Positions 1 through 61,958 of a DNA stretch of 61,958 nt are shown piece after piece. How positions within the stretch are numbered: the first letter of the stretch is position 1; each line of letters starts with the position of its first letter. The stretch covers positions 1 to 61,958 of the forward strand of contig NZ_JAUNHL010000007.1 of assembly GCF_030523955.1 (NCBI RefSeq), written 5' to 3'. The notes below the pieces were generated by a model. The model worked only from the letters and a program-made list of their open reading frames with translations. It searched no databases and had not been told where the DNA came from. The stretch is from Neisseria sp. (GTDB taxonomy: Bacteria > Pseudomonadota > Gammaproteobacteria > Burkholderiales > Neisseriaceae). Both the position numbers and the translations under genes were made by a program.

Positions 1-815
1 TTGAAATGTTTGCCGTAGCCGCTGTCGCCGTTGAAATACAGCGAGAAATCCGCCGACTTCACCGCCCAAGCGCCCCATAAGGTGCTGTTGCGGTTGGTTA
101 GACTGCGGCCGCTGAAGTGGCGGGAGGGCAATAGGGTTAATTGCAATCCTTCTTGATCGGCTTGTTCGTACCAATCCATTTCGGTGATTTTGTTATCCGC
201 CACGCCCCAACGCTGCAAATGCGCTTTGACCCCGAGCGGAACGTAAAACCGGCCGATGCGGTCTTTGATTTCGCTCATCACCCGATAATCCAGATGGTCG
301 TAATGATCGTGGGACAGCAGCACGATGTCGATGGCCTCGGGCAAATCCGCCACGCTTGGCGTATGCACCATCGCAAACGGTGCGCCGCCTAAAAAAACCG
401 GTGAGGCGCGGTTAAACACGGGGTCGGCAACAATCAATTTGTTATCCATTTTAAACAGCAGGCCGGAATGCCCCAGCCAGATAAACTGGTTGTTTTGCAG
501 CTTCGCGGCATCGATTTTTTCGCTCGGCAGCGGCTCGGCAGGCTGCTTGCCCGGCGGCGGGTTGGTGACGGAGCTTAGCCATTCCAGCAAACTCGGTTTT
601 TCCGCACCGTGGCCGTCGCGGACTTCGACGGATGTCGGCTCCAAATTGTCAAAAGTTTTGCCGTTGAAATACGGCGAATTGTGCATTTTCTTCAGGCTGG
701 CCGCATCAGGCTCGCCGCCGAAAACAGGGTGGAACCGGACAAAAGCAAACGCGGCAACGCCTAATACTGCGGCGGCGATGAGCAACCATTTTAAAATCGA
801 AAAAATAACGGACAT
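1..815 (-). CDS. MBL-fold metallo-hydrolase, 3' end beyond window
   Basis: The reading frame starts at an ATG at 815 and runs leftward off the window, giving about 270 residues without a stop. It opens with a hydrophobic N-terminal segment (residues about 5-24), so the protein is probably anchored in or exported across the inner membrane. The zinc-binding motif SHDHYDHLD is readable near residue 165 and a later NGDSGYGKHF block supplies the second-half metal ligand region. This is the UlaG/NAPE-PLD-like branch of the metallo-beta-lactamase superfamily, whose members hydrolyse phosphodiester or lactone bonds. The substrate cannot be read from the sequence. The downstream neighbour on the same strand is unseen. 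The upstream neighbour is the alcohol dehydrogenase, which is transcribed in the same direction. Confidence 0.85.
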   Translation of the reverse strand, partial: MSVIFSILKWLLIAAAVLGVAAFAFVRFHPVFGGEPDAASLKKMHNSPYFNGKTFDNLEPTSVEVRDGHGAEKPSLLEWLSSVTNPPPGKQPAEPLPSEKIDAAKLQNNQFIWLGHSGLLFKMDNKLIVADPVFNRASPVFLGGAPFAMVHTPSVADLPEAIDIVLLSHDHYDHLDYRVMSEIKDRIGRFYVPLGVKAHLQRWGVADNKITEMDWYEQADQEGLQLTLLPSRHFSGRSLTNRNSTLWGAWAVKSADFSLYFNGDSGYGKHF

Positions 816-923
816 GGTTTTCCTTTTTGCGGATAGATACGCAATATCAAGGATGCCGAGTGCGATATCCTTGATATTACGGGTTGCTTGGAAAAGCTGG
901 TTTTTTCAGACAGGCATTAATCA

Positions 924-2072
924 TTACTTGGCCAATTCAAACACTTCCGTAATCGCCGCTTGGGTGTAGGTTTCGTTCATTTGCCAGGCAACCGCGTTTT
1001 GCACGGCATTGTCGATCACGGCGGCGAGTTGTTCGTCGTTTACGCCCAATTGTGCCAAGGTGGTGGGCGTGCCGATTTTGTCGAACCATGCTTTCAAGGC
1101 GGCAATGCCTTCTTCGGCGGTTTTCAAGCCGAAAATCTCGCGGGCGAACCGCTCGAATTGCGGGCGGTTTTGCTCTTTGTACCAAGTCATCCAGGCGGGC
1201 ATCACCACCGACAAACCTGCGCCGTGCGGCACATCGCAAATCGCGCTTAGGGCGTGTTCGATCATGTGGTTGGGATAGCTGAAACCGTGTGTGCCGACAT
1301 AAGTCAAGCCGTTCAGCGCCATGGTGGCCGCCCATGCAAATTCACCGCGCGCGTCCAAATCGTTGGGATTGTTCAGCAGGATTTCAGTGGTGCGGATCAC
1401 GGTTTTGATGTTGGCTTCAATCTGCATATTGATGAGTTCGGGCTGCACGCTGGCGGTGAAGTAGCCTTCAATCGAGTGGGCGATAATGTCTGCCGCCGAA
1501 TAAACCAGATAATCGCGGCTCACGGTGGCTTGCAGTTTCGGGTTAATCACCGACACTTTGGGGAACAGATCTTTGCCGTTAACGGCATATTTCTGCTGGG
1601 TTTGCTCGTTCATGACCACGCCGCCGTTGTTCATTTCGCTGCCGGTGGCGGCAAGGGTGATGATGTCGAAAATCGGCAGGTTTTGTTCGACCGCGGCTTT
1701 GCCGATAAAGAAATCCCACACATCGCCGTCATACAACGCGCCTGCGGCGATTGCTTTGGCGCTGTCCAAACACGAGCCGCCGCCCACGCTTAAAATGCTG
1801 TCCACGCCGTGTTGGCGGGCAAGCGCGATGCCTTCTTTGACTTTGCTTAAAATCGGATTGCTTTTTACGCCGCCCAATTCAACCCATTCAATGCCGTTGG
1901 CTTGCAGGCTGGCGGCGACATCGTCAAACAGGCCCGATTGCTTAATCCGTTCGCTGCCGTACACCAGCAGGGTTTTTTTAACACCGAATTCTTGCATATA
2001 TGCACCGATGTTTTGCTCTTTGCCAACACCGAATTCGATACGGGTAGGGTTTTGGAAACTAAATGAATACAT
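924..2072 (-). CDS. iron-containing alcohol dehydrogenase (YqhD/BDH-like)
   Basis: A 382-residue cytosolic group III alcohol/aldehyde oxidoreductase. The nucleotide-binding GGGSCLDSAKAIA motif lies in the N-terminal half. The C-terminal helical domain carries the metal ligands in ADIIAHSIE, PNHMIEHALS and DVPHGAGLS. The overall pattern (N-terminal FQNPTRIEFGVG, a LPATGSE-like LAATGSEMNNG) matches the YqhD/butanol-dehydrogenase branch, which uses NAD(P)H to reduce aldehydes. The ATG at 2072 is preferred over upstream extensions because AGGAG sits 9 bases before it. A wadDUS follows the stop (905-916). The neighbouring cupin/CMD protein, hydrolase and LysR genes suggest electrophile or aldehyde detoxification, but that is inference. 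Confidence 0.9.
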   Translation of the reverse strand: MYSFSFQNPTRIEFGVGKEQNIGAYMQEFGVKKTLLVYGSERIKQSGLFDDVAASLQANGIEWVELGGVKSNPILSKVKEGIALARQHGVDSILSVGGGSCLDSAKAIAAGALYDGDVWDFFIGKAAVEQNLPIFDIITLAATGSEMNNGGVVMNEQTQQKYAVNGKDLFPKVSVINPKLQATVSRDYLVYSAADIIAHSIEGYFTASVQPELINMQIEANIKTVIRTTEILLNNPNDLDARGEFAWAATMALNGLTYVGTHGFSYPNHMIEHALSAICDVPHGAGLSVVMPAWMTWYKEQNRPQFERFAREIFGLKTAEEGIAALKAWFDKIGTPTTLAQLGVNDEQLAAVIDNAVQNAVAWQMNETYTQAAITEVFELAK

Positions 2073-2242
2073 GGTTTGTTGCTCCTGAATAAAACATTGC
2101 GAAGTATAAAATCTCGGGCGGGTTGGATTAAGTAGGCAAAATGCAATGCCCTGATGAATTAAATTCAATAATAAAGGTGCGCTCAGGCCGGCAAAAGGTT
2201 TGGCAGATTCGGCCGCTTGTTTTTCAGACGGCCTCAACAGCT

Positions 2243-3322
2243 TTATTCCAGCTTGCCGTAATCGGCGTCGGATACCGGCTCCAGCCATTCGCTGCGGGTG
2301 TTTTCGCCCGGCACTTCAATGGCCAGATGTTGGAACCATTCCGTCGGCGCGGCGCCGTGCCAGTGTTTCACACCGGCAGGGATGTGCACGATGTCGCCGG
2401 CTTTCAGCTCTTGCGCGGGTTTGCCCCATTCCTGGTAATAGCCGCGGCCGGCGGTAACCAACAGCATCTGCCCGCCGCCTTTGGCGGCATGGTGGATATG
2501 CCAGTTATTGCGCGTGCCCGGTTCGAAGGTTACGTTGCCCACCACCACTTGGTCGGTGGAAAGCATGTTCAGATAACTTTTGCCGGCAAAATATCGGGCA
2601 TAAGCGGTGTTTTCTCCGCCCGCCGGAAACTGGCTCATTTCCGGTTTGCTTATGCGGGTAATCTCTGCGATTTGCTCGTCGCTGATGCCGTGTTTTTTGC
2701 TGACGTTGATGTGCGAATTCAATTGGCCATCCACGCCCTGCATACTGCTTAAGGCGGCAACGGTAATGATTTCGCGCTCCTGCCAGTTCAACAAATCATT
2801 GGCAAAAACATCACCGAACAAATGGGTTTTCAGGTAGCGGTCGATATCGGGCGAAAGTGCGGAAAGGTCAACGGCCTGCCCGACCAGCTCGGTTTGCGTT
2901 TGCGTGCCCAGCGCCAATAAGTCGGCATGTTCGGGCAACGGGCGGGCGGCGCGGCCTTGTTCCGCTTTCAAGCCTTGCGCCCGCCGCGCCTGCACGCGTT
3001 CGGACAGGGCGGATAAGGCATTCAAACTGCGCGGAAAGCCCGCATAGGCATAAAGCTGCACCATCGCGGCCTGAATTTCGTTTACGGTTAAGCCCTGATC
3101 CAAAGCGCGGTCGATAGCATCTTTCAGACGGCCTGTGTCGCCGTTGGCGGTAAAAGCGCCGATTTGGGCAAGACTGTATTGTTTGTTGGAAAGTGCCATT
3201 TTTGCGGCTCCTTGTCGGTGGGTGGTTTGCGTTTGGGCGGGCGGGGCTGCTGCGGTTTCCGTTGCCATGCCCAAAGCCCATAATGCGGTTAAAACAGCAA
3301 AGGTTTTCTGATGGTTTTTCAT
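2243..3322 (-). CDS. secreted carboxymuconolactone decarboxylase-cupin protein
   Basis: 359 residues, beginning with a classic signal peptide (MKNHQKTF, hydrophobic core, cleavage near TAAAPPA). Two carboxymuconolactone-decarboxylase-type repeats follow (about residues 40-105 and 145-225). A C-terminal cupin (about 250-345) has histidine metal ligands in NNWHIHHAAKGGGQ and VKHWHG. No CxxC pair is visible, so it is not a peroxidase of the AhpD type. CMD-cupin fusions are often annotated as decarboxylase-like proteins of unknown substrate. The ATG at 3322 was chosen because it opens the signal peptide. The gene diverges from the LysR gene at 3430 and contains an AG-DUS near 3123. It is probably controlled by that LysR. 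Confidence 0.85.
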   Translation of the reverse strand: MKNHQKTFAVLTALWALGMATETAAAPPAQTQTTHRQGAAKMALSNKQYSLAQIGAFTANGDTGRLKDAIDRALDQGLTVNEIQAAMVQLYAYAGFPRSLNALSALSERVQARRAQGLKAEQGRAARPLPEHADLLALGTQTQTELVGQAVDLSALSPDIDRYLKTHLFGDVFANDLLNWQEREIITVAALSSMQGVDGQLNSHINVSKKHGISDEQIAEITRISKPEMSQFPAGGENTAYARYFAGKSYLNMLSTDQVVVGNVTFEPGTRNNWHIHHAAKGGGQMLLVTAGRGYYQEWGKPAQELKAGDIVHIPAGVKHWHGAAPTEWFQHLAIEVPGENTRSEWLEPVSDADYGKLE

Positions 3323-3390
3323 AAGACAGACCCTATGAACGGCGGTTGGTTTGACGCTTTCATTGTAGCCCTGTCTGAATCTCGATAAAA

Positions 3391-3402
3391 TGAATAAATT
3401 CA
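3391..3402. promoter_or_regulatory. possible LysR operator palindrome
   Basis: The perfect 12-bp palindrome TGAATAAATTCA lies in the 107-bp gap between the divergent CMD-cupin and LysR genes. It fits the T-N11-A / interrupted-dyad type of LysR binding site and its position suits control of both promoters. This is inferred from position and symmetry only. Confidence 0.3.
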
Positions 3403-3429
3403 GAATAAACAATTCCGAAAAATGAGATT

Positions 3430-4329
3430 ATGAACCGATTAGACGCTTTGAAATATTTTGTCGTGGCTGCGGAAACCTTGAGCTTTCGGGCGACGGCGGA
3501 GCGTTTTTCCGTTTCGCCGCAGGTGATTACCCGCGTGATGGGCGAATTGGAAAACGAATTGGGCGAACAATTGTTTAAGCGCAATACCCGCTCTGTCCGC
3601 CTCACCGATTTCGGCGTGCAATGGCTGCCCAAAGCCGAGCAGTTTTTGCGGCAGGAAACCGTTTTATTCGGCGCATCGGCCAAAGTAAGCGACAGCGAAC
3701 TCTCCGGCATGGTGCGGATTACCGCGCCGCCTTCGGTTTACAGTGATTGGGTACTCAAACAGTTGCTGATTGCCCTCGCGCCGTATCCCGATATCCGCAT
3801 TGATTGGCGCACGGGATTTGATGTGCTCAAAACGGTGGAAGACCAAATCGATATCGGCCTGCGGATTACGCAAACGCCCGACGACAACTGGGTTGCTAAG
3901 AAAATCCGCATGCTCAACGAGCCGGTAGTTGCTTCGCCCGCATTGGTTGAACGGCTGGGCCTGCCTGAAAATATTGAAGATTTAATCGCCCGCTTCCCCG
4001 TCGGCAGTTTATTAAACACCAAAACCAACCGGCCTTGGGCGTGGTATGTGAATGACGAATTGTTTCCCGTTTATCAAGCTCAAGTGGTAACAGACGACAA
4101 TAAAGCCTTGCTGCAGGCGGCGTTGTCGGGGCGGATATTCGCCCAACTGCCCGATATGGATTGCCGGCATTATTTTGAAACGGGCGAATTGGTGAAAGTG
4201 TTCCCGCACAGCGGGTCGCAGAAATGGGCGTATTACCTATACCGCCCCAAACAAACCATTACCGCCAAACGGGTGTTGCTGGTGTATGAATTGTTGGAAA
4301 AGATTTATTTGAGCCATCGTGCGGTGTAA
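3430..4329 (+). CDS. LysR-family transcriptional regulator
   Basis: 299 residues. An N-terminal winged HTH (about 1-60, LDALKYFVVAAETLSFRATAERFSVSPQVITRVMGEL read in parts) is followed by a type-2 periplasmic-binding-like effector domain (about 90-295) with the typical RITAPP and DIGLRI stretches. It lies 107 bp from, and divergent to, the CMD-cupin gene, the standard layout for a LysR regulator and its target. The effector is not predictable. A DUS inverted-pair terminator follows. Confidence 0.92.
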   Translation: MNRLDALKYFVVAAETLSFRATAERFSVSPQVITRVMGELENELGEQLFKRNTRSVRLTDFGVQWLPKAEQFLRQETVLFGASAKVSDSELSGMVRITAPPSVYSDWVLKQLLIALAPYPDIRIDWRTGFDVLKTVEDQIDIGLRITQTPDDNWVAKKIRMLNEPVVASPALVERLGLPENIEDLIARFPVGSLLNTKTNRPWAWYVNDELFPVYQAQVVTDDNKALLQAALSGRIFAQLPDMDCRHYFETGELVKVFPHSGSQKWAYYLYRPKQTITAKRVLLVYELLEKIYLSHRAV

Positions 4330-4356
4330 GTGGCTGGCAATATTGGAATTTTCTTT

Positions 4357-4402
4357 AGGCCGTCTGAAAACACAAACCGCCCGTTTTCAGACGGCCTTTT
4401 TC
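4357..4402. terminator. AG-DUS inverted pair, intrinsic terminator
   Basis: AGGCCGTCTGAA (4357-4368) and its reverse complement (4386-4397) form a stem followed by a T run. This is a typical Neisseria uptake-sequence terminator, closing the LysR gene. Confidence 0.85.
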
Positions 4403-4503
4403 TATTCGTGAATTTTATTCACAAGCCCATGCGCGCCGGGCCGCTTAATCTGCCAGAAGAAAGCGCGTATAGTGGTGATCTTTAAGTCGATTTGAATGAG
4501 CAG

Positions 4504-5697
4504 ATGATGGCTTTTACCTCTCCAGCCAAAGAAACTACGCTGATTTTGATTTTGGGTGCGCTGATGGCGTTCACCTCGCTCTCCACCGATATTTACCTGC
4601 CTGCCATGCCGCAGATGTCGCAAGATTTGCGCGGCAATGCGGAGCTGACGGTAACGGGTTTTTTGATCGGCTTCGCTATCGCGCAACTGTTTTGGGGGCC
4701 GGTGAGCGACCGCATCGGGCGCAAGCTGCCGCTTTATGCCGGCATGGTGTTGTTTGCGCTCGGTTCGGCGGGCTGTGCTCTGTCGGACGGCATCGGCGAA
4801 ATCATGTTTTGGCGCGTGTTCCAAGCCGTCGGCGCCTGCACCGCGCCGATGCTGGCGCGGGCGATGATACGCGATTTATACGGGCAAACCCGTGCCGCGC
4901 AGATGCTTTCTACCTTAACGCTGATTGTGGCGGTGGCGCCCATCGTCGGGCCGTTGCTTGGCGGCCAGCTGATCCGCTTCAGCACTTGGCACGCAATTTT
5001 CTGGCTGCTGGCGGCGGTGGGCGTGTTGATGTTTGCTGCACTTGTCAAACTGCCCGAAACCCATCCTTTGGAAAAACGCAGCAATGAATCTTTGTGGCAC
5101 GCTTTTGCCGCTTACGGCAGTTTGTTGAAAAACAAGGCTTATATGCGCTATGTGATGTGTGTAACCCTGTTTTATGTGTCCGCCTATGCCTTTATTATCG
5201 GCTCGCCTTTTGTTTATATCGATTATTTCGGCATCGACCCGCAACACTACGGCTGGCTGTTTGCGCTGAACATCGTCGGACTGATGGGAGTGAGCGCGGC
5301 CAACCGCCGGTTGGTGGGGCGCTACCGCCTCGACACGCTGATTCGTGCGGCAACCGCCGTTGCAGCCGTTGCCGGCATCGTGTTGGCGGTTTGTGCCTAC
5401 AGCGGCTTCGGCGGCATTTACGGCATTATCCTGCCCGTGTTGGTGTTTTTCGCCACCAACGGCATCATCGCCGCCTGCACCACCGCCGCCGCGCTCGACG
5501 GCGTGCCGCAGATCGCCGGCTCGGCTTCGGCTCTGCTCGGTTCGCTGCAATACGGCAGCGGCATCGTTTCATCGCTGCTGCTGGCTGCGCTTTCAGACGG
5601 CACGCCGCACGCGATGGCGTTGATTATCGCGCTGTTCGGCATCGGCAGCATGGCGATGGCGTTTCTTCCTTCCGCCGCGGCAGGTAAACGCAAGTAA
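4504..5697 (+). CDS. MFS drug-efflux transporter, Bcr/CflA type
   Basis: About 397 residues with roughly twelve hydrophobic segments across the whole length. The start of TM1 reads GALMAFTSLSTDIYLPAMP, the hallmark of the Bcr/CflA multidrug-efflux subfamily. The loop 2-3 motif appears as GPVSDRIGRKLPL. It is an inner-membrane proton antiporter that likely exports small drugs or metabolites. No convincing ribosome site decides the start. The ATG at 4504 is used, and a TTG at 4492 would add four residues. It stands alone between the LysR and Sel1 genes. GC-rich codon use resembles the next 7 kb. Confidence 0.88.
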   Translation: MMAFTSPAKETTLILILGALMAFTSLSTDIYLPAMPQMSQDLRGNAELTVTGFLIGFAIAQLFWGPVSDRIGRKLPLYAGMVLFALGSAGCALSDGIGEIMFWRVFQAVGACTAPMLARAMIRDLYGQTRAAQMLSTLTLIVAVAPIVGPLLGGQLIRFSTWHAIFWLLAAVGVLMFAALVKLPETHPLEKRSNESLWHAFAAYGSLLKNKAYMRYVMCVTLFYVSAYAFIIGSPFVYIDYFGIDPQHYGWLFALNIVGLMGVSAANRRLVGRYRLDTLIRAATAVAAVAGIVLAVCAYSGFGGIYGIILPVLVFFATNGIIAACTTAAALDGVPQIAGSASALLGSLQYGSGIVSSLLLAALSDGTPHAMALIIALFGIGSMAMAFLPSAAAGKRK

Positions 5698-5820
5698 AAA
5701 CCGGCGGCTGCCTGCGGTTAACTGCCAAATTATGTTAACCGGCCGGTAGTTGATCGTTTTAAACATTTATAATACGGCACGGTTTTACCAGGTTTCCACC
5801 AATATTTTCACAACCAGCAT

Positions 5821-6429
5821 ATGAACATGAAAAACCGCTTTTCCGCAGCCGCACTGGCAGTATTGCTGGCCGCCTGCACCCACACCGCGCCGCAAACCGC
5901 CGCCGGCGCAAGTTCCGACAGCCAAAGCCAAAGCCGGCGCGACGCTGCCCGCGCAGTGCTCGACCAAGGCATCAAAGCCTATCAGGCGCAGGATTACGCC
6001 GCCGCGCTGCCGCTGTTCAAACAGGCAGATCAGTTGGGGCACATGAAAGCCGCCCGTTATCTCGGCCTGATGGCGCTCAACGGCAACGGCATGGCGCAAA
6101 GCAACGCACAGGCGTTTGCCTATTTCCAACGCGCCGCGAATGAAGGCGACATTACCGGCCAATATTGGCTGGGCTATTGCTACGAAAACGGCATCGGCAC
6201 CGCGCGGGACTATACCCAAGCGATGAAATGGTACACCCAATCCGCCCGGCGCGGCGACGTGATTGCCGCACCTGCCATGGTGGCCTTGGGGCATCTGTAT
6301 GAACAAGGCAAAGGCGTGCCGGCTAACCGCAGCCGCGCCGCCGCCTATTACAAGCAGGCAATGGATGCCGGCTACGAAGCAGGCAAAACCGAATGGCAGC
6401 GCCTGCAAGCCGCGCAACTGCCTGAATAA
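5821..6429 (+). CDS. Sel1-repeat lipoprotein
   Basis: 202 residues with a lipoprotein signal peptide ending in the lipobox LLAAC (Cys at about residue 19), so it is probably outer-membrane anchored. After a low-complexity Ala/Ser/Gln linker come Sel1-like helical repeats (about 50-195) with recurrent A..YLG.MALNGNG, YWLGYCYENGIG and ALGHLYEQGKG signatures. Sel1 proteins act as scaffolds in envelope complexes or host interaction. The partner here is unknown. A TATAAT box at 5768-5773 could be the -10, but no good -35 is present. A perfect inverted repeat follows at 6475-6543. Confidence 0.85.
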   Translation: MNMKNRFSAAALAVLLAACTHTAPQTAAGASSDSQSQSRRDAARAVLDQGIKAYQAQDYAAALPLFKQADQLGHMKAARYLGLMALNGNGMAQSNAQAFAYFQRAANEGDITGQYWLGYCYENGIGTARDYTQAMKWYTQSARRGDVIAAPAMVALGHLYEQGKGVPANRSRAAAYYKQAMDAGYEAGKTEWQRLQAAQLPE

Positions 6430-6474
6430 ATTACGGCCTAAGCATCGGGCAAATACCGTTTTCATTTCTAATCA

Positions 6475-6543
6475 GTAGGTCGGGCATTTATGCCCGACAC
6501 AATCTTTACACAAGCCAAAGTCGGGCATAAATGCCCGACCTAC
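6475..6543. repeat. 24-bp perfect inverted repeat of self-palindromes
   Basis: The 24-base arm at 6475-6498 is repeated exactly in inverse at 6520-6543 with a 21-base spacer. Each arm contains GTCGGGCAT..ATGCCCGAC, which is itself nearly palindromic, so either one long hairpin or two short ones can form. It lies between the Sel1 lipoprotein and the hydrolase. It may be a REP-like repeat or a terminator, although no strong T run follows. Confidence 0.7.
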
Positions 6544-6604
6544 GGTTTAGCTTATTTAAAATACGTTTATTTAGACCTGTTTTAACCTTAATCAGGAGTT
6601 TGCA

Positions 6605-7582
6605 ATGAAAAAATCCCTGCTCGTCCTCAGCCTGGCAGCGCTGCTTACCGCCTGCGCTGGCACAGCCCAAACCACCGAACCTACCGCCACACCCAAAGCC
6701 GTTTGGGACAAACAATACGGCGGCGCCGACAAAAGCTACGACCAAAACCTGCTCAGCCTGCGCGAGCAAATCGCCCCACGCTTCCGGCAGCTTGAATTCA
6801 AAGACAGCGTAACCGGCAAAACCATGGCGTATAACCTCTACACGCCGAAAAACCTCGAGCCGGGCAAGAAATATCCGCTGGTGATGTTTATCGCCGATGC
6901 CAGCACCGTCGGCAAAGGCGTGCAAGCGCCGCTGATGCAGGGCTACGGCGGCATCATCTGGGCCACCGACGAAGCGCAGGCCAAACACCCCGCCTTCGTA
7001 TTGGTGCCTTCTTTCGCCGGCCCGCAGTCGGCCGTTAACGACCAATGGCAGACCAGCGACGAAGTCGGCATTGCCTTGCGCCTGCTCAAACACACCATCA
7101 AAAACCAGGCCGTCGATGCCAAACGGGTTTACACCACCGGCCAGTCGATGGGCGGCATGATTTCATTTTACCTGAATGTAACCGAACCCAAGCTGTTCGC
7201 CGCTTCGATGTTCGTCGGCAGCCAGTGGGACGTGAACGTGCTCGAGCCGCTGAAAAACGCCAAATTCATCTACACCGTATCCGCAGGCGATCCCAAAGCC
7301 TCTAAAGGCATGGCGGATTTGGCGGCGATGTTCAAGCAGAAAAACATCCCCTTCGCGCAAACCGAATTTGCCGCCAACGCCCCGAAAGCCGAGCAGGACG
7401 CCGCCGTTAACGCCTTGCTGCAACAGGGCAATCCGCATAACTTCATTGTGTTCACCAAAGGCACCACCTTGCCCGCAGGCGTAAACGGCAACAGCAAAGC
7501 CGGAGAACATATGTATTCGTTCGACTACGCCTATTTGCTCGAACCCGCGCGCGACTGGCTGTTTCAGCAGGTAAGGAAATAA
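6605..7582 (+). CDS. alpha/beta-hydrolase lipoprotein (PHB-depolymerase/esterase-like)
   Basis: 325 residues. The lipobox LLTAC (Cys about 17) indicates a lipoprotein. The nucleophile elbow TTGQSMGGM (Ser about residue 182) and the surrounding YNLYTPKNLEPGKKYPL start match secreted esterase/prolyl-oligopeptidase-like hydrolases related to PHB depolymerases. The catalytic His is probably in the C-terminal GEHMYSFDYAY region. It acts in the periplasm or at the outer membrane on an unknown ester or peptide. An AATCAGGAGTTTGCA ribosome site precedes the ATG at 6605. A DUS terminator at 7619 separates it from the convergent AraC gene. Confidence 0.85.
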   Translation: MKKSLLVLSLAALLTACAGTAQTTEPTATPKAVWDKQYGGADKSYDQNLLSLREQIAPRFRQLEFKDSVTGKTMAYNLYTPKNLEPGKKYPLVMFIADASTVGKGVQAPLMQGYGGIIWATDEAQAKHPAFVLVPSFAGPQSAVNDQWQTSDEVGIALRLLKHTIKNQAVDAKRVYTTGQSMGGMISFYLNVTEPKLFAASMFVGSQWDVNVLEPLKNAKFIYTVSAGDPKASKGMADLAAMFKQKNIPFAQTEFAANAPKAEQDAAVNALLQQGNPHNFIVFTKGTTLPAGVNGNSKAGEHMYSFDYAYLLEPARDWLFQQVRK

Positions 7583-7618
7583 CGGCAGGTGAAGTAATCT
7601 GTTGAAATATTATGATAA

Positions 7619-7649
7619 AGGCCGTCTGAAAACTTTTCAGACGGCCTTG
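7619..7649. terminator. AG-DUS inverted pair, bidirectional terminator
   Basis: AGGCCGTCTGAA (7619-7630) and its inverse (7636-7647) with a five-base loop lie between convergent genes (hydrolase and AraC). Confidence 0.85.
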
Positions 7650-7683
7650 CTTTATTTTGCACGGGTTTTCTGCATCATTTCCG

Positions 7684-8580
7684 TTACCGCCCGGTATCGG
7701 CCGCCGGCGGCAGGCCGAAAAAGCGGCGGTATTCGCGCGAAAACTGGCTGGGGCTTTCGTAGCCGACGGCCGCCGCTGCCTGAGCGGCGGTAATGTGCTC
7801 GGAAAGCAGGAGCTGCCGGGCTTGTTGCAGGCGCAGTTGTTTTTGGTACTGCATCGGGCTGGTGCCGATCAGGCGGCGGAAATGCTGGCGGAAAGACGAT
7901 TCGCTCATGTGCGCCATAGCGGCCAAATCGGAGAGCGAAGTTTTTTCACGGTAATGTTGCTTGAGCCATGCCGCCACGCGGCTGATTTGCTGTGAGCGGG
8001 CGGTCAGCATCCGGCGCAGGTGGGCGCGGCTTGCACCCGAAAGCAGGCGGTAGGCGATTTCGGCTTCGATGAGCGGCGCAAGGTGCGGCAGCAAATCAGG
8101 CTCTCCGGTAAGCTCAAGCAGGCGGGCGACTGCGGCCAGCAGCTTTTCATCGGCGGGCACGATGGCCAACGGGATGCCGCCGTGCCCGCTTGCGCCGCCA
8201 TCCGGCAGCTCGGCGGCGGCACGGGCGAGCAGATGCCAATCCAGTTCGATAACCAGCCCCAGATAGGGCTGTGTCGGGCAGCATTCGGGCACATAGGAGA
8301 GCGCCGACAAATCGGCGCCGGCAAACAAACATTCGCCCACGCGGTAGGTCAGCGAATCTTGGCCGCAGCACACCGTTTTACTGCCCTGTAAAGCCAGCAC
8401 CAAGCCTTGCGGGTAGAGGCAGGGCAGCGAGTAAACCGGAGTGCTGTGGCGGTAAACGCTGAGCGAGGAAACGGCGGTGGCGGTTTTGCCGTCATTTCGG
8501 GCAATCTTTTCCGCGAGGCGGGCAAGCGTTTGATAGGCCGCAGCCATGCTTTGGGAGAGAGAAGGTTCGGGGTGGTTCAT
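7684..8580 (-). CDS. AraC-family transcriptional regulator
   Basis: 298 residues. The N-terminal AraC_N-type sensing domain (about 20-170) has the [14 protein letters not shown] and [11 protein letters not shown] stretches typical of regulators of oxidoreductases. It is followed by a double HTH of the AraC/XylS type (about 195-290: [20 protein letters not shown], then [20 protein letters not shown] read in parts). It is divergent from the Hsp31-type gene at 8753, which is the most likely target. The effector is unknown. Confidence 0.9.
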
Positions 8581-8752
8581 GATTTATCGGGCCGTTTGCA
8601 AACAACGGCAGTTTAACCGTTTCCGTGCGCCATGTGCCGAGCCGGAGCCGGAATTTGTCAATTCAGGCAAGAAACGCACCGTTTCGGGCAAGCGTGAAGG
8701 ATGGCGGATTGTTTATAATGCCGGACATTGCAACCCTCAAACCGGAGACAAC

Positions 8753-9610
8753 ATGAGCGAACTGAGCAAAACCCCCGTGCCCGACCGTGCCGAATACAAC
8801 GCCTTTTTTCCGTCGGAATATTCTTTGAGCCAATACACTGCGCCGAAAACCGATTTCGACGGCGTAAAATTCGACCGCCCCTACACCGGCCGCTACAAAG
8901 TGCTGATGATCGCCACCGACGAGCGTTATCTGCAAATGCAAAACGGCAAACTGTTTTCCACCGGCAACCATCCCGTCGAAACCCTGCTGCCCATGCTGCA
9001 CATTCACGAAGCCGGTTTTGAAATCGACGTCGCCACGCTGTCGGGCAATGCCGCCAAATTCGAAATGTGGGCGATGCCGCAGGAGGATTTGGCCGTGCAG
9101 GGCATTTTCCAAACCTACCTGCCCAAGCTGCAAAAGCCGCTGAAGCTGGCCGATGTGATTGAACAGGCCACCGCACCCGATTCGCCCTATCTTGCCGTTT
9201 TGATTCCCGGCGGCCACGGCGCGTTCAACGCCATTCCCGAAAGCCGCGAAGTGGCGCGTATTCTGCATTGGGCGCTGGATAACAACCGCTACATCATCAC
9301 CCTTTGCCACGGCCCCGCCGCATTGGCCGCTACCGCCCGGCACGGCAGTTTTCCGTTTGCCGGCTATCAGTTGTGCGTGTTCCCCGACGCGCTCGACGAG
9401 GGCGCCAATATCGACATCGGCTATATGCCCGGCCGCCTGCCGTGGCTGGCAGCCGAACGCCTGCAACAATTGGGCATGAAAGTGGCAAACGAAGGCATCA
9501 GCGGCCAAGTCTGCCATGACCGTCAACTGCTTACCGGCGACAGCCCGCTGGCCGCCAATAATCTGGGCATACTCGCCGCCGATGTGTTATTGAAAGCGGC
9601 AGCCGAGTAA
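8753..9610 (+). CDS. hchA: Hsp31-type protein/nucleic-acid deglycase (glyoxalase III)
   Basis: 285 residues of the DJ-1/PfpI superfamily, Hsp31 branch. The nucleophile elbow is readable as LCHGPAAL (Cys about 184, His next). The oxyanion/Glu region includes [15 protein letters not shown], and the [13 protein letters not shown] motif lies about residues 150-165. Hsp31 converts methylglyoxal to lactate without cofactor and works as a holding chaperone/deglycase in the cytosol. The ATG at 8753 opens the conserved [23 protein letters not shown] start, so the longer upstream extension is rejected. TATAAT at 8714-8719 may be the -10. It is divergent from the AraC regulator. Confidence 0.88.
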
Positions 9611-9630
9611 CCGTTGCGCCGACAATTTGA

Positions 9631-9691
9631 AGGCCGTCTGAAAAATCACTGGAGCGGATTTTCAGACGGCCTTGATGTTTTCAGACAGGCA
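9631..9691. terminator. AG-DUS inverted pair plus a wadDUS
   Basis: AGGCCGTCTGAA at 9631-9642 pairs with its inverse at 9661-9672. Immediately beyond it an inverse TGCCTGTCTGAA (9680-9691) abuts the stop codon of the LysR gene. Two DUS dialects lie within 60 bp. It serves the convergent hchA and LysR genes. Confidence 0.8.
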
Positions 9692-10609
9692 TTATGTGGA
9701 TTCGACCGCACCGGTTTCACAACAATGCGCCATCAGTTGCCGCAGCCAGCGGTAGGCGGGGTCGCGGTGGCTGCGTTCGTGCCAGACGAGCGTTTTGGTA
9801 AAGCCGGTGATGGCCAGCGGCGGTGCAAACGTTTTGATGCCGGACAAACCGGCCACCAGTTTTTGCGGCGCCACAGCCAGCAGATCGCTGCACCGCAGCA
9901 GCTCGGGCAGAATCAGGAAATTCTGCACCGATACGGCCACCCGCCGCGCCAACCCCGCTTGTGCCAGCGCCTGATCGGTTACGCCGGAGAAGCTGCCGCC
10001 GTGGTAAGACACCAGCGCCTGCTCGGTTTGGCAAAATTGCTCCAGCGTCAGTTCTTCTTGCGCCGCCAGCGGATGGCCGCTGCGCAGGGCGCACACGTAT
10101 TCTTCGCGGTACAGGTTCAGCGCATGGAGGTCGGGCGCCTGAAAGTCGGGCGTTACCAACGCGAAATCCACCTGGCCCTGTTCGAGCTGGGTTTGCAGCC
10201 TGGTTTCGTCAAGCGCCAGCACTGCGGTGCGGATGTGCGGCGCCTGCCGCCGCAAGGCGGTGAGAAACGGCGTAACCACCGCATAGAGGGCGTAATCGGT
10301 GCAGGCGATTTTCAGCACGGTTTCGGCAAGTTGCGGCTCGAACCGCGGCGGCTGCAACAATTGGGCGGCATCATGCAGCAGTTGTTTGACCGGCCCCGCC
10401 AGCCCGAGGGCGCGGTTGGTCGGTTCCACGCCGCGTTGCACCCGCACGAACAGCGGGTCGTCGAAACTGTCGCGCAGTCGCGTAAGTATGCCGCTCATTG
10501 CAGGTTGCGTAACCGACAAACGTTCCGCCGCACGGCTGACGCTGCGCTCGTCCATCAGCGCATCGAAGGCTTTCAGCAGATTCAAATCCAAAGAGCGTAA
10601 ATCGCGCAT
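9692..10609 (-). CDS. LysR-family regulator (NodD/MexT-like)
   Basis: 305 residues. The start MRDLRSLDLNLLKAFDALMDE and the HTH core SVSRAAERLSVTQPAMSG belong to the NodD/PcpR/MexT-like subgroup. The effector-binding domain spans about 95-300. It is divergent from the SRPBCC gene at 10737 with a 127-bp AT-rich gap, so that gene is the probable target. TATACT at 10690-10695 may be the -10 of the divergent gene. Confidence 0.9.
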   Translation of the reverse strand: MRDLRSLDLNLLKAFDALMDERSVSRAAERLSVTQPAMSGILTRLRDSFDDPLFVRVQRGVEPTNRALGLAGPVKQLLHDAAQLLQPPRFEPQLAETVLKIACTDYALYAVVTPFLTALRRQAPHIRTAVLALDETRLQTQLEQGQVDFALVTPDFQAPDLHALNLYREEYVCALRSGHPLAAQEELTLEQFCQTEQALVSYHGGSFSGVTDQALAQAGLARRVAVSVQNFLILPELLRCSDLLAVAPQKLVAGLSGIKTFAPPLAITGFTKTLVWHERSHRDPAYRWLRQLMAHCCETGAVEST

Positions 10610-10736
10610 GTCAAGTGCTCCGTTTTCATATCAGGCCAAATGATACAAGATATTTCGAATAACGATTTAACTTATATCACAACGTTGCTTATACTGCCTG
10701 CATCGATTTCAGAAAACCGTTCAGAAAGGACACAAA

Positions 10737-11261
10737 ATGCAAAACTCAATCAACTGGCCGCAGGAATATACCCCGGGCTTTACCGATAATTTTTGTTCCA
10801 ATGAAGTGATTGTGGCGGGTTTGAGCACCGCCGAAGTGTGGAAATACCTCAACGATACCCGCTACTGGCCGCACTATTACAGCAATGTCGCCGACGTGCG
10901 CTTTTACGACGGTTATCCGGGCACGGAGCTGTATGACAATGCCCGTTTCTTTTTCAAAACCTTCGGCTTTCCCGTTGAAGCGCGCGTTACCGAATACGTT
11001 GCGCCGCAATCGGGCGAACCCGCACGCATTTCATGGCACGGCTGGGCGGGCGAAGAGGGCAGCGACGAGCGCTTGGACGTTATCCATGCCTGGCTGATCG
11101 AAGATTTGGACGGCGGCCGCGTGCGTATCCTCACGCAGGAAAGCCAGCGCGGCAAACCCGCTCAGGAGCTGGCCAAAGCCGTGCCCAACCCGATGATCAA
11201 CGGCCATCAGGAATGGCTGGACGGCATCGTGCGCAGCGCGAAAGCGCAATTGGCGGTGTAA
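10737..11261 (+). CDS. SRPBCC-domain (START-like) protein
   Basis: 174 residues with no signal peptide or membrane segment. A polyketide-cyclase/START-like helix-grip fold is suggested by STAEVWKYLNDTRYWPHYYSNV near the N-terminus and RISWHGWAGEEG..LDVIHAWLIEDLDGGRVRILTQESQ in the middle (read in parts). Such proteins bind hydrophobic ligands in the cytosol. No specific ligand can be named. AAAGGA precedes the ATG. It is followed at 11293 by a 165-bp MITE inserted at the edge of its DUS terminator. Confidence 0.75.
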   Translation: MQNSINWPQEYTPGFTDNFCSNEVIVAGLSTAEVWKYLNDTRYWPHYYSNVADVRFYDGYPGTELYDNARFFFKTFGFPVEARVTEYVAPQSGEPARISWHGWAGEEGSDERLDVIHAWLIEDLDGGRVRILTQESQRGKPAQELAKAVPNPMINGHQEWLDGIVRSAKAQLAV

Positions 11262-11292
11262 GCCGGAAAGCAGTCCAAAAAACAATCAGGCC

Positions 11293-11457
11293 GAGACCTT
11301 TGCAAAATTCTTTTCGATACCTGAAAACACGTGCGTCATGCTCGGGCTTGACCCGAGCATCTTTTTGTTTTGAAAGAAAAAGCAGATACTCGGGTCAAGC
11401 CCGAGTATGACGAGATATCAATAAATTCAGGATTAAAAAGTTTTTTGCAAAGGTCTC
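11293..11457. mobile_element. 165-bp MITE, copy 1
   Basis: The termini are GAGACCTTTGCAAAA and its inverse TTTTGCAAAGGTCTC. Two internal palindromes lie around a GCTCGGGCTTGACCCGAGC core and its ACTCGGGTCAAGCCCGAGT partner. It is flanked by the direct repeat AGGCC (11288-11292 and 11458-11462), a 5-bp target duplication. The right-hand AGGCC is also the first five bases of the DUS terminator, so the insertion left the uptake sequence intact. Three relatives in the window share the 165-bp core length. The ends resemble those of the IS5-family element at 61287, so that transposase could mobilise it. Confidence 0.9.
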
Positions 11458-11501
11458 AGGCCGTCTGAAAAACGCAGAAACCGTTTTTCAGACGGCCTTT
11501 T
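11458..11501. terminator. AG-DUS inverted pair terminator
   Basis: AGGCCGTCTGAA (11458-11469) and its inverse (11487-11498) are followed by T's. It ends immediately before the stop codon of the convergent LysR gene (11502). Confidence 0.85.
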
Positions 11502-12386
11502 TCACACCCTCAGCGTATCCGCCACCGCTTTGAGGGCGGGCGAGATATTGCGGTGGGGATAGTAAAGATACAGTGCGGGCATACGGTCGCTGTAAGGCTG
11601 CAACACGCGGATCAGCCGGCCGTGGGCGAGGTCGTCTTCCACCAAATCGAGCGGTACATAGGCCAGACCCAGCCCGGCGCGGGCGGCAGCGGTTTCCATA
11701 TAGCTGTCGGCAAACGCCCATTGTCCTTGCGGCGTATGCTTGACGATGTGGCCGTTTTGCCGGAATTCCCATTGGTAATGGCTGCCGTCGGCAAACTGGT
11801 AGGCGATGCAGGGATGGGCGGCGAGCGCCTGCGGGGTTTCGGGAAAACCGTAGCGGCGGAAATGCTCGGGTGTGCCGACCACCGCCATTTCGGTTTCCAA
11901 ACCGATGCGTACGGCGACCATGCCTTCGCCCACATCGCCGCCCAACCGCACGCCGGCGTCGAAGCGCTCTTGGATGATGTCGACAAAGCGGCTTTCGTTA
12001 ATCAGTTCCAGCCGCACGTCGGGGTAAAGCCGTCTGAAAGCGGCGAGCTTGGGCAGCAGGATTTTGTCGATGGCGTGCAGGCTGGCGTTGATGCGCACGG
12101 TGCCGGAAGGGGTATCGCGGTAGTGGACGAGCAGGTTGAGGCCGTTGTCGAGACGCGCGAAGCTCTCTTGTGCGGTGCGGTAAAGCTGTTCGCCCGCCTG
12201 CGTGAGTGCGAGGCGGCGCGTGGTGCGGGTAAGCAATTGCACGCCGAGGCGCTCTTCCAAGCCGCGTATGCTGCGGCTCACGCCCGATTGCGCCATGCCC
12301 AGCCGTGCGGCGGCTTTGGTAAAGCTGCCCTCGTCGGCAACCAGCATAAATAGGTATAAATCATTATAGTTTTCGCGCAGATTCAT
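11502..12386 (-). CDS. LysR-family transcriptional regulator
   Basis: 294 residues. The winged HTH (about 1-62) contains SFTKAAARLGMAQSGVSRSI. The substrate-binding-like domain (about 90-290) resembles the aldehyde/oxidoreductase-associated LysR group (LVHYRDTPSGTVRINAS, DAGVRLGGDVGEGMV). It is divergent from the secreted hydrolase at 12510, with an AT-rich 123-bp gap that should hold both promoters. It likely controls the 12510-14701 cluster. The stop codon touches a DUS terminator. Confidence 0.9.
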   Translation of the reverse strand: MNLRENYNDLYLFMLVADEGSFTKAAARLGMAQSGVSRSIRGLEERLGVQLLTRTTRRLALTQAGEQLYRTAQESFARLDNGLNLLVHYRDTPSGTVRINASLHAIDKILLPKLAAFRRLYPDVRLELINESRFVDIIQERFDAGVRLGGDVGEGMVAVRIGLETEMAVVGTPEHFRRYGFPETPQALAAHPCIAYQFADGSHYQWEFRQNGHIVKHTPQGQWAFADSYMETAAARAGLGLAYVPLDLVEDDLAHGRLIRVLQPYSDRMPALYLYYPHRNISPALKAVADTLRV

Positions 12387-12509
12387 CGGTTTTCCGTTTT
12401 ATTCATAACAATAGGGTATAAGTATTATGCAGTTGCGCCGTCTAATCAAGCGGCGGGGCAGGGAGTAGAATGCACGGCATCGTACTTCAAACAAACAAGG
12501 ACACGCATC

Positions 12510-13604
12510 ATGAAACACTTTCCTCGTTCGTTAAAAACCCTTGCCGCCGCGCTGCTGCTGGGCGCGGCCTTAACCGGAGCTTCCGCCATGACTTACGCAC
12601 AAACCGCCGACCCGACCGCCGCCGTTTCGATGGTGCGCGAGTGGGACAAAATCTTTCCTAAATCCGACAAGGTAACCCACCGCAAAGTATCATTTAAAAA
12701 CCGCTACGGCATCACGCTGGTAGGCGATTTGTATCTGCCGAAAAACCGCGCCGGCGGCAAGCTGCCCGCCATTGCCGTTTCCGGCCCCTTCGGTGCGGTA
12801 AAAGAGCAATCGAGCGGCCTGTATGCGCAAACGCTGGCCGAGCGCGGCTTTGTTACTTTGGCGTTTGACGGTTCCTACACCGGCGAGAGCGGCGGCCAGC
12901 CGCGCAACATGCCGTCGCCCGACATCAACACCGAAGATTTTTCCGCTGCCGTGGATTATCTTGGTCTGCTGCCCGAAGTGAACCGCGAGCGCATCGGTAT
13001 TCTGGGCATTTGCGGCTGGGGCGGATTTGCGCTCAACGCCGCCATCAGCGATACCCGCGTTAAAGCCGTGGCCACCAGCACCATGTACGACATCACCCGC
13101 GTGGCCGCCAAAGGCTATAACGACAGCACCGATGCCGAAGCCCGTTACAAAATGAAGCAGGAAATCAACGAAGCGCGCTGGAAAGCTGCGAAAAACGGCT
13201 ATGCCGATTTGTTGCCGCCCAATAACCTGACCGCCGAGCAGATTACTGCCGAAACGCCCAAGTTTATCGCCGATTATTCCAATTTCTATACCACCAAACG
13301 CGGCTTCCACCCGCGTGCCGTAAACTCCAATCCGGCAGGCTCATGGGCGACCACCGGCATGCTGTCGATGATTAATATGCCCATTTTGCAATACGCCGCC
13401 GAACTGCGCGCCCCTGCCTTGGTGGTGCACGGCGAACAAGCCCATTCGCGCTACTTCAGCGAAGATGCGTTCAAGGCTTTGGGCAGTAAAAACAAAGAGC
13501 TGTATATTGTTCCGAATGCTAGCCATGTGGATTTGTACGACAACCAAGCGGGCAAAATCCCGTTTGATAAATTCGAGCAGTTTTTCCAAGCGAATTTGAA
13601 ATAA
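12510..13604 (+). CDS. exported alpha/beta hydrolase (YcjY/dienelactone-hydrolase-like)
   Basis: 364 residues with an N-terminal signal peptide (charged MKHFPRSLKT, hydrophobic core, AQTAD near the cleavage point). The elbow reads GICGWGG, with Cys where most hydrolases have Ser. This occurs in dienelactone-hydrolase-like and YcjY-like families. The acid and His are probably in VVHGEQAHSRYFS and PNASHVDLYD. It acts in the periplasm, substrate unknown. AAGGACACGCATC precedes the ATG. The next two genes start with the same style of ribosome site and are co-directional, so an operon is possible, although a DUS terminator lies between. Confidence 0.85.
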   Translation: MKHFPRSLKTLAAALLLGAALTGASAMTYAQTADPTAAVSMVREWDKIFPKSDKVTHRKVSFKNRYGITLVGDLYLPKNRAGGKLPAIAVSGPFGAVKEQSSGLYAQTLAERGFVTLAFDGSYTGESGGQPRNMPSPDINTEDFSAAVDYLGLLPEVNRERIGILGICGWGGFALNAAISDTRVKAVATSTMYDITRVAAKGYNDSTDAEARYKMKQEINEARWKAAKNGYADLLPPNNLTAEQITAETPKFIADYSNFYTTKRGFHPRAVNSNPAGSWATTGMLSMINMPILQYAAELRAPALVVHGEQAHSRYFSEDAFKALGSKNKELYIVPNASHVDLYDNQAGKIPFDKFEQFFQANLK

Positions 13605-13612
13605 ACCGCAAA

Positions 13613-13663
13613 TGCCTGTCTGAAAAACTCTTTCAGACAGGCATTGCACCTTTCAGACGGCCT
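13613..13663. terminator. wadDUS inverted pair with an adjacent AG-DUS
   Basis: TGCCTGTCTGAA (13613-13624) pairs with its inverse (13632-13643). An inverse AGGCCGTCTGAA follows at 13652-13663. Both dialects lie in one 51-bp stretch. Confidence 0.8.
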
Positions 13664-13675
13664 TAAGGACACATC

Positions 13676-14230
13676 ATGCAAAGCTTTCCGCCCAACCGTA
13701 TCATCGCGCCCGATTCGCCCGAGTTTGCCGAAATCCACCGCATCGTGGCCGAAAACGCGCCCAAAATCGCCGAACTTTCCGGCGCATACAAAACGCAGGA
13801 ACAAATCCGTGCCTTGTTGGCTGACATCACCGGCACAGAGATTGACGACAGTCTGCACGTCAACCTGCCGTTTTACAGCGACTTCGGCCGCCATATCCGC
13901 ATCGGTAAAAACGTGTTCATCAACTCGGGCGCCATGTTTACCGATTTGGGCGGCATCACGCTGGAAGATAACGTATTAATCGCCCCGCGCGTCAACATCC
14001 TTAGCGTTAATCATCCTGAAAATCCTGCACAGCGGCGCGGGCTGGTTCTCAAACCCGTAGTGATTCGGAAAAACGCCTGGATCGGCGCGGGCGCCACCAT
14101 TCTGCCCGGCGTGACCGTGGGCGAAAACAGCATCGTGGCCGCCGGTGCCGTGGTGGCCAAAGACGTGCCGCCCAACAGCATCGTCGGCGGCATTCCGGCG
14201 CGCGTGCTCAAAAACATCGCCACAGCATAA
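13676..14230 (+). CDS. left-handed beta-helix O-acetyltransferase (maltose/galactoside-acetyltransferase-like)
   Basis: 184 residues. A short helical N-terminal part (about 1-50) precedes hexapeptide repeats of the LbH fold (about 60-180), such as IRIGKNVFINSGAMF, ITLEDNVLIAPRVNI and VTVGENSIVAAGAVVAKDVP. The catalytic His is in NILSVNHPENPAQR. Family members move acetyl from acetyl-CoA to a sugar hydroxyl in the cytosol. AAGGACACATC precedes the ATG. The gene sits 9 bp before the cyclophilin-like lipoprotein gene, so the two are probably co-transcribed. Confidence 0.88.
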   Translation: MQSFPPNRIIAPDSPEFAEIHRIVAENAPKIAELSGAYKTQEQIRALLADITGTEIDDSLHVNLPFYSDFGRHIRIGKNVFINSGAMFTDLGGITLEDNVLIAPRVNILSVNHPENPAQRRGLVLKPVVIRKNAWIGAGATILPGVTVGENSIVAAGAVVAKDVPPNSIVGGIPARVLKNIATA

Positions 14231-14239
14231 GGAGCCGCC

Positions 14240-14701
14240 ATGAAAACCGTCCGCTTGCTGATACTCGCCGCCCTGTTGTGCAGCGCCTGCACACCCGCCG
14301 ACAGCCGTGCCGAACCGCCTGCCGCGTCCGCACGCAGCCAACAAACCCAAGGAGCCGCTATGCAACTGACCATCAACCACCGCAGCTTCACCGCCGATCT
14401 GGCCGACACCGCCGCCGCGCAAGAGCTGCGCCGCCTGCTGCCCTTAACGCTGACCCTGCAAGACCATCTCGGCAACGAAAAACACGCACCGCTGCCGCAC
14501 AGCCTGCCGCGCAACGACTACCGCCCCGGCCGCATCGAAGCGGGCGATGTGATGCTGTGGCAGGGCGATACCATCGTGGTGTTTTACGAGAGCTTCGATT
14601 CCGCTTACAGCTATACCCGCTTGGGCAAAATCCGCGATATTGAAGGTTTGAAACAAGCCGTCGGCAAAGGCGCGGTGAGCATCCGCTTTGCCACCGAATA
14701 G
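14240..14701 (+). CDS. cyclophilin-like-fold lipoprotein with an internal start
   Basis: 153 residues. The lipobox LLCSAC (Cys about 16) is followed by a Pro/Ala linker and a cyclophilin-like domain (about 41-150: LTINHRSFTADLADTAAAQEL, then GDVMLWQGDTIVVFYESF and YTRLGKI). Proteins of this fold often accompany NADPH oxidoreductase and LysR clusters. The activity is not established. An ATG at 14360, in frame at residue 41, is preceded by AAGGAGCCGCT, almost the same ribosome site as the AAGGAGCCGCC before the first ATG. A shorter cytosolic form starting exactly at the domain boundary is therefore plausible. Confidence 0.8.
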   Translation: MKTVRLLILAALLCSACTPADSRAEPPAASARSQQTQGAAMQLTINHRSFTADLADTAAAQELRRLLPLTLTLQDHLGNEKHAPLPHSLPRNDYRPGRIEAGDVMLWQGDTIVVFYESFDSAYSYTRLGKIRDIEGLKQAVGKGAVSIRFATE

Positions 14702-14726
14702 GCAAATGCCTGTCTGAAAAGTAGCG

Positions 14727-14894
14727 CTAGGGTTTGTCGACAATTAACCGGCGAAGCGGTTTTTTGAGGCAAAAACCGCGTATGCAAGGCAAAAAGCACA
14801 GCAAGGTTGAACACCTTGCGAGCATTTTTAACGCTGCAGACGGGGATTTTTGACCAAAAATACCGCCGTTGCGTTAATTGTCGACAGACCCTAG
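14727..14894. mobile_element. 168-bp MITE flanked by CTAG
   Basis: The 21-bp ends (14727-14747 and 14874-14894) are inverse to each other with one mismatch and read CTAGGGT..GTCGACAATTAA. CTAG at both edges is consistent with the 4-bp target duplication of the IS5 group, leaving a 160-bp element that begins GGTTTGTCGACAATTAA. It has no coding capacity and is unrelated to the 165-bp MITE. Confidence 0.8.
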
Positions 14895-15028
14895 GGAGTG
14901 TAGTCGACGGCATTGCGACGGTATGCTTTGCCGGTCGCAACCGAACCGCTTGCTTTTCTTTACTTTCTCACACTTTTCCTGCCGTGGCCGCGTGTTAAAA
15001 TCCGCCGCCTGAATAATAGGAAAATCAA

Positions 15029-16117
15029 ATGCGTAGTGTGATGTTTGTGTTGGTGCTGCTGTTGATGCAGCTCTTTACCTTCGGCCTCGGGCGCTCGTTG
15101 CAATGGCTGTTGGCGCCTTGGATAGGAATCAAGCGGCGGCGTTGGTTGATGATTATTGCGTTTGTCATCACCAATTCTTTAATCGCCGGTTTGGTGTTGC
15201 AGCTGGGGCATGCCGTTTTCCGTTGGACGGCATTGTGGATGGTGCTGCTGCTGTTTGTGATGTATGCCGCGCTGGCGACTTTTCTGCTTTACTTGCTGTT
15301 GCGCCGGTTTATGCCGCAAAAGCAGATGTCGCACGGCTTGCGCTTGTTTGCGCCCTTGTTTGTGGCCGGTCTGTTTGCCCTGGCGTGGCACAATGCATAT
15401 ACGCCGGTGGTGCGCCATGCGGAGATTACGATTAATAAGAAGCTGGATAAGCCCTTGCGCATCGGTATGGCCAGTGATATGCATATCGGCTCTCTTTTCG
15501 GCGCCAAGCAATTAGACGAGCTGGCCGCTATTATGAACCGCGAGAAAGTCGATATCATTTTGTTGCCCGGCGATTTGATGGACGACAATGTCGATGCCTA
15601 CCGCGCTGAGAACATGCAGCCGAGCTTGGAAAAATTGCGCGCGCCCTTGGGGGTTTACGCCACGATGGGAAACCACGATTTATTCGGCCACGAGCGGGAA
15701 ATCCGTGAGGAAGTCAGCAAAGCGGACATTCGTGTGCTGGCCAACGAAAGCTTGGTGGTCGATAAGCGATTGCTGGTGGTGGGGCGCAACGACGACAGGG
15801 ATAAAAACCGCCCGAGTACCGCGCAGCTGTTGGCTAACCAGAATACCGATTTGCCGGTGTTGCTGATGGATCACCGCCCGACCGAAGTGGAAATCCATTC
15901 GCAACTGCCGGTGGATGTGCAGGTTTCCGGCCATGTGCACAACGGGCAGGTTGCACCGGCCAATCTGATTGTGCGCTTTCTCAACCGGATACATTACGGT
16001 TATGAAGCCATCGGCAACGGCCATTTCTTTGTGACTTCCGGCTACGGCTTTTGGGGCGTACCGTTGCGGCTGGGCTCGCAATCGGAAGTGTGGATTATTG
16101 ATGTGAAAGGCAAGTGA
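15029..16117 (+). CDS. membrane-anchored metallophosphoesterase (YkuE-like)
   Basis: 362 residues. Four hydrophobic segments occupy about residues 1-125. A calcineurin-like phosphoesterase domain follows (about 145-360) with metal motifs SDMHIG, LPGDLMDD, MGNHD and SGHVHNGQ. YkuE-like proteins are Tat-exported or membrane-bound esterases, some acting on lipid phosphates such as UDP-diacylglucosamine. The active site here should face the periplasm or cytosol depending on topology, which the sequence does not settle. AGGAAAATCAA precedes the ATG. A wadDUS terminator follows. Confidence 0.88.
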   Translation: MRSVMFVLVLLLMQLFTFGLGRSLQWLLAPWIGIKRRRWLMIIAFVITNSLIAGLVLQLGHAVFRWTALWMVLLLFVMYAALATFLLYLLLRRFMPQKQMSHGLRLFAPLFVAGLFALAWHNAYTPVVRHAEITINKKLDKPLRIGMASDMHIGSLFGAKQLDELAAIMNREKVDIILLPGDLMDDNVDAYRAENMQPSLEKLRAPLGVYATMGNHDLFGHEREIREEVSKADIRVLANESLVVDKRLLVVGRNDDRDKNRPSTAQLLANQNTDLPVLLMDHRPTEVEIHSQLPVDVQVSGHVHNGQVAPANLIVRFLNRIHYGYEAIGNGHFFVTSGYGFWGVPLRLGSQSEVWIIDVKGK

Positions 16118-16137
16118 ACGTAGCCGCCGGATAAAAA

Positions 16138-16191
16138 TGCCTGTCTGAAAGCTATTTGGCCTTTCAGACAGGCATTTTTTTCAGACAGGCA
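16138..16191. terminator. wadDUS inverted pair plus a third DUS
   Basis: TGCCTGTCTGAA (16138-16149) pairs with its inverse (16163-16174), followed by a T run. Another inverse copy follows at 16180-16191. Confidence 0.8.
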
Positions 16192-16201
16192 TAAACCTCT
16201 G

Positions 16202-16232
16202 CGTCCTACCCGGGTTAAGCCTGGGTAGGACG
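16202..16232. repeat. 31-bp palindrome
   Basis: Arms CGTCCTACCCGGG and CCTGGGTAGGACG (12 of 13 bases complementary) surround a short loop. No T run follows. It may be the remnant of a repeat related in style to the hairpins inside the 165-bp MITE. Confidence 0.5.
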
Positions 16233-16302
16233 GCGCTAGACAAACATTTTCAGTTTTGAAAACGCATCAACCATTCTGCCGGATGCTGTCGCTGCGGGCC
16301 AA

Positions 16303-16433
16303 TATAGTGGATTTAAAATAAAACTCCGAGATTGGAGCGCGGACGTCCCCGTCCGCAAAATATCCAGAATCATACATAAAAAGCGGACGAAAACGTCCGC
16401 GCTCTACCGGACATTTTATTTGAATCGACTATA
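16303..16433. mobile_element. 131-bp Correia-tipped MITE
   Basis: Imperfect inverted ends TATAGTGGATTTAAAATAAA (left) and TATAGTCGATTCAAATAAAA (right, inverse strand). The tips match the TATAGTGGATT tips of Correia elements, but the interior differs, with an inverted GAGCGCGGACG / CGTCCGCGCTC pair. The right tip overlaps the stop codon (16429-16431) of the TIM-barrel gene, so the insertion supplies that gene's termination codon. Confidence 0.75.
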
Positions 16434-17214
16434 CTTGCGCGGCGGCTTGTTTCAAATGGCGCAGATAACCGTGCAGCCCCAGTTCGGCAAATTTCGGATT
16501 CGGCACTTCGATGCTCACCGGCGTGTCGGCGGGCAACAGTGCGAGGCATTCGGCCAGCTTGAAATCGCCCTCGCCGGGAATGCCGCGCTTGGCGCGCGAT
16601 TCTTCGATTAGGCCTTCGCGGGTGTCGGCACGTTGAGCCAAGATGCCGTCGCACAGTTGTACGACTTCGGCCAGATAAGGCTGTGCTTCGCTGATTTGTT
16701 CCAAGTTGCAGAGGGCGCGGTGGAAATGCAGGGTGTCGAGCAAGAGGCGGCAGCCGCTTTGGCTGGCCACGGGAATGCCGTCGCGCAGTTGTTGCACGGT
16801 TTGGTAGGAAATCGGTTCCAGCGCGATGCTGATGCCGAAGGCGCGGCCGTCGGCGACCAATTCGGACAGGGTATCGGTGGCGCGGGACAGATCGGGGTCG
16901 GTGATGGTAACGGTTAGGCTTTGCGCCGCCAAGGCTTGTGCGGCCTCCAGCATGGGCATCCAAAAATCGCGGTCGGTTTGGCTGTCGATGGCGATAAATT
17001 CGGTGTCGTAAACCCGCATGCCGGTATCCCGCAAAACGGCTTGTACTTCTTTTAACCGCGGATTATTGAGCAAATTCAGGTCTTTTTCGGTGGCGGTAAC
17101 CGGGCGGGTGCGCAGACCGATAAAGTCGTAGCCGGTTTCGGCGGCGGCGCGGACAAAGTCGGCAGGTTCGGTACCCAATGCGCTTAAAGGGGCGATGCCA
17201 ATCAGGCGTGTCAT
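16429..17214 (-). CDS. TIM-barrel sugar-phosphate isomerase/dehydratase-like protein
   Basis: 261 residues of the AP-endonuclease-2/xylose-isomerase-like TIM family (MTRLIGIAPLSALGTEPADF start, then VYDTEFIAI, ISIALEPISYQTV and SRLLLDTLHFHRA-type strands read in parts, with Glu/Asp/His metal ligands). This family includes 3-dehydroshikimate dehydratases, inosose dehydratases and hydroxypyruvate isomerases. AGGAG lies before the ATG. It is last in the operon with two flavoproteins and an AroE-like gene (28-bp gap). The TAG stop lies within the tip of a MITE, so the C-terminus may have been trimmed or replaced. A dehydratase or isomerase step is inferred. Confidence 0.8.
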   Translation of the reverse strand: MTRLIGIAPLSALGTEPADFVRAAAETGYDFIGLRTRPVTATEKDLNLLNNPRLKEVQAVLRDTGMRVYDTEFIAIDSQTDRDFWMPMLEAAQALAAQSLTVTITDPDLSRATDTLSELVADGRAFGISIALEPISYQTVQQLRDGIPVASQSGCRLLLDTLHFHRALCNLEQISEAQPYLAEVVQLCDGILAQRADTREGLIEESRAKRGIPGEGDFKLAECLALLPADTPVSIEVPNPKFAELGLHGYLRHLKQAAAQV

Positions 17215-17242
17215 AAAAATCTCCTAATTATGGTGATATGAA

Positions 17243-19060
17243 TTAAGTCGGAACGGATTCGGTGTGTGCGCCGCCCCGGTAATCGGCCGAGGGAAAATAC
17301 GTGCCGTCGTCTTCGTAGCGGCTGACGCCGGCCAGATGACGGCCGACGGCGTAGCCGAAGGTGAGCGCCGGGCCGATGTTGATGCCGCCGCAGGGATAGT
17401 GGCCGCCGAAAACCGATTTTTGGTCGCAGCCGACGGCATACAGGCCTTCGACTATGCCGCCGTCTGCCGTTTTTACCCGCGAATGGGCATCCACGGCGAT
17501 GCCGGCAAAAGTGCCGAAAGAGCCTACTTGGATTTTAACGGCGTAATAAGGGCCTTTGCCCAAGGGTGCCAGCGAGGGATTGGGGTAACCGGTTGAGGCG
17601 TCGCCGCCGTAGCGGTTGAACGGGGTTTCGCCTCGCCCGAATAAGGGGTCTTGCCCTTGTTTGGCGTGTCGGTTGAACTCGGCGACGGTTTGCATCAGGC
17701 CGACCGGATCGATGCCGCAGCGCTCGGCCAACTGATCGAGCGTATCGGCTTCGGTAATGCAATTCAGATAGCGGGTGTAGAGCGCCAGCGGAACGGGGCG
17801 GGGTTTGGCGAAACCGAACATATAGCTGCGCACGGCGCGGCGGTCGCCTATCAGCCAGGATTCCACCGCTTCGTCTTCGGGCACGGTACCAAGCATGCCG
17901 CTGACGTAATCATAATAGCCGTTGGCTTCGTTGACGAAGCGGCGGCCGTTTTTCAATACGCCGATGATGCCGGGTTTGGCGCGGTCGGCAATATGGGGGA
18001 ACACGCCTTCGCTGCCGTCTTTGAAACGCACCAGCGATACCGGGCACCAAGCGGCGGGCGATTTTCCGCGCGCATCCAGATAGCCGCCGGCTTGTTCTGC
18101 CAGCGTCAAACCGGCGCCGTCGGCTTCGGGTACCGCCAGCGTCCAATGTTCCTGACCGGTGGGGGTGCGCGGAAAGTTTTTGCGCCGCCCGCTATCGGCC
18201 GGATAACCGCCGGTGGCCAACACCACGCCTTTGGCGGCGTGTACGCGTATCCGCCCTTCGGGAGTGCGCAGGTAAGCGCCGCATACCTTGCCGTTTTCGT
18301 CTTGTATCAAGCCCTCGACGGCGGTGTTCACCCGAATGTCCACGCCTTTTTCATCGGCGGCCCGCAACAATCTGGCAACCAGCGCCAAGCCGTTAACCAT
18401 CTGCATATTGCGCCGGTGAACGACTTTGTCCCAAAGGTGGATGGCAAAGCGTTTGGCGGCGTAGAGAAAACTGGCCGGCCGTTTCATGGCGTTGAGGAAA
18501 TGCCCCAGATCGGGGCCGGCCATGATGCCCATGCCCCAGAATGAAGTCATGCGGTATTGGTCGGGCAGGATGGCGAGCAGGTGTTTGGGCAATTGCGTGC
18601 CGTAAAGCGGGCTGGCGGCGACCGAGCGGTGTCCGGTGCCGGCACCGGGCAGTTTGCCGTAAATGTCGCAGATGCTTTTGCCGGGCGTGAACTGCAAGGG
18701 GGTGTGCTGCTGGAAAAAGCCGACCATGTGCGGTACCTGTTCCAAAAACATTTCTACGCGTTCGCTGTCGTAATCGTCGCCGGTAACCGCTTTCAGATAG
18801 GCACGGTAGTCGTCGCGCGGTTCGATAACGCCGTCTGCCACGGCTAAGGGGTTGCCGGGTGTCCACGCCCAACCGCCGGAGCGGGCGGTGGCGCCGCCGC
18901 AAAACGGTGCGCGTTCAGCCAAGAGCACTTTCAAGCCGTGGTGGGCGGCGGTAACGGCGGCGGCCAGACCGCCGGCGCCGCTGCCGGCAATGATGACATC
19001 GTATTGCCATTCGGTCGAAAGGGCCGAATCGGAAGCAGTATGCTTGATTGTGGTTTCCAT
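17243..19060 (-). CDS. FAD-dependent 3-ketosteroid-dehydrogenase-like flavoprotein A
   Basis: 605 residues. An ADP-binding motif (YDVIIAGSGAGGLAAAVTAA, about 19-40) is followed by ER.PFCGGATARSGG. The FAD_binding_2 domain and substrate cap are like fumarate reductase/ketosteroid delta-1-dehydrogenase. The C-terminus is the conserved FAD-covering YPCGGINIGPALTFGYAVGR. Such enzymes introduce or reduce a C=C bond next to a carbonyl in ring substrates. No signal peptide is seen, so it is cytosolic. It is the third gene of the operon and shares overall architecture with its neighbour but not close identity. Two DUS lie in the 42-bp gap before it. Confidence 0.88.
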   Translation of the reverse strand: METTIKHTASDSALSTEWQYDVIIAGSGAGGLAAAVTAAHHGLKVLLAERAPFCGGATARSGGWAWTPGNPLAVADGVIEPRDDYRAYLKAVTGDDYDSERVEMFLEQVPHMVGFFQQHTPLQFTPGKSICDIYGKLPGAGTGHRSVAASPLYGTQLPKHLLAILPDQYRMTSFWGMGIMAGPDLGHFLNAMKRPASFLYAAKRFAIHLWDKVVHRRNMQMVNGLALVARLLRAADEKGVDIRVNTAVEGLIQDENGKVCGAYLRTPEGRIRVHAAKGVVLATGGYPADSGRRKNFPRTPTGQEHWTLAVPEADGAGLTLAEQAGGYLDARGKSPAAWCPVSLVRFKDGSEGVFPHIADRAKPGIIGVLKNGRRFVNEANGYYDYVSGMLGTVPEDEAVESWLIGDRRAVRSYMFGFAKPRPVPLALYTRYLNCITEADTLDQLAERCGIDPVGLMQTVAEFNRHAKQGQDPLFGRGETPFNRYGGDASTGYPNPSLAPLGKGPYYAVKIQVGSFGTFAGIAVDAHSRVKTADGGIVEGLYAVGCDQKSVFGGHYPCGGINIGPALTFGYAVGRHLAGVSRYEDDGTYFPSADYRGGAHTESVPT

Positions 19061-19102
19061 GATGTTCTAATCCGTTTTTTCAGACAGGCATTCAGCAGTT
19101 TT

Positions 19103-20794
19103 TCAGACAGGCTTTAACTGGCCGGCGGCAAATTTGGCAATCCGCCAGCCGAATACCATCCCCGGGCCGATGGTGGTGCCGGGGCCGGGATAAGTGCCTT
19201 TGAAAATCGAGGCCAAATCGTTGCCGCAGGCAAACAGGCCTTCTATCGGCTGTCCCTCGGTGTTGAGCACTTGGCCGAAGGTGTTGCAGGCCAAGCCCAG
19301 GCTGGAAGCCAAATCGGCCGGGCGTACCGCAAGCGCATAATAAGGGCCGGTGGACGACAGCGGCCGCAGGCAGGGATTGGGTTGTACGGAGGCGTCGCCG
19401 TTAAAGCGGTTCATCGCGCTGCTGCCGCGGTGGAAATCGGTGTCTTCGCCTTGGGCGGCCAGTTGGTTGTAGCGCTCGACGGTGTTTTGCAGGGCGGCGG
19501 CGTCTATGCCGCACCGTTCGGCCAACCCGGCCAGCGTATCGGCGCGGGTGAGATAGCCTTTTTCGACAAAATGCGCCAGTTTTTTGCCACCGGGCATGAT
19601 GAAGCCCAAGCCGTAACGGCGCACAAAGGCATCATCGACAATCAGATAAGCGGTGGGCAACTTGCCGTTTTCGCTGCAATCGATTTGGGCGGAACTGAAG
19701 TCGTGATAAGAGTTGCTCTCGTTAACAAAGCGTTTGCCGTCGCTCAACACCGCCAGCAAGCCCGGTTTGGCGCGGTCGAGAATGATGTGCGGCCACATCG
19801 CACGGTAGCCGTCGGGCAGGGTTTGGTAGGAAGTGGGGAACCATAAGGCCGGATATTGGGTGTTGTCCAAAGCGGCGCCGATGTCGCGGGCGGCGCAAAT
19901 GCCGTCGGCATTGTGGCTTTCGGGGGCGTAGGAGTCGGGCGTGCCGGCCGGAAAATACTGCCGGCGCAAGGCTTCGTGATGGCCGACACCGCCGGTAGCC
20001 AGTACCACGCCTTTTTGGGCATGAATGGCAACGGTTTGCCCTTGATGTTCAACCAGCGCGCCGGTTACCTTGCCGTTTTCCACTATCAGGGAGCGCATCG
20101 GCGATTCGAACCATACCGGCACCTGATGCTTGAGCAGGCTGTAATACAGGCGGCCGACCAAGGCGTTACCCATAACCAGCCGCGTGCCGCGTTTGAAGCG
20201 CAGGCGGCTTTTGAAATAAGGCAGCACCACTTTCAAGGTGGTTTTCAGGTTGGCGGCCGAGCGAAACGGATTGAGCAGGGCATCAAGTTCGTTGCGGTTG
20301 ACCATCATGCCGCCCAAGCCCATAAACTCGCGGCGGGGCGGTCGGACGCGGTCGAATTCTTTGCCCAATACCGATCCTTCGAAAGGCAGCGGAGCGAGTG
20401 CGCGGCCACCGTAGGCTTCGCCCGGCAGGTTGCCGATGTAATCGGGATGGGCGGCGGCGGCAACGAATTTGACATCGGTATGCGCATCCAATTCGGCGAT
20501 CATCTGCGGGCCGGACTGCAAAAAAGCGGCGCGCATATCGTCGCCCGGCCGGCCGTGGCAGACGTGTTGCAGGAAAATATCCGCGTCTTCAACACGATCG
20601 GGTACGCCTGCCGCATCGCTCAAATGCGTGCCCGGCACCCAAGTAGTGCCGCCGGAAGTGGCGGTGATGCCGCCTACGTAAGGTGCTTTTTCGCACAGGC
20701 AGACATTCAGGCCGGCGCGTTTGGCGGTTAGTGCGGCGGTCATCCCGGCAGCGCCGCCGCCGATCACCAATAAATCGACTTGATGGGTGTTCAT
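19103..20794 (-). CDS. FAD-dependent 3-ketosteroid-dehydrogenase-like flavoprotein B
   Basis: 563 residues. The FAD-binding start is HQVDLLVIGGGAAGMTAALTA (read in parts, residues 4-24), with PYVGGITATSGGTTWVPG next and YPGPGTTIGPGMVFGWRIAKFAAG at the end, the typical KSTD family closure. The middle contains RREFMGLGGMMVNRNELDALL and LATGGVGHHE. AAGGGG precedes the ATG at 20794. It lies 16 bp after the AroE-like gene. Two FAD desaturase-like proteins in one operon suggest successive ring dehydrogenations or a pair with different substrates. The ring chemistry is inferred from family membership only. Confidence 0.88.
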   Translation of the reverse strand: MNTHQVDLLVIGGGAAGMTAALTAKRAGLNVCLCEKAPYVGGITATSGGTTWVPGTHLSDAAGVPDRVEDADIFLQHVCHGRPGDDMRAAFLQSGPQMIAELDAHTDVKFVAAAAHPDYIGNLPGEAYGGRALAPLPFEGSVLGKEFDRVRPPRREFMGLGGMMVNRNELDALLNPFRSAANLKTTLKVVLPYFKSRLRFKRGTRLVMGNALVGRLYYSLLKHQVPVWFESPMRSLIVENGKVTGALVEHQGQTVAIHAQKGVVLATGGVGHHEALRRQYFPAGTPDSYAPESHNADGICAARDIGAALDNTQYPALWFPTSYQTLPDGYRAMWPHIILDRAKPGLLAVLSDGKRFVNESNSYHDFSSAQIDCSENGKLPTAYLIVDDAFVRRYGLGFIMPGGKKLAHFVEKGYLTRADTLAGLAERCGIDAAALQNTVERYNQLAAQGEDTDFHRGSSAMNRFNGDASVQPNPCLRPLSSTGPYYALAVRPADLASSLGLACNTFGQVLNTEGQPIEGLFACGNDLASIFKGTYPGPGTTIGPGMVFGWRIAKFAAGQLKPV

Positions 20795-20809
20795 GTCCGT
20801 GCTGCCCCT

Positions 20810-21616
20810 TTATTTTTTATCCGAATGCTTTTGCATCAGGAAACCGGCCATCAGATCGCGCACGCAGGCAAACATATCGCCGCCGGCGGAAGTTCGGCAG
20901 CCGCAGGCTTGGGCGTGGCGGATCCAAGCGGTAAGCGGCGGATGGGCGACCACATCGCCGACAAACATTTCGGGCATAAGCTTGCCGCCGTCAAACGGCA
21001 AAGCATCGTCAGGTTTCATGCCCAGCGGGGTGGCGTTGATGACCACGTCGAAGCCGGAAGGATCGCTGCTGCCCGCATAAACGCGCCCCAGTTGCAGTTG
21101 GCTGAGGCGATCGATCAGCTGGTCACGCCGTTGGCCGTCGGTTTCGTGTATCGCCAGCTCGGCTACACCCGCTTGCAACAAAGCATGGGCAATGGCGGTG
21201 CCCGCACCGCCGGCTCCGGCCAGAATCACTTTTTTACCGGCCAGCTGCGCACCGTTGCGGGTGAGCGCCTCCACTTGTGCCAATCCGTCGAACATATCGC
21301 CCACCCACAAATCGCCTTCGCGGCGCACCACATTTACCGCATTGAGAAAGCGGGCGCGCTCGGAAAGCCGGTCGCACAAGGCGCTGAAGGCGATTTTGTG
21401 CGGTACGGTCACCATCAGGCCGTCGACGTTGCGCATACTTTTTAGCGCGCTGAAAAAGTCGCTTAAATCTTGCGCAGCCACGTGAGCAGGAATGCAAACG
21501 GCATTGAGGCCGTTTTGCTGGAAAGCAGTTGTCATACCGGTGGGTGATTTGACTTGGGCAATCGGATCGCCCACTACGTAATAAACCCGGGTTTCCCCGT
21601 CCAAACGGATATCCAT
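20810..21616 (-). CDS. shikimate/quinate dehydrogenase-like protein (AroE family)
   Basis: 268 residues. The N-terminal catalytic domain carries VTVPHK (catalytic Lys about residue 72) and GDMFDG (catalytic Asp). The Rossmann motif is ILAGAGGAGTAIAHALL. The usual substrate-binding Ser pair is altered to QVKSPTG, which points to a paralogue used in catabolism rather than the biosynthetic AroE. It would oxidise or reduce a hydroxyl on a cyclohexane-carboxylate-type substrate with NAD(P). AAGGAG precedes the ATG. It is first in the operon and divergent from the IclR gene. Confidence 0.85.
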   Translation of the reverse strand: MDIRLDGETRVYYVVGDPIAQVKSPTGMTTAFQQNGLNAVCIPAHVAAQDLSDFFSALKSMRNVDGLMVTVPHKIAFSALCDRLSERARFLNAVNVVRREGDLWVGDMFDGLAQVEALTRNGAQLAGKKVILAGAGGAGTAIAHALLQAGVAELAIHETDGQRRDQLIDRLSQLQLGRVYAGSSDPSGFDVVINATPLGMKPDDALPFDGGKLMPEMFVGDVVAHPPLTAWIRHAQACGCRTSAGGDMFACVRDLMAGFLMQKHSDKK

Positions 21617-21771
21617 GCTATTACTCCTTATGTATGTGCAAAACAGGCACTGAACGTTGAAAGTGCAACCATGCCTGTCTGAAAAATAAAAAACGGTTGG
21701 AATATTTTTAAATCGTTGGCAGCAAGCGTAAAAGAAAGCGCATCAAACAACCATAGCTTTATGAGTGGAAA

Positions 21772-21808
21772 TGGCCGATAATTGAAAACGTTGGCCGATA
21801 ATCGGCCA
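21772..21808. promoter_or_regulatory. IclR operator
   Basis: TGGCCGATAAT occurs twice in direct orientation (21772-21782 and 21792-21802, 20 bp apart). The second copy is part of the 17-bp palindrome TGGCCGATAATCGGCCA (21792-21808). It lies in the intergenic region between the divergent AroE-like and iclR genes. Site shape, two-turn spacing and position fit autoregulation and control of the catabolic operon. Confidence 0.75.
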
Positions 21809-21829
21809 GTTTTAGCAGTAAAGCGAGAA

Positions 21830-22666
21830 ATGGCAGACGATTTCACAGCGCCCGGACAAGCGGCGGATACCATGGTGCACCCGAATAACGGGCGCAGTCT
21901 CAAACCGGAAGACTATATCGCCGGTCTGGCCAAAGGCTTGGCAATATTGGATTGTTTCGACAGCGGCCAAGTGCGGCTTTCGGTAACCAAAACGGCCGAG
22001 CGCACCGGGCTGACGCGTGCGGCGGCACGCCGTCATTTGCGTACGCTTTATTATTTGGGCTATCTGGATAGCGACGGCCAGTATTTCTGGCTCAGCCCGA
22101 AAATTCTGAAACCGGCGGGGATTTATCTCAATTCCGCGGCGCTGCCGAGGGCGTCGCGTGCGGTGCTGCGCAGTTTGCCGCAGCAAACCGGCTGCTATCA
22201 TTCTGTGGTGGTACTCTCCGGCGGCGAGGCGGTAACGGTGGCCAGCTGTTACCCGCCTCATCTGGAACAGGCACAGGTGCTGCCATACGGCATTTATTCG
22301 GGCAACCGCATTCCGGCGCACAGCGGCGCCAACGGCAAGGTGTTGCTGGCGGCTTTGAGTTTTGATCAGTTGGCGCAATGGCTGGCGGCTTATCCCTTGG
22401 TTAGGTTTACCACCCAAACCATTACGGATGCTGAGGTGTTGCAAGAACAATTGGCTCTGGTGCGGCAACAGGGTTGGGCGGAGGCGCTGGGCGAATACGA
22501 ACCGGGTTTCGGCGGTTTGGCGGTGCCGGTGGTCGATGCGCGGGGCGAAGTGGTGGCCGCGCTCAACGCTGTGGATGCGAACGGCAATATTTCCGATGCC
22601 GCCTGGCGCAGCCGCTGCCTGCCGTTGCTGCAAAAAGCCGCGGCGGAAATACGGGTGATGCTGTAG
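21830..22666 (+). CDS. IclR-family regulator (PcaR/PobR-like)
   Basis: 278 residues. The HTH (about 25-85, GLAKGLAILDCFDSG..VTKTAERTGLTRAAARRHL read in parts) and the C-terminal effector domain (about 105-275) are typical of IclR proteins that sense aromatic or hydroaromatic acids. The ATG at 21830 is preferred. A TTG at 21782 would add 16 residues but would put the operator palindrome inside the gene. It is divergent from the dehydrogenase operon and is its likely regulator. It is followed by a decayed copy of the 165-bp MITE. Confidence 0.88.
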   Translation: MADDFTAPGQAADTMVHPNNGRSLKPEDYIAGLAKGLAILDCFDSGQVRLSVTKTAERTGLTRAAARRHLRTLYYLGYLDSDGQYFWLSPKILKPAGIYLNSAALPRASRAVLRSLPQQTGCYHSVVVLSGGEAVTVASCYPPHLEQAQVLPYGIYSGNRIPAHSGANGKVLLAALSFDQLAQWLAAYPLVRFTTQTITDAEVLQEQLALVRQQGWAEALGEYEPGFGGLAVPVVDARGEVVAALNAVDANGNISDAAWRSRCLPLLQKAAAEIRVML

Positions 22667-22706
22667 GGTTCGCTGCTCGGAAGGCTTGATGTTTTTCAGA
22701 CAGGCA

Positions 22707-22871
22707 AAGACCTTTGCAAAATACTTTCCGATACTTTAAACATGAGCGTCATGCTCGGGCTTGATCCGAGCATCTGGTTGTTTTAGAAGGAAAAGCAGAT
22801 ACTCGGGTCAAGCCCGAGTATGACGGTGTACAAATATTTTTAGGAATGAACCGGCTTTTTGCAAAAGTTTC
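22707..22871. mobile_element. 165-bp MITE, copy 2 (diverged)
   Basis: Same length and layout as copies 1 and 3, with the GCTCGGGCTTGATCCGAGC and ACTCGGGTCAAGCCCGAGT palindromes, but the ends have decayed (AAGACCTTTGC and GCAAAAGTTTC). No target duplication is visible, so this is an older insertion. Confidence 0.85.
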
Positions 22872-22908
22872 AGAATAGTTGCCGGCCATCGCAGCCAAAG
22901 ACTAAAAA

Positions 22909-22936
22909 TGCCTGTCTGAAAACTTTCAGACAGGCA
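22909..22936. terminator. wadDUS inverted pair between convergent genes
   Basis: TGCCTGTCTGAA (22909-22920) and its inverse (22925-22936) have a four-base loop and a T run. It serves iclR and glyS. Confidence 0.85.
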
Positions 22937-22960
22937 TTTTCGATTGGAGCGATAAAGAGC

Positions 22961-25021
22961 TTATTCGCTCAATAGCGCGATATCGGCCACCGCGTTCATC
23001 TGAGCAGCCAACTGGTTGAGCAGGTTGAGGCGGTTTTGTTTGACTGTGGCATCGTCGGCCATCACCATCACGCCGTCGAAAAAGGCATCGACTTGCGGTT
23101 TGATGGCGGCCAGCTCGGAGAGGCCTGTCTGAAAATCTTGCGCGGCCAGCGCGGCGTCGATTTTCGGCTGCAAGGCTTGCGAAGCGGCAAACAGCGCCTG
23201 TTCTTCGGCCTGCTGCAACAGATTTTCGTTCACCGCGCCCAGTTCGGTATCGGCTTTTTTCAGCAGGTTTTGCACGCGTTTGTTGGCGGCGGCGAGTGCG
23301 GCGGCTTCGGGCAGCTTTTTAAATGTTTCCACCGCTTGCAGCTTGGCGGGCAGGTCGTTGAGGCGGTCGGGGCGTTTGGCCAGCACGGCAGCCACCACGT
23401 CGTGCGGGTAGTCGTTTTGCAGCAGCACCGCCAGCCGCGCCTGCATAAATTCGGCCACTTCGGCGAGCGTGTTACCGGCCAGCTTGCCGGCGGGGAAGGC
23501 GGCATAAGCGGCTTGCAGCACGTCGCTGATGCTCAAATCGCTGTTCATCAGTATGCGCAGAATGCCCAAAGCGGAGCGGCGCAATGCGTAGGGGTCTTTG
23601 TCGCCGGTGGGAATCAGGCCAATGCCCCAAATGCCGATAAGCGTTTCCAGTTTGTCGGCCAGCGCGGCGGCAGTGGCAATCTTGCCTTCGGGCAGTTTGT
23701 CGCCGGCAAAGCGCGGCCAGTAATGCTGCTCGATGGCGTTGGCAATTTCTTCGCGCTCGCCGTCCAAGCGGGCGTAGTATTTGCCCATAACTCCTTGCAG
23801 CTCGGGGAATTCGCCCACCATTTCGGTCACCAAATCGGCTTTGGATAAGCGGGTGGCACGCTCGGCGGTGCCGGCATCGGCGCCCAAGGCGGCGGCGATG
23901 TGGCGGCTGATGGCGGCCAGCCGTTCGATGCGTTCAGCCTGATTGCCCAGTTTGTTGTGATACACCACTTGCGATAATTTCGGCAAACGGCTCTCGAGCG
24001 TGGCTTTTTGGTCTTGCTTGTAGAAAAACTCGGCGTCGGCCAACCGCGCTCGCAATACGCGCTCGTTGCCGTGGATAATGTGTGACGGGTCTTCGGCCTG
24101 CAAATTGGACACCAGCAGGAAGCGGTTGATGAGCTTGCCGGAAGCATCCAGCAGCGGGAAGTATTTCTGGTTTTGCTGCATGGTGAGAATCAGGCATTCC
24201 TGTGGCACGGCGAGAAAATGTTCTTCAAAACCGGCTTCCAGCACCACCGGCCATTCCACCAGCGCGGTGACTTCGTCGAGCAGAGCTTCGTCGGCGGCCA
24301 CCGTGGCGTTCAAGCGGCCTGCCTGTTGGTTTAAGGCGGCATCGATATCGGCTTTGCGCTCGGCGAACGAGGCAATCACTTTGCCGCTGTCGCGCAGTTT
24401 GCCGGCGTATTCGTCGGCATGGGCAAACACCACTTCGCCTTGCGAGAGGAAGCGGTGGCCCAAGGTGAAATTGCGGCTTTGTAAACCCAATACGTTTACC
24501 GGCACCACTTCGCTGCCGTGCATCACCACCAAGCCGTGCACCGGGCGCACGAAGGTGTAGGTGCTGCTGCCCCAGCGCATCACTTTCGGAATCGGCAGCT
24601 TTTTCACCGCCTGATTGAGAATGTCTTCCAGCAATTCAGACAGGCCTTTGCCTTGTTGGGTAAATTCGTGTGCGTAAACGTCTTGTTTGCCGTCGTTGAA
24701 GATTTTCAAATCGGCAACGGCGACACCGCATGAGCGGGCAAAGCCTTCCAGCGCTTTGGTGGGTGCACCGTCTTTTACGGCGTTGGCCACCGCCGGGCCT
24801 TTTTTCACCACGTGCTGGTCGGCCTGTACAGGCTTCACGTTTTTCACTTGCACCGCCAAGCGGCGCGGCGAGGCGTAGGCGGTGTATTCGACGGCGCCGT
24901 CGATTAATTGCGCTTTTTCCAGCCCTTCGGCGATGGAAGCGGCCAAGTGTTTGCCCAGATTATCGAGGGCCTTGGGCGGCAACTCTTCGGTTAGTAATTC
25001 GATTAAGAGGGTTTCGGTCAT
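22961..25021 (-). CDS. glyS: glycyl-tRNA synthetase beta subunit
   Basis: 686 residues. The start MTETLLIELLTEELPPKAL is the conserved bacterial GlyS N-terminus, so the ATG at 25021 is chosen over a longer frame. RRLAVQV, MRWGSSTYTFVRPVHGLVV and the HD-like/anticodon-binding C-terminal region (about 560-680) are all in place. With GlyQ it forms the alpha2-beta2 enzyme that charges tRNA-Gly. It is unusual in being separated from glyQ by about 5 kb of envelope genes, though all four genes share a strand. Confidence 0.97.
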   Translation of the reverse strand: MTETLLIELLTEELPPKALDNLGKHLAASIAEGLEKAQLIDGAVEYTAYASPRRLAVQVKNVKPVQADQHVVKKGPAVANAVKDGAPTKALEGFARSCGVAVADLKIFNDGKQDVYAHEFTQQGKGLSELLEDILNQAVKKLPIPKVMRWGSSTYTFVRPVHGLVVMHGSEVVPVNVLGLQSRNFTLGHRFLSQGEVVFAHADEYAGKLRDSGKVIASFAERKADIDAALNQQAGRLNATVAADEALLDEVTALVEWPVVLEAGFEEHFLAVPQECLILTMQQNQKYFPLLDASGKLINRFLLVSNLQAEDPSHIIHGNERVLRARLADAEFFYKQDQKATLESRLPKLSQVVYHNKLGNQAERIERLAAISRHIAAALGADAGTAERATRLSKADLVTEMVGEFPELQGVMGKYYARLDGEREEIANAIEQHYWPRFAGDKLPEGKIATAAALADKLETLIGIWGIGLIPTGDKDPYALRRSALGILRILMNSDLSISDVLQAAYAAFPAGKLAGNTLAEVAEFMQARLAVLLQNDYPHDVVAAVLAKRPDRLNDLPAKLQAVETFKKLPEAAALAAANKRVQNLLKKADTELGAVNENLLQQAEEQALFAASQALQPKIDAALAAQDFQTGLSELAAIKPQVDAFFDGVMVMADDATVKQNRLNLLNQLAAQMNAVADIALLSE

Positions 25022-25173
25022 TGTTGTTGCTTTCTGTGGCATTGGTTCAATTTGATGTATGAAAAATTCGGATGAACAGGTTTTCAGACAGCCTGAGATA
25101 CTTCTACAAAGTCTTAACTTAATGTGGCCAATTACCATGCCGGCCGTCTGAAAACAAGCGGGCGAATTTAAAA

Positions 25174-28146
25174 TTATTGCTCTACCCTAGACTTCATGGC
25201 AATTGAGAAACCGTCATGCTGTAACGTCAGATTGGGATTATAGTAAGGATCTTGCAGGGTGTCGGTTTGCCAAGTGCGGATCATATAATCGATTTCACGT
25301 TGGAAGCGCGCACGTTTTTCGGGATTATCTTCGTGCCCCCGACTAATGGATTCATGATGATAAAGTTCGGCATAGGGAGTCCATAAGTTACGGTAACCTG
25401 CCTTATGCACTTTCAGGCAAAAATCTACATCGTTAAATGCTACGGTTAAATCCTGCTCGTTTAAGCTGCCCACTTCATCGAATACTGCTTTGCGTACAAG
25501 CAGGCAGGCAGCGGTAACGGCCATCAGGTTTTGCGAAACATATAGGCGCGAGAAATAACCTGGGTGGTTGCGGGCAAAGTATTTGTGGGCATGGCCAGCC
25601 ACCGAGCCGATACCGATAATCACGCCTGCGTGTTGGATGATATCGTTCGGATAATACAGCATCGCACCCACGCAACCAATATCAGGACGTTGCGCTTGGG
25701 ATACCATTTCCCCAAGCCATTCTCCGTTAATCACTTCAACATCGTTGTTAATCAAACCGATAATGCTTCCTTTTGCGTACTGTGCGGCAAAATTATTAAT
25801 GGCCGAATAGTTAAACGGATAAGGGTAGCGCAACAGAGTCACTTTTTCGTGTTGGGCGATTTCATCAAAATAAGCCAATGCATGCGGATCATCAGAATTA
25901 TTGTCAACCAGTAAGATTTCATAATTTTGATAGAGGGTTTTATTCAAAATCGAATCAATCGCCTGTTTGGTAATGGCATACCCGTTGCGGGTCGGAATGA
26001 TCAGGCTCACCAACGGTGTTTCCTGCCAATGCCATTTCACGCGGTAGAGATTATCGGCTTTGCCGCGGCTAACGGTTACATCATCGCCACGCTCGGCAAA
26101 GTAGTGCTGAAGGGCTTTCACACCCGCTTCGGTCGTATAGGATTTTTCACCGGAAGCCAGCGCGGTCGAGCCTTCGATAGCACGCCAGTGATAAAGAATT
26201 TTCGGAATGTGCACCACTTTGCTCTGATCAACTTTTAGTAGATAGCGCAACAGGAAATCATAATCTTGGCTACCTTCCAAACCTTTGCGGAAACCGCCGA
26301 TTCCTTTGGCAATATCGGTACGGTATACGCCTAAATGTGAAATATAGTTTTGACTGTAGAGCAGATCCAGATTGAAATCGGATTTGAAGTGCGGCATAAA
26401 ACGTAAGCCGTTTTCATCCACTTTGTCTTCATCACTATAAATCAGTGCGGCATCGGGTTGGATTTGTAAAACCTTCGCCACTTCAAAAAGTGCGTGCTCT
26501 GGCAGGAGATCGTCGTGATCCATCAGTGCAGTCCATTCACCGCTGCATAGTTCTAAAGCACTATTGGAATTTTCAGAAATGTGGCCGTTTTTCTCGCGGA
26601 ACACAACCTTGATGCGTTCGTCGGATGCCGCGTATTTTTCTAAAAGCGGGCGAATATCGGTGTTGGGCGAAGCATCATCGGCAATACACAATTCCCAATT
26701 TTCATACAGCTGGGTGCAAACCGAGTCGATAGCCATTTGCAACCATTTCACATCCACGTTGTACACGGGCATTAACACCGATATTTTAGGCCGGTGGGTA
26801 AATTCAGCCATTTGACGGCGCATATCCTCAAGCTGCTGCGGGGTACGGGTATCGTTTTGTTTGATCCACTCTTGATAAGTCGATCTGTCTGCAATATCGA
26901 AACTGCCTTTATCTTTTACCGCAACCGCTTCACCGGTTCGTAAAAATAATTTCACCGTACGCAAATCGTGTGACTTATATATGCGTCTCAAATGCTGATA
27001 AGCCTTGCCGATACTGCCTTTTTCGTTAGCAAGTTTACGGAAAGCTTTGCGGTAACGGTTGGCCGAGCTGATGGCTTGCTCGGTTTTGATAACGGGTTTG
27101 AATGCTTTAACCGTCCATAGGCCTTTATATTTGGCGAGATTTTTAATTTCGTGTTGGAGAAGTTGGCTTAAGATGGTGTTTTGGCTGTTTAACTCGGCAA
27201 TGGTTTGTTCCAGCTTGCGTTTTTCTTGCTGGAAATCATCAAGCTGCCGGTACAAATCTGCCGATTGTTGCTGCAAAAAATCGGCATGCTGCAAAGCTTG
27301 AGATAAATCGGCCTGTAATTGCCGGTTGTGCTCTAGTTCTGCTTCGCTTTGTTTTTGTAGGCGGGCGTTGTCGGCGGCAAGTTGCAGGTTTTGCGCCAGT
27401 GTTTGGATATGATCCCAATAGCCTAAATGATGTTGCAGAAACAGACTGCGGTGTTTTTCGTAAATATGCTGCCAGTCTTCCCGGATCAGGTCGGTATTCC
27501 TTTCCAATTGGTCTATCAGCGACGAGCCGTCGCGACGTTTGCGGTAGCGGAACAGCACTTCGGGAATTTGATAAACCTTGCCGCCTCCGCTTAGCAAACG
27601 GATCCAGAAATCCCAGTCTTCATGGGTGGCGAAGTTTTCGTCGAAACCGGCTAAAGCATTGAAGTCGGCAGCCCTGTGTATGGAGGCCGTGGGAATACGG
27701 TTGCCGGTTAACAGGCTTTGGATGCCTTCGTAAGGCGGCAGTTGCCACGTGCCATCTTTGGCGTCGAAAAATTCTGCTAGCGGATAAACCAGCTTGCAAT
27801 CGGGGTTGCTTTCCAGTACGGCTACGCTTTTTTGAATATAGTCGGGCAGTATTTGGTCGTCGGCGTCGAGAAACAGAAAATATTCGCCTTTGGCCAAGCG
27901 GGCGGCGTGGTTGCGGGCGGCGGCAACGCCTTGGTTGTTTTGGGCGGACAGGCGTATGGAGGGTTTGCTCTCCAACAATCTGGCCAAGAATGCCGCGCTT
28001 TCTTCGCGCGAACCGTCGTCTACGATGATGATTTCGATATTGGGATAGTGCTGCGCTTCCACCGATGCGATGGTTTCGGCGATGTACTGCTCGCAGTTGT
28101 AATAAGGAATCATCACGGAAACGAGCGGGTGTCGGATAGTGTTCAT
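25174..28146 (-). CDS. three-domain family-2 glycosyltransferase
   Basis: 990 residues with no signal peptide. Three GT-A modules are readable. Module 1 spans about 8-230 (VSVMIPYYNCEQYI, DADD at 94-97, HEDWDFWIRLL). A Gln/Glu-rich coiled coil follows at about 250-335. Module 2 spans about 454-660 (ISVLMPVYNVD, DHDD at 543-546, SDEDKVD, GSQDYDFLLRYL). Module 3 spans about 711-945 (VSLIIPTRNG, NNDVEVI at 800-806, AFNDVDFCLKVHKAGY). Modules 2 and 3 resemble paired rhamnosyl/hexosyl transferases of O-antigen and capsule loci. It probably adds several sugars to a cell-surface glycan at the inner face of the membrane. It lies between msbA and glyS, and base composition is AT-richer than its neighbours. 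Confidence 0.9.
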   Translation of the reverse strand: MNTIRHPLVSVMIPYYNCEQYIAETIASVEAQHYPNIEIIIVDDGSREESAAFLARLLESKPSIRLSAQNNQGVAAARNHAARLAKGEYFLFLDADDQILPDYIQKSVAVLESNPDCKLVYPLAEFFDAKDGTWQLPPYEGIQSLLTGNRIPTASIHRAADFNALAGFDENFATHEDWDFWIRLLSGGGKVYQIPEVLFRYRKRRDGSSLIDQLERNTDLIREDWQHIYEKHRSLFLQHHLGYWDHIQTLAQNLQLAADNARLQKQSEAELEHNRQLQADLSQALQHADFLQQQSADLYRQLDDFQQEKRKLEQTIAELNSQNTILSQLLQHEIKNLAKYKGLWTVKAFKPVIKTEQAISSANRYRKAFRKLANEKGSIGKAYQHLRRIYKSHDLRTVKLFLRTGEAVAVKDKGSFDIADRSTYQEWIKQNDTRTPQQLEDMRRQMAEFTHRPKISVLMPVYNVDVKWLQMAIDSVCTQLYENWELCIADDASPNTDIRPLLEKYAASDERIKVVFREKNGHISENSNSALELCSGEWTALMDHDDLLPEHALFEVAKVLQIQPDAALIYSDEDKVDENGLRFMPHFKSDFNLDLLYSQNYISHLGVYRTDIAKGIGGFRKGLEGSQDYDFLLRYLLKVDQSKVVHIPKILYHWRAIEGSTALASGEKSYTTEAGVKALQHYFAERGDDVTVSRGKADNLYRVKWHWQETPLVSLIIPTRNGYAITKQAIDSILNKTLYQNYEILLVDNNSDDPHALAYFDEIAQHEKVTLLRYPYPFNYSAINNFAAQYAKGSIIGLINNDVEVINGEWLGEMVSQAQRPDIGCVGAMLYYPNDIIQHAGVIIGIGSVAGHAHKYFARNHPGYFSRLYVSQNLMAVTAACLLVRKAVFDEVGSLNEQDLTVAFNDVDFCLKVHKAGYRNLWTPYAELYHHESISRGHEDNPEKRARFQREIDYMIRTWQTDTLQDPYYNPNLTLQHDGFSIAMKSRVEQ

Positions 28147-28167
28147 GGCATTTACTTTCGTTTATGG

Positions 28168-28205
28168 TTCAGACGGCCTGGCAGGCAACCTTAAGGCCGT
28201 CTGAA
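28168..28205. repeat. outward-facing AG-DUS pair
   Basis: Inverse AGGCCGTCTGAA at 28168-28179 and a direct copy at 28194-28205 in the gap between msbA and the glycosyltransferase. They are the rightmost exact AG-DUS in the window. Confidence 0.75.
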
Positions 28206-28243
28206 ACCCATAAAAACAATATGGCGGTTAAAGCAAAGAGGGC

Positions 28244-30094
28244 TTATCCGCCCATTTTCGGCATATTGCTCAATGCGGCGTAATAGCCGCCTTTTTCCAT
28301 CAATGCTTGATGCGAGCCTTGCTCGATGATGTGGCCGTCGTCCATCACGATGATGCGGTCGGCCTGTTCGATGGTGGTCAGGCGGTGGGCAACGATGATG
28401 CTGGTGCGGCCGTGCATCAGACGCTCCAAGGCTTGTTGGACGAGGCGTTCGGATTCGTTGTCAAGCGCGCTGGTGGCTTCGTCCAAGAGCAGTATCGGGG
28501 CGTTTTTCAAGATGGCGCGGGCGATGGATACGCGCTGGCGCTGGCCTCCCGAGAGTTGGTTACCGTTGGCGCCGATGGGTTGGTGCAGGCCTTGCGGTGA
28601 GTTTTCTACCAAGCCTTGCAGGTTGGCGGCTTTCAGTGCGGCAAAAACTTCTTCTTCGCTGGCTTCTGGGTGGCTGTAACGCACGTTGGCCAGCAGGGTG
28701 TCGTCAAACAGGAATACGTCTTGCGACACCAGCGCAAACTGTTCACGCAGGTTGGCCAGGGTCAGTTCGGCGATATTGGTGCCGTCGAGGTAAACCGTGC
28801 CGGCGCTGGGTTCGACAAAGCGCGGCAGCAGGTTTACCACGGTGGTTTTGCCGCTGCCGGAACGACCCACCAAGGCCACGCGCTCGCCGGGGTAGATTTC
28901 CAGATTGAAATTATTTAAAGCATTTTTGCCGTCTTCACGGTAACGCACATCGATGTTTTCAAATTTCAGATGACCTGAAACGTTTTGTAGGGTTTGGGTA
29001 CCGGTGTCTTTTTCCGGTTCGGTATCTAAAAACTGGCAAACGCCGTCTGAAGCCAAAAACATGGTTTGCATGGGGATGCTGATATTGGCAAGGTTTTTAA
29101 TCGGACCGAGCATTTGCAGCATGGCCACGATAAAAGCCATAAATTCGCCGATGGTGGTGTAACCTTGTTGGCTTTGCCAAAGTGCGATGAAAATCACCAC
29201 AGCCAGCGCAAAAGAGGCGATTAGTTCGCTAAACGGCGAGCGGGCGGCGGTGGCTTGGGTGATTTTTTTGCCCAGGCGCACGATGGTGTTGTTCACTTCG
29301 GCAAAGCGGTCGGACGCCTGTTTTTGGCCGCCGAACAGTTTCACCACGCGGTGCCCCTGATGGACTTCGTTGACTACGTTGTTGAGCGTGCCGATGCTTT
29401 GCTGGGCGCTTGCGATGATATTTTTGAGGCGGTTGCGGTAATAGCGCGACAGCAGCGACAGCAGCGGGAACATCAACGCCACAATCAGGCTGAGCTGCCA
29501 GTTGAGATACAGCAGCACGCACACCAATCCGATAACGATCAGGGTGTCGCGCGTGAGGGTGATAAATACGTTGCTGGCGTTGCTGATGGATTGTTCGGCC
29601 ATCTGAACCATATTCATCAACACATGGCCCGACGGTGTTTCCTGATGGAATTTCGATGAGAGCAACAGCATTTTGTTAAACATATCGCGGCGCACATGGC
29701 TGATGGCCATTACCGAAACCCAAGTCATCAGGTAAGTGCTGGCGAAGCGGCAAACGCCGCGTATCATCACCAAAATGATGAAAAACACCGGCACCACCCA
29801 AACTTTGTCGGGCGTGCCCCAAATCATATAGGTAAACTGCGCTTTCCAGTTTTGCAAGGTGGCGATGATGCCGGTGGTGGTGTTGAGTTCCGGCGGTACG
29901 CTGGGCGGAGCGAAGCCTTGGTTGACCAAAGGTGCGATAAAGGCGGCCAGATAACTTTCGGTGGCGGCCACGCCGAAAATGGCGATTAATGCCCAAGTGA
30001 TGCGGACTTTATACGGGCGCACATATTTCATCAGCCGCATAAAGTTATGCGAATCTTCTTTGGTAAAGAGGCCGAAGGTGAGTTTTTCTATCAT
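28244..30094 (-). CDS. msbA: lipid A export ABC transporter, permease/ATPase
   Basis: 616 residues. An N-terminal six-helix exporter domain (about 20-330) is followed by an ATPase domain (about 375-615) with Walker A GRSGSGKTT, signature LSGGQRQRV and Walker B ILLLDEATSALD. The sequence matches MsbA, which flips lipid A-core across the inner membrane. The ATG at 30094 (MIEKLTFGLF) is chosen. A TTG at 30145 would prepend 17 unconserved residues. Its position beside a multi-domain glycosyltransferase fits lipooligosaccharide assembly and export. Confidence 0.93.
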   Translation of the reverse strand: MIEKLTFGLFTKEDSHNFMRLMKYVRPYKVRITWALIAIFGVAATESYLAAFIAPLVNQGFAPPSVPPELNTTTGIIATLQNWKAQFTYMIWGTPDKVWVVPVFFIILVMIRGVCRFASTYLMTWVSVMAISHVRRDMFNKMLLLSSKFHQETPSGHVLMNMVQMAEQSISNASNVFITLTRDTLIVIGLVCVLLYLNWQLSLIVALMFPLLSLLSRYYRNRLKNIIASAQQSIGTLNNVVNEVHQGHRVVKLFGGQKQASDRFAEVNNTIVRLGKKITQATAARSPFSELIASFALAVVIFIALWQSQQGYTTIGEFMAFIVAMLQMLGPIKNLANISIPMQTMFLASDGVCQFLDTEPEKDTGTQTLQNVSGHLKFENIDVRYREDGKNALNNFNLEIYPGERVALVGRSGSGKTTVVNLLPRFVEPSAGTVYLDGTNIAELTLANLREQFALVSQDVFLFDDTLLANVRYSHPEASEEEVFAALKAANLQGLVENSPQGLHQPIGANGNQLSGGQRQRVSIARAILKNAPILLLDEATSALDNESERLVQQALERLMHGRTSIIVAHRLTTIEQADRIIVMDDGHIIEQGSHQALMEKGGYYAALSNMPKMGG

Positions 30095-30173
30095 AAAATC
30101 CGAGCCGTTTGCAAAATGTTGCAAGGCGCTTTCAAACGGCCTCAAAAGGTTTGCGACCGTCTGAAATCTTGTT

Positions 30174-31079
30174 TTAAGCGGCTTGCCGTTTCAGCAGCGG
30201 GAAGCCGAGTTTCTCGCGGCTTTCCACGAATTTTTGCGCGACAATCCGGCTTAAGGCGCGGATGCGGCCGATATAGGCGGCTCGCTCGGTTACGGAAATT
30301 GCGCCGCGGGCGTCCAGTAGGTTGAAGGTGTGGCCGGCTTTGAGTACCAATTCGTAAGCGGGCAGCGCCAGGCTCGTGTCTTCCACTTCCAGTAAACGCT
30401 TGGCTTGTGCTTCGTAGTCGTTAAACTGGCGCAGCAGCCATTCGGCGTCGCTGTATTCGAAGTTGTAGGTGGATTGCTCCACTTCGTTTTGGCGGTAAAC
30501 GTCGCCGTAGGTAACGGTTTGGCCGTCCAGGGTTTTGGCCCACACGAGGTCGTATACGTTTTCCACTCCTTGCAGATACATGGCCAAGCGTTCGATGCCG
30601 TAGGTGATTTCGCCGAGTACGGGCGAGCAGTCGATGCCGCCGACTTGTTGGAAATAGGTAAACTGGGTGACTTCCATGCCGTTGAGCCATACTTCCCAGC
30701 CTAAGCCCCAGGCACCAAGGGTGGGGTTTTCCCAGTCGTCTTCTACGAATCGGATGTCGTGTACTTTCGGGTCGATGCCCAGCTCGCGCAAGGAGTCGAG
30801 ATAGAGGTCTTGGAAATTGTCCGGCGCGGGTTTCAGCGCGACTTGGAATTGGTAGTAGTGTTGCAGGCGGTTGGGGTTGTCGCCGTAGCGGCCGTCTTTC
30901 GGGCGGCGGCTGGGTTGTACATAGGCGGCGAACCAAGGTTCGGGGCCGAGCGCGCGCAGGCAGGTAGCCGGATGGCTGGTGCCGGCGCCCACTTCCATAT
31001 CGAAGGGTTGGATGATGGTGCAGCCTTTGTCGGCCCAGAAGGTTTGCAGTTTGAAAACGATTTGTTGGAAAGTGAGCAT
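30174..31079 (-). CDS. glyQ: glycyl-tRNA synthetase alpha subunit
   Basis: 301 residues, near-canonical GlyQ throughout: [18 protein letters not shown] start, [39 protein letters not shown], the class II synthetase motif region [18 protein letters not shown] and the C-terminal [10 protein letters not shown]. It provides the catalytic core for glycine activation. First of the four-gene glyQ-msbA-GT-glyS run on this strand. A TATAAT at 31165-31170 lies on the opposite strand and belongs to the next gene. Confidence 0.97.
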
Positions 31080-31227
31080 ATTGCGGCTTTTCGAGAATAC
31101 GGAAATAAAGGCCGTATTTTAGCGGCTCGCAGGGTTTCAGGCTAGCGTGCAAACGGTTTTTAGGTATAATGCGGCAAAATTTATTTGTTTTGTATTTATT
31201 GTTTTGATTTGATAAAAGGAGTGGACG

Positions 31228-31848
31228 ATGTCTGATAACGACGATCATAAAGAACAGCGGATTGGTTTATGGGTTGCCGGCGGCGCCGCCGGTTTGGCGA
31301 CTTTGGCCATTTTGTTCTATGCGGTTTACGGTTGGGAGAGCGGCAAGATCGAAGGCTCGCCGGGTTATGGCCAGGCGGCTTCTGCCGCAGCGGCTTCGGC
31401 GGCTTCCGAACCGGCGGCGGCGGTTTTGGCTGCGCCCGAATCGCAGTCTATTTCGGCATCGGTTGCGGCCAGCGAACCGCTTGCGGCGGCTGCTTCGACT
31501 GCCGCGGTGGCTGCGGATGCGGCCAGTGCGGTGGTGGAAAACGGTGTGGTGAAATTCTATTTCGCAACCGGCAAAGCGGATTTGGCCGATAATGCAGAAG
31601 AGGCGCTTAAGGATGTATTGGCCGGTGTGCGCGAAGGCAAAAAAGCGGTGGTATCCGGTTATAACGATAGCACCGGCAATGCGGCTGCCAATGAGGAGTT
31701 GTCGAAAAACCGTGCTTTGGCGGTACGCAATGCGCTGTTGGGATTCGGTGTGCCGGAAAGCCAGATTGAATTGCGCAAACCGGAAAATACCGAAGCCGGC
31801 CAAGGTGATAATGCCCAAGCGCGCCGTGTGGAAGTGGTTTTGGAATAA
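31228..31848 (+). CDS. membrane-anchored OmpA-domain protein
   Basis: 206 residues. One transmembrane segment (about 12-34) without a cleavage site is followed by an Ala/Ser/Glu-rich flexible region (about 48-105) and an OmpA C-terminal-like domain (about 106-206). The peptidoglycan-contact residues are present: Asp in GYNDSTG and Arg in ELSKNRALAV. It should tether the inner membrane to peptidoglycan. By eye about 58 of 100 aligned positions are identical to the C-terminal domain of the ccoP product at 45068, and the linker style (AASAASEPAA) is shared too. TATAAT at 31165-31170 may be its -10. A DUS terminator follows. Confidence 0.88.
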   Translation: MSDNDDHKEQRIGLWVAGGAAGLATLAILFYAVYGWESGKIEGSPGYGQAASAAAASAASEPAAAVLAAPESQSISASVAASEPLAAAASTAAVAADAASAVVENGVVKFYFATGKADLADNAEEALKDVLAGVREGKKAVVSGYNDSTGNAAANEELSKNRALAVRNALLGFGVPESQIELRKPENTEAGQGDNAQARRVEVVLE

Positions 31849-31869
31849 GGGTACGGAAAAAATGGGAAA

Positions 31870-31897
31870 TGCCTGTCTGAAAACTTTCAGACAGGCA
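31870..31897. terminator. wadDUS inverted pair
   Basis: TGCCTGTCTGAA (31870-31881) and its inverse (31886-31897), T run after; terminates the OmpA-domain gene. Confidence 0.85.
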
Positions 31898-31969
31898 TTT
31901 TGTTTGGCCGAAACCGTATCCGTTATCTTGCATTAACCGGTAAGAAAAATCGGTTTTTGTAAAAGTATT

Positions 31970-32013
31970 TGCCTGTCTGAAAAACTTTAAACCAGGCGGT
32001 TTTCAGACAGGCA
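31970..32013. terminator. second wadDUS inverted pair
   Basis: DUS at 31970-31981 and inverse at 32002-32013, just past the stop of the convergent SDR gene. Confidence 0.75.
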
Positions 32014-32021
32014 TCGGAAGT

Positions 32022-32765
32022 TTAGCGGGCAACCGGCAGCGGGCCGAAGCTTTGTGCAACCGGCATGATTTCGATGCTGTTGACGTTCATGTGCGCCGGA
32101 CGCTGGTACAGCCACAATACGGTATCGGCGATGTCTTGCGGGCGGATGTATTCGACGTTTTCATAGAGTTTGGCGGCGCGTTCGCTGTCGCCTTTGAAGC
32201 GGATGTTGGAAAACTCGGTATCGCCGCACAATCCCGGTTCGATGTTGCTGACGCGCACGCCGCTGCCGGCCAAGTCGGCGCGCAGGTTGAGCGAAAATTG
32301 GCGCACGAAAGCCTTGCTGGCGCCGTATACGTTGCCGCCGGGATAGGGGTAAGTGCCGGCGATGGAGCCGATGTTGATGACATAACCTTGTTTGCGCCCG
32401 ACCATGGCGGGCAGCACTTGGCGGGTGAGGTAGGTCAGGCCGATGATATTGGTTTGAATCATGGTCAGCCAGTCGTTGAAATCGGCTTGGACGGCGGGTT
32501 CCAAACCGAGGGCAAGGCCGGCGTTGTTGACGAGGCAGTCAATTTCAGCGAAGTCGGCGGGCAGCTTGGCAAGGGCTTGGTCGACCGAGGCGGTGTCGCT
32601 AACGTCCATTTGCAGCGGCAGGAAGTTGCCGCCCAAACGGTTTTGCATCTCTTGCAGTTTTTCCAAGCGTCGGGCGGCACCGATGACGCGGTAGCCGGCT
32701 GTTACCAAGGTTTCGCAGATAGCGGCGCCGAAACCTGCCGATGCGCCGGTAACCAGAATGCTCAT
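32022..32765 (-). CDS. short-chain dehydrogenase (YdfG-like)
   Basis: 247 residues. The cofactor motif GASAGFGAAI lies at 8-17 and the basic ARR after strand 2 implies NADP. NNAG, the catalytic Ser in INIGSIAG and YGASKAF (YxxxK) are all present. The NVEYIRPQDIADTVLWL end matches the YdfG/3-hydroxy-acid dehydrogenase group (serine, 3-hydroxypropionate and malonic semialdehyde). The ATG at 32765 has AGGACACGCT before it, so a five-residue longer start is rejected. Confidence 0.9.
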   Translation of the reverse strand: MSILVTGASAGFGAAICETLVTAGYRVIGAARRLEKLQEMQNRLGGNFLPLQMDVSDTASVDQALAKLPADFAEIDCLVNNAGLALGLEPAVQADFNDWLTMIQTNIIGLTYLTRQVLPAMVGRKQGYVINIGSIAGTYPYPGGNVYGASKAFVRQFSLNLRADLAGSGVRVSNIEPGLCGDTEFSNIRFKGDSERAAKLYENVEYIRPQDIADTVLWLYQRPAHMNVNSIEIMPVAQSFGPLPVAR

Positions 32766-32848
32766 AGCGTGTCCTTTCATTTTTTAACGGAGGTTTCGGG
32801 TATTATACTCCATCTTAAATTTGATAAATGATTAACGAGGAACACGCT

Positions 32849-33310
32849 ATGAAGATGAAAACCGTATTATCTATTGTATTTTCGGGCGCTTTGCTGGCAG
32901 CCTGTAGCGGCGGAGCGGGCGGTGGAGGTGCGGCGAAGGGGCCGGTTTCCGAAGCGCGTACCACTGCGTTTAAAACCATGATGCCCGAATATTCAAGCAT
33001 GGGCAAAATGGTTAAAGGTGATGAAACTTATGATGTTGAGAAGTTTAAAGCCGCCGCCGCGACTTTCAGCGAGAATGCGCGTAAGCCTTTCGAGCATTTC
33101 GCCAGCGATCCGCAGGGCAACGGCGATGCTTTGCCGGCGATATGGGAGAAGCCTGCCCAGTTTGATGCCGAACGTGAGAAATTTTTGGCGGCGGTGGATG
33201 ATTTGAATGCTAAGGCGCAAGCCGGTAATTTGGAAGAAATCAAGGTGGCTTACGGTAATGTCGGTGCCAGCTGCAAATCTTGCCACGATGCGTTCCGCCA
33301 GCCTAAATAA
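32849..33310 (+). CDS. cytochrome c' lipoprotein
   Basis: 153 residues. Lipobox LLAAC (Cys about 18), a Gly-rich linker, then a four-helix cytochrome c' domain ending with the C-terminal haem site CKSCHDAFR. Cytochrome c' proteins bind NO at five-coordinate haem and protect respiring cells from nitrosative stress, and Neisseria carry a lipid-anchored form. GAGGAACACGCT precedes the ATG at 32849. It is divergent from the SDR gene. A strong terminator follows. Confidence 0.9.
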   Translation: MKMKTVLSIVFSGALLAACSGGAGGGGAAKGPVSEARTTAFKTMMPEYSSMGKMVKGDETYDVEKFKAAAATFSENARKPFEHFASDPQGNGDALPAIWEKPAQFDAEREKFLAAVDDLNAKAQAGNLEEIKVAYGNVGASCKSCHDAFRQPK

Positions 33311-33335
33311 ATAATGGTTGTTGTTGATGTCAAAA

Positions 33336-33369
33336 CCAGCCCGCTTTTGCCGAAGCGGGCTGGTTTGTT
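33336..33369. terminator. intrinsic terminator after cytochrome c'
   Basis: An 11-bp perfect stem CCAGCCCGCTT / AAGCGGGCTGG (33336-33346, 33353-33363) with a six-base loop and TTTGTT. It also works in reverse for lptG. Confidence 0.9.
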
Positions 33370-33395
33370 ATATGCCTGTCTGAAACGTTTGGTTG

Positions 33396-34466
33396 TCAGC
33401 GCTGTTCTTGCTTGCGTATCAGCCAAATGGCCAATATAGCGAAAAGCGTGGTGGGCAGCGCTGCGGCAAGTAAAGGGGGGATGCCGTAGAGTTGGCTGGT
33501 AAAGCTGAACAGGCGGCCGGCGAAATGGAAGGCCAATCCCAAGCAAATGCCGAAAAACAGTTTGAGCCCCATATTGCCTTGGCGGGTGGATTGCGGGGTA
33601 AATGCCAGTGCTACAAAGGCCATTACCACGGCGGCCACCGGGTAAAATAATTTGCGCCACCAAGCAATCCAATAGGCTTGTACTTCCTGGTTGTTGGCCT
33701 CGAGGTGTTTGATATAGCTGTTGAGCGAGGCGAGCGACATCTGGCCGGGGTCAACCAGCAATACATCCAATAGATTGCTGCGGATATTGGTACGCAGGGT
33801 TTCTTCCGCACGCGTTTCTACTGTTACGCGGCCACCCTCCAACAGACTGCGGCGTATGTTTTTCAGCAACCAACTGCCGTCAGGCTGTACGACGGCGGAA
33901 TCGGCACGCCATTGGGCGGTGAGCTGGAAATTATCATTGTGCTGAAAGATGGTGATGTCGCGCAGGGTTCGGTCGGGCAGCATTTCTTTGATATTGATGA
34001 TGTCGCGCTGCTCTTTTACCCACAGGCCGCCGTTGCCGGTGCTGATTTTGCCCTCTGTTGCGCCGGCTTTCATGTTGGCGGCATAACGGCTGGCGGCAGG
34101 GGCGGCCCATTCTCCGGTGAACACTGTGAGCGCGGCGAAAATCAAGCCGAATCCCAACAAAATGCGGATGATGTCGCCGGTACTCATGCCGCTGGTCTTG
34201 ATAACGGTTAATTCGCTGCGGGCGGCCAGTTGCGAGAGGGCCAACAGGCCGCCGATTAATACGGCCAGCGGCATCAGTTCGTAAATATGGGCCGGAACCA
34301 ACAGCAGGGTGTATTGCAGCATCTTGGCGGTGGTATAGCTGCCTTTGCCGACATCACCGATTTCGTTCATGACATCGAAAAAGCTGTATAAAGCCAACAA
34401 GGCCAGCAGGGCATACAATGTCATGACCGAAAGCTGGGTAATCAGATAGCGGGGAATCAGTTTCAT
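33396..34466 (-). CDS. lptG: LPS export permease LptG
   Basis: 356 residues. YjgP/YjgQ-family permease with three TM helices at each end (about 12-120 and 275-350) and a periplasmic beta-jellyroll between. The RYLITQLSVMTLYALLAL start and the IKTSGMSTGDIIRILLGFGL loop are typical of LptG. With LptF and LptB it extracts lipopolysaccharide from the inner membrane. It overlaps lptF by 4 bp (ATGA), indicating translational coupling. Confidence 0.93.
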   Translation of the reverse strand: MKLIPRYLITQLSVMTLYALLALLALYSFFDVMNEIGDVGKGSYTTAKMLQYTLLLVPAHIYELMPLAVLIGGLLALSQLAARSELTVIKTSGMSTGDIIRILLGFGLIFAALTVFTGEWAAPAASRYAANMKAGATEGKISTGNGGLWVKEQRDIINIKEMLPDRTLRDITIFQHNDNFQLTAQWRADSAVVQPDGSWLLKNIRRSLLEGGRVTVETRAEETLRTNIRSNLLDVLLVDPGQMSLASLNSYIKHLEANNQEVQAYWIAWWRKLFYPVAAVVMAFVALAFTPQSTRQGNMGLKLFFGICLGLAFHFAGRLFSFTSQLYGIPPLLAAALPTTLFAILAIWLIRKQEQR

Positions 34467-35563
34467 TTGCTGCCGCCTTTCAATGCACTGAAGAAGGGTT
34501 GTGCGGGCATGCTGCGCACCCGCAGCAGGATCACGATGGCGGCGATCATCAATAAATGCATCGGCAAAAGGCCGAGCCAGAAATTAAGCTGTCCGCTGAT
34601 AACGGCATTGCGCAGGAAGGTTTGGCCGTTTTGATAAATCAGGAAAAAGCCGATGGCGATCAGGATATTATAAGTATGGCCGGTGCGCGGATTGAAATAG
34701 GAAAGCGGAATCGCCAGCAGGCTTAAAATCAATACGGAAACCGGCAGCGATAAGCGCCACAGTAATTCGCCTTGGTATTCGGGTTTGCTGCTGCCGAATA
34801 AATCCGCCGTAGGGATGGTTTTGCGGCTGTCGGCGGCATTGACGACTTTGGGGGTAACGCTGATGATCAGGCTTAGATGTTGGAAGGATACTTCGTTAAA
34901 GTCGGCCTGGCCGGGGGTGCCGTTATAGCGGTAGCCGTTGCTCAATTCGAGCGTGCGTTTGTTGTCTGCCAGCGAGAAGGTACCTTCTTTGGCGAACACC
35001 ACGCTTTCGCGGCCTTTGTCGTCCACTTCGCGTAAAAACAGGTTTTTCATCACGCCCGAATCGGTATCGAAGGTTTCCACGAAGTAAACCCGATCGTCAC
35101 GGCTGCCTAGATTGCGGAATACGCCGGCTTCTACTAGGGAAAGCTGTTGTTTTTGTTTGAGAATCTCAGCGAATTCACGGCTGCGCAATTCCGCCCAAGG
35201 CAATACCGAAAGCTGGATGACGGCCGTCAGCAGGGCAAACGGCACGGCGAATTGCAAGACCGGCCGTATCCATTGCTTGAGCGAGAGGCCGCTGGAGAGC
35301 CAGATCACCATTTCGTTGTCGCGCCAATAGCGGGTAAGCACGGTGAGTGTGCTGATAAAGGCGGTTAACACCAATAATAAAGGGGTCATGCCCAGCGTCC
35401 AGAAGCCGATAAGCGCGGCGACAGCGTCTACCGCTACCCGACCGCTGGCTGCTCGTCCCAGCAGGTTGATGGCTTGAGTCGATACCAGTATGGCCAGCAG
35501 CACGATAAAAATGCCGACTGCGGTGTAGGTAAGCTCTTTGATGAAATTGCGTTGGTAAGTCAT
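34463..35563 (-). CDS. lptF: LPS export permease LptF
   Basis: 366 residues. Same fold as LptG: TM segments at about 10-120 and 270-360, a periplasmic jellyroll between (contains FVETFDTDSGVMKNLFLREV and VVFAKEG). The MTYQRNFIKELTYTAVGIF start and the NEMVIWLSSGLSLKQWIRP coupling loop identify LptF. The ATG at 35563 is preferred over a longer frame. The gene diverges from pepA, an arrangement conserved in many proteobacteria. Confidence 0.92.
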   Translation of the reverse strand: MTYQRNFIKELTYTAVGIFIVLLAILVSTQAINLLGRAASGRVAVDAVAALIGFWTLGMTPLLLVLTAFISTLTVLTRYWRDNEMVIWLSSGLSLKQWIRPVLQFAVPFALLTAVIQLSVLPWAELRSREFAEILKQKQQLSLVEAGVFRNLGSRDDRVYFVETFDTDSGVMKNLFLREVDDKGRESVVFAKEGTFSLADNKRTLELSNGYRYNGTPGQADFNEVSFQHLSLIISVTPKVVNAADSRKTIPTADLFGSSKPEYQGELLWRLSLPVSVLILSLLAIPLSYFNPRTGHTYNILIAIGFFLIYQNGQTFLRNAVISGQLNFWLGLLPMHLLMIAAIVILLRVRSMPAQPFFSALKGGSK

Positions 35564-35656
35564 ATCCGGGGTTTCAGTCGGCTGTGAATGTGCGTACAAT
35601 CAAAGACCGAAAAGGTTGATTACAGTTCAGACAGGCATAGGTAAATGCCTGTCTGA

Positions 35657-37105
<1,449 letters not shown>

Positions 37106-37132
37106 AAAAGTAGGTAAAACGGAAAAGCGCTT

Positions 37133-37570
37133 ATGCCCAAGGTAACTTTTTACACTCATGTGGCCGATCGCGAGCAGTTTATCGGCCGGCTCAGCCGTCG
37201 TGCGGCCTCGGAAGGACGCTTGTTGCTGTGGCTGGAAGATGAGGCGCAGAGTGTGCGGATAGACAGGGGTTTGTGGCGCGAACCGCCGGAGAGCTTTCTG
37301 CCGCATGAATTCTGGCTGCCGACGGATGACTATCCTGCCGGGGTGCCTGTGGTGTTGGCAACGGGAGACGAGTTACCTGAGCTGGCCGAAGATATTGTGG
37401 TACTGAACAGCTCGGATGCGTTTTGGTGCGATGCACCTGCACCGCCCAAGCGCGTGTTGGAGATTGTGGGCGACGGCTTGGAAGATTTGGCTGCCGCCCG
37501 CGACCGCTTCCGTGCTTACCGCCAGCGCGGTTTCGAAATCGAGCATCACAATATGCAGGGCAAAGCTTGA
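37133..37570 (+). CDS. holC: DNA polymerase III chi subunit
   Basis: 145 residues. The start PKVTFYTHVADREQF and the LLLWLEDEAQSVRIDRGLW stretch are typical of HolC, which links the clamp loader to single-strand binding protein. The pepA-holC order is conserved widely and supports the call. Probably co-transcribed with pepA and the next small gene. Confidence 0.92.
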   Translation: MPKVTFYTHVADREQFIGRLSRRAASEGRLLLWLEDEAQSVRIDRGLWREPPESFLPHEFWLPTDDYPAGVPVVLATGDELPELAEDIVVLNSSDAFWCDAPAPPKRVLEIVGDGLEDLAAARDRFRAYRQRGFEIEHHNMQGKA

Positions 37571-37610
37571 AACATCGATTCTGCCAACCGTATCCGGATA
37601 AATTGAGTGT

Positions 37611-37862
37611 ATGGAACAGCCCGATTTCTTCGCCATTCCCAGCCCCTGCATCGGGGTCTGCCAGGTTAATAGCAAAGGCTATTGCCGGGGATGTTTGCGC
37701 AGCAGGGAAGAGCGGCTTTATTGGCTGAAGATGACCGATGACCAGAAGCATCAGGTAATGCGCCTGATTGCGATGCGGCGCAAAAAATGGGAGCAGGTGA
37801 TGTGGGAGCGTAACCGTTTGCCGGAAGATGAACCGCAGCAGGAAGGTTTGGATTTTGATTGA
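37611..37862 (+). CDS. DUF1289 four-cysteine protein
   Basis: 83 residues. IPSPCIGVCQVN and GYCRGCLR give the C-x3-C and C-x2-C pattern of DUF1289, a small presumed metal-binding protein of unknown function. The end is acidic. It follows holC by 40 bp on the same strand and is closed by a DUS hairpin. Confidence 0.85.
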   Translation: MEQPDFFAIPSPCIGVCQVNSKGYCRGCLRSREERLYWLKMTDDQKHQVMRLIAMRRKKWEQVMWERNRLPEDEPQQEGLDFD

Positions 37863-37884
37863 ATTGTTTACGGTATTAAAGAAA

Positions 37885-37949
37885 TGCCTGTCTGAAAACA
37901 AGCTTGCGCGTTTTTGCGAAGCTAAAAAGTTTTGTTTTTCAGACAGGCA
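37885..37949. terminator. wadDUS inverted pair
   Basis: DUS at 37885-37896, inverse at 37938-37949; ends the pepA-holC run. Confidence 0.75.
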
Positions 37950-38004
37950 TTTGCGTTGCTTAAATATAATGTTGCGTGTAAAGGTTTTAAACTTAAATCC
38001 ATGA

Positions 38005-38032
38005 AAAAAGCAGACCAAACGGTCTGCTTTTT
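38005..38032 (-). terminator. tRNA operon terminator
   Basis: Perfect 12-bp stem AAAAAGCAGACC / GGTCTGCTTTTT with loop AAAC. The sequence is symmetric so it can act both ways. It ends the tRNA-Arg/tRNA-Glu transcript. Confidence 0.9.
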
Positions 38033-38039
38033 AATAAGC

Positions 38040-38114
38040 TGGCACGCCCACGGGGAATCGAACCCCGGTTACCGCCGTGAAAGGGCGATGTCCTAACCGC
38101 TAGACGATGGGCGC
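38040..38114 (-). tRNA. tRNA-Glu (TTC)
   Basis: On the minus strand the acceptor GCGCCCA pairs with TGGGCGT (one G-T), the anticodon loop is CTTTCAC with TTC, the T loop is GGTTCGATTCC and a CCA end is encoded. 75 nt. Confidence 0.95.
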
Positions 38115-38129
38115 GGATAAAATAATTTG

Positions 38130-38206
38130 TGGCGCACCCGGAGCGATTCGAACGCCCGACCCTCTGGTTCGTAGCCAGATACTCTATCCAACTGAGCTAC
38201 GGGTGC
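38130..38206 (-). tRNA. tRNA-Arg (ACG)
   Basis: On the minus strand the acceptor GCACCCG pairs with CGGGTGC, the D arm contains GCTCAGTTGGATAGAG, the anticodon ACG lies in CTGGCTACGAACCAG, the T loop is GTTCGAATC and CCA is encoded. 77 nt. First in the two-tRNA transcript. Confidence 0.95.
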
Positions 38207-38219
38207 GAGAAAGATTTGA

Positions 38220-38248
38220 ATTATAAGATTGAGAGGGGGCGGTGTCAA
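38220..38248 (-). promoter_or_regulatory. perfect-consensus sigma-70 promoter for tRNA-Arg/tRNA-Glu
   Basis: On the minus strand TTGACA (38248-38243) is separated by exactly 17 bases from TATAAT (38225-38220). The tRNA-Arg 5' end is 13 bases downstream of the -10. Both hexamers match the consensus in full. Confidence 0.93.
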
Positions 38249-38316
38249 GCCTTTTGCTGCGCAATGTCTCAGGAAAAGGTAAAATAGCTGTTTTTTGTAT
38301 GGAAAGATCGGAAATC

Positions 38317-39708
38317 ATGGTGGAGCAACAGCAAAGAGCGCAGTTGGCCGGCTTGTTTGCGCGCTTCGGGCGGCCGGTGGCAATCGTTGATTTGGAAACC
38401 ACCGGCGGCCATTTGTATGAAGACCGGATTACCGAGATCGCTATTTTGCGTTTTGAGAACGGGATTTTTACCCGCCATCAATGGTTGGTTAACCCGCAGA
38501 TGCCGATTTCGCCGTTTATTAGCCGGCTGACCGGCATCGATAATGAAATGGTGGCTGATGCGCCGACGTTTGCCGAATTGGCGCCGCAAGTGTTGCCACT
38601 GTTGCAGGGCAGCCTGCTGCTGGCGCACAACAGCCGCTTCGACTACACCTTTCTGCGCCACGCTTTCCAGCGCGCCGGATTGGCGTTTGCGGCACCGGCG
38701 TTGTGTACCGTCCAATTGTCGCGCCGCCTTTATCCGCAGTTTTACAAACACAATCTGGATAGTTTGATCGAACGTTGCGCCATTGAGGTTTCAGACAGGC
38801 ATAGGGCGATGGCCGATGTGCTGGCGTTGGCGGATTTTCTGGAATACGCCTTAAACGAACACGGATCCGATATGCTGGAAACGCAGATTCGTGCGCTGAT
38901 GAACCCGAAAATGTTGCCGGATAACCTGCCCGAATCTTTGGCAACACAGCTTTATGCGCTGCCGGACAGTTGCGGTATTTTGTTGTGGTTGGACAAACAG
39001 GGCAGATTGTTGCACATGGATGCGGCGGAAAAGATGTTTTCGCAAACGGCCGAGGTTTTGCAGAAGAAACAGTTGCCGCTGTTTTTGCAGGAGGCCGTTT
39101 CGGTGGAGTTTCGCGCGGCCATCGGCCCGTTGCATATGTTGTGGTTGAAGGCGCAACTGGCGGAACAATACGGTTGGCAGGCGCGGCAAACATTACGTTC
39201 TTATTTAACGGTACAGTTTCGCGAAAATGCGCGGGGCGCTTTGCAGGCCAAAATTGTGCCTTTGGCTGCAGGTAGTCATGATCAGCGCCCCAATGGTTTG
39301 TTTTTGCATAAGAAATCGCTTAGGCGGGCTTTGGGTGAGTGGAGTTCGCAACATGGTTTCTGCCCGGCGGTATTGGATATTTTACCAAGCGGTCATGCCA
39401 AGGGCGAGCCTTGCCCGGTGCGCCAAGTGGGTAAATGCGACGGGGTTTGCCAGTCTGAATCGGGAGTGGCGGCGCAAAATCGGCGGGTGCGCCAATATGC
39501 TGGCGTCTTGCCGGTAGCCGATTGGGGATCTGCGCATGAGGTGAATATTGTGGAGACCGATACGTTAAGCGGGCAATCGGTTACGCTGCGTTGTGCCGGC
39601 GGTGCGTTGGCGTTGCCTGACGGGCGTTGGTATTTTGACGAGGCCTTGCCGGCGGTGTTGAAGGCAAAATTCAAGCAGGGGCATGCGGCGGTGACGGTGT
39701 TGTCTTGA
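38317..39708 (+). CDS. DnaQ-like 3'-5' exonuclease with UvrC/Cho-like C-terminal part
   Basis: About 463 residues. An N-terminal DEDDh exonuclease (about 15-185) has IVDLETTGG, HNSRFDYTFL and HRAMADVLAL. The rest is a divergent region whose CPVRQVGKCDGVCQ recalls the UvrC/Cho cysteine motif. Exonuclease-Cho fusions of this kind are annotated as DNA polymerase III epsilon-like repair nucleases. An ATG at 38299 would add six residues. Neither start has a strong ribosome site. A wadDUS lies inside the coding sequence at about 38791-38802, encoding VSDRH. Confidence 0.85.
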   Translation: MVEQQQRAQLAGLFARFGRPVAIVDLETTGGHLYEDRITEIAILRFENGIFTRHQWLVNPQMPISPFISRLTGIDNEMVADAPTFAELAPQVLPLLQGSLLLAHNSRFDYTFLRHAFQRAGLAFAAPALCTVQLSRRLYPQFYKHNLDSLIERCAIEVSDRHRAMADVLALADFLEYALNEHGSDMLETQIRALMNPKMLPDNLPESLATQLYALPDSCGILLWLDKQGRLLHMDAAEKMFSQTAEVLQKKQLPLFLQEAVSVEFRAAIGPLHMLWLKAQLAEQYGWQARQTLRSYLTVQFRENARGALQAKIVPLAAGSHDQRPNGLFLHKKSLRRALGEWSSQHGFCPAVLDILPSGHAKGEPCPVRQVGKCDGVCQSESGVAAQNRRVRQYAGVLPVADWGSAHEVNIVETDTLSGQSVTLRCAGGALALPDGRWYFDEALPAVLKAKFKQGHAAVTVLS

Positions 39709-39900
39709 CGGTTTGGGCATTTTGCCGGTTTTTGTTGGAGATGGTTCATCGGCTTCAGAAGACGTATCGCTTCATGTTCTCCGGCCTGGTCCGGGCATGT
39801 TATGTTGCGGCAGCCCGAGCGTGAGGGAACTGTTGGTTTGACTATGGTGGCAATCTTTCAGACAGGCATGCAAGGAGATATTTGGGTGACTGAGGTTTCT
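39709..39900. other. intergenic, no gene
   Basis: This stretch after the exonuclease gene carries one inverse wadDUS near 39858-39869 and no other feature that I can recognise. With the two elements that follow, the gene-free gap extends to 40226. Confidence 0.5.
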
Positions 39901-39972
39901 TATGGTGACTTAAATTCAGAATAGTACACAGTGTTGCCTCGCCTTGTCGTATTCTGAATTTAAGCCACTATC
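39901..39972. mobile_element. internally deleted Correia-like element
   Basis: Left end TATGGTGACTTAAATTCAGA and right end (inverse) TAGTGGCTTAAATTCAGAAT match the tips of the full 106-bp element at 56146. Between them only a short GTTGCCTCGCCTTGTC core remains, in inverse orientation relative to that copy. Confidence 0.75.
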
Positions 39973-40029
39973 AAAAGATACTGTTTGCGAAAGATACAAC
40001 AGCCGGTGCGAATTAATGTTGCGCCGGCT

Positions 40030-40194
40030 GAGACTTTTGCAAAATTCTTTTCGATACCTGAAAACACTTGCGTCATGCTCGGGCTTGACCCGAGCATCTG
40101 TTTGTTTGAGAAGAAAAAGCAGATACTCGGGTCAAGCCCGAGTATGACGAGATATCCATAAATTCAGGATTAAAAAGTTTTTTGCAAAGGTCTC
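40030..40194. mobile_element. 165-bp MITE, copy 3
   Basis: Ends GAGACTTTTGCAAAATTC and (inverse) GAGACCTTTGCAAAAAAC, with the two CTCGGG..CCCGAG palindromes inside. It is flanked by the exact 5-bp duplication CGGCT (40025-40029 and 40195-40199). Very close to copy 1. Confidence 0.92.
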
Positions 40195-40226
40195 CGGCTG
40201 TTTGTTTGGGGGCGTGGTGTTTTATT

Positions 40227-40649
40227 TTAGGAGAGTAGTTTGCCGGCAAACGGGCTTAAGTCCAAGCCGGTTTTTTGTTGTATTTCGGCAATCAGTTCGT
40301 TTGCTTGGCGGCCGTTTTCCGCTTGGCCGATGGCCCACAATAAAGAGGAGCGGGTACCTGTTCGGCAGTAGGCGAGTACCGGGCCGTCGACAGCAGCCAG
40401 TTGCTCGGCGAAACGGCGGGCATCGTCGGCATTAATTTGCGGTGCGAGTACCGGTTGGTGGTGGAAAGAGGTGATGCCGGCTTCGGCAAACCAAGCGGTG
40501 GCTTGTTCGGCGCTGGGTTGGCCGGGTTCTTCGCCGTCTGGGCGGTTGCAGATAACGCTGCGGATGCCGAGTTTGGCTGCTTCTGCGGCATCGGCGGGGC
40601 CGACTTGTGGGGAAATATAGAGTTTTTCGCTTAAACGGGAGATGGTCAT
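40227..40649 (-). CDS. DUF442/TIGR01244 phosphatase-like protein
   Basis: 140 residues. The active-site loop YCRTGTRS (Cys about 95) is of the dual-specificity/tyrosine phosphatase type, in the small DUF442 family often found fused or adjacent to Blh/ETHE1-like sulfide-detoxification enzymes. The substrate is unknown. AGGAAACCTC lies directly before the ATG at 40649, so the much longer open frame upstream is not used. Confidence 0.82.
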   Translation of the reverse strand: MTISRLSEKLYISPQVGPADAAEAAKLGIRSVICNRPDGEEPGQPSAEQATAWFAEAGITSFHHQPVLAPQINADDARRFAEQLAAVDGPVLAYCRTGTRSSLLWAIGQAENGRQANELIAEIQQKTGLDLSPFAGKLLS

Positions 40650-40714
40650 GAGGTTTCCTTTTGCAAGTGTTAGGTAGTTAAAAATCAGCGGCAATGCCTG
40701 TCTGAAAAAAGGTT

Positions 40715-42472
40715 TTATTGGTTTTGCAACCAAACGGACAATAAATCCTGATCTTCGATTTTCAGATAGGCTGTATCTGCGGCGGCGGCTTGTACGGTTA
40801 GCTCGGTTTGCAGCAAATAGCCGTGGCGGAAATAATGCAGGCTGACCGTATCGCCGATGGAGAGCTTTTGCCAGAGTTGGTTGAAATCGCTGCATTGAAA
40901 GCCGTTGAGCGCGATGATGCGGTCTTGTGCGGCCAAGCCGGCTTGCTCGGCGCTGCCGTGGTTAAATACATGGGTGAGGGTGATGCTGTCGCCGTTTTGT
41001 TTGAAGCGTGCACCAAAATCGCTAACGCTGTTTTCGGCTGGAAATTCTGCTACTACGTTGCCGCCGCTTGAGCGATTGGCGGGCAGCCAACGCAGGTCGA
41101 TACCGGCGGTTTTCAGACAGGCATTTAAGGGTAGATCACGGGTGCTGAAGATGGCTTCTTGGAAAAAGCCGTCTAAATTCAAGCCGGTAATTTCTTCGGC
41201 ACGACGCTGCCATTCGTTTTCGTTTAAACCTTTACCGTTTTGCAACCAGTCTTGATACAGCGCCCGCATTACACTGTCGAGGCTGTGTTGCTGTTGGCTT
41301 TGTTGGCGGATGGTTAGATCCAAGCATAAGGCGGCCAGCGCGCCTTTTTGGTAATAGCTGACGATGGCGTTGGGGCTGTTTTCGTCTTGTTTGTAATACT
41401 TGGTCCAAGCATTGAAACTGGATTGTGTCAGTGTTTGTTTCAACCGGCCGCCGCCTTGTTGTACGCGGGTAATGTTGTTGGCCAAGAGTTTCAGATAGGC
41501 CTCTTGGCTGATCACGCCGCTTCTTGCCAGTAATAAATCGTCGTAATAAGAAGTGATGCCTTCGAATGCCCACAGCAACTCAGTATGGCTTTCGTGGTCT
41601 AAATGATAAGGCTGGAAGGCGGCGGGTTTGATGGATTTCACGTTCCAAGCGTGGAAGTACTCGTGCGCAAACAAACCCAGTAGCTCGGTATAGGCGTCAT
41701 CGGCCGTTTTCATATTGCGTGCAGGCAGGCTGTGGCGGTCGGCCATGAGTGCGGTGCTGCTGATATGCTCGAGGCCTCCGTATACATGATCGCCGAGAAA
41801 CAGCATAAACAGGTATTCGGAAAAGGGCGCGGGAGAGGGAAACATCTGCAAAGCGGTTTCGCAGATTTGGCAGACGTCTCGCAATAGGCGTTCGCGGTCG
41901 AAATCAGGATAGTGGCCGGAAAGGGCGATGCGGTGCGAAATGCCGTTGGTCTGAAAAGAGAGGATTTCCAATTGCCCCATTTCTACCGGGTGGTCGATTA
42001 AATCGGCATAAGATGGCGCACTAAATTCGTTATCTGACTCCGAAAAACGGGGGAGGGTGGTGGCAATCTGCCAGCCGGCGGGTAAATTGTGCAGGCTGAT
42101 GCGGTGTTCTTGTTCAGACAGGCCTGCTACCTTGAGAAACAGGCAGGCGCCGTCGAAAAAAGCACGCTCATTGCTAAGAAACGAGCCGCGTACGGATAAA
42201 TCATAGGCATAAACGGTGTAACGGATATACCATCTGCCGGCCCTTGGTGTGGTGTGCCAAGTGTTTTTATTGATTTGCTCCAATGGTTCGGATTGGCCGT
42301 TGCATTCTGCTTCGATACTGATGATATGGCGGGCGAAATCGCGAATCATATAACTGCCGGGCACCCAGTTGGCCAAAGATAATTTGGTTGGAATATCGGC
42401 GGGTTGCTCAAAAGTCAACTCTATTTGCCACTGATGGCTGGAAGGATGGGGTTGTAGGATGTAATGCAACAT
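40715..42472 (-). CDS. M61 glycyl aminopeptidase-like metalloprotease with PDZ domain
   Basis: 585 residues. The N-terminal beta-domain (about 1-160), the zinc motif HEYFHAWNVK (HExxH about residue 272) with a downstream WAFEGITSYYDDL Glu ligand, and a C-terminal PDZ domain (about 495-575, SAEQAGLAAQDRIIALNGF) match family M61. No signal peptide is seen. Two DUS lie inside the gene (near 41114 and 42114), so uptake sequences have been fitted into coding sequence. Confidence 0.9.
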   Translation of the reverse strand: MLHYILQPHPSSHQWQIELTFEQPADIPTKLSLANWVPGSYMIRDFARHIISIEAECNGQSEPLEQINKNTWHTTPRAGRWYIRYTVYAYDLSVRGSFLSNERAFFDGACLFLKVAGLSEQEHRISLHNLPAGWQIATTLPRFSESDNEFSAPSYADLIDHPVEMGQLEILSFQTNGISHRIALSGHYPDFDRERLLRDVCQICETALQMFPSPAPFSEYLFMLFLGDHVYGGLEHISSTALMADRHSLPARNMKTADDAYTELLGLFAHEYFHAWNVKSIKPAAFQPYHLDHESHTELLWAFEGITSYYDDLLLARSGVISQEAYLKLLANNITRVQQGGGRLKQTLTQSSFNAWTKYYKQDENSPNAIVSYYQKGALAALCLDLTIRQQSQQQHSLDSVMRALYQDWLQNGKGLNENEWQRRAEEITGLNLDGFFQEAIFSTRDLPLNACLKTAGIDLRWLPANRSSGGNVVAEFPAENSVSDFGARFKQNGDSITLTHVFNHGSAEQAGLAAQDRIIALNGFQCSDFNQLWQKLSIGDTVSLHYFRHGYLLQTELTVQAAAADTAYLKIEDQDLLSVWLQNQ

Positions 42473-42516
42473 AAAACGGCCTGTTTGTTAAGATTTGTTT
42501 GTGATTTTGGGGCTGT

Positions 42517-42556
42517 TTGACATTCGTCAAATAAAACACAATTCAAAATCTATACT
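42517..42556 (+). promoter_or_regulatory. likely FNR-dependent class II promoter of ccoNOQP
   Basis: TTGAC-ATTC-GTCAA (42517-42530) is a perfect 5-4-5 dyad one base per half off the FNR consensus TTGAT-N4-ATCAA. A TATACT -10 lies at 42551-42556. The dyad centre is about 40-41 bases before the expected start near 42564, the class II activator position. A second possible sigma-70 promoter (TTGACG, 17-base spacer, TATGCC) lies at 42586-42614. The leader before ccoN would be over 200 nt. Confidence 0.6.
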
Positions 42557-42796
42557 CTTACAAAATCAACAGAAAGGCAACTTAATTGACGGAATAAAAT
42601 TGCGGTTTTATGCCGATTTGTCTTGGTGTGCAGCCTGTTTTGATTTAAAATGCCCCAGTTAAACTTCCGCCTGCTTTAGCAGTGTCTTAGGAAAACGGTG
42701 TTAAATTAAGAAAAATCGGGTACTTGCTTCAGCCGTCTGTAGCGTGCGGAAAAGCTTCCCGTCAGATGTTAATTGCCATGTTAATGGAGAATCTTC

Positions 42797-44233
42797 ATGG
42801 AAACGCAAACTTATAACTACAAGGTGGTGCGCCAATTTGCCATCATGACTGTAGTTTGGGGTATTGTGGGTATGCTGGTCGGTGTTATTGCCGCCGCTCA
42901 GCTGTTTGCGCCCGCACTCGACCTGTCAAACATCGGTCCGTGGTTTCACTTCGGCCGTATCCGTCCTTTGCACACCAACGCGGTGATTTTCGCTTTCGGT
43001 GGCTGCGGCCTGTTCGCTACTTCATATTATGTAGTACAGCGTACTTGTAATACCCGCCTGTTCGGTGGCAACTTCCTGCCGGCCTTTACTTTCTGGGGGT
43101 GGCAGCTGGTTATCGTTTGCGCGGCTATTTTGTTGCCTTTGGGTTATACACAAGGTAAGGAATATGCTGAGTTGCCTTGGCCGGTAGATATTCTGATTGC
43201 CGTGGTGTGGATTGCTTATGCTATTGTATTCTTCGGCACCATCGCCAAGCGCAAAATTAAGCATATCTATGTAGCCAACTGGTTCTACGGATCATTTATT
43301 CTGGCCGTGGCGTTGCTGCACATTGTTAATAATCTGGCTGTGCCGTCAGGTTTGTTCTGGTCTTATCCGATTTACTCGGGTGCCATCGATGCGATGGTGC
43401 AATGGTGGTATGGCCACAATGCGGTAGGTTTCTTCTTAACTGCTGCTTTCTTGGGCATGATGTATTACTTTGTACCGAAGCAAGCCGGCCGCCCGGTTTA
43501 TTCTTACCGCTTGTCGGTGGTTCACTTTTGGGCGCTGATTTTCACCTATATGTGGGCAGGCCCTCACCATTTGCACTACACTGCATTGCCTGATTGGACC
43601 CAATCTTTGGGCATGGTGTTGTCATTGATTCTGTTTGCACCCTCTTGGGGCGGTATGATTAACGGCATCATGACGCTTTCCGGCGCATGGCATAAGCTGC
43701 GCACTGACCCGGTATTGAAATTCTTGGTGGTCTCACTCTCCTTCTACGGTATGTCTACCTTTGAAGGCCCGATGATGTCTATTAAAACCGTTAACGCATT
43801 GAGCCACTACACCGACTGGACTGTCGGACATGTACACTCCGGTGCTTTGGGTTGGGTAGGATTTATTACCATCGGCTCTTTGTATTATTTGATTCCGCGT
43901 CTGTTCGGTACCAAAGGCATGTACAGCACCAAATTGGTTGAACTGCACTTTTGGGTAGCCACTGTGGGCATCGTGCTTTACATCAGCTCTATGTGGATTT
44001 CCGGTGTAATGCAAGGCCTGATGTGGGGTCAGTTGAATACTGACGGTACTTTGACTTATTCTTTTGTTGAGTCGGTTAAACAGAGCATGCCTTTTTATGT
44101 TATCCGTTTTGTAGGCGGTTTATTGTACTTGAGCGGCATGTTTGTCATGGCCTACAACGTTTACCGTACTGTTATGGCAGGAAAACCGGTTGATGCAGCT
44201 ATACCGGTAGTAGCCCAAAGCGAACACCACTGA
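42797..44233 (+). CDS. ccoN: cbb3 cytochrome oxidase subunit I
   Basis: 478 residues with about twelve TM helices. Haem and copper ligands are visible in [16 protein letters not shown] (His for haem b), [27 protein letters not shown] (CuB His pair) and [17 protein letters not shown]. It is the proton-pumping catalytic subunit of the high-affinity terminal oxidase in the inner membrane. GGAGAATCTTC precedes the ATG. Confidence 0.97.
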
Positions 44234-44258
44234 TAAATGCAGAGAATAGGCTGTTAAA

Positions 44259-44870
44259 ATGAAATTACAACCATTAGTAGAAGAGAAAGTCGGCTTCCTA
44301 ATCGTATTTACCTTCTTGGTGATTAGCGTGGGTTTGCTGATTGAAGTTGTACCTTTGTTCTTTACAAAATCGGTTACTGAGCCGATTCCGGGTCTGAAGC
44401 CCTACAATGCGCTGCAAGTGGCCGGACGTGATGTTTATATCCGCGAAGGCTGTTATAACTGCCACTCGCAAATGATTCGTCCGTTCCGTGCGGAAACCGA
44501 GCGTTACGGCCATTATTCGGTAGGTGGTGAGTCGGTTTACGACCATCCCTTCCAATGGGGCTCCAAACGTACCGGCCCGGATTTGGCGCGCGTAGGCGGC
44601 CGCTATTCCGACGAATGGCATCGTATTCACCTGTTAAATCCGCGTGACGTTGTACCTGAATCCAATATGCCTGCATTCCCGTGGCTGGCGCGTAACCGTC
44701 TAGATCCTGAAGTGGTGACGCGTAATATGCGAGCGTTGCGTACTACCGGCGTTCCTTATACGGAAGAAGATTTTAAAGCGGCTCCTGAATTGCTGGCTAA
44801 CAAATCTGAATTGGATGCGGTGATTGCCTATCTGCAAGGCTTGGGCACTACACTGAAAAATACAAGGTAA
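44259..44870 (+). CDS. ccoO: cbb3 oxidase mono-haem subunit II
   Basis: 203 residues. One N-terminal TM helix (about 14-35), then a periplasmic cytochrome c domain with [12 protein letters not shown] and the axial Met in [10 protein letters not shown]. It passes electrons from CcoP to the CcoN haem. It lies 25 bp after ccoN. Confidence 0.97.
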
Positions 44871-44871
44871 C

Positions 44872-45024
44872 ATGATGGATCTTAATTGGGCGCGCAGTTT
44901 ATTTACCGTATGGGTGTTTGTCAGTTTTATATTGGTTCTTTATGTGGTTACACGTAAGCGTAACAAAAAGAATTACGATGATGCTGCCAAAAGTATCATG
45001 GATGACGAAGACACCCCTAATTAA
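44872..45024 (+). CDS. ccoQ: cbb3 oxidase small subunit
   Basis: 50 residues starting MMDLNWARSLFTVWVFVSF, with one TM helix (about 8-26) followed by a charged TRKRNKKNYDDA tail. It starts one base after the ccoO stop. Size, topology and position match CcoQ, which stabilises the complex. Confidence 0.9.
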   Translation: MMDLNWARSLFTVWVFVSFILVLYVVTRKRNKKNYDDAAKSIMDDEDTPN

Positions 45025-45067
45025 AAAATGCGTAGCCCTATTATTCCCGTGACAACGGAGCGAAAGA

Positions 45068-46486
45068 ATGAATTCAACTTCACAATTTACCAGCAGCTTC
45101 TGGAGCTATTACATCATTGCCATCGTGGTATTGAGTTTTATCGGCTTAGCTTGGTTGCTGTTGTCTCAAAATAAGGTGAAAGCGCCACCCAAAGGTGAAG
45201 AGGTTAAGACCATGGGTCACTCTTGGGATGGTATCGAGGAATATAACAACCCTCTGCCGCGCTGGTGGTTTTATATGTTTATTGTAACCATGGTGGTCGG
45301 TGTGGTTTATCTGCTGGTTTATCCGGGTTTGGGGGATTTCAAGGGCTTTGCCGGTTGGACCAGCAAGAATCAATATGAAAAAGAAGTCGAAGCGGCCAAC
45401 AAACAATATGGAGAGTTATACGCTAAATTTGCCAAAATGCCGGTTGAACAGTTGGCAAAAGACCCGCAAGCTCAGCGTATTGGTCAAAACTTATTCAATA
45501 CCTACTGTATTCAGTGCCACGGCTCTGATGCCAAAGGTTCCAAAGGCTTTCCCAACCTGACCGATACCGATTGGTTATGGGGCGGTACGCCTGAGAAAAT
45601 CAGCGAAACCATTTCCAAAGGCCGTGTAGGCGTGATGGCGGCTTGGGGGCCAACTTTGGGTGAAGAGCGTGTGAAAGACGTAGCCAACTATGTATTGTCT
45701 TTGTCTAAGCCCGAGGAACAGTACGATCCTGTACGTGCTGAGCGTGGTGCTGCCGTATTCCATAATCCGCCTGCCAACTGTTATACCTGCCACGGTGATA
45801 AGGGGCAGGGCGTTCAAGGTACGGGCCCAAATCTGACTGATGACGTATGGTTATGGGGCGGTTCGCAAAAAGCCATTATCGATACTATTACCAACGGTCA
45901 TCATAACCAGATGCCTGCTTGGCAGAACTTCTTAGGTAACGATAAAGTACATCTGCTGACTGCTTATGTTTGGGGTTTGTCTCATCCGGATGGTAAAGCT
46001 TTGCCGACTGATAGCACTAATGCTTTGGGCGCTAAAGCCGCGGCCGCTGCGAAAGCTGCACCTGCTGCTTCAGCTGCTTCTGAACCTGCGGCTGTATCGG
46101 CATCTGCTGCTTCTGCACCGGCTGCCGCACCTGCTGAGGACAAAGCTGATGTAACTTACGATACCCAAGCAGGCACTCAAGTTGCTACTTTCTTCTTCGC
46201 AACCGGTAAAAGCGATGTAGCTGTCAATGCGGCATCTGTAGTAGGTGATGTGATTGCAGCCGGCAAAGAAGGCAAAAAATTAGTTATCAGTGGATATACC
46301 GACAGTACCGGTAATGCAGCTGCTAATGCCGAACTTTCCAAAAAACGTGCGCAAGCAGTGCAGGCTTTCTTTGAAAAACAAGGTGTGAAAGCTGCCAATA
46401 TCGAATTGAGGAAGCCGGAGAGTACTACCGGTGCCCAAGGTAATAATGCAGAAGGCCGTCGCGTAGAAGTGAAGGTTGCCGGTTAA
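45068..46486 (+). CDS. ccoP: CcoP di-haem subunit fused to an OmpA-like domain
   Basis: 472 residues. TM helices at about 11-33 and 67-88 are followed by two cytochrome c domains with CIQCH (147-151) and CYTCH (238-242). An Ala/Ser/Pro/Glu linker (about 318-368) leads to an OmpA C-terminal-like domain (372-472: FFFATGKSDV, GYTDSTGNAAANAELSKKRA, GRRVEVKV). The Asp and Arg used by OmpA domains to hold peptidoglycan are present. Family members have two haems, and gonococcal-type CcoP has a third C-terminal haem domain. Here that position is taken by the OmpA domain and no third CxxCH exists. The frame is continuous with a normal stop. GGAG precedes the ATG. Confidence 0.93.
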   Translation: MNSTSQFTSSFWSYYIIAIVVLSFIGLAWLLLSQNKVKAPPKGEEVKTMGHSWDGIEEYNNPLPRWWFYMFIVTMVVGVVYLLVYPGLGDFKGFAGWTSKNQYEKEVEAANKQYGELYAKFAKMPVEQLAKDPQAQRIGQNLFNTYCIQCHGSDAKGSKGFPNLTDTDWLWGGTPEKISETISKGRVGVMAAWGPTLGEERVKDVANYVLSLSKPEEQYDPVRAERGAAVFHNPPANCYTCHGDKGQGVQGTGPNLTDDVWLWGGSQKAIIDTITNGHHNQMPAWQNFLGNDKVHLLTAYVWGLSHPDGKALPTDSTNALGAKAAAAAKAAPAASAASEPAAVSASAASAPAAAPAEDKADVTYDTQAGTQVATFFFATGKSDVAVNAASVVGDVIAAGKEGKKLVISGYTDSTGNAAANAELSKKRAQAVQAFFEKQGVKAANIELRKPESTTGAQGNNAEGRRVEVKVAG

Positions 46487-46515
46487 ACCACACTGAATAT
46501 AAGTTGTTTTCATAG

Positions 46516-46568
46516 CCGCTTGGATGAGTAACTCTGTTTGCAGAGTATTTCAACCAAGCGGTTTTATT
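46516..46568 (+). terminator. cco operon terminator
   Basis: CCGCTTGG (46516-46523) and CCAAGCGG (46554-46561) enclose an inner hairpin (ACTCTG/CAGAGT) and are followed by TTTTATT. Not DUS based. Confidence 0.75.
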
Positions 46569-46718
46569 GATCATTTGGCTCAAGTTTTCCGGCAGTTATT
46601 TTACGGCTTACCCCTCTTATAAGCTTCTTCTTAAAACGAATTAACCTGTTTTGCGGTAGAATGCGGGTTTTGCTCAGAAAACAAGATGGCAGGCGAAATG
46701 CCTGTCTGAAAAGGTAAA

Positions 46719-47969
46719 ATGGCTTCCTTAGAAACATGGATAGGCCTGCGCTATTTGCGGGCGAAAAAGCGTAACGGCTTTATGTCGTTCATTACGCTGA
46801 TATCGATAATCGGCATTGCCTTGGGCGTTACCGCATTAATTGTTGTGCTTTCCGTTATGAACGGATTTCAAAAAGAAATTCGCGGGCAGATGCTAAGTGC
46901 TTCACCGCATGCAGAAATCGGTTTTCAAGACCAGGGCGGCAGGGAACAGTGGCAGCAATTGCGTAAAGTGGTTGCCGGTAATCCGGAAGTGTTGGCCGAT
47001 GCCCCTTATGTAGAGGGGCAAGCTTTACTCGCGAATACGGGGCAAGTGCGTGGCGTGAAACTACGTGGTATTGATCCGGCTGAAGAAAAGAAAGTAGTCG
47101 ATTATTGGAAAGATATGCCCAGCGGCAGTTTTGATGATTTAAAAGCAGATGATTTTGATATTATCTTAGGAGCCGGGGTGGCGGATTCCTTGGGGGTAGT
47201 GATAGGCGGTAAGGTAACCGTTATTGCGCCGGAAGGGAATGTAACGCCAGCCGGTGTGGTGCCGCGCCTAAAGCAGTTTCGCGTAGTCGGTATTGTAAAA
47301 ACAGGATTATTCGAAACGGATAACACTTTGGCACTTACGCACATTAAAGATGCGCAAACGTTTTACCGTTTGGGGGAGGGAGTAACCGGTATCCGCCTGA
47401 AACTGGCTCATCCGCAGCAAGCGCTGTCATTTACTAGTGGTCTGTTGAATCCGGAACAGTTGAAAACCATGTGGGTGCGCGATTGGACTTTCGAAAACCG
47501 TACTTATTTCCAAGCGGTTGAGTTGGAAAGGCGCATGATGTCCATCATCCTGATGCTGATTATTGCCGTAGCGGTGTTTAACCTAGTGGCTTCGTTAGTC
47601 ATGGCGGTAACCGAGAAACAGGCGGATATTGCGATTTTGCGTACCATAGGCATGGCGCCGGGTAGTGTGATGAAAATCTTTATGGTGCAAGGTGCTGTGG
47701 CCGGTTTTTTCGGTACGGTGCTCGGAATGGTTATCGGAGTTGTTGTCGGTATCAATGTCGGCGGAATTGTCGCTTTTTTTGAAAATCTGCTGGGTGTGAG
47801 CTTGGTGCAATCACAAGTGATGTTTCTCGATCAATTGCCGAGCGATGTCAAGATAGAAGACGTTTTGATTATTGCGGCTATTTCTTTGTTTTTGTCTTTT
47901 ATTGCGACGCTCTATCCGAGTTGGCGTGCGTCGAAAATCCAACCGGCGGAGGCTTTGCGTTATGAGTGA
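46719..47969 (+). CDS. lolC: lipoprotein-releasing ABC transporter permease
   Basis: 416 residues. TM1 at about 25-50, a periplasmic MacB-like domain (about 55-260) and three TM helices near 275-400. The start [22 protein letters not shown] and the end [18 protein letters not shown] are typical of LolC/LolE. It detaches lipoproteins from the inner membrane for LolA. Only one such permease gene is adjacent to lolD, so it may act as a LolF-type homodimer. A wadDUS lies just before the start. Confidence 0.92.
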
Positions 47970-48642
47970 GTGGGTATTGGACTGCCGTGGCGTCAGCAAA
48001 AGTTATGATGAAGGCGCCCTGAACGTGCAGGTATTGAAAGCGTTAAACCTACAAGTGGCTGCCGGGCAGAGCGTGAGTATTATCGGCGCCTCCGGCAGTG
48101 GTAAATCGACTCTGTTGCATATTTTGGGCGGTTTGGACCAGCCCACCGAGGGAACGGTTAGCCTGATGGGGCAGAATTTAGGTGAACTGGGGCAAAAGCA
48201 GTTGGGTGATTTGCGTAATCTTTATCTGGGTTTCGTTTATCAGTTTCACCATTTGTTGTTGGAATTCTCCGCGCTGGAAAATGTGATGATGCCTTTATTA
48301 ATTGGTAAGAAAAGCAAAGCCGAAGCAGAGACTGCCGCAGCAGAGATGCTGGAGAAAGTAGGATTGAAACAGCGCATGCTGCACCGGCCCAGCGAACTTT
48401 CGGGCGGTGAGCGTCAGCGGGCGGCTATTGCCCGCGCTTTGGTTAATAATCCAAAATGTTTATTGGCTGACGAGCCAACCGGTAATCTTGACCGTAAAAA
48501 TGCGCAAAATATTTTGGCGATGATGCTTGATCTGAAAAACGAATTGGGTACGAGCCTGGTGGTGGTTACCCATGATGACGAGCTGGCCGACCGCTTCGAT
48601 CGGGTGATGCTGATGGAAGACGGTAGCCTTCGTGATCGTTAA
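47962..48642 (+). CDS. lolD: lipoprotein-releasing ABC transporter ATPase
   Basis: 226 residues. Walker [10 protein letters not shown], signature [15 protein letters not shown] and Walker [34 protein letters not shown] is the LolD/MacB-type Q-loop region. The ATG at 47962 overlaps the lolC stop by 8 bp, so translation is coupled. A longer upstream frame is rejected. Confidence 0.95.
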
Positions 48643-48731
48643 GGTATTTATTTGGCTCGGATAAGCAGCCGGAAACATTTTTAATATTGTCGGATAACAT
48701 TGTTTTCTTTAACTAGCGTTTTCATCTTTTT

Positions 48732-50480
48732 ATGATGGACATCGATATTGACCAAGCCGCGGCCGAAGCTGTGGCCTCCTTATTCGAACGCATCTCACCG
48801 CACGGTGCGGAAATCGTAAGGCCCTTTTTGATGCGACTGTTTCAGGCGTTATCGGAAGGGCATACTTTTATCCGGTTAACGGCGGCCGAGTGCCAGAGCT
48901 TATTGCGCGCAACCCCCATAGTGGGTACGCAGGGCGACACGCCTTTGCAATTGGTGCAAGACAAACTGTTTCTCGGCCGTATTTGGCAGCTTGAGCGTGA
49001 TTTGGCGCGTGAAATCTGCCGTTTGGCCGATACTGATGTGGCGGCGGTGGATTGGTTGACGGTAAGCAGCCGTTTGAACGAATGGTTTGTCGGCGAAGGC
49101 AGCGGCGGGCAGAAAACCGCCGCTGCGCTGGCCATGCTGCAACCGTTTATGTTAATCAGCGGCGGCCCGGGAACGGGCAAGACCACTACCGTAGCGAAAC
49201 TGTTGGCATTGTTGTGTGAAAATATTGTCGAAATGCCGCGCATTGCGTTAGCAGCACCTACCGGCAAGGCAGCGGCACATATGTCGCGTGCTTTGCAGCA
49301 GGCGCTGGGTAACTTTACTGTTAGCGAAACAGTTAGGCGGCATCTGCATCATTTGGAAGGACAGACGGTACACCGGTTGTTGAAGCTGCGCCCACCGATG
49401 ATGCGGCCGCTTTTTAATCAAGAGAACCCGTTGCCGTTGGATGTTTTGCTGATAGACGAAGCTTCGATGTTGGATACTGCGCTGATGCTGGATATTCTGC
49501 GTGCGGTACCTACTGGATGCAGGGTGATACTGCTGGGAGATGAAAACCAGTTGCCTTCGGTGGGAGCGGGAGCAGTGTTGGCCGAATTGGTGCAACCCAC
49601 CGTATTAACACCGCAACAGGCCGAGGAGTTGGACTATCTGTTGCCCGGCCACGGCTTGAAGGTAGCAGAGGCAGTCCAACCTTTGGCCGCCAATAGCTAT
49701 CGTCTCACTTATAGCCACCGTTTCGGGGATGACAGCGGCATCGGTTGTTTGGCCCGCAGTATTGTTGCGGGAGAAGCGCAAGAGGCGTGGCAGGCGTTTG
49801 GTCGCTTTCCGCAGGAGTTGTTGTTCTATCAGGAAACGCAGGCTCAGTTAGCTGAGCGTTTTTATGCTTTGCAACAGAATTATTGGCAGGCAGTGACGGC
49901 GCAGGATTTGCAGGCGGTGTTCTGCCATCAGACAGATGTAGTCGTATTGACGGCGCGCCGGGAGGATGCGGAGGCTTTTAACCGTGCTTATCGCCGCCAA
50001 TTGCAGCATGCCGGTTTGGCAGGAGAACAGGCCTTGTGGTTTGCCGGGCAAACGATTATGGTGATACGCAACGATTATGAATTAGGCGTATTCAACGGCG
50101 ATATCGGTGTGGTAATGCCGGATGGCGAAGAGGATGGCGGCCAAACCAAGCTGGCGGCTTATTTTCCGGATGCCGGCGGCTGGCGTCGTTTGCCGTTAAG
50201 TCGCCTGCCCGAGCATGAAACCGCGTTTGCCATGACCGTACACAAAAGCCAAGGCTCGGAATACCGCAAAGTGTGGCTGTTGCCGCCTACGGACGTGCAG
50301 CAAAGTCATCACTTGTTAAACCGCTCTTTGCTGTATACCGCAGTGACTCGGGCCCGCGAACAGTTTGCTTTTTGCGGCAGCCGCATAGCATTGGAATCGG
50401 CAATACGCTCGAATGAATCGCGGCGCACCGCTTTGCGGGAGCGGATTGCGGAAGAAACAGCAAACCGTAGGCTTGGTTAA
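48732..50480 (+). CDS. recD: exodeoxyribonuclease V alpha chain
   Basis: 582 residues. Walker A GGPGTGKTTTVAKLL (about 138-152), LLIDEASMLD (motif II), ILLGDENQLPSVGAGAVLAEL (motif III) and the C-terminal TVHKSQGSEYRKVWLLPP..LLYTAVTRAREQ (motifs V-VI). It is the fast 5'-3' helicase of RecBCD. It is closed by a DUS terminator and no recB or recC is nearby. Confidence 0.95.
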   Translation: MMDIDIDQAAAEAVASLFERISPHGAEIVRPFLMRLFQALSEGHTFIRLTAAECQSLLRATPIVGTQGDTPLQLVQDKLFLGRIWQLERDLAREICRLADTDVAAVDWLTVSSRLNEWFVGEGSGGQKTAAALAMLQPFMLISGGPGTGKTTTVAKLLALLCENIVEMPRIALAAPTGKAAAHMSRALQQALGNFTVSETVRRHLHHLEGQTVHRLLKLRPPMMRPLFNQENPLPLDVLLIDEASMLDTALMLDILRAVPTGCRVILLGDENQLPSVGAGAVLAELVQPTVLTPQQAEELDYLLPGHGLKVAEAVQPLAANSYRLTYSHRFGDDSGIGCLARSIVAGEAQEAWQAFGRFPQELLFYQETQAQLAERFYALQQNYWQAVTAQDLQAVFCHQTDVVVLTARREDAEAFNRAYRRQLQHAGLAGEQALWFAGQTIMVIRNDYELGVFNGDIGVVMPDGEEDGGQTKLAAYFPDAGGWRRLPLSRLPEHETAFAMTVHKSQGSEYRKVWLLPPTDVQQSHHLLNRSLLYTAVTRAREQFAFCGSRIALESAIRSNESRRTALRERIAEETANRRLG

Positions 50481-50517
50481 CTTTAGCCTGCATGGTTGGA
50501 AAGCTCTGCTTTGCCAA

Positions 50518-50581
50518 TGCCTGTCTGAAAAATCTATCTTGTGTTTTATGGATAAGTTTTTCAGACAGGCATTGGTTATTT
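50518..50581. terminator. wadDUS inverted pair after recD
   Basis: DUS 50518-50529 and inverse 50570-50581. The intergenic stretch to 50774 also has a single DUS near 50688 and no gene. Confidence 0.8.
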
Positions 50582-50774
50582 ATTTTTTTATTTGTAATCA
50601 AATTATCGTAACGATGCGGAAAATCTTAATGTTCTTTTCGAATGGTGCGGTCATGTTAGGGGGCGGCAGAAACCGAATGCCTGTCTGAAATAAACGGCTG
50701 TAGTATCCAGCGCACGCAATACGCCGTACAATAGCGTCCATCTTTTACTTTTTAACGAATACGCGGCGGTTTCC

Positions 50775-52175
50775 GTGAAAATCCTGATTTTGGGCAGCGG
50801 CCAGGTCGGTTCGACCATTGCGCATAATTTGGCCAGCATGTCGAACAACGACGTAACCATTATTGATATAGACGAACATGCCTTGCGCAACATCGGCAGC
50901 AAACTGGATGTGCGCACGATGGTGGGCAACGGCTCTTCGCCTGCCGTTTTGGAGCGTGCGGGCGCGATAGATTGCGATATGCTGCTGGCACTTACCCGCA
51001 GCGACGAAACGAATATGGTGGCCTGTAAAATGGCGGCCGAGTTATTCAATATTCCCAACCGCATCGCCCGTGTGCGCGCGACCGACTATCTGGAGTTCAA
51101 ACCCGAGAGCGGAGAATGGGAAAGCAGCCTCGATTTGTTCAATATCACCGAATCTATCAGCCCCGAGCAGTTGGTAACCGAGCGTTTATGGGGGCTGCTT
51201 AGCTATCCCAACGTATTGCAAGTACTGAAATTTGCAGACGAAAAAGCCAAAATGGTTATCGTACAGGCACTTAAAGGCGGTTTGTTGGTGGACCGCGAAA
51301 TTTCGCAGATCAACAGCCATTTGCCCGACGGCGTCGATTGCCAAATCAGTGCGATTTACCGCAACAACCGCTTGATTGTGCCGACTGCGCAAACCGTGAT
51401 TATCGAAGGTGACGAAGTATTCTTTGTGGCCGCAGCGGCCAACGTGAAAACCATTATGCGCGAATTGCGCCCGCCCGAGCAGAGCGGCCGGCGCATTATG
51501 ATTGCCGGCGGCGGCAATATCGGATACCGGCTGGCCAAGCATCTGGAACATTCGCATGCCGTAAAATTAATTGAATATAACCAAAAGCGCGCCGAATGGC
51601 TGTCTGAAAATCTGGATAAAGCCTTGGTGTTGCAAGGTTCCGCTACTGATGAAGATTTGCTCGACCGTGAATACATTGATGAAATCGATGTGTTTTGCGC
51701 GGTGACCAATGATGATGAAAACAACATTATGGCGAGCCTGCTGGCTAAAAACCTCGGTGCCAAACGAGTGGTTTCGATTGTGAACCGCAGCAGTTATGTA
51801 GATTTGTTAGAAGGCAATAAAATCGATATCGTGGTGTCGCCCCATCTTGTGACCATCGGCTCGATTTTAGCGCATATCCGGCGCGGCGATGTGGTGGCTG
51901 TTCATCCTCTGCGGCGGGGTACCGCCGAAGCGATTGAAGTGGTGGTGCACGGTACGCCGCAAACTTCGCCCTTGGTCGGGCGCAAAGCATCGGAAATCAA
52001 ATGGCCGGCAGGTTGCCATTTCTCGGCATTGGTGCGCGGCGACGAAGTGATTATGGGGCACAAGGAAGATGTGGTACTGGCTGAGGGCGATCACATTATC
52101 TTCTTCGTTTCGCGCCGGCGCGTATTGCCGGAACTGGAAAAACTGATTGAAGTGAAATTAGGCTTTTTCGGTTAA
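50775..52175 (+). CDS. trkA: Trk potassium-uptake regulatory protein
   Basis: 466 residues. Two RCK modules, each with a Rossmann start (ILGSGQVGSTIAHNLA about 4-19; IAGGGNIGYRLAKHLE about 238-253) and a TrkA-C part (about 145-220 and 375-455). It binds NAD(H)/ATP and gates TrkH on the cytosolic side. The start is GTG at 50775. It is 65 bp before trkH. Confidence 0.95.
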   Translation: MKILILGSGQVGSTIAHNLASMSNNDVTIIDIDEHALRNIGSKLDVRTMVGNGSSPAVLERAGAIDCDMLLALTRSDETNMVACKMAAELFNIPNRIARVRATDYLEFKPESGEWESSLDLFNITESISPEQLVTERLWGLLSYPNVLQVLKFADEKAKMVIVQALKGGLLVDREISQINSHLPDGVDCQISAIYRNNRLIVPTAQTVIIEGDEVFFVAAAANVKTIMRELRPPEQSGRRIMIAGGGNIGYRLAKHLEHSHAVKLIEYNQKRAEWLSENLDKALVLQGSATDEDLLDREYIDEIDVFCAVTNDDENNIMASLLAKNLGAKRVVSIVNRSSYVDLLEGNKIDIVVSPHLVTIGSILAHIRRGDVVAVHPLRRGTAEAIEVVVHGTPQTSPLVGRKASEIKWPAGCHFSALVRGDEVIMGHKEDVVLAEGDHIIFFVSRRRVLPELEKLIEVKLGFFG

Positions 52176-52240
52176 GCGAATCTAAAGCCCGCAGATGCGG
52201 GTATATTTCCCGAAAGCTTGGCCGTCATAACGAATCGAAT

Positions 52241-53704
52241 ATGAACCGATCAAAAATCCTCTCCGTTATCCATGTGCTCTCCAAACTCGGCTTTCTGTAT
52301 GCCATGGTGCTGCTGATACCGACGCTGGTGTCCTATGCCTATATGGATGATGCCCTCGCCGCTTTCAGCCAGACCGCCGCTGCAACTTTGCTGGGCTCCG
52401 GGTTGGTGTGGTTGGCCACCCGCCGTTTCCAGCGCGAATTGCGCCCGCGCGACGGTTTTACGCTGGTGTTTTTATTATGGGTAGGTTTTGCCTCGATTTC
52501 GGCGATGCCTTTTTACCTGTATTTCCCGCATATGAGCTATACCGATGCGTTTTTCGAAGCCATGAGCGGGCTGACCACCACCGGGGCTACCGTGATTTCC
52601 AGCCTGGATACTTTGGCGCCCTCTCTCAATTTCTGGCGGCATATGATGAACTGGCTCGGCGGCATGGGGATTATCGTGCTGGCGGTGGCGATTTTGCCGA
52701 TGTTGGGTGTAGGGGGAACCCAGCTGTTTAAAGCGGAAATTCCCGGTATCGATAAAGACAGCAAAATGGCGCCACGCATTTCGCAAACCGCCAAACAGTT
52801 GTGGCTGGTGTATCTGTTTTTTACCGTTTTAACCTGTATCGCATTGAAAATCTGCGGGATGACTTGGTTCGATGCGATTTGTCACGGCATGTCCACTTTT
52901 TCGCTCGGCGGTTTTTCTACCCACGACGACAGCATAGGCTATTTCCAGTCTAAAGCGGTCGAAGGTGTCATTATGGTGGCTACCGTATTGGGCGGACTGA
53001 ATTTTACCTGCCATTTTGCCGCATTGCGCGAACGCTCCGTGCGGGCCTATTGGCGTCATGAAGAAGCCAGAATCATGTTGGTGGTGTTGTTCGGCAGCAT
53101 TATGGCGTGCAGTTTATACATGTGGATGACCGGTTTTTATGCGACTTGGCAAGAGTCGTTCCGTTATGTCGGCTTCAACTTTATCTCGGTCGGTTTGGCC
53201 GGTGGTTTCGCCAATACCGATTTCAATACCTGGCCGTTGCTGATTTCTTTGTGGATGTTTTTCCTCAGTAATATTTTGGCCAATACCGGCTCGATGGGCG
53301 GCGGCATCAAAATGGCACGTGCGATCGCGCTGGCCAAGTTTAGTCTGCGCGAAGCCTTGCTGCTGTTGCACCCGAATGCGGTGCGTACGGTAAAAGTGAA
53401 TAAAACCACCATAGGCGAACACATTGCGATGTCGGTGATGGCGTTTATTTTTGTGTATTTCATGACGGTAGTCACCTTCAGCTTTGTCTTTATGGCCACC
53501 GGCATGGATTTCATTTCGGCGTTTACGGCAACCGTTTCCTGTATCACCAATGCAGGGCCCGGTTTGGGCTTGGTCGGGCCGGTACATAATTATGCCGAAT
53601 TGAACGCTTTGCAAAAATGGTTGTGTACCGCAGTGATGTTGCTGGGACGCTTAGAAATCTTCACCGTTTTCGTACTGTTGACACCGGCCTACTGGAAAAA
53701 ATAA
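52241..53704 (+). CDS. trkH: Trk potassium transporter, channel subunit
   Basis: 487 residues, about ten TM helices with four selectivity-filter-like loops, such as MSGLTTTGATV, MSTFSLGGFSTH, FISVGLAGGFANT and SCITNAGPGLG. It imports potassium across the inner membrane under TrkA control. Paired with trkA as a two-gene operon. Confidence 0.95.
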   Translation: MNRSKILSVIHVLSKLGFLYAMVLLIPTLVSYAYMDDALAAFSQTAAATLLGSGLVWLATRRFQRELRPRDGFTLVFLLWVGFASISAMPFYLYFPHMSYTDAFFEAMSGLTTTGATVISSLDTLAPSLNFWRHMMNWLGGMGIIVLAVAILPMLGVGGTQLFKAEIPGIDKDSKMAPRISQTAKQLWLVYLFFTVLTCIALKICGMTWFDAICHGMSTFSLGGFSTHDDSIGYFQSKAVEGVIMVATVLGGLNFTCHFAALRERSVRAYWRHEEARIMLVVLFGSIMACSLYMWMTGFYATWQESFRYVGFNFISVGLAGGFANTDFNTWPLLISLWMFFLSNILANTGSMGGGIKMARAIALAKFSLREALLLLHPNAVRTVKVNKTTIGEHIAMSVMAFIFVYFMTVVTFSFVFMATGMDFISAFTATVSCITNAGPGLGLVGPVHNYAELNALQKWLCTAVMLLGRLEIFTVFVLLTPAYWKK

Positions 53705-53750
53705 AGATAGGAAATGCCTGTCTGAAAATATAAAGACCGCTTAACTGAGT

Positions 53751-53779
53751 TTGCCTACAAACACACCAAACACTGTTAT
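53751..53779 (+). promoter_or_regulatory. putative promoter of the transglycosylase gene
   Basis: TTGCCT (53751-53756), 17 bases, TGTTAT (53774-53779); start expected near 53786, about 37 nt before the ATG. Confidence 0.45.
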
Positions 53780-53822
53780 TATTCACTTTAAACAAACACA
53801 CTCTAAACGGAATCCATAATCT

Positions 53823-55682
53823 ATGACTTCAACACATAAGTTTAAATATAGCTTGCTCGCTACCGCCGTTGCTATGCTGGCCGCCTGTTCTTCACCTGAG
53901 CAAGTGGTCGAACCGATTAATGGCAAAGAGCAGTCTTCCGGCCATCAGCTGAAAACCCGTACCAGCGAATCACCCAGCCAAACCGCGGCGGATTATGCGG
54001 TTTTCCAAAGCACGCTCACTGCGGCCAAGCAGGGCGACGATTATCTGCCGGCACAGTTTCTCAGCCGCCAATCCGACAGCGCCATGGGAGAGGCCGTGCG
54101 CAACGAATGGCTGAAAAGCTTGGGCAACCGCAACCGTTGGGATTTATTTCAACAGCAATACGCCAAACTCGATGCGGCCGGCCGGTCACAGGAGGTGCGT
54201 TGTTATGGCGAGTATCAAATGCTGAGCCAGCAGGGTAAAAAGAGCGAGCTTGCCGCCGAAGTGGTGCGCGAATTGGGCCGGCAGGCGCCCGGTTGCAACC
54301 GTTTGCTGGAAGAAGCGGCGCGCCGCGGCGATTTAAAACAGGCGGATGCTTGGCGCCGTGTCCGTGGGCTGATCAGCAATAACCAGTTAACCGATGCCCG
54401 CAATCTGGCTGCCGCATTAGGCAGCCCGCTCGACGGCAGTGCCGGCGGGCAGGGTGCGCAGGAAGCCTTGTTGATGAATATTATCGGCTCGTCTGCGCAA
54501 AAGAGCCCGGCCGCTGCCGTTACGCTGGAAAACCTATCCGGCTCGCTCAGTCGCGAACAAACCGGTTTTGCCTGGGGCGTATTGGGCTATGCACAGGCCA
54601 AGAGCCAGAACTTCGGCGCTGCCTTATCGTATTACAACCGTGCCGACCGCAAACAGCTCTCTGCCGACCAGTTTGACTGGTATGCGCGTTCCGCATTGCG
54701 TTTGCAGCGTTGGAACGAGCTTGCCGATATTATCCGCAGCATGAACGATAAACAGCAGAAAGATCCGACTTGGCTCTATTGGCTGGGGCGCAGCATGGCG
54801 GCGCAGGGAAATCAAAGCGAAGCCAAACGCTTATACGAACAGGCGGCAGACAGCGGACGTAACTTTTATGCGTTGTTGGCCGGCGAAGAGTTGGGCCGCA
54901 GCGTCAATACCCGCAATAATGTTTCCGAAGCAGGCAGCAGTGCGATCAACCGGATGGCAAAAGACGGCGCCATCGAACGCGCGCTCAACTTGTTCCGCGC
55001 CAGCCAAAATGCCGACGATTGGAACATGCGCCGGCAGGCGCAGGCGGAATGGCGTTATGCTATCCGCGGATTTGGTGAAGACGACTTACTCACCGCCGCA
55101 CAGTTGGCATTCAATAACCAGTTTTACGAAATGGCGATTAATACCGCCGACAGCACCAATCAGAAGTTGAACTACCAATTGCGCTATATTTCGCCGTTTA
55201 AAGACCTCACCACTGCGTATGCAAAGCAGGTAGGTATCGATCCGGCTTGGGTGTATGGCCTGATCCGGCAGGAAAGCCGCTTTATGATGGGCGCGCGCTC
55301 CAGCGTCGGCGCCCACGGCCTGATGCAGGTGATGCCGGCTACTGCGCAGCATATCGCCGGTAAAATCGGTATGAGCCAAAGCGAGCTGTATACCACCGAA
55401 GGCAACATCCGCATGGGAACTTGGTATATGGCCGATACCAAAGCCCGTTTGGGCAACAGCGAAGTATTGGCTTCCGCCGGCTACAATGCAGGCCCCAGCC
55501 GCGCCCGTCAATGGCAGGGCAGCGCACCGATGGAAGCGGCCATTTATGCCGAAACCATTCCGTTCAACGAAACGCGTGATTATGTGAAAAAAGTGATGGC
55601 CAACGCCACCTATTACGCCAGTTTGTTTAACGAACCGAATGTGTCGCTGAAAAAACGCATCGGTACGGTACCGGGTCGTTAA
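53823..55682 (+). CDS. slt: soluble lytic murein transglycosylase (LtgA/Slt70-like lipoprotein)
   Basis: 619 residues. Lipobox MLAAC (Cys about 22). A long alpha-superhelical U-domain (about 50-440) is followed by the catalytic goose-lysozyme-like domain (about 455-600) with catalytic Glu in IRQESRF, then GAHGLMQVMPATA, NIRMGTWYM and SAGYNAGPSRARQW. It cleaves glycan strands to 1,6-anhydro ends at the outer-membrane side of the periplasm. The related neisserial LtgA makes cytotoxic peptidoglycan fragments. Confidence 0.93.
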   Translation: MTSTHKFKYSLLATAVAMLAACSSPEQVVEPINGKEQSSGHQLKTRTSESPSQTAADYAVFQSTLTAAKQGDDYLPAQFLSRQSDSAMGEAVRNEWLKSLGNRNRWDLFQQQYAKLDAAGRSQEVRCYGEYQMLSQQGKKSELAAEVVRELGRQAPGCNRLLEEAARRGDLKQADAWRRVRGLISNNQLTDARNLAAALGSPLDGSAGGQGAQEALLMNIIGSSAQKSPAAAVTLENLSGSLSREQTGFAWGVLGYAQAKSQNFGAALSYYNRADRKQLSADQFDWYARSALRLQRWNELADIIRSMNDKQQKDPTWLYWLGRSMAAQGNQSEAKRLYEQAADSGRNFYALLAGEELGRSVNTRNNVSEAGSSAINRMAKDGAIERALNLFRASQNADDWNMRRQAQAEWRYAIRGFGEDDLLTAAQLAFNNQFYEMAINTADSTNQKLNYQLRYISPFKDLTTAYAKQVGIDPAWVYGLIRQESRFMMGARSSVGAHGLMQVMPATAQHIAGKIGMSQSELYTTEGNIRMGTWYMADTKARLGNSEVLASAGYNAGPSRARQWQGSAPMEAAIYAETIPFNETRDYVKKVMANATYYASLFNEPNVSLKKRIGTVPGR

Positions 55683-55705
55683 TCTTTGTTTTATGGTTAT
55701 GGATG

Positions 55706-55757
55706 GATACGCAAAATGCCTGTCTGAAAACTTTTTCAGACAGGCATTTTGCGTATC
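55706..55757. terminator. 25-bp perfect DUS hairpin, bidirectional
   Basis: The wadDUS pair (55717-55728, 55735-55746) is extended on both sides so that 55706-55730 and 55733-55757 are fully complementary. It lies between the convergent slt and small secreted protein genes. Confidence 0.92.
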
Positions 55758-55761
55758 AAAT

Positions 55762-56133
55762 TTATGCTGTTTCCAATGGCGCTAAATCCGCTTTATAAGC
55801 GATGATGCCGTAATCTTTTTGGATGAGTGAGATCCCCAATTCTTGTTGGTCGCGCTGGAAAGTCAGCTCAACCGAATGCGGGCGGACGTCGGAAGTGGTC
55901 ACATTGAAGCCTTGGCTTTCGGCATGTTGGTGGATTTGTTGCAATAATTTGCCAAAATTGTGATGACGCAGCCGGAATTCGGCGGCAAAACCATCATCGG
56001 CTTGCCGGTGGGCTTGAATTACGTCGGCGCCGCGCGGGTGGAAAATCGCACCGGGCAGGGCGGCCATGGCGCTGGTGGAAAGCAAGGCCAGAATGCCGGT
56101 AAGGGCAATGGCGCGTGTTTTTTTCTTCATCAT
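55762..56133 (-). CDS. small exported protein of unknown function
   Basis: 123 residues with a clear signal peptide (MMKKKTRAIALTGILALLS, cleavage near AMAALP). The mature part is about 98 residues, His/Gln-rich in the middle (HRQADDGFAAEFRLRHHNF), without cysteines or a recognisable domain. I do not recognise the family. Its start codon is 12 bp from a full Correia-like element, so its promoter probably lies in or beyond that element. It is convergent with slt. Confidence 0.7.
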   Translation of the reverse strand: MMKKKTRAIALTGILALLSTSAMAALPGAIFHPRGADVIQAHRQADDGFAAEFRLRHHNFGKLLQQIHQHAESQGFNVTTSDVRPHSVELTFQRDQQELGISLIQKDYGIIAYKADLAPLETA

Positions 56134-56145
56134 ACAACCTTTACT

Positions 56146-56251
56146 TATAGTGGCTTAAATTCAGAATAGGACAAGGCGCCGAGCCGAAGACAGTACAGCT
56201 AGTACGGCAAGGTGAGGCAACGCGGTACTATTCTGAATTTAAGCCACTATA
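56146..56251. mobile_element. full-length Correia-like element
   Basis: 106 bp including TA at both ends. Inverted ends TATAGTGGCTTAAATTCAGA (20 bp) and beyond, perfect at the tips. The core has ACAGTACA..TAGTACGGCAAGG..GGCAACGC as in Correia repeats of N. meningitidis. It sits directly upstream of the small exported protein gene. Confidence 0.93.
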
Positions 56252-56546
56252 CTTGGATAAACCGGTCTGGGCAGCGGCTGTCGACCGCTTTACAGGTGTT
56301 TTGTGTTCGCAATGTCCGAACAGATGCAAGGCCATGGTAACGAAAGCGGGTGGAACGGAACAAGCAGAACTACTTCTTTTTACACGATGGGAGCATTTCA
56401 CGTTTTTTGATTACTTTTTCTTGCAATTGTGCAAGAACACATTTCTGTTCCCATGAAAAGAAGAATCGGGGTGATGAAAAAGTGAACATGACGGCCGATA
56501 AAATACCCGGCTTGAGCCGGGCATCAACAAACCCTAGCACAATCAA
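56252..56546. other. intergenic, nothing recognised
   Basis: About 295 bp between the Correia-like element and the CinA-like gene. A 67-codon open frame (56253-56456) starts next to the element but lacks a ribosome site and resembles nothing known to me. No hairpin or DUS is visible. Confidence 0.5.
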
Positions 56547-57353
56547 TCAGGCATAAGCGCCGGCTTGCTCCTGTAAGCGGCCGCCTAAGGTATTCAGGCG
56601 CTCCAGTGCCATTTGCCAAGCTGTATCCAGTTGGCCGCAAGCCTCGCCTTCGGCTTTGATGCCGAATTCGATAAACGAAGGAATTACTTCGCCATGTTCG
56701 TCTACCCGGCGCTCGCTGGGCAGGCTGTAGGTAAAAACACCGGGAAATTGTTGTTCGATTGCTTCCATTAAGGGCGCGATTTTCGCTTCCGCCAGATCAT
56801 AAATGCGCACCGAGCGCTGGCCGCTTTGCCGCTGGTGGAAGTGGTTGGCGTAATATTTGTTCAACACCCAACGTGCCATCGGTTGCGCCATTACCGGAAA
56901 GCCGGGCAGGAAATAATGCTCGCGGATAGAGAAACCGGCGATGGTGTTGTATTCGTTTTCTATAATATCGGCACCTTGCGGAAAATCCGCCATTTTCAGC
57001 CGTTGCCGGTGCTCCGGTGAGTCTAGCGACTGCTCGCGGCTGAGGGTAACCGCTTCAATATATTTGGCGGCTTGCGGATGGTTGACTATCGGTAAATCCA
57101 GAGCCAGCGCAGCCGCCTGACGGGTGTGGTCGTCGGGAGTGGCGCCGATGCCGCCGGTAACGAAGGTCGGCAGGCCGTCTTCGAAACTGCGGCGCAACTG
57201 TTTGCTTAAAAGCGTGCGATCGTCCGGCAGATATTGTACGCTGCCCAGTTGGAAACCGTGCTCCTCCAGCAAGGATTTGAAAAAGGCGAAATGCTGGTCT
57301 ATCCGCGAGCCGTGCAGGATTTCATCGCCGATGATGATCAGGTTAAATTGCAT
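56547..57353 (-). CDS. CinA-N / molybdopterin-binding domain protein
   Basis: 268 residues. The start FNLIIIGDEILHGSRIDQH and TFVTGGIGATPDDHTRQAAALAL (read in parts) are the MoCF/CinA N-terminal nucleotide-binding signature. Family members hydrolyse ADP-ribose/NAD derivatives. The C-terminal nicotinamide-nucleotide deamidase domain of full-length CinA is absent, as in many stand-alone versions. Cytosolic. It ends with no DUS terminator of its own. Confidence 0.85.
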   Translation of the reverse strand: MQFNLIIIGDEILHGSRIDQHFAFFKSLLEEHGFQLGSVQYLPDDRTLLSKQLRRSFEDGLPTFVTGGIGATPDDHTRQAAALALDLPIVNHPQAAKYIEAVTLSREQSLDSPEHRQRLKMADFPQGADIIENEYNTIAGFSIREHYFLPGFPVMAQPMARWVLNKYYANHFHQRQSGQRSVRIYDLAEAKIAPLMEAIEQQFPGVFTYSLPSERRVDEHGEVIPSFIEFGIKAEGEACGQLDTAWQMALERLNTLGGRLQEQAGAYA

Positions 57354-57375
57354 GATGCTTGCCTTTGATGTGTGA

Positions 57376-57415
57376 TGCCTGTCTGAAAAAGTAAAAGCTG
57401 TTTTTCAGACAGGCA
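57376..57415. terminator. wadDUS inverted pair after lrp
   Basis: DUS 57376-57387 and inverse 57404-57415, loop 16 bases. It separates the Lrp gene from the CinA-like gene on the same strand. Confidence 0.85.
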
Positions 57416-57441
57416 TTGATGTATGAAAACCGTTGCGCTGC

Positions 57442-57924
57442 TTAATCGTTTTGCAGGTGTGCCAGCGGCAGGGCGGTGGTGTTTTTGATTTCTTTCAATA
57501 CAAAGCTCGATTGCGCATCTTGTACGCCGGGGTGCGAGAGCAGGGTGTCGAGCACGAAATGAGAGAAAGCGTTCATATCAGTAAAGAAGGTGTGCAGGAG
57601 ATAATCGGTTTCGCCGGTGAGGGCGAAGCAGCTCAAAACTTCCGGCCAATTTTGTACCGCTTGGGAAAAATCGTTACGCGCTTCGCTGGCTTTATTAATA
57701 GAAACGCGAATAAAGGCTTGCAACCCCAGTTGCACCGCTTCCGGTGAGAGCAAGGCGGCATATTGGCGGATGATGCCCGCGTCTTCCAGTTGTTTGAGGC
57801 GGCGCAGACAGGGAGAAGGGGACAGGGCGACACGTTCGGAAAGCTCTACATTGGTTAGCCGGCCGTTGCTTTGCAGCACTTGCAATATTTTCAGATCGGT
57901 TTTATCGAGAGTCACGTGTACCAT
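57442..57924 (-). CDS. Lrp/AsnC-family regulator
   Basis: 160 residues. HTH (about 5-60: LDKTDLKILQVLQSNGRLTN, then LSPSPCLRRLKQLEDAGII in parts) and a RAM ligand-binding domain (about 75-150: VRVSINK-like strand, SCFALTGETDYLLHTFF). It is a feast/famine regulator binding an amino acid. The ATG at 57924 opens the conserved start, so the longer frame is rejected. It is divergent from the glycine-cleavage gene gcvT, although the riboswitch and its promoter lie between. Confidence 0.9.
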   Translation of the reverse strand: MVHVTLDKTDLKILQVLQSNGRLTNVELSERVALSPSPCLRRLKQLEDAGIIRQYAALLSPEAVQLGLQAFIRVSINKASEARNDFSQAVQNWPEVLSCFALTGETDYLLHTFFTDMNAFSHFVLDTLLSHPGVQDAQSSFVLKEIKNTTALPLAHLQND

Positions 57925-58175
57925 AGTCCATATCCTTTGTTTATATTGGGTATTGATTTTTAAGACTTTTCCGCAACGCGGAATCCGGTATGCCGATGCT
58001 GAGGTATTGGGCATACCATTAGGATATCTCGACTATATGATAAAATTAATTAACGCACAATAGTTTAAAAAACAATATATTTTAAAATTATATGTTCTTA
58101 ATCGGCAGTAGCCTTTAATGTATGTTGTCAGAATGCTGGGAAAGGGTGTTTGGCTAAGATTTTATCGCGGCGGGC

Positions 58176-58204
58176 TTGTCGGCGCTCGGCTTTCACGCGA
58201 TAAT
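58176..58204 (+). promoter_or_regulatory. promoter of the gcvT riboswitch transcript
   Basis: TTGTCG (58176-58181), 17 bases, GATAAT (58199-58204). The expected start near 58211 coincides with the first bases of aptamer 1. The 250 bp upstream, to the Lrp gene, is AT-rich with no other feature seen. Confidence 0.7.
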
Positions 58205-58210
58205 TCACCC

Positions 58211-58445
58211 GTTCAGGAGAGTGCCGACTACGGCCGCCGAAGGCGCAGATGCCCTTAAATCGCTCAGGCAAAAGGACTGGATAATCAGGAAAACCGGAAA
58301 GCTTTAAATCAGCCGTCGTTATGCTGCGGCGTTTTTTATGCCGTATCGTTTTCCGCCAACATCTGGAGAGCGGTGCCACAGCGCCCACCGAAGGGGAGAA
58401 GACGATAATACCGTCGAAAATCTCAGGTTCAAGGACAGATAGGGA
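58211..58445 (+). ncRNA. tandem glycine riboswitch
   Basis: Two glycine aptamers. The first has GGAGAG (58216-58221), CCGAAGGCGCA (58237-58247) and CTCAGGCAAAAGGAC (58263-58277). The second has GGAGAG (58365-58370), CCGAAGG (58388-58394) and CTCAGGTTCAAGGAC (58422-58436). All are signature parts of the gcvT motif. It sits 50 bp upstream of gcvT and should turn on glycine cleavage when glycine is abundant. The linker between aptamers is about 80 nt, longer than usual, and contains a weak GCCG/CGGC hairpin with a T6 run. Confidence 0.92.
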
Positions 58446-58495
58446 ATGCGTTCAAGCCGCAGGCAGCGCATCCTGATATCTATGGAGAACCGAGA

Positions 58496-59596
58496 ATGAC
58501 CGCCCCGAAAACTACCCCTTTTAATCAAGCCCATAAAGACGCCAACGGCAAATTAATCGATTTTGCCGGTTGGGAATTGCCGATTCATTACGGCTCGCAA
58601 ATCCAAGAGCACGAAGCCGTGCGTACCGACGCCGGCATGTTCGACGTATCTCATATGCTGGTAACCGATGTGACCGGCGATCAAGCCAAAGCCTTTTTCC
58701 GCAAACTGATTGCCAATGATGTGAGCAAGCTCGGTTTTGTCGGCAAAGCGCTGTATTCCGCCATGCTCAACGACAACGGCGGCGTCATCGACGACTTAAT
58801 CGTTTACCGCACCAACGAAGCCGAAACGCAATACCGCATCGTATCCAACGGCGCCACCCGCGAGAAAGATTCCGCCCAGTTCGCCAAAATCGGCGCCGAG
58901 TTCGGCATCAAACTGAACCCCCGCTACGACTTGGCCATGCTGGCCGTGCAAGGCCCCAAAGCCGTTGAAAAACTGTTGAAAGTGAAGCCCGAATGGGCCC
59001 AAACCGTGAACGGCCTTGCCGTATTCCAAGGCGCCGATTTGGGCAACGACTGGTTCGTCGCCCGCACCGGCTACACCGGCGAAGAAGGCGTGGAAGTGAT
59101 TCTGCCGGGCAGCGAAGCCAACGCCTTTTTCGCCGCCCTGCGCGAAGCCGGCGTGCAGCCCTGCGGCCTCGGTGCGCGCGACACCCTGCGCATGGAAGCG
59201 GGCATGAACCTCTACGGCAACGATATGGACGACGACACCAGCCCGCTCGAAGCCGGCATGGGCTGGACGGTGGATTTGAAAGACGAAAACCGCGATTTCG
59301 TCGGCAAAGCCGCACTGGTTGCCCTGAAAGAAAAAGGCGTTGCCTATAAACAGGTCGGCCTCTTGCTCGCCAAAGGCGGCGTGCTGCGCGACCATATGGA
59401 AGTGATTACCGACGACGGCAAAGGCATCACCACCAGCGGCGTGTTCTCGCCCAGCCTCAAGCAGTCCATCGCCATCGCCCGCGTGCCGAAAGACTTTAAC
59501 GGCGAAGCGGCCAAAGTGCTGATGCGCGGCAAAGAAGTGGACGTGCGCGTGTTGAAGCTGCCGTTCGTACGCAACGGCAAGCAGCAGTTTGAATAA
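58496..59596 (+). CDS. gcvT: glycine cleavage system T protein
   Basis: 366 residues. N-terminal folate-binding domain ([26 protein letters not shown]) and C-terminal barrel ([36 protein letters not shown]). It transfers the methylene from the H-protein aminomethyl-lipoyl arm to tetrahydrofolate. It is controlled by the upstream glycine riboswitch. ATGGAGAACCGAGA provides the ribosome site. Confidence 0.97.
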
Positions 59597-59605
59597 GCGC
59601 ACAAA

Positions 59606-59652
59606 TATGTTTTCAGACAGGCTATTCGGTTAAATGCCTGTCTGAAAACATA
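59606..59652. terminator. wadDUS hairpin after gcvT
   Basis: TATGTTTTCAGACAGGC (59606-59622) is fully complementary to 59636-59652. Here the DUS point outward rather than inward. Confidence 0.75.
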
Positions 59653-59989
59653 CGCTTTAAACAACGCTATCAATTCCTACAAATGGCCTTTAAATTAAAG
59701 ATGTTGTTGAAACAGTAAACATTCTCTTCCTTAGGCATGAGCAAACCGCGTTCTAATATGTTTCAGACAGCCTGAAGCGGATGCGCAAACAGTAGAAAAA
59801 TTGATGGTTTTTACAGCTGGTAAACGCCGTATATTATGACCCACACTGTATCGTTTATGCCCGTTTGTGCGGGTTGCGGCACCAAAGATGCCTGTTACTG
59901 TCCGAGCGGCAGGTATAATGTAACCCCGAAGCGGTACGAAAAATAACGGCTGCTTTTTTAACTTTTTCAAACCAATGGAGAATCAAACC
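59653..59989. other. gcvT-gcvH intergenic region
   Basis: About 340 bp without a gene. It has a variant DUS (inverse AGGCTGTCTGAA near 59760) and a TATAAT at 59914-59919 that may be the -10 of gcvH without a good -35. No second glycine aptamer is visible. Confidence 0.5.
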
Positions 59990-60373
59990 ATGAGCAATAT
60001 CCCCGCCGAACTGAAATACGTGTCTAGCCACGAGTGGCTGCGTTTGGAAGATGATGGCACCGTAACCGTGGGCATCACCGAACATGCGCAAGAGTTGCTG
60101 GGCGACATCGTGTTTGTAGAGTTGCCAGAAGTAGGTGCCAACTTGGCTGCCGATGAGCAAGCGGGTGTGGTGGAGTCTGTGAAAGCTGCTTCCGATGTGT
60201 ATGCTCCGATTGCAGGAGAAATCGTAGCGGTTAACGAAGATTTGAGCGGTGCGCCCGAAACCGCCAACAGCGATCCTTACTGCGCAGGCTGGTTCTTTAA
60301 AATCAAACCCGCCGATGCGGCCGATTTGGATGGTTTGCTGAGCGCTGAGCAATACGCTGCCGAAATCGGTTAA
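59990..60373 (+). CDS. gcvH: glycine cleavage system H protein
   Basis: 127 residues. The lipoyl-carrier fold includes [32 protein letters not shown] and the lipoylation Lys in [13 protein letters not shown] (about residue 64). It shuttles the aminomethyl group between P, T and L proteins. The ATG at 59990 with TGGAGAATCAAACC is preferred over one 15 bases earlier. gcvP is not in the window. Confidence 0.97.
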
Positions 60374-60635
60374 TTTACCGGCAGGAAAAGGCTGTCTGAA
60401 AGATTTTACTTTTTCGACAGCTTGGAAGTTTTGCAAAACCTCAATTCAAAACACTTGGGCGGTACAGCGGGTAAGCCCGAACTGACTGGCAATGCGCTTT
60501 TCAAGTCGGAAAGCATACTTTGCAAAGTATCAGCGCTTTTGGCCAAGCCCGGTTTCCCTTGGTACTTAACTTGAAGCGGAGAATCGGATATACCGCTGAT
60601 TTTCAGACAGGCCTGTGTTAAATCATTTTAAAACA

Positions 60636-60663
60636 TTGCCATTTTGTTTTGTTTTGATACAAT
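60636..60663 (+). promoter_or_regulatory. putative greA promoter
   Basis: TTGCCA (60636-60641), 16 bases, TACAAT (60658-60663); start expected near 60670. The preceding gcvH-greA gap (60374 on) holds only DUS variants near 60389 and 60602. Confidence 0.55.
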
Positions 60664-60686
60664 ATCGCTCTGAATAATATGTAGCA

Positions 60687-60754
60687 ATACAAGCCGCCAA
60701 ACAGCAGGGCGGCTTGTATTTTTATTGAATCGAGCAGAGCGGGGTAGCCCGCTC
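60687..60754 (+). terminator. terminator hairpin in the greA leader
   Basis: A 12-bp perfect stem ATACAAGCCGCC / GGCGGCTTGTAT (60687-60698, 60708-60719) is followed by a T run, with a second hairpin GAGCGGG/CCCGCTC at 60737-60754. Both lie between the likely promoter and the greA start, so they would give a short leader RNA of about 55 nt plus read-through mRNA. Confidence 0.75.
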
Positions 60755-60779
60755 ATCCTGTAACGGAGACAAAAGAATC

Positions 60780-61256
60780 ATGCAAAAAATCCCGCTGACA
60801 GTGCGCGGAGCCGAGATGTTGAAGGATGAGTTGCAACATCTGAAAAGCGTGGCCCGCCCGGCCATTATCGAAGCAATTGCCGAAGCACGTTCACACGGCG
60901 ATTTGTCGGAAAATGCGGAGTACGAAGCGGCCAAAGAAAAACAAGGTTTTATTGAGGGCCGTATTTCCGAGTTGGAGCACAAACTGTCGATTGCCCACAT
61001 TATCAACCCACGCGAAATCCATGCCGAAGGCAAGATTGTATTCGGCGCGACTGTGGTGCTGGAAGATTTGGATAGCGGTGAGAAAGTGCGTTACCAAATT
61101 GTCGGCGAAGACGAAGCGGATTTGAAATTCCACAAGATTTCTATTGGTTCGCCGATTGCCCGCGCCCTAATCGGCAAAGAAGAGGGTGATGTGGCGGAAG
61201 TTCAGGCGCCGGGCGGCGTGCGTGAATACGAAGTGGTGGATGTGGAGTATCTGTAA
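60780..61256 (+). CDS. greA: transcription elongation factor GreA
   Basis: 158 residues, standard length. N-terminal coiled coil (about 1-75) with the acidic tip [13 protein letters not shown] and a C-terminal FKBP-like domain ([32 protein letters not shown]). It rescues backtracked RNA polymerase by stimulating transcript cleavage. GGAGACAAAAGAATC precedes the ATG. Its leader contains a terminator-like hairpin. Confidence 0.97.
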
Positions 61257-61305
61257 CATACCATTTAAATTAAAGCAACAGTGCCTGAGGTCTTTGCAAA
61301 AAGCC

Positions 61306-61348
61306 AAAAACTCCTCTGAATTCCCCTAAAGAATTCAGAGGAGTTTTT
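61306..61348. terminator. IS-internal hairpin before the transposase start
   Basis: Perfect 18-bp stem AAAAACTCCTCTGAATTC (61306-61323) and its complement (61331-61348), ending in T's 2 bp before the transposase ATG. It probably blocks impinging transcription from greA into the transposase gene. Confidence 0.8.
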
Positions 61349-61601
61349 TTATGAGCAGCTTCTTCCACCAACAAGCCCAAATCATGATGAGCAAACATAT
61401 CGACAGCTATCCGTTGCTCAAAATTAACCGGCTACTCGATTGGCAGCCCATCGAACAACTGCTCAACCGACAAAAGACCCGTTACATCTGCGACCACCGC
61501 GGTCCCCCCCGCCTATCCGCTACTGCCCATGCTCAAAGCCGTATTGTTCGGCCAATGGCACAGCCTTTCCGATCCGGAATTGGAACGCTGTCTGGCTACC
61601 C

Positions 61602-61872
61602 GAGACTTTTGCAAAAAACTTTTTAATCCTGAATTGATTGATATAGCAGATTAACTTAATTTTCGATACAAGGCAGCAAGGAGCAGACAGTACAAGTAGT
61701 ACGGCAAGGCGCAGCAACGCCGTAGCGAAAGTTAAGTTAATCTGCTATATCTCGTCATACTCGGGCTTGACCCGAGTATCTGCTTTTTCTTTCAAAACAA
61801 AAAGATGCTCGGGTCAAGCCCGAGCATGACGCAAATGTTTTCAGATATCGAAAAGAATGTTGCAAAGGTCTC
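61602..61872. mobile_element. 165-bp MITE, copy 4, carrying a nested element
   Basis: Ends GAGACTTTTGCAAAAAAC and (inverse) GAGACCTTTGCAACATTC, flanked by the duplication TACCC (61597-61601, 61873-61877). Total length is 271 bp. Removing the 104-bp nested element and one duplicated TA leaves exactly 165 bp, the length of the other copies. Inserted in inverse orientation relative to copies 1 and 3. Confidence 0.93.
61642..61749. mobile_element. Correia-like element nested in the MITE
   Basis: Inverted ends TATAGCAGATTAACTTAA and inverse, core ACAGTACAAGTAGTACGGCAAGGCG..GCAACGCCG (read in parts). The element proper is 61644-61747 (104 bp) between duplicated TA dinucleotides. The same site is uninterrupted (GATATCTCG) in the other MITE copies. 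Tip sequence differs from the copy at 56146. Confidence 0.93.
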
Positions 61873-61958
61873 TACCCGTCTGGATTTCTACTTCTTCTGC
61901 GGGTTTGATGAGGTCGCCTTACCTGATCACAGCACCCTCTGCCGTTTCCGCAATTGGC

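Follow-up and report, generated by a model that had tools for sequence, protein, structure and literature searches.

In cbb3 oxidases the C-terminus of the subunit CcoP lies in the periplasm, and OmpA-type domains hold machines such as MotB, PomB and TagL to the cell wall. The closest known counterpart of the protein described here is the tri-haem CcoP of Neisseria, which passages of the work of Aspholm et al. (2010, PMC2924362) present as characteristic of the entire genus. The ccoP gene described here shares with the tri-haem form, present in 18 of 66 genomes in our set, the CcoP core, the place of the added domain and an Ala-rich kind of linker. The added domain of the tri-haem protein is a c5-type haem domain, whereas that of the present protein belongs to the OmpA family, as it does in 24 of the 46 genomes sampled from the genus.

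The gene lies in a stretch of 61,958 nucleotides of Neisseria sp. that was analysed as a whole (the window), with ccoN, ccoO and a ccoQ-like frame directly upstream in the usual order and on the same strand (Table 1). Residues 39-306 of the product were identified as CcoP by NCBIfam (TIGR00782, 354.5 bits against a cut-off of 179.95), and solved CcoP chains match residues 9-306, the best being 8snh (E 3e-89). Pfam places FixP_N at residues 46-91 and Cytochrome_CBB3 in two stretches of the 472 residues. The protein has two CxxCH motifs, beginning at residues 147 and 238, and is not a tri-haem CcoP, since its C-terminal part has no c-type domain with a third CxxCH. A search of window positions 42000-47000 against Rfam gave no match. 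The architecture put forward in the original prediction, two CxxCH sites followed by an Ala/Ser/Pro linker and an OmpA-like C-terminus in one uninterrupted frame, was confirmed by translation, Pfam and NCBIfam.

Table 1. Features of the ccoP-OmpA region and of a related OmpA protein, in positions of the window
Feature	Position	Strand	Remarks
Single-helix-type OmpA protein, not an oxidase part	31228..31848	+	206 aa; N-terminal hydrophobic stretch by eye, Ala-rich linker, OmpA domain
ccoN, cbb3 oxidase subunit I	42797..44233	+	TIGR00780, 838.9 bits against cut-off 583
ccoO, cbb3 oxidase subunit II	44259..44870	+	TIGR00781, 320 bits against cut-off 201; FixO PF02433
ccoQ-like frame	44872..45024	+	50 aa with a single hydrophobic stretch (by eye); name from position and length alone
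ccoP fused to OmpA-family domain	45068..46486	+	472 aa, no internal stop; TIGR00782, PF00691
FixP_N of CcoP	45203..45340	+	Residues 46-91; PF14715, 84 bits
First haem-binding CxxCH	45506..45520	+	Residues 147-151
Second haem-binding CxxCH	45779..45793	+	Residues 238-242
Ala/Ser/Pro-rich linker	45986..46183	+	About residues 307-372; from sequence and low pLDDT in full-length model
OmpA-family domain	46184..46483	+	Residues 373-472; PF00691 at 376-461, fold matches
Asp412, pocket motif	46301..46303	+	Invariant in alignment A1 and in 37/37 CcoP-OmpA proteins
Arg427, pocket motif	46346..46348	+	Invariant in alignment A1 and in 37/37 CcoP-OmpA proteins

Based on Pfam, residues 376-461 belong to PF00691 (E 6e-13; 49.3 bits against a gathering cut-off of 27.2), and the C-terminal part of the protein matches solved OmpA-family chains, best 5wtp (E 1e-8). 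Structure prediction, proposed earlier as a check on residues 372-472, gives an OmpA/Pal-like fold with the pocket Asp and Arg present and with fold matches including 5y40, 3wpw, 5m38 and 7bba; the domain model is of moderate confidence, with a pLDDT of 50 at residues 451-460 even in the full-length model. The two pocket residues, at a spacing of 15, are present in 37 of 37 CcoP-OmpA proteins, and we take Asp412 and Arg427 to be the equivalents of the diaminopimelate-binding Asp271 and Arg286 of Acinetobacter OmpA. The linker in front of the domain is Ala-rich, about 70 residues long in the window protein and 35-98 residues across the 37 proteins, and pLDDT falls below 50 within it at residues 313-324 and 330-358 of the full-length model. 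Since sequence and predicted fold both place the domain in the OmpA family, and the pocket Asp and Arg are kept in all 37 proteins, wall tethering of the oxidase is the natural reading. Of the earlier claim that the oxidase is tethered through CcoP, the family assignment and the pocket stand, and the tether itself is predicted from sequence and model; that it would fix the position of the oxidase or its electron donor is a further prediction.

On balance, we judge it probable that subunit III of this cbb3 oxidase, with a periplasmic OmpA-type domain on a flexible linker, grips the wall and so tethers the oxidase, and that the tethered form is the older one, its place being taken later by the third haem. 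The domain would grip the diaminopimelate of peptide stems, the linker of 35-98 residues would let it reach the wall, and the oxidase in the inner membrane would be fastened to the wall in the manner of stators and secretion machines. Its two c-haems would be kept at a fixed height and within reach of periplasmic electron carriers, with little lateral movement. In the gonococcal lineage, where a third haem sits on the same kind of linker, the wall anchor would have been traded for an electron wire towards AniA. As a caution on the tether, OmpA-type folds can serve other functions.

One such function would be docking of the domain on a periplasmic or outer-membrane protein, for example a porin, a c-type cytochrome or AniA, instead of on peptidoglycan. 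OmpA-type domains are complexed with proteins in solved structures, namely Pal-TolB and YfiB-YfiR according to the structure titles, and where another domain replaces OmpA on CcoP, that domain binds haem. However, the Asp and Arg of the pocket, invariant in 37/37, are not obviously needed for protein contact, and two other haem-less architectures in the family share the same module, so we regard docking as unlikely. The linker raises the further idea that it is cut in the periplasm, so that one gene would yield a free OmpA-type protein alongside a di-haem CcoP and the oxidase would be left untethered. Being long (35-98 residues), of low complexity and of low model confidence, it may be accessible to proteases, but linkers vary in length and make-up among species and their alignment shows no obvious conserved site; we consider cleavage improbable.

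Selection was assessed with the Nei-Gojobori method, using our own script, on 12 species pairs, some with dS above 1 and hence rough ratios. Values of dN/dS were 0.03-0.16 for the OmpA part (10 pairs with computable dS), 0.07-0.40 for the linker (11 pairs) and 0.01-0.18 for the CcoP core (12 pairs); the linker fell below the OmpA part in one of the nine pairs having both values. The OmpA domain is thus under purifying selection in the tested species pairs, less strictly than the core in six of ten. These data bear on the possibility that the oxidase has no use for the domain, which would be a mere passenger brought in when Ala-rich linkers recombined. Ala-rich linkers precede both the OmpA modules and the third haem domain and are likely ground for shuffling, seven losses of the domain are reconstructed below, and in 6/10 pairs the OmpA part has a dN/dS above the core. 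Set against this are the constraint on the domain (0.03-0.16, compared with 0.07-0.40 in the linker) and its wide presence in the family, which leave the passenger explanation with little probability.

That an assembly or sequencing error joined two genes, a concern raised with the original prediction, is ruled out: nothing in the window points to it, and although one gene (in G001) is split between contigs within the linker, the same one-frame fusion in 36 further family genomes, 14 of them single-contig assemblies, excludes chance or mis-joining (in one of the 36, G042, the gene runs off its contig at the 5' end).

By protein search, CcoP was found in 66 of the 83 genomes of the family, by which we mean grouping f1 of the genome collection, its codes not being matched to NCBI names. 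Thirty-seven of these proteins end in an OmpA domain, 18 in a third haem domain and ten in neither within a readable frame, and one gene is cut by a contig end (G001, where the cut falls within the linker and the OmpA half begins another contig); OmpA and the third haem occur together in 0/66. Within the window's own genus, Neisseria, the corresponding numbers are 24 OmpA, 18 third haem and 4 other (n = 46). Neisseria sp. 83E34 and a Neisseria MAG have the OmpA state and N. polysaccharea the third haem, and BLAST assigns the OmpA state to G060 and G062. Among the ten genes with neither domain, that of G028 has an interrupted frame with a third-haem piece and a stop behind it, and that of G010 is shortened and followed by a broken OmpA remnant with three stops (G010:C1:1951251-1951469), which suggests a recent loss of the domain. 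A look for short motifs behind six shortened ccoP genes found no remnants.

Outside the family, none of the CcoP matches listed reaches the OmpA part, in samples of 399 genomes from the order and 398 from the phylum; the lists do not extend to every match, though fused proteins would be expected to score highest. The idea of the fusion as a wider proteobacterial feature was rejected on these matches. One candidate, L186, was listed with a match extending to query residue 425, yet the CcoP frame at this locus has 305 residues and stops short of any OmpA domain. A profile of the module run on 94 loci matched the Neisseria loci L165 and L166 and gave no match in the other 92, which comprise N. 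polysaccharea (L167, third haem) and 91 more (77 named loci, and 14 chosen for their long frames). Among the 77, the locus from Crenobacter (L171), placed in Neisseriaceae by the NCBI taxonomy, is without the OmpA domain. A P0001 scan of the genome contigs gave no match.

The direction of change was reconstructed by Fitch parsimony on a tree of the CcoP core that included seven di-haem rows as outgroup, G028 and G042 being left out. Ten changes are required: one gain of OmpA, placed near the base of the family, two changes from OmpA to third haem (15 rows, support 100/97, and 3 rows, support 100/95) and seven losses. A single gain is the simplest reading and is not proven, because the outgroup rows do not form one clade and the branch carrying the gain is weak (52/26). 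The seven inferred losses imply that the OmpA domain is dispensable in some lineages. On the RpoB tree of 64 genomes, which supplies the mapping on a Neisseriaceae tree proposed at the outset, genomes with the OmpA state are scattered across the family, and the first two branches after a one-row root (G081 and G054) carry this state; another deep branch, on both the RpoB and the CcoP-core trees, is that of the bare di-haem genus g4 (G005, G006, G008). The original prediction described the third-haem position as having been replaced by OmpA. Rooted parsimony on the CcoP-core tree gives the opposite, with two changes from OmpA to third haem after one OmpA gain, and does not favour a third haem older than OmpA.

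The third haem, as a label, needs two changes on all 200 bootstrap trees of the CcoP core and four on the RpoB tree; a single third-haem clade is not rejected by the AU test (p 0.065). On the haem-domain tree, the third haem of G012, G021 and G039 groups with the last domain of cytochrome c5 from these same genomes (SH-aLRT 93), and in G012 the two share an identical stretch of 87 residues. The remaining 15 third haems cluster with c5-type domains from the wider group to which they belong. A c5 origin of the third haem is supported by these sequence groupings, and a separate recruitment in the small lineage of G012, G021 and G039 would fit them, although gene conversion could produce a similar pattern. 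Two c5-like proteins, L340 (G036) and L342 (G010), have three haem-domain matches in one frame, in open frames of 415 and 402 aa.

The copper nitrite reductase AniA scored above its family cut-off in 46 of the 83 genomes. Forty loci were read, and 39 remain after omission of G039, whose frame runs into masked bases; G028 was left out of the core tree used for this comparison of AniA with the third haem. A C-terminal CxxCH domain on AniA is present in 16 and absent in 7 genomes with OmpA-CcoP (one of the 7, G050, has an interrupted frame), present in 0 and absent in 11 with tri-haem CcoP, and present in 2 and absent in 2 with di-haem CcoP; the single genome with a contig-split ccoP has it. Six further tri-haem genomes, outside the 39 counted, have AniA frames of 407-413 aa. 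At loci L259-L278, the extra CxxCH was read in 19/20, of which 16 are in OmpA-CcoP genomes, and L277 runs into masked bases. The haem on CcoP and the haem on AniA thus never co-occur among the 39 loci, which with three independent pairs and no significance is a lead.

Taken together, these results leave room for a wider scenario, to which we give slightly less than an even chance. The CcoP C-terminus would be an exchange slot and the anchored oxidase the older form; the anchor would have been replaced twice, in separate lineages, by a haem domain from the cytochrome c5 of the lineage itself, along with loss or absence of the AniA haem domain that most anchored species with AniA carry. On this view, tri-haem CcoP in the gonococcal lineage would be a derived state, reached by rewiring a respiratory chain once tethered to the wall.

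Other carriers of the module are present in the same genomes. The short OmpA protein encoded upstream in the window is 52% identical to CcoP residues 313-469. Its relatives occur in further family genomes, one of which (G076) belongs to a genus without a strong CcoP match. Eighteen long proteins (L039-L055 without L049, and L057 and L058) combine an Ala/Ser-rich linker with the same OmpA module; a DUF937 domain was identified in the single one run against Pfam. Among the matches listed, the DUF937-OmpA modules are 59-68% identical to the module of the window CcoP. In a module tree of 77 modules and 99 columns (one row of the short-protein set, G065, is by eye a long DUF937-like protein), the modules of the DUF937 proteins cluster together (SH-aLRT 84), next to some of those from CcoP. 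The CcoP modules, 37 in all, do not form one clade: five changes are needed, at least three of them forced by starred branches, and eight modules (genera g5, g8 and g11) are nearer to short OmpA proteins. These five changes and eight modules speak against a single gain, and CcoP may have acquired or exchanged its module repeatedly; with too few columns, the tree does not name donor and receiver. The window also contains two repeats, TGCCTGTCTGAA with 36 occurrences across its whole length and AGGCCGTCTGAA with 13, confined to 2.2-28.2 kb and partly in close pairs. They resemble two dialects of the DNA uptake sequence known from Neisseria, which may point to DNA acquired from a different species.

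A CcoP carrying an OmpA domain was not found described in the open-licence literature (including PMC8552683, PMC3368942 and PMC10999283), covered mostly as titles and abstracts, most subscription papers being outside this scope; the earlier statement that none was known holds within these limits. The word OmpA is absent from the main text of Aspholm et al. (2010, PMC2924362), and a text search of PMC9395523 gave no hit for ccoP or OmpA.

The short OmpA protein and the DUF937-OmpA proteins share with the window CcoP an Ala-rich linker and the same module, but have no haem domain and are not oxidase subunits. A CcoP with another added C-terminal domain is seen in PDB 6xkx, where the domain is cytochrome cy and thus a haem domain, not OmpA. 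We take this protein to be an engineered construct, ascribed to PMC7876108. Domains of the same fold (5y40, 3wpw, 5m38, 7bba) occur in the inner-membrane machines of MotB, PomB and TagL, which are stators and a secretion system, whereas CcoP is an electron-transfer subunit. Judged by sequence, the nearest parallel among energy-converting complexes is PsaB of Gloeobacter violaceus, a core subunit of cyanobacterial photosystem I (PDB 7f4v chain aB; organism as given in passages of PMC9000952), whose residues 761-864 form a C-terminal OmpA-family stretch (E 2e-7 with the CcoP-domain profile). The likeness is that of an energy-converting complex with an OmpA-type C-terminal end; the words OmpA and C-terminal are absent from the main text of the structure paper (PMC9000952), and its available passages do not discuss the stretch. 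A wall-tied respiratory oxidase, if true, bears on the placement and freedom of diffusion of respiratory complexes, and the family offers a natural series of anchored, haem-bearing and bare forms for testing it. The tri-haem CcoP, held to be a genus-wide mark, appears in this comparison to have later taken the place of an anchor, one still kept by 24 of the 46 Neisseria genomes sampled.
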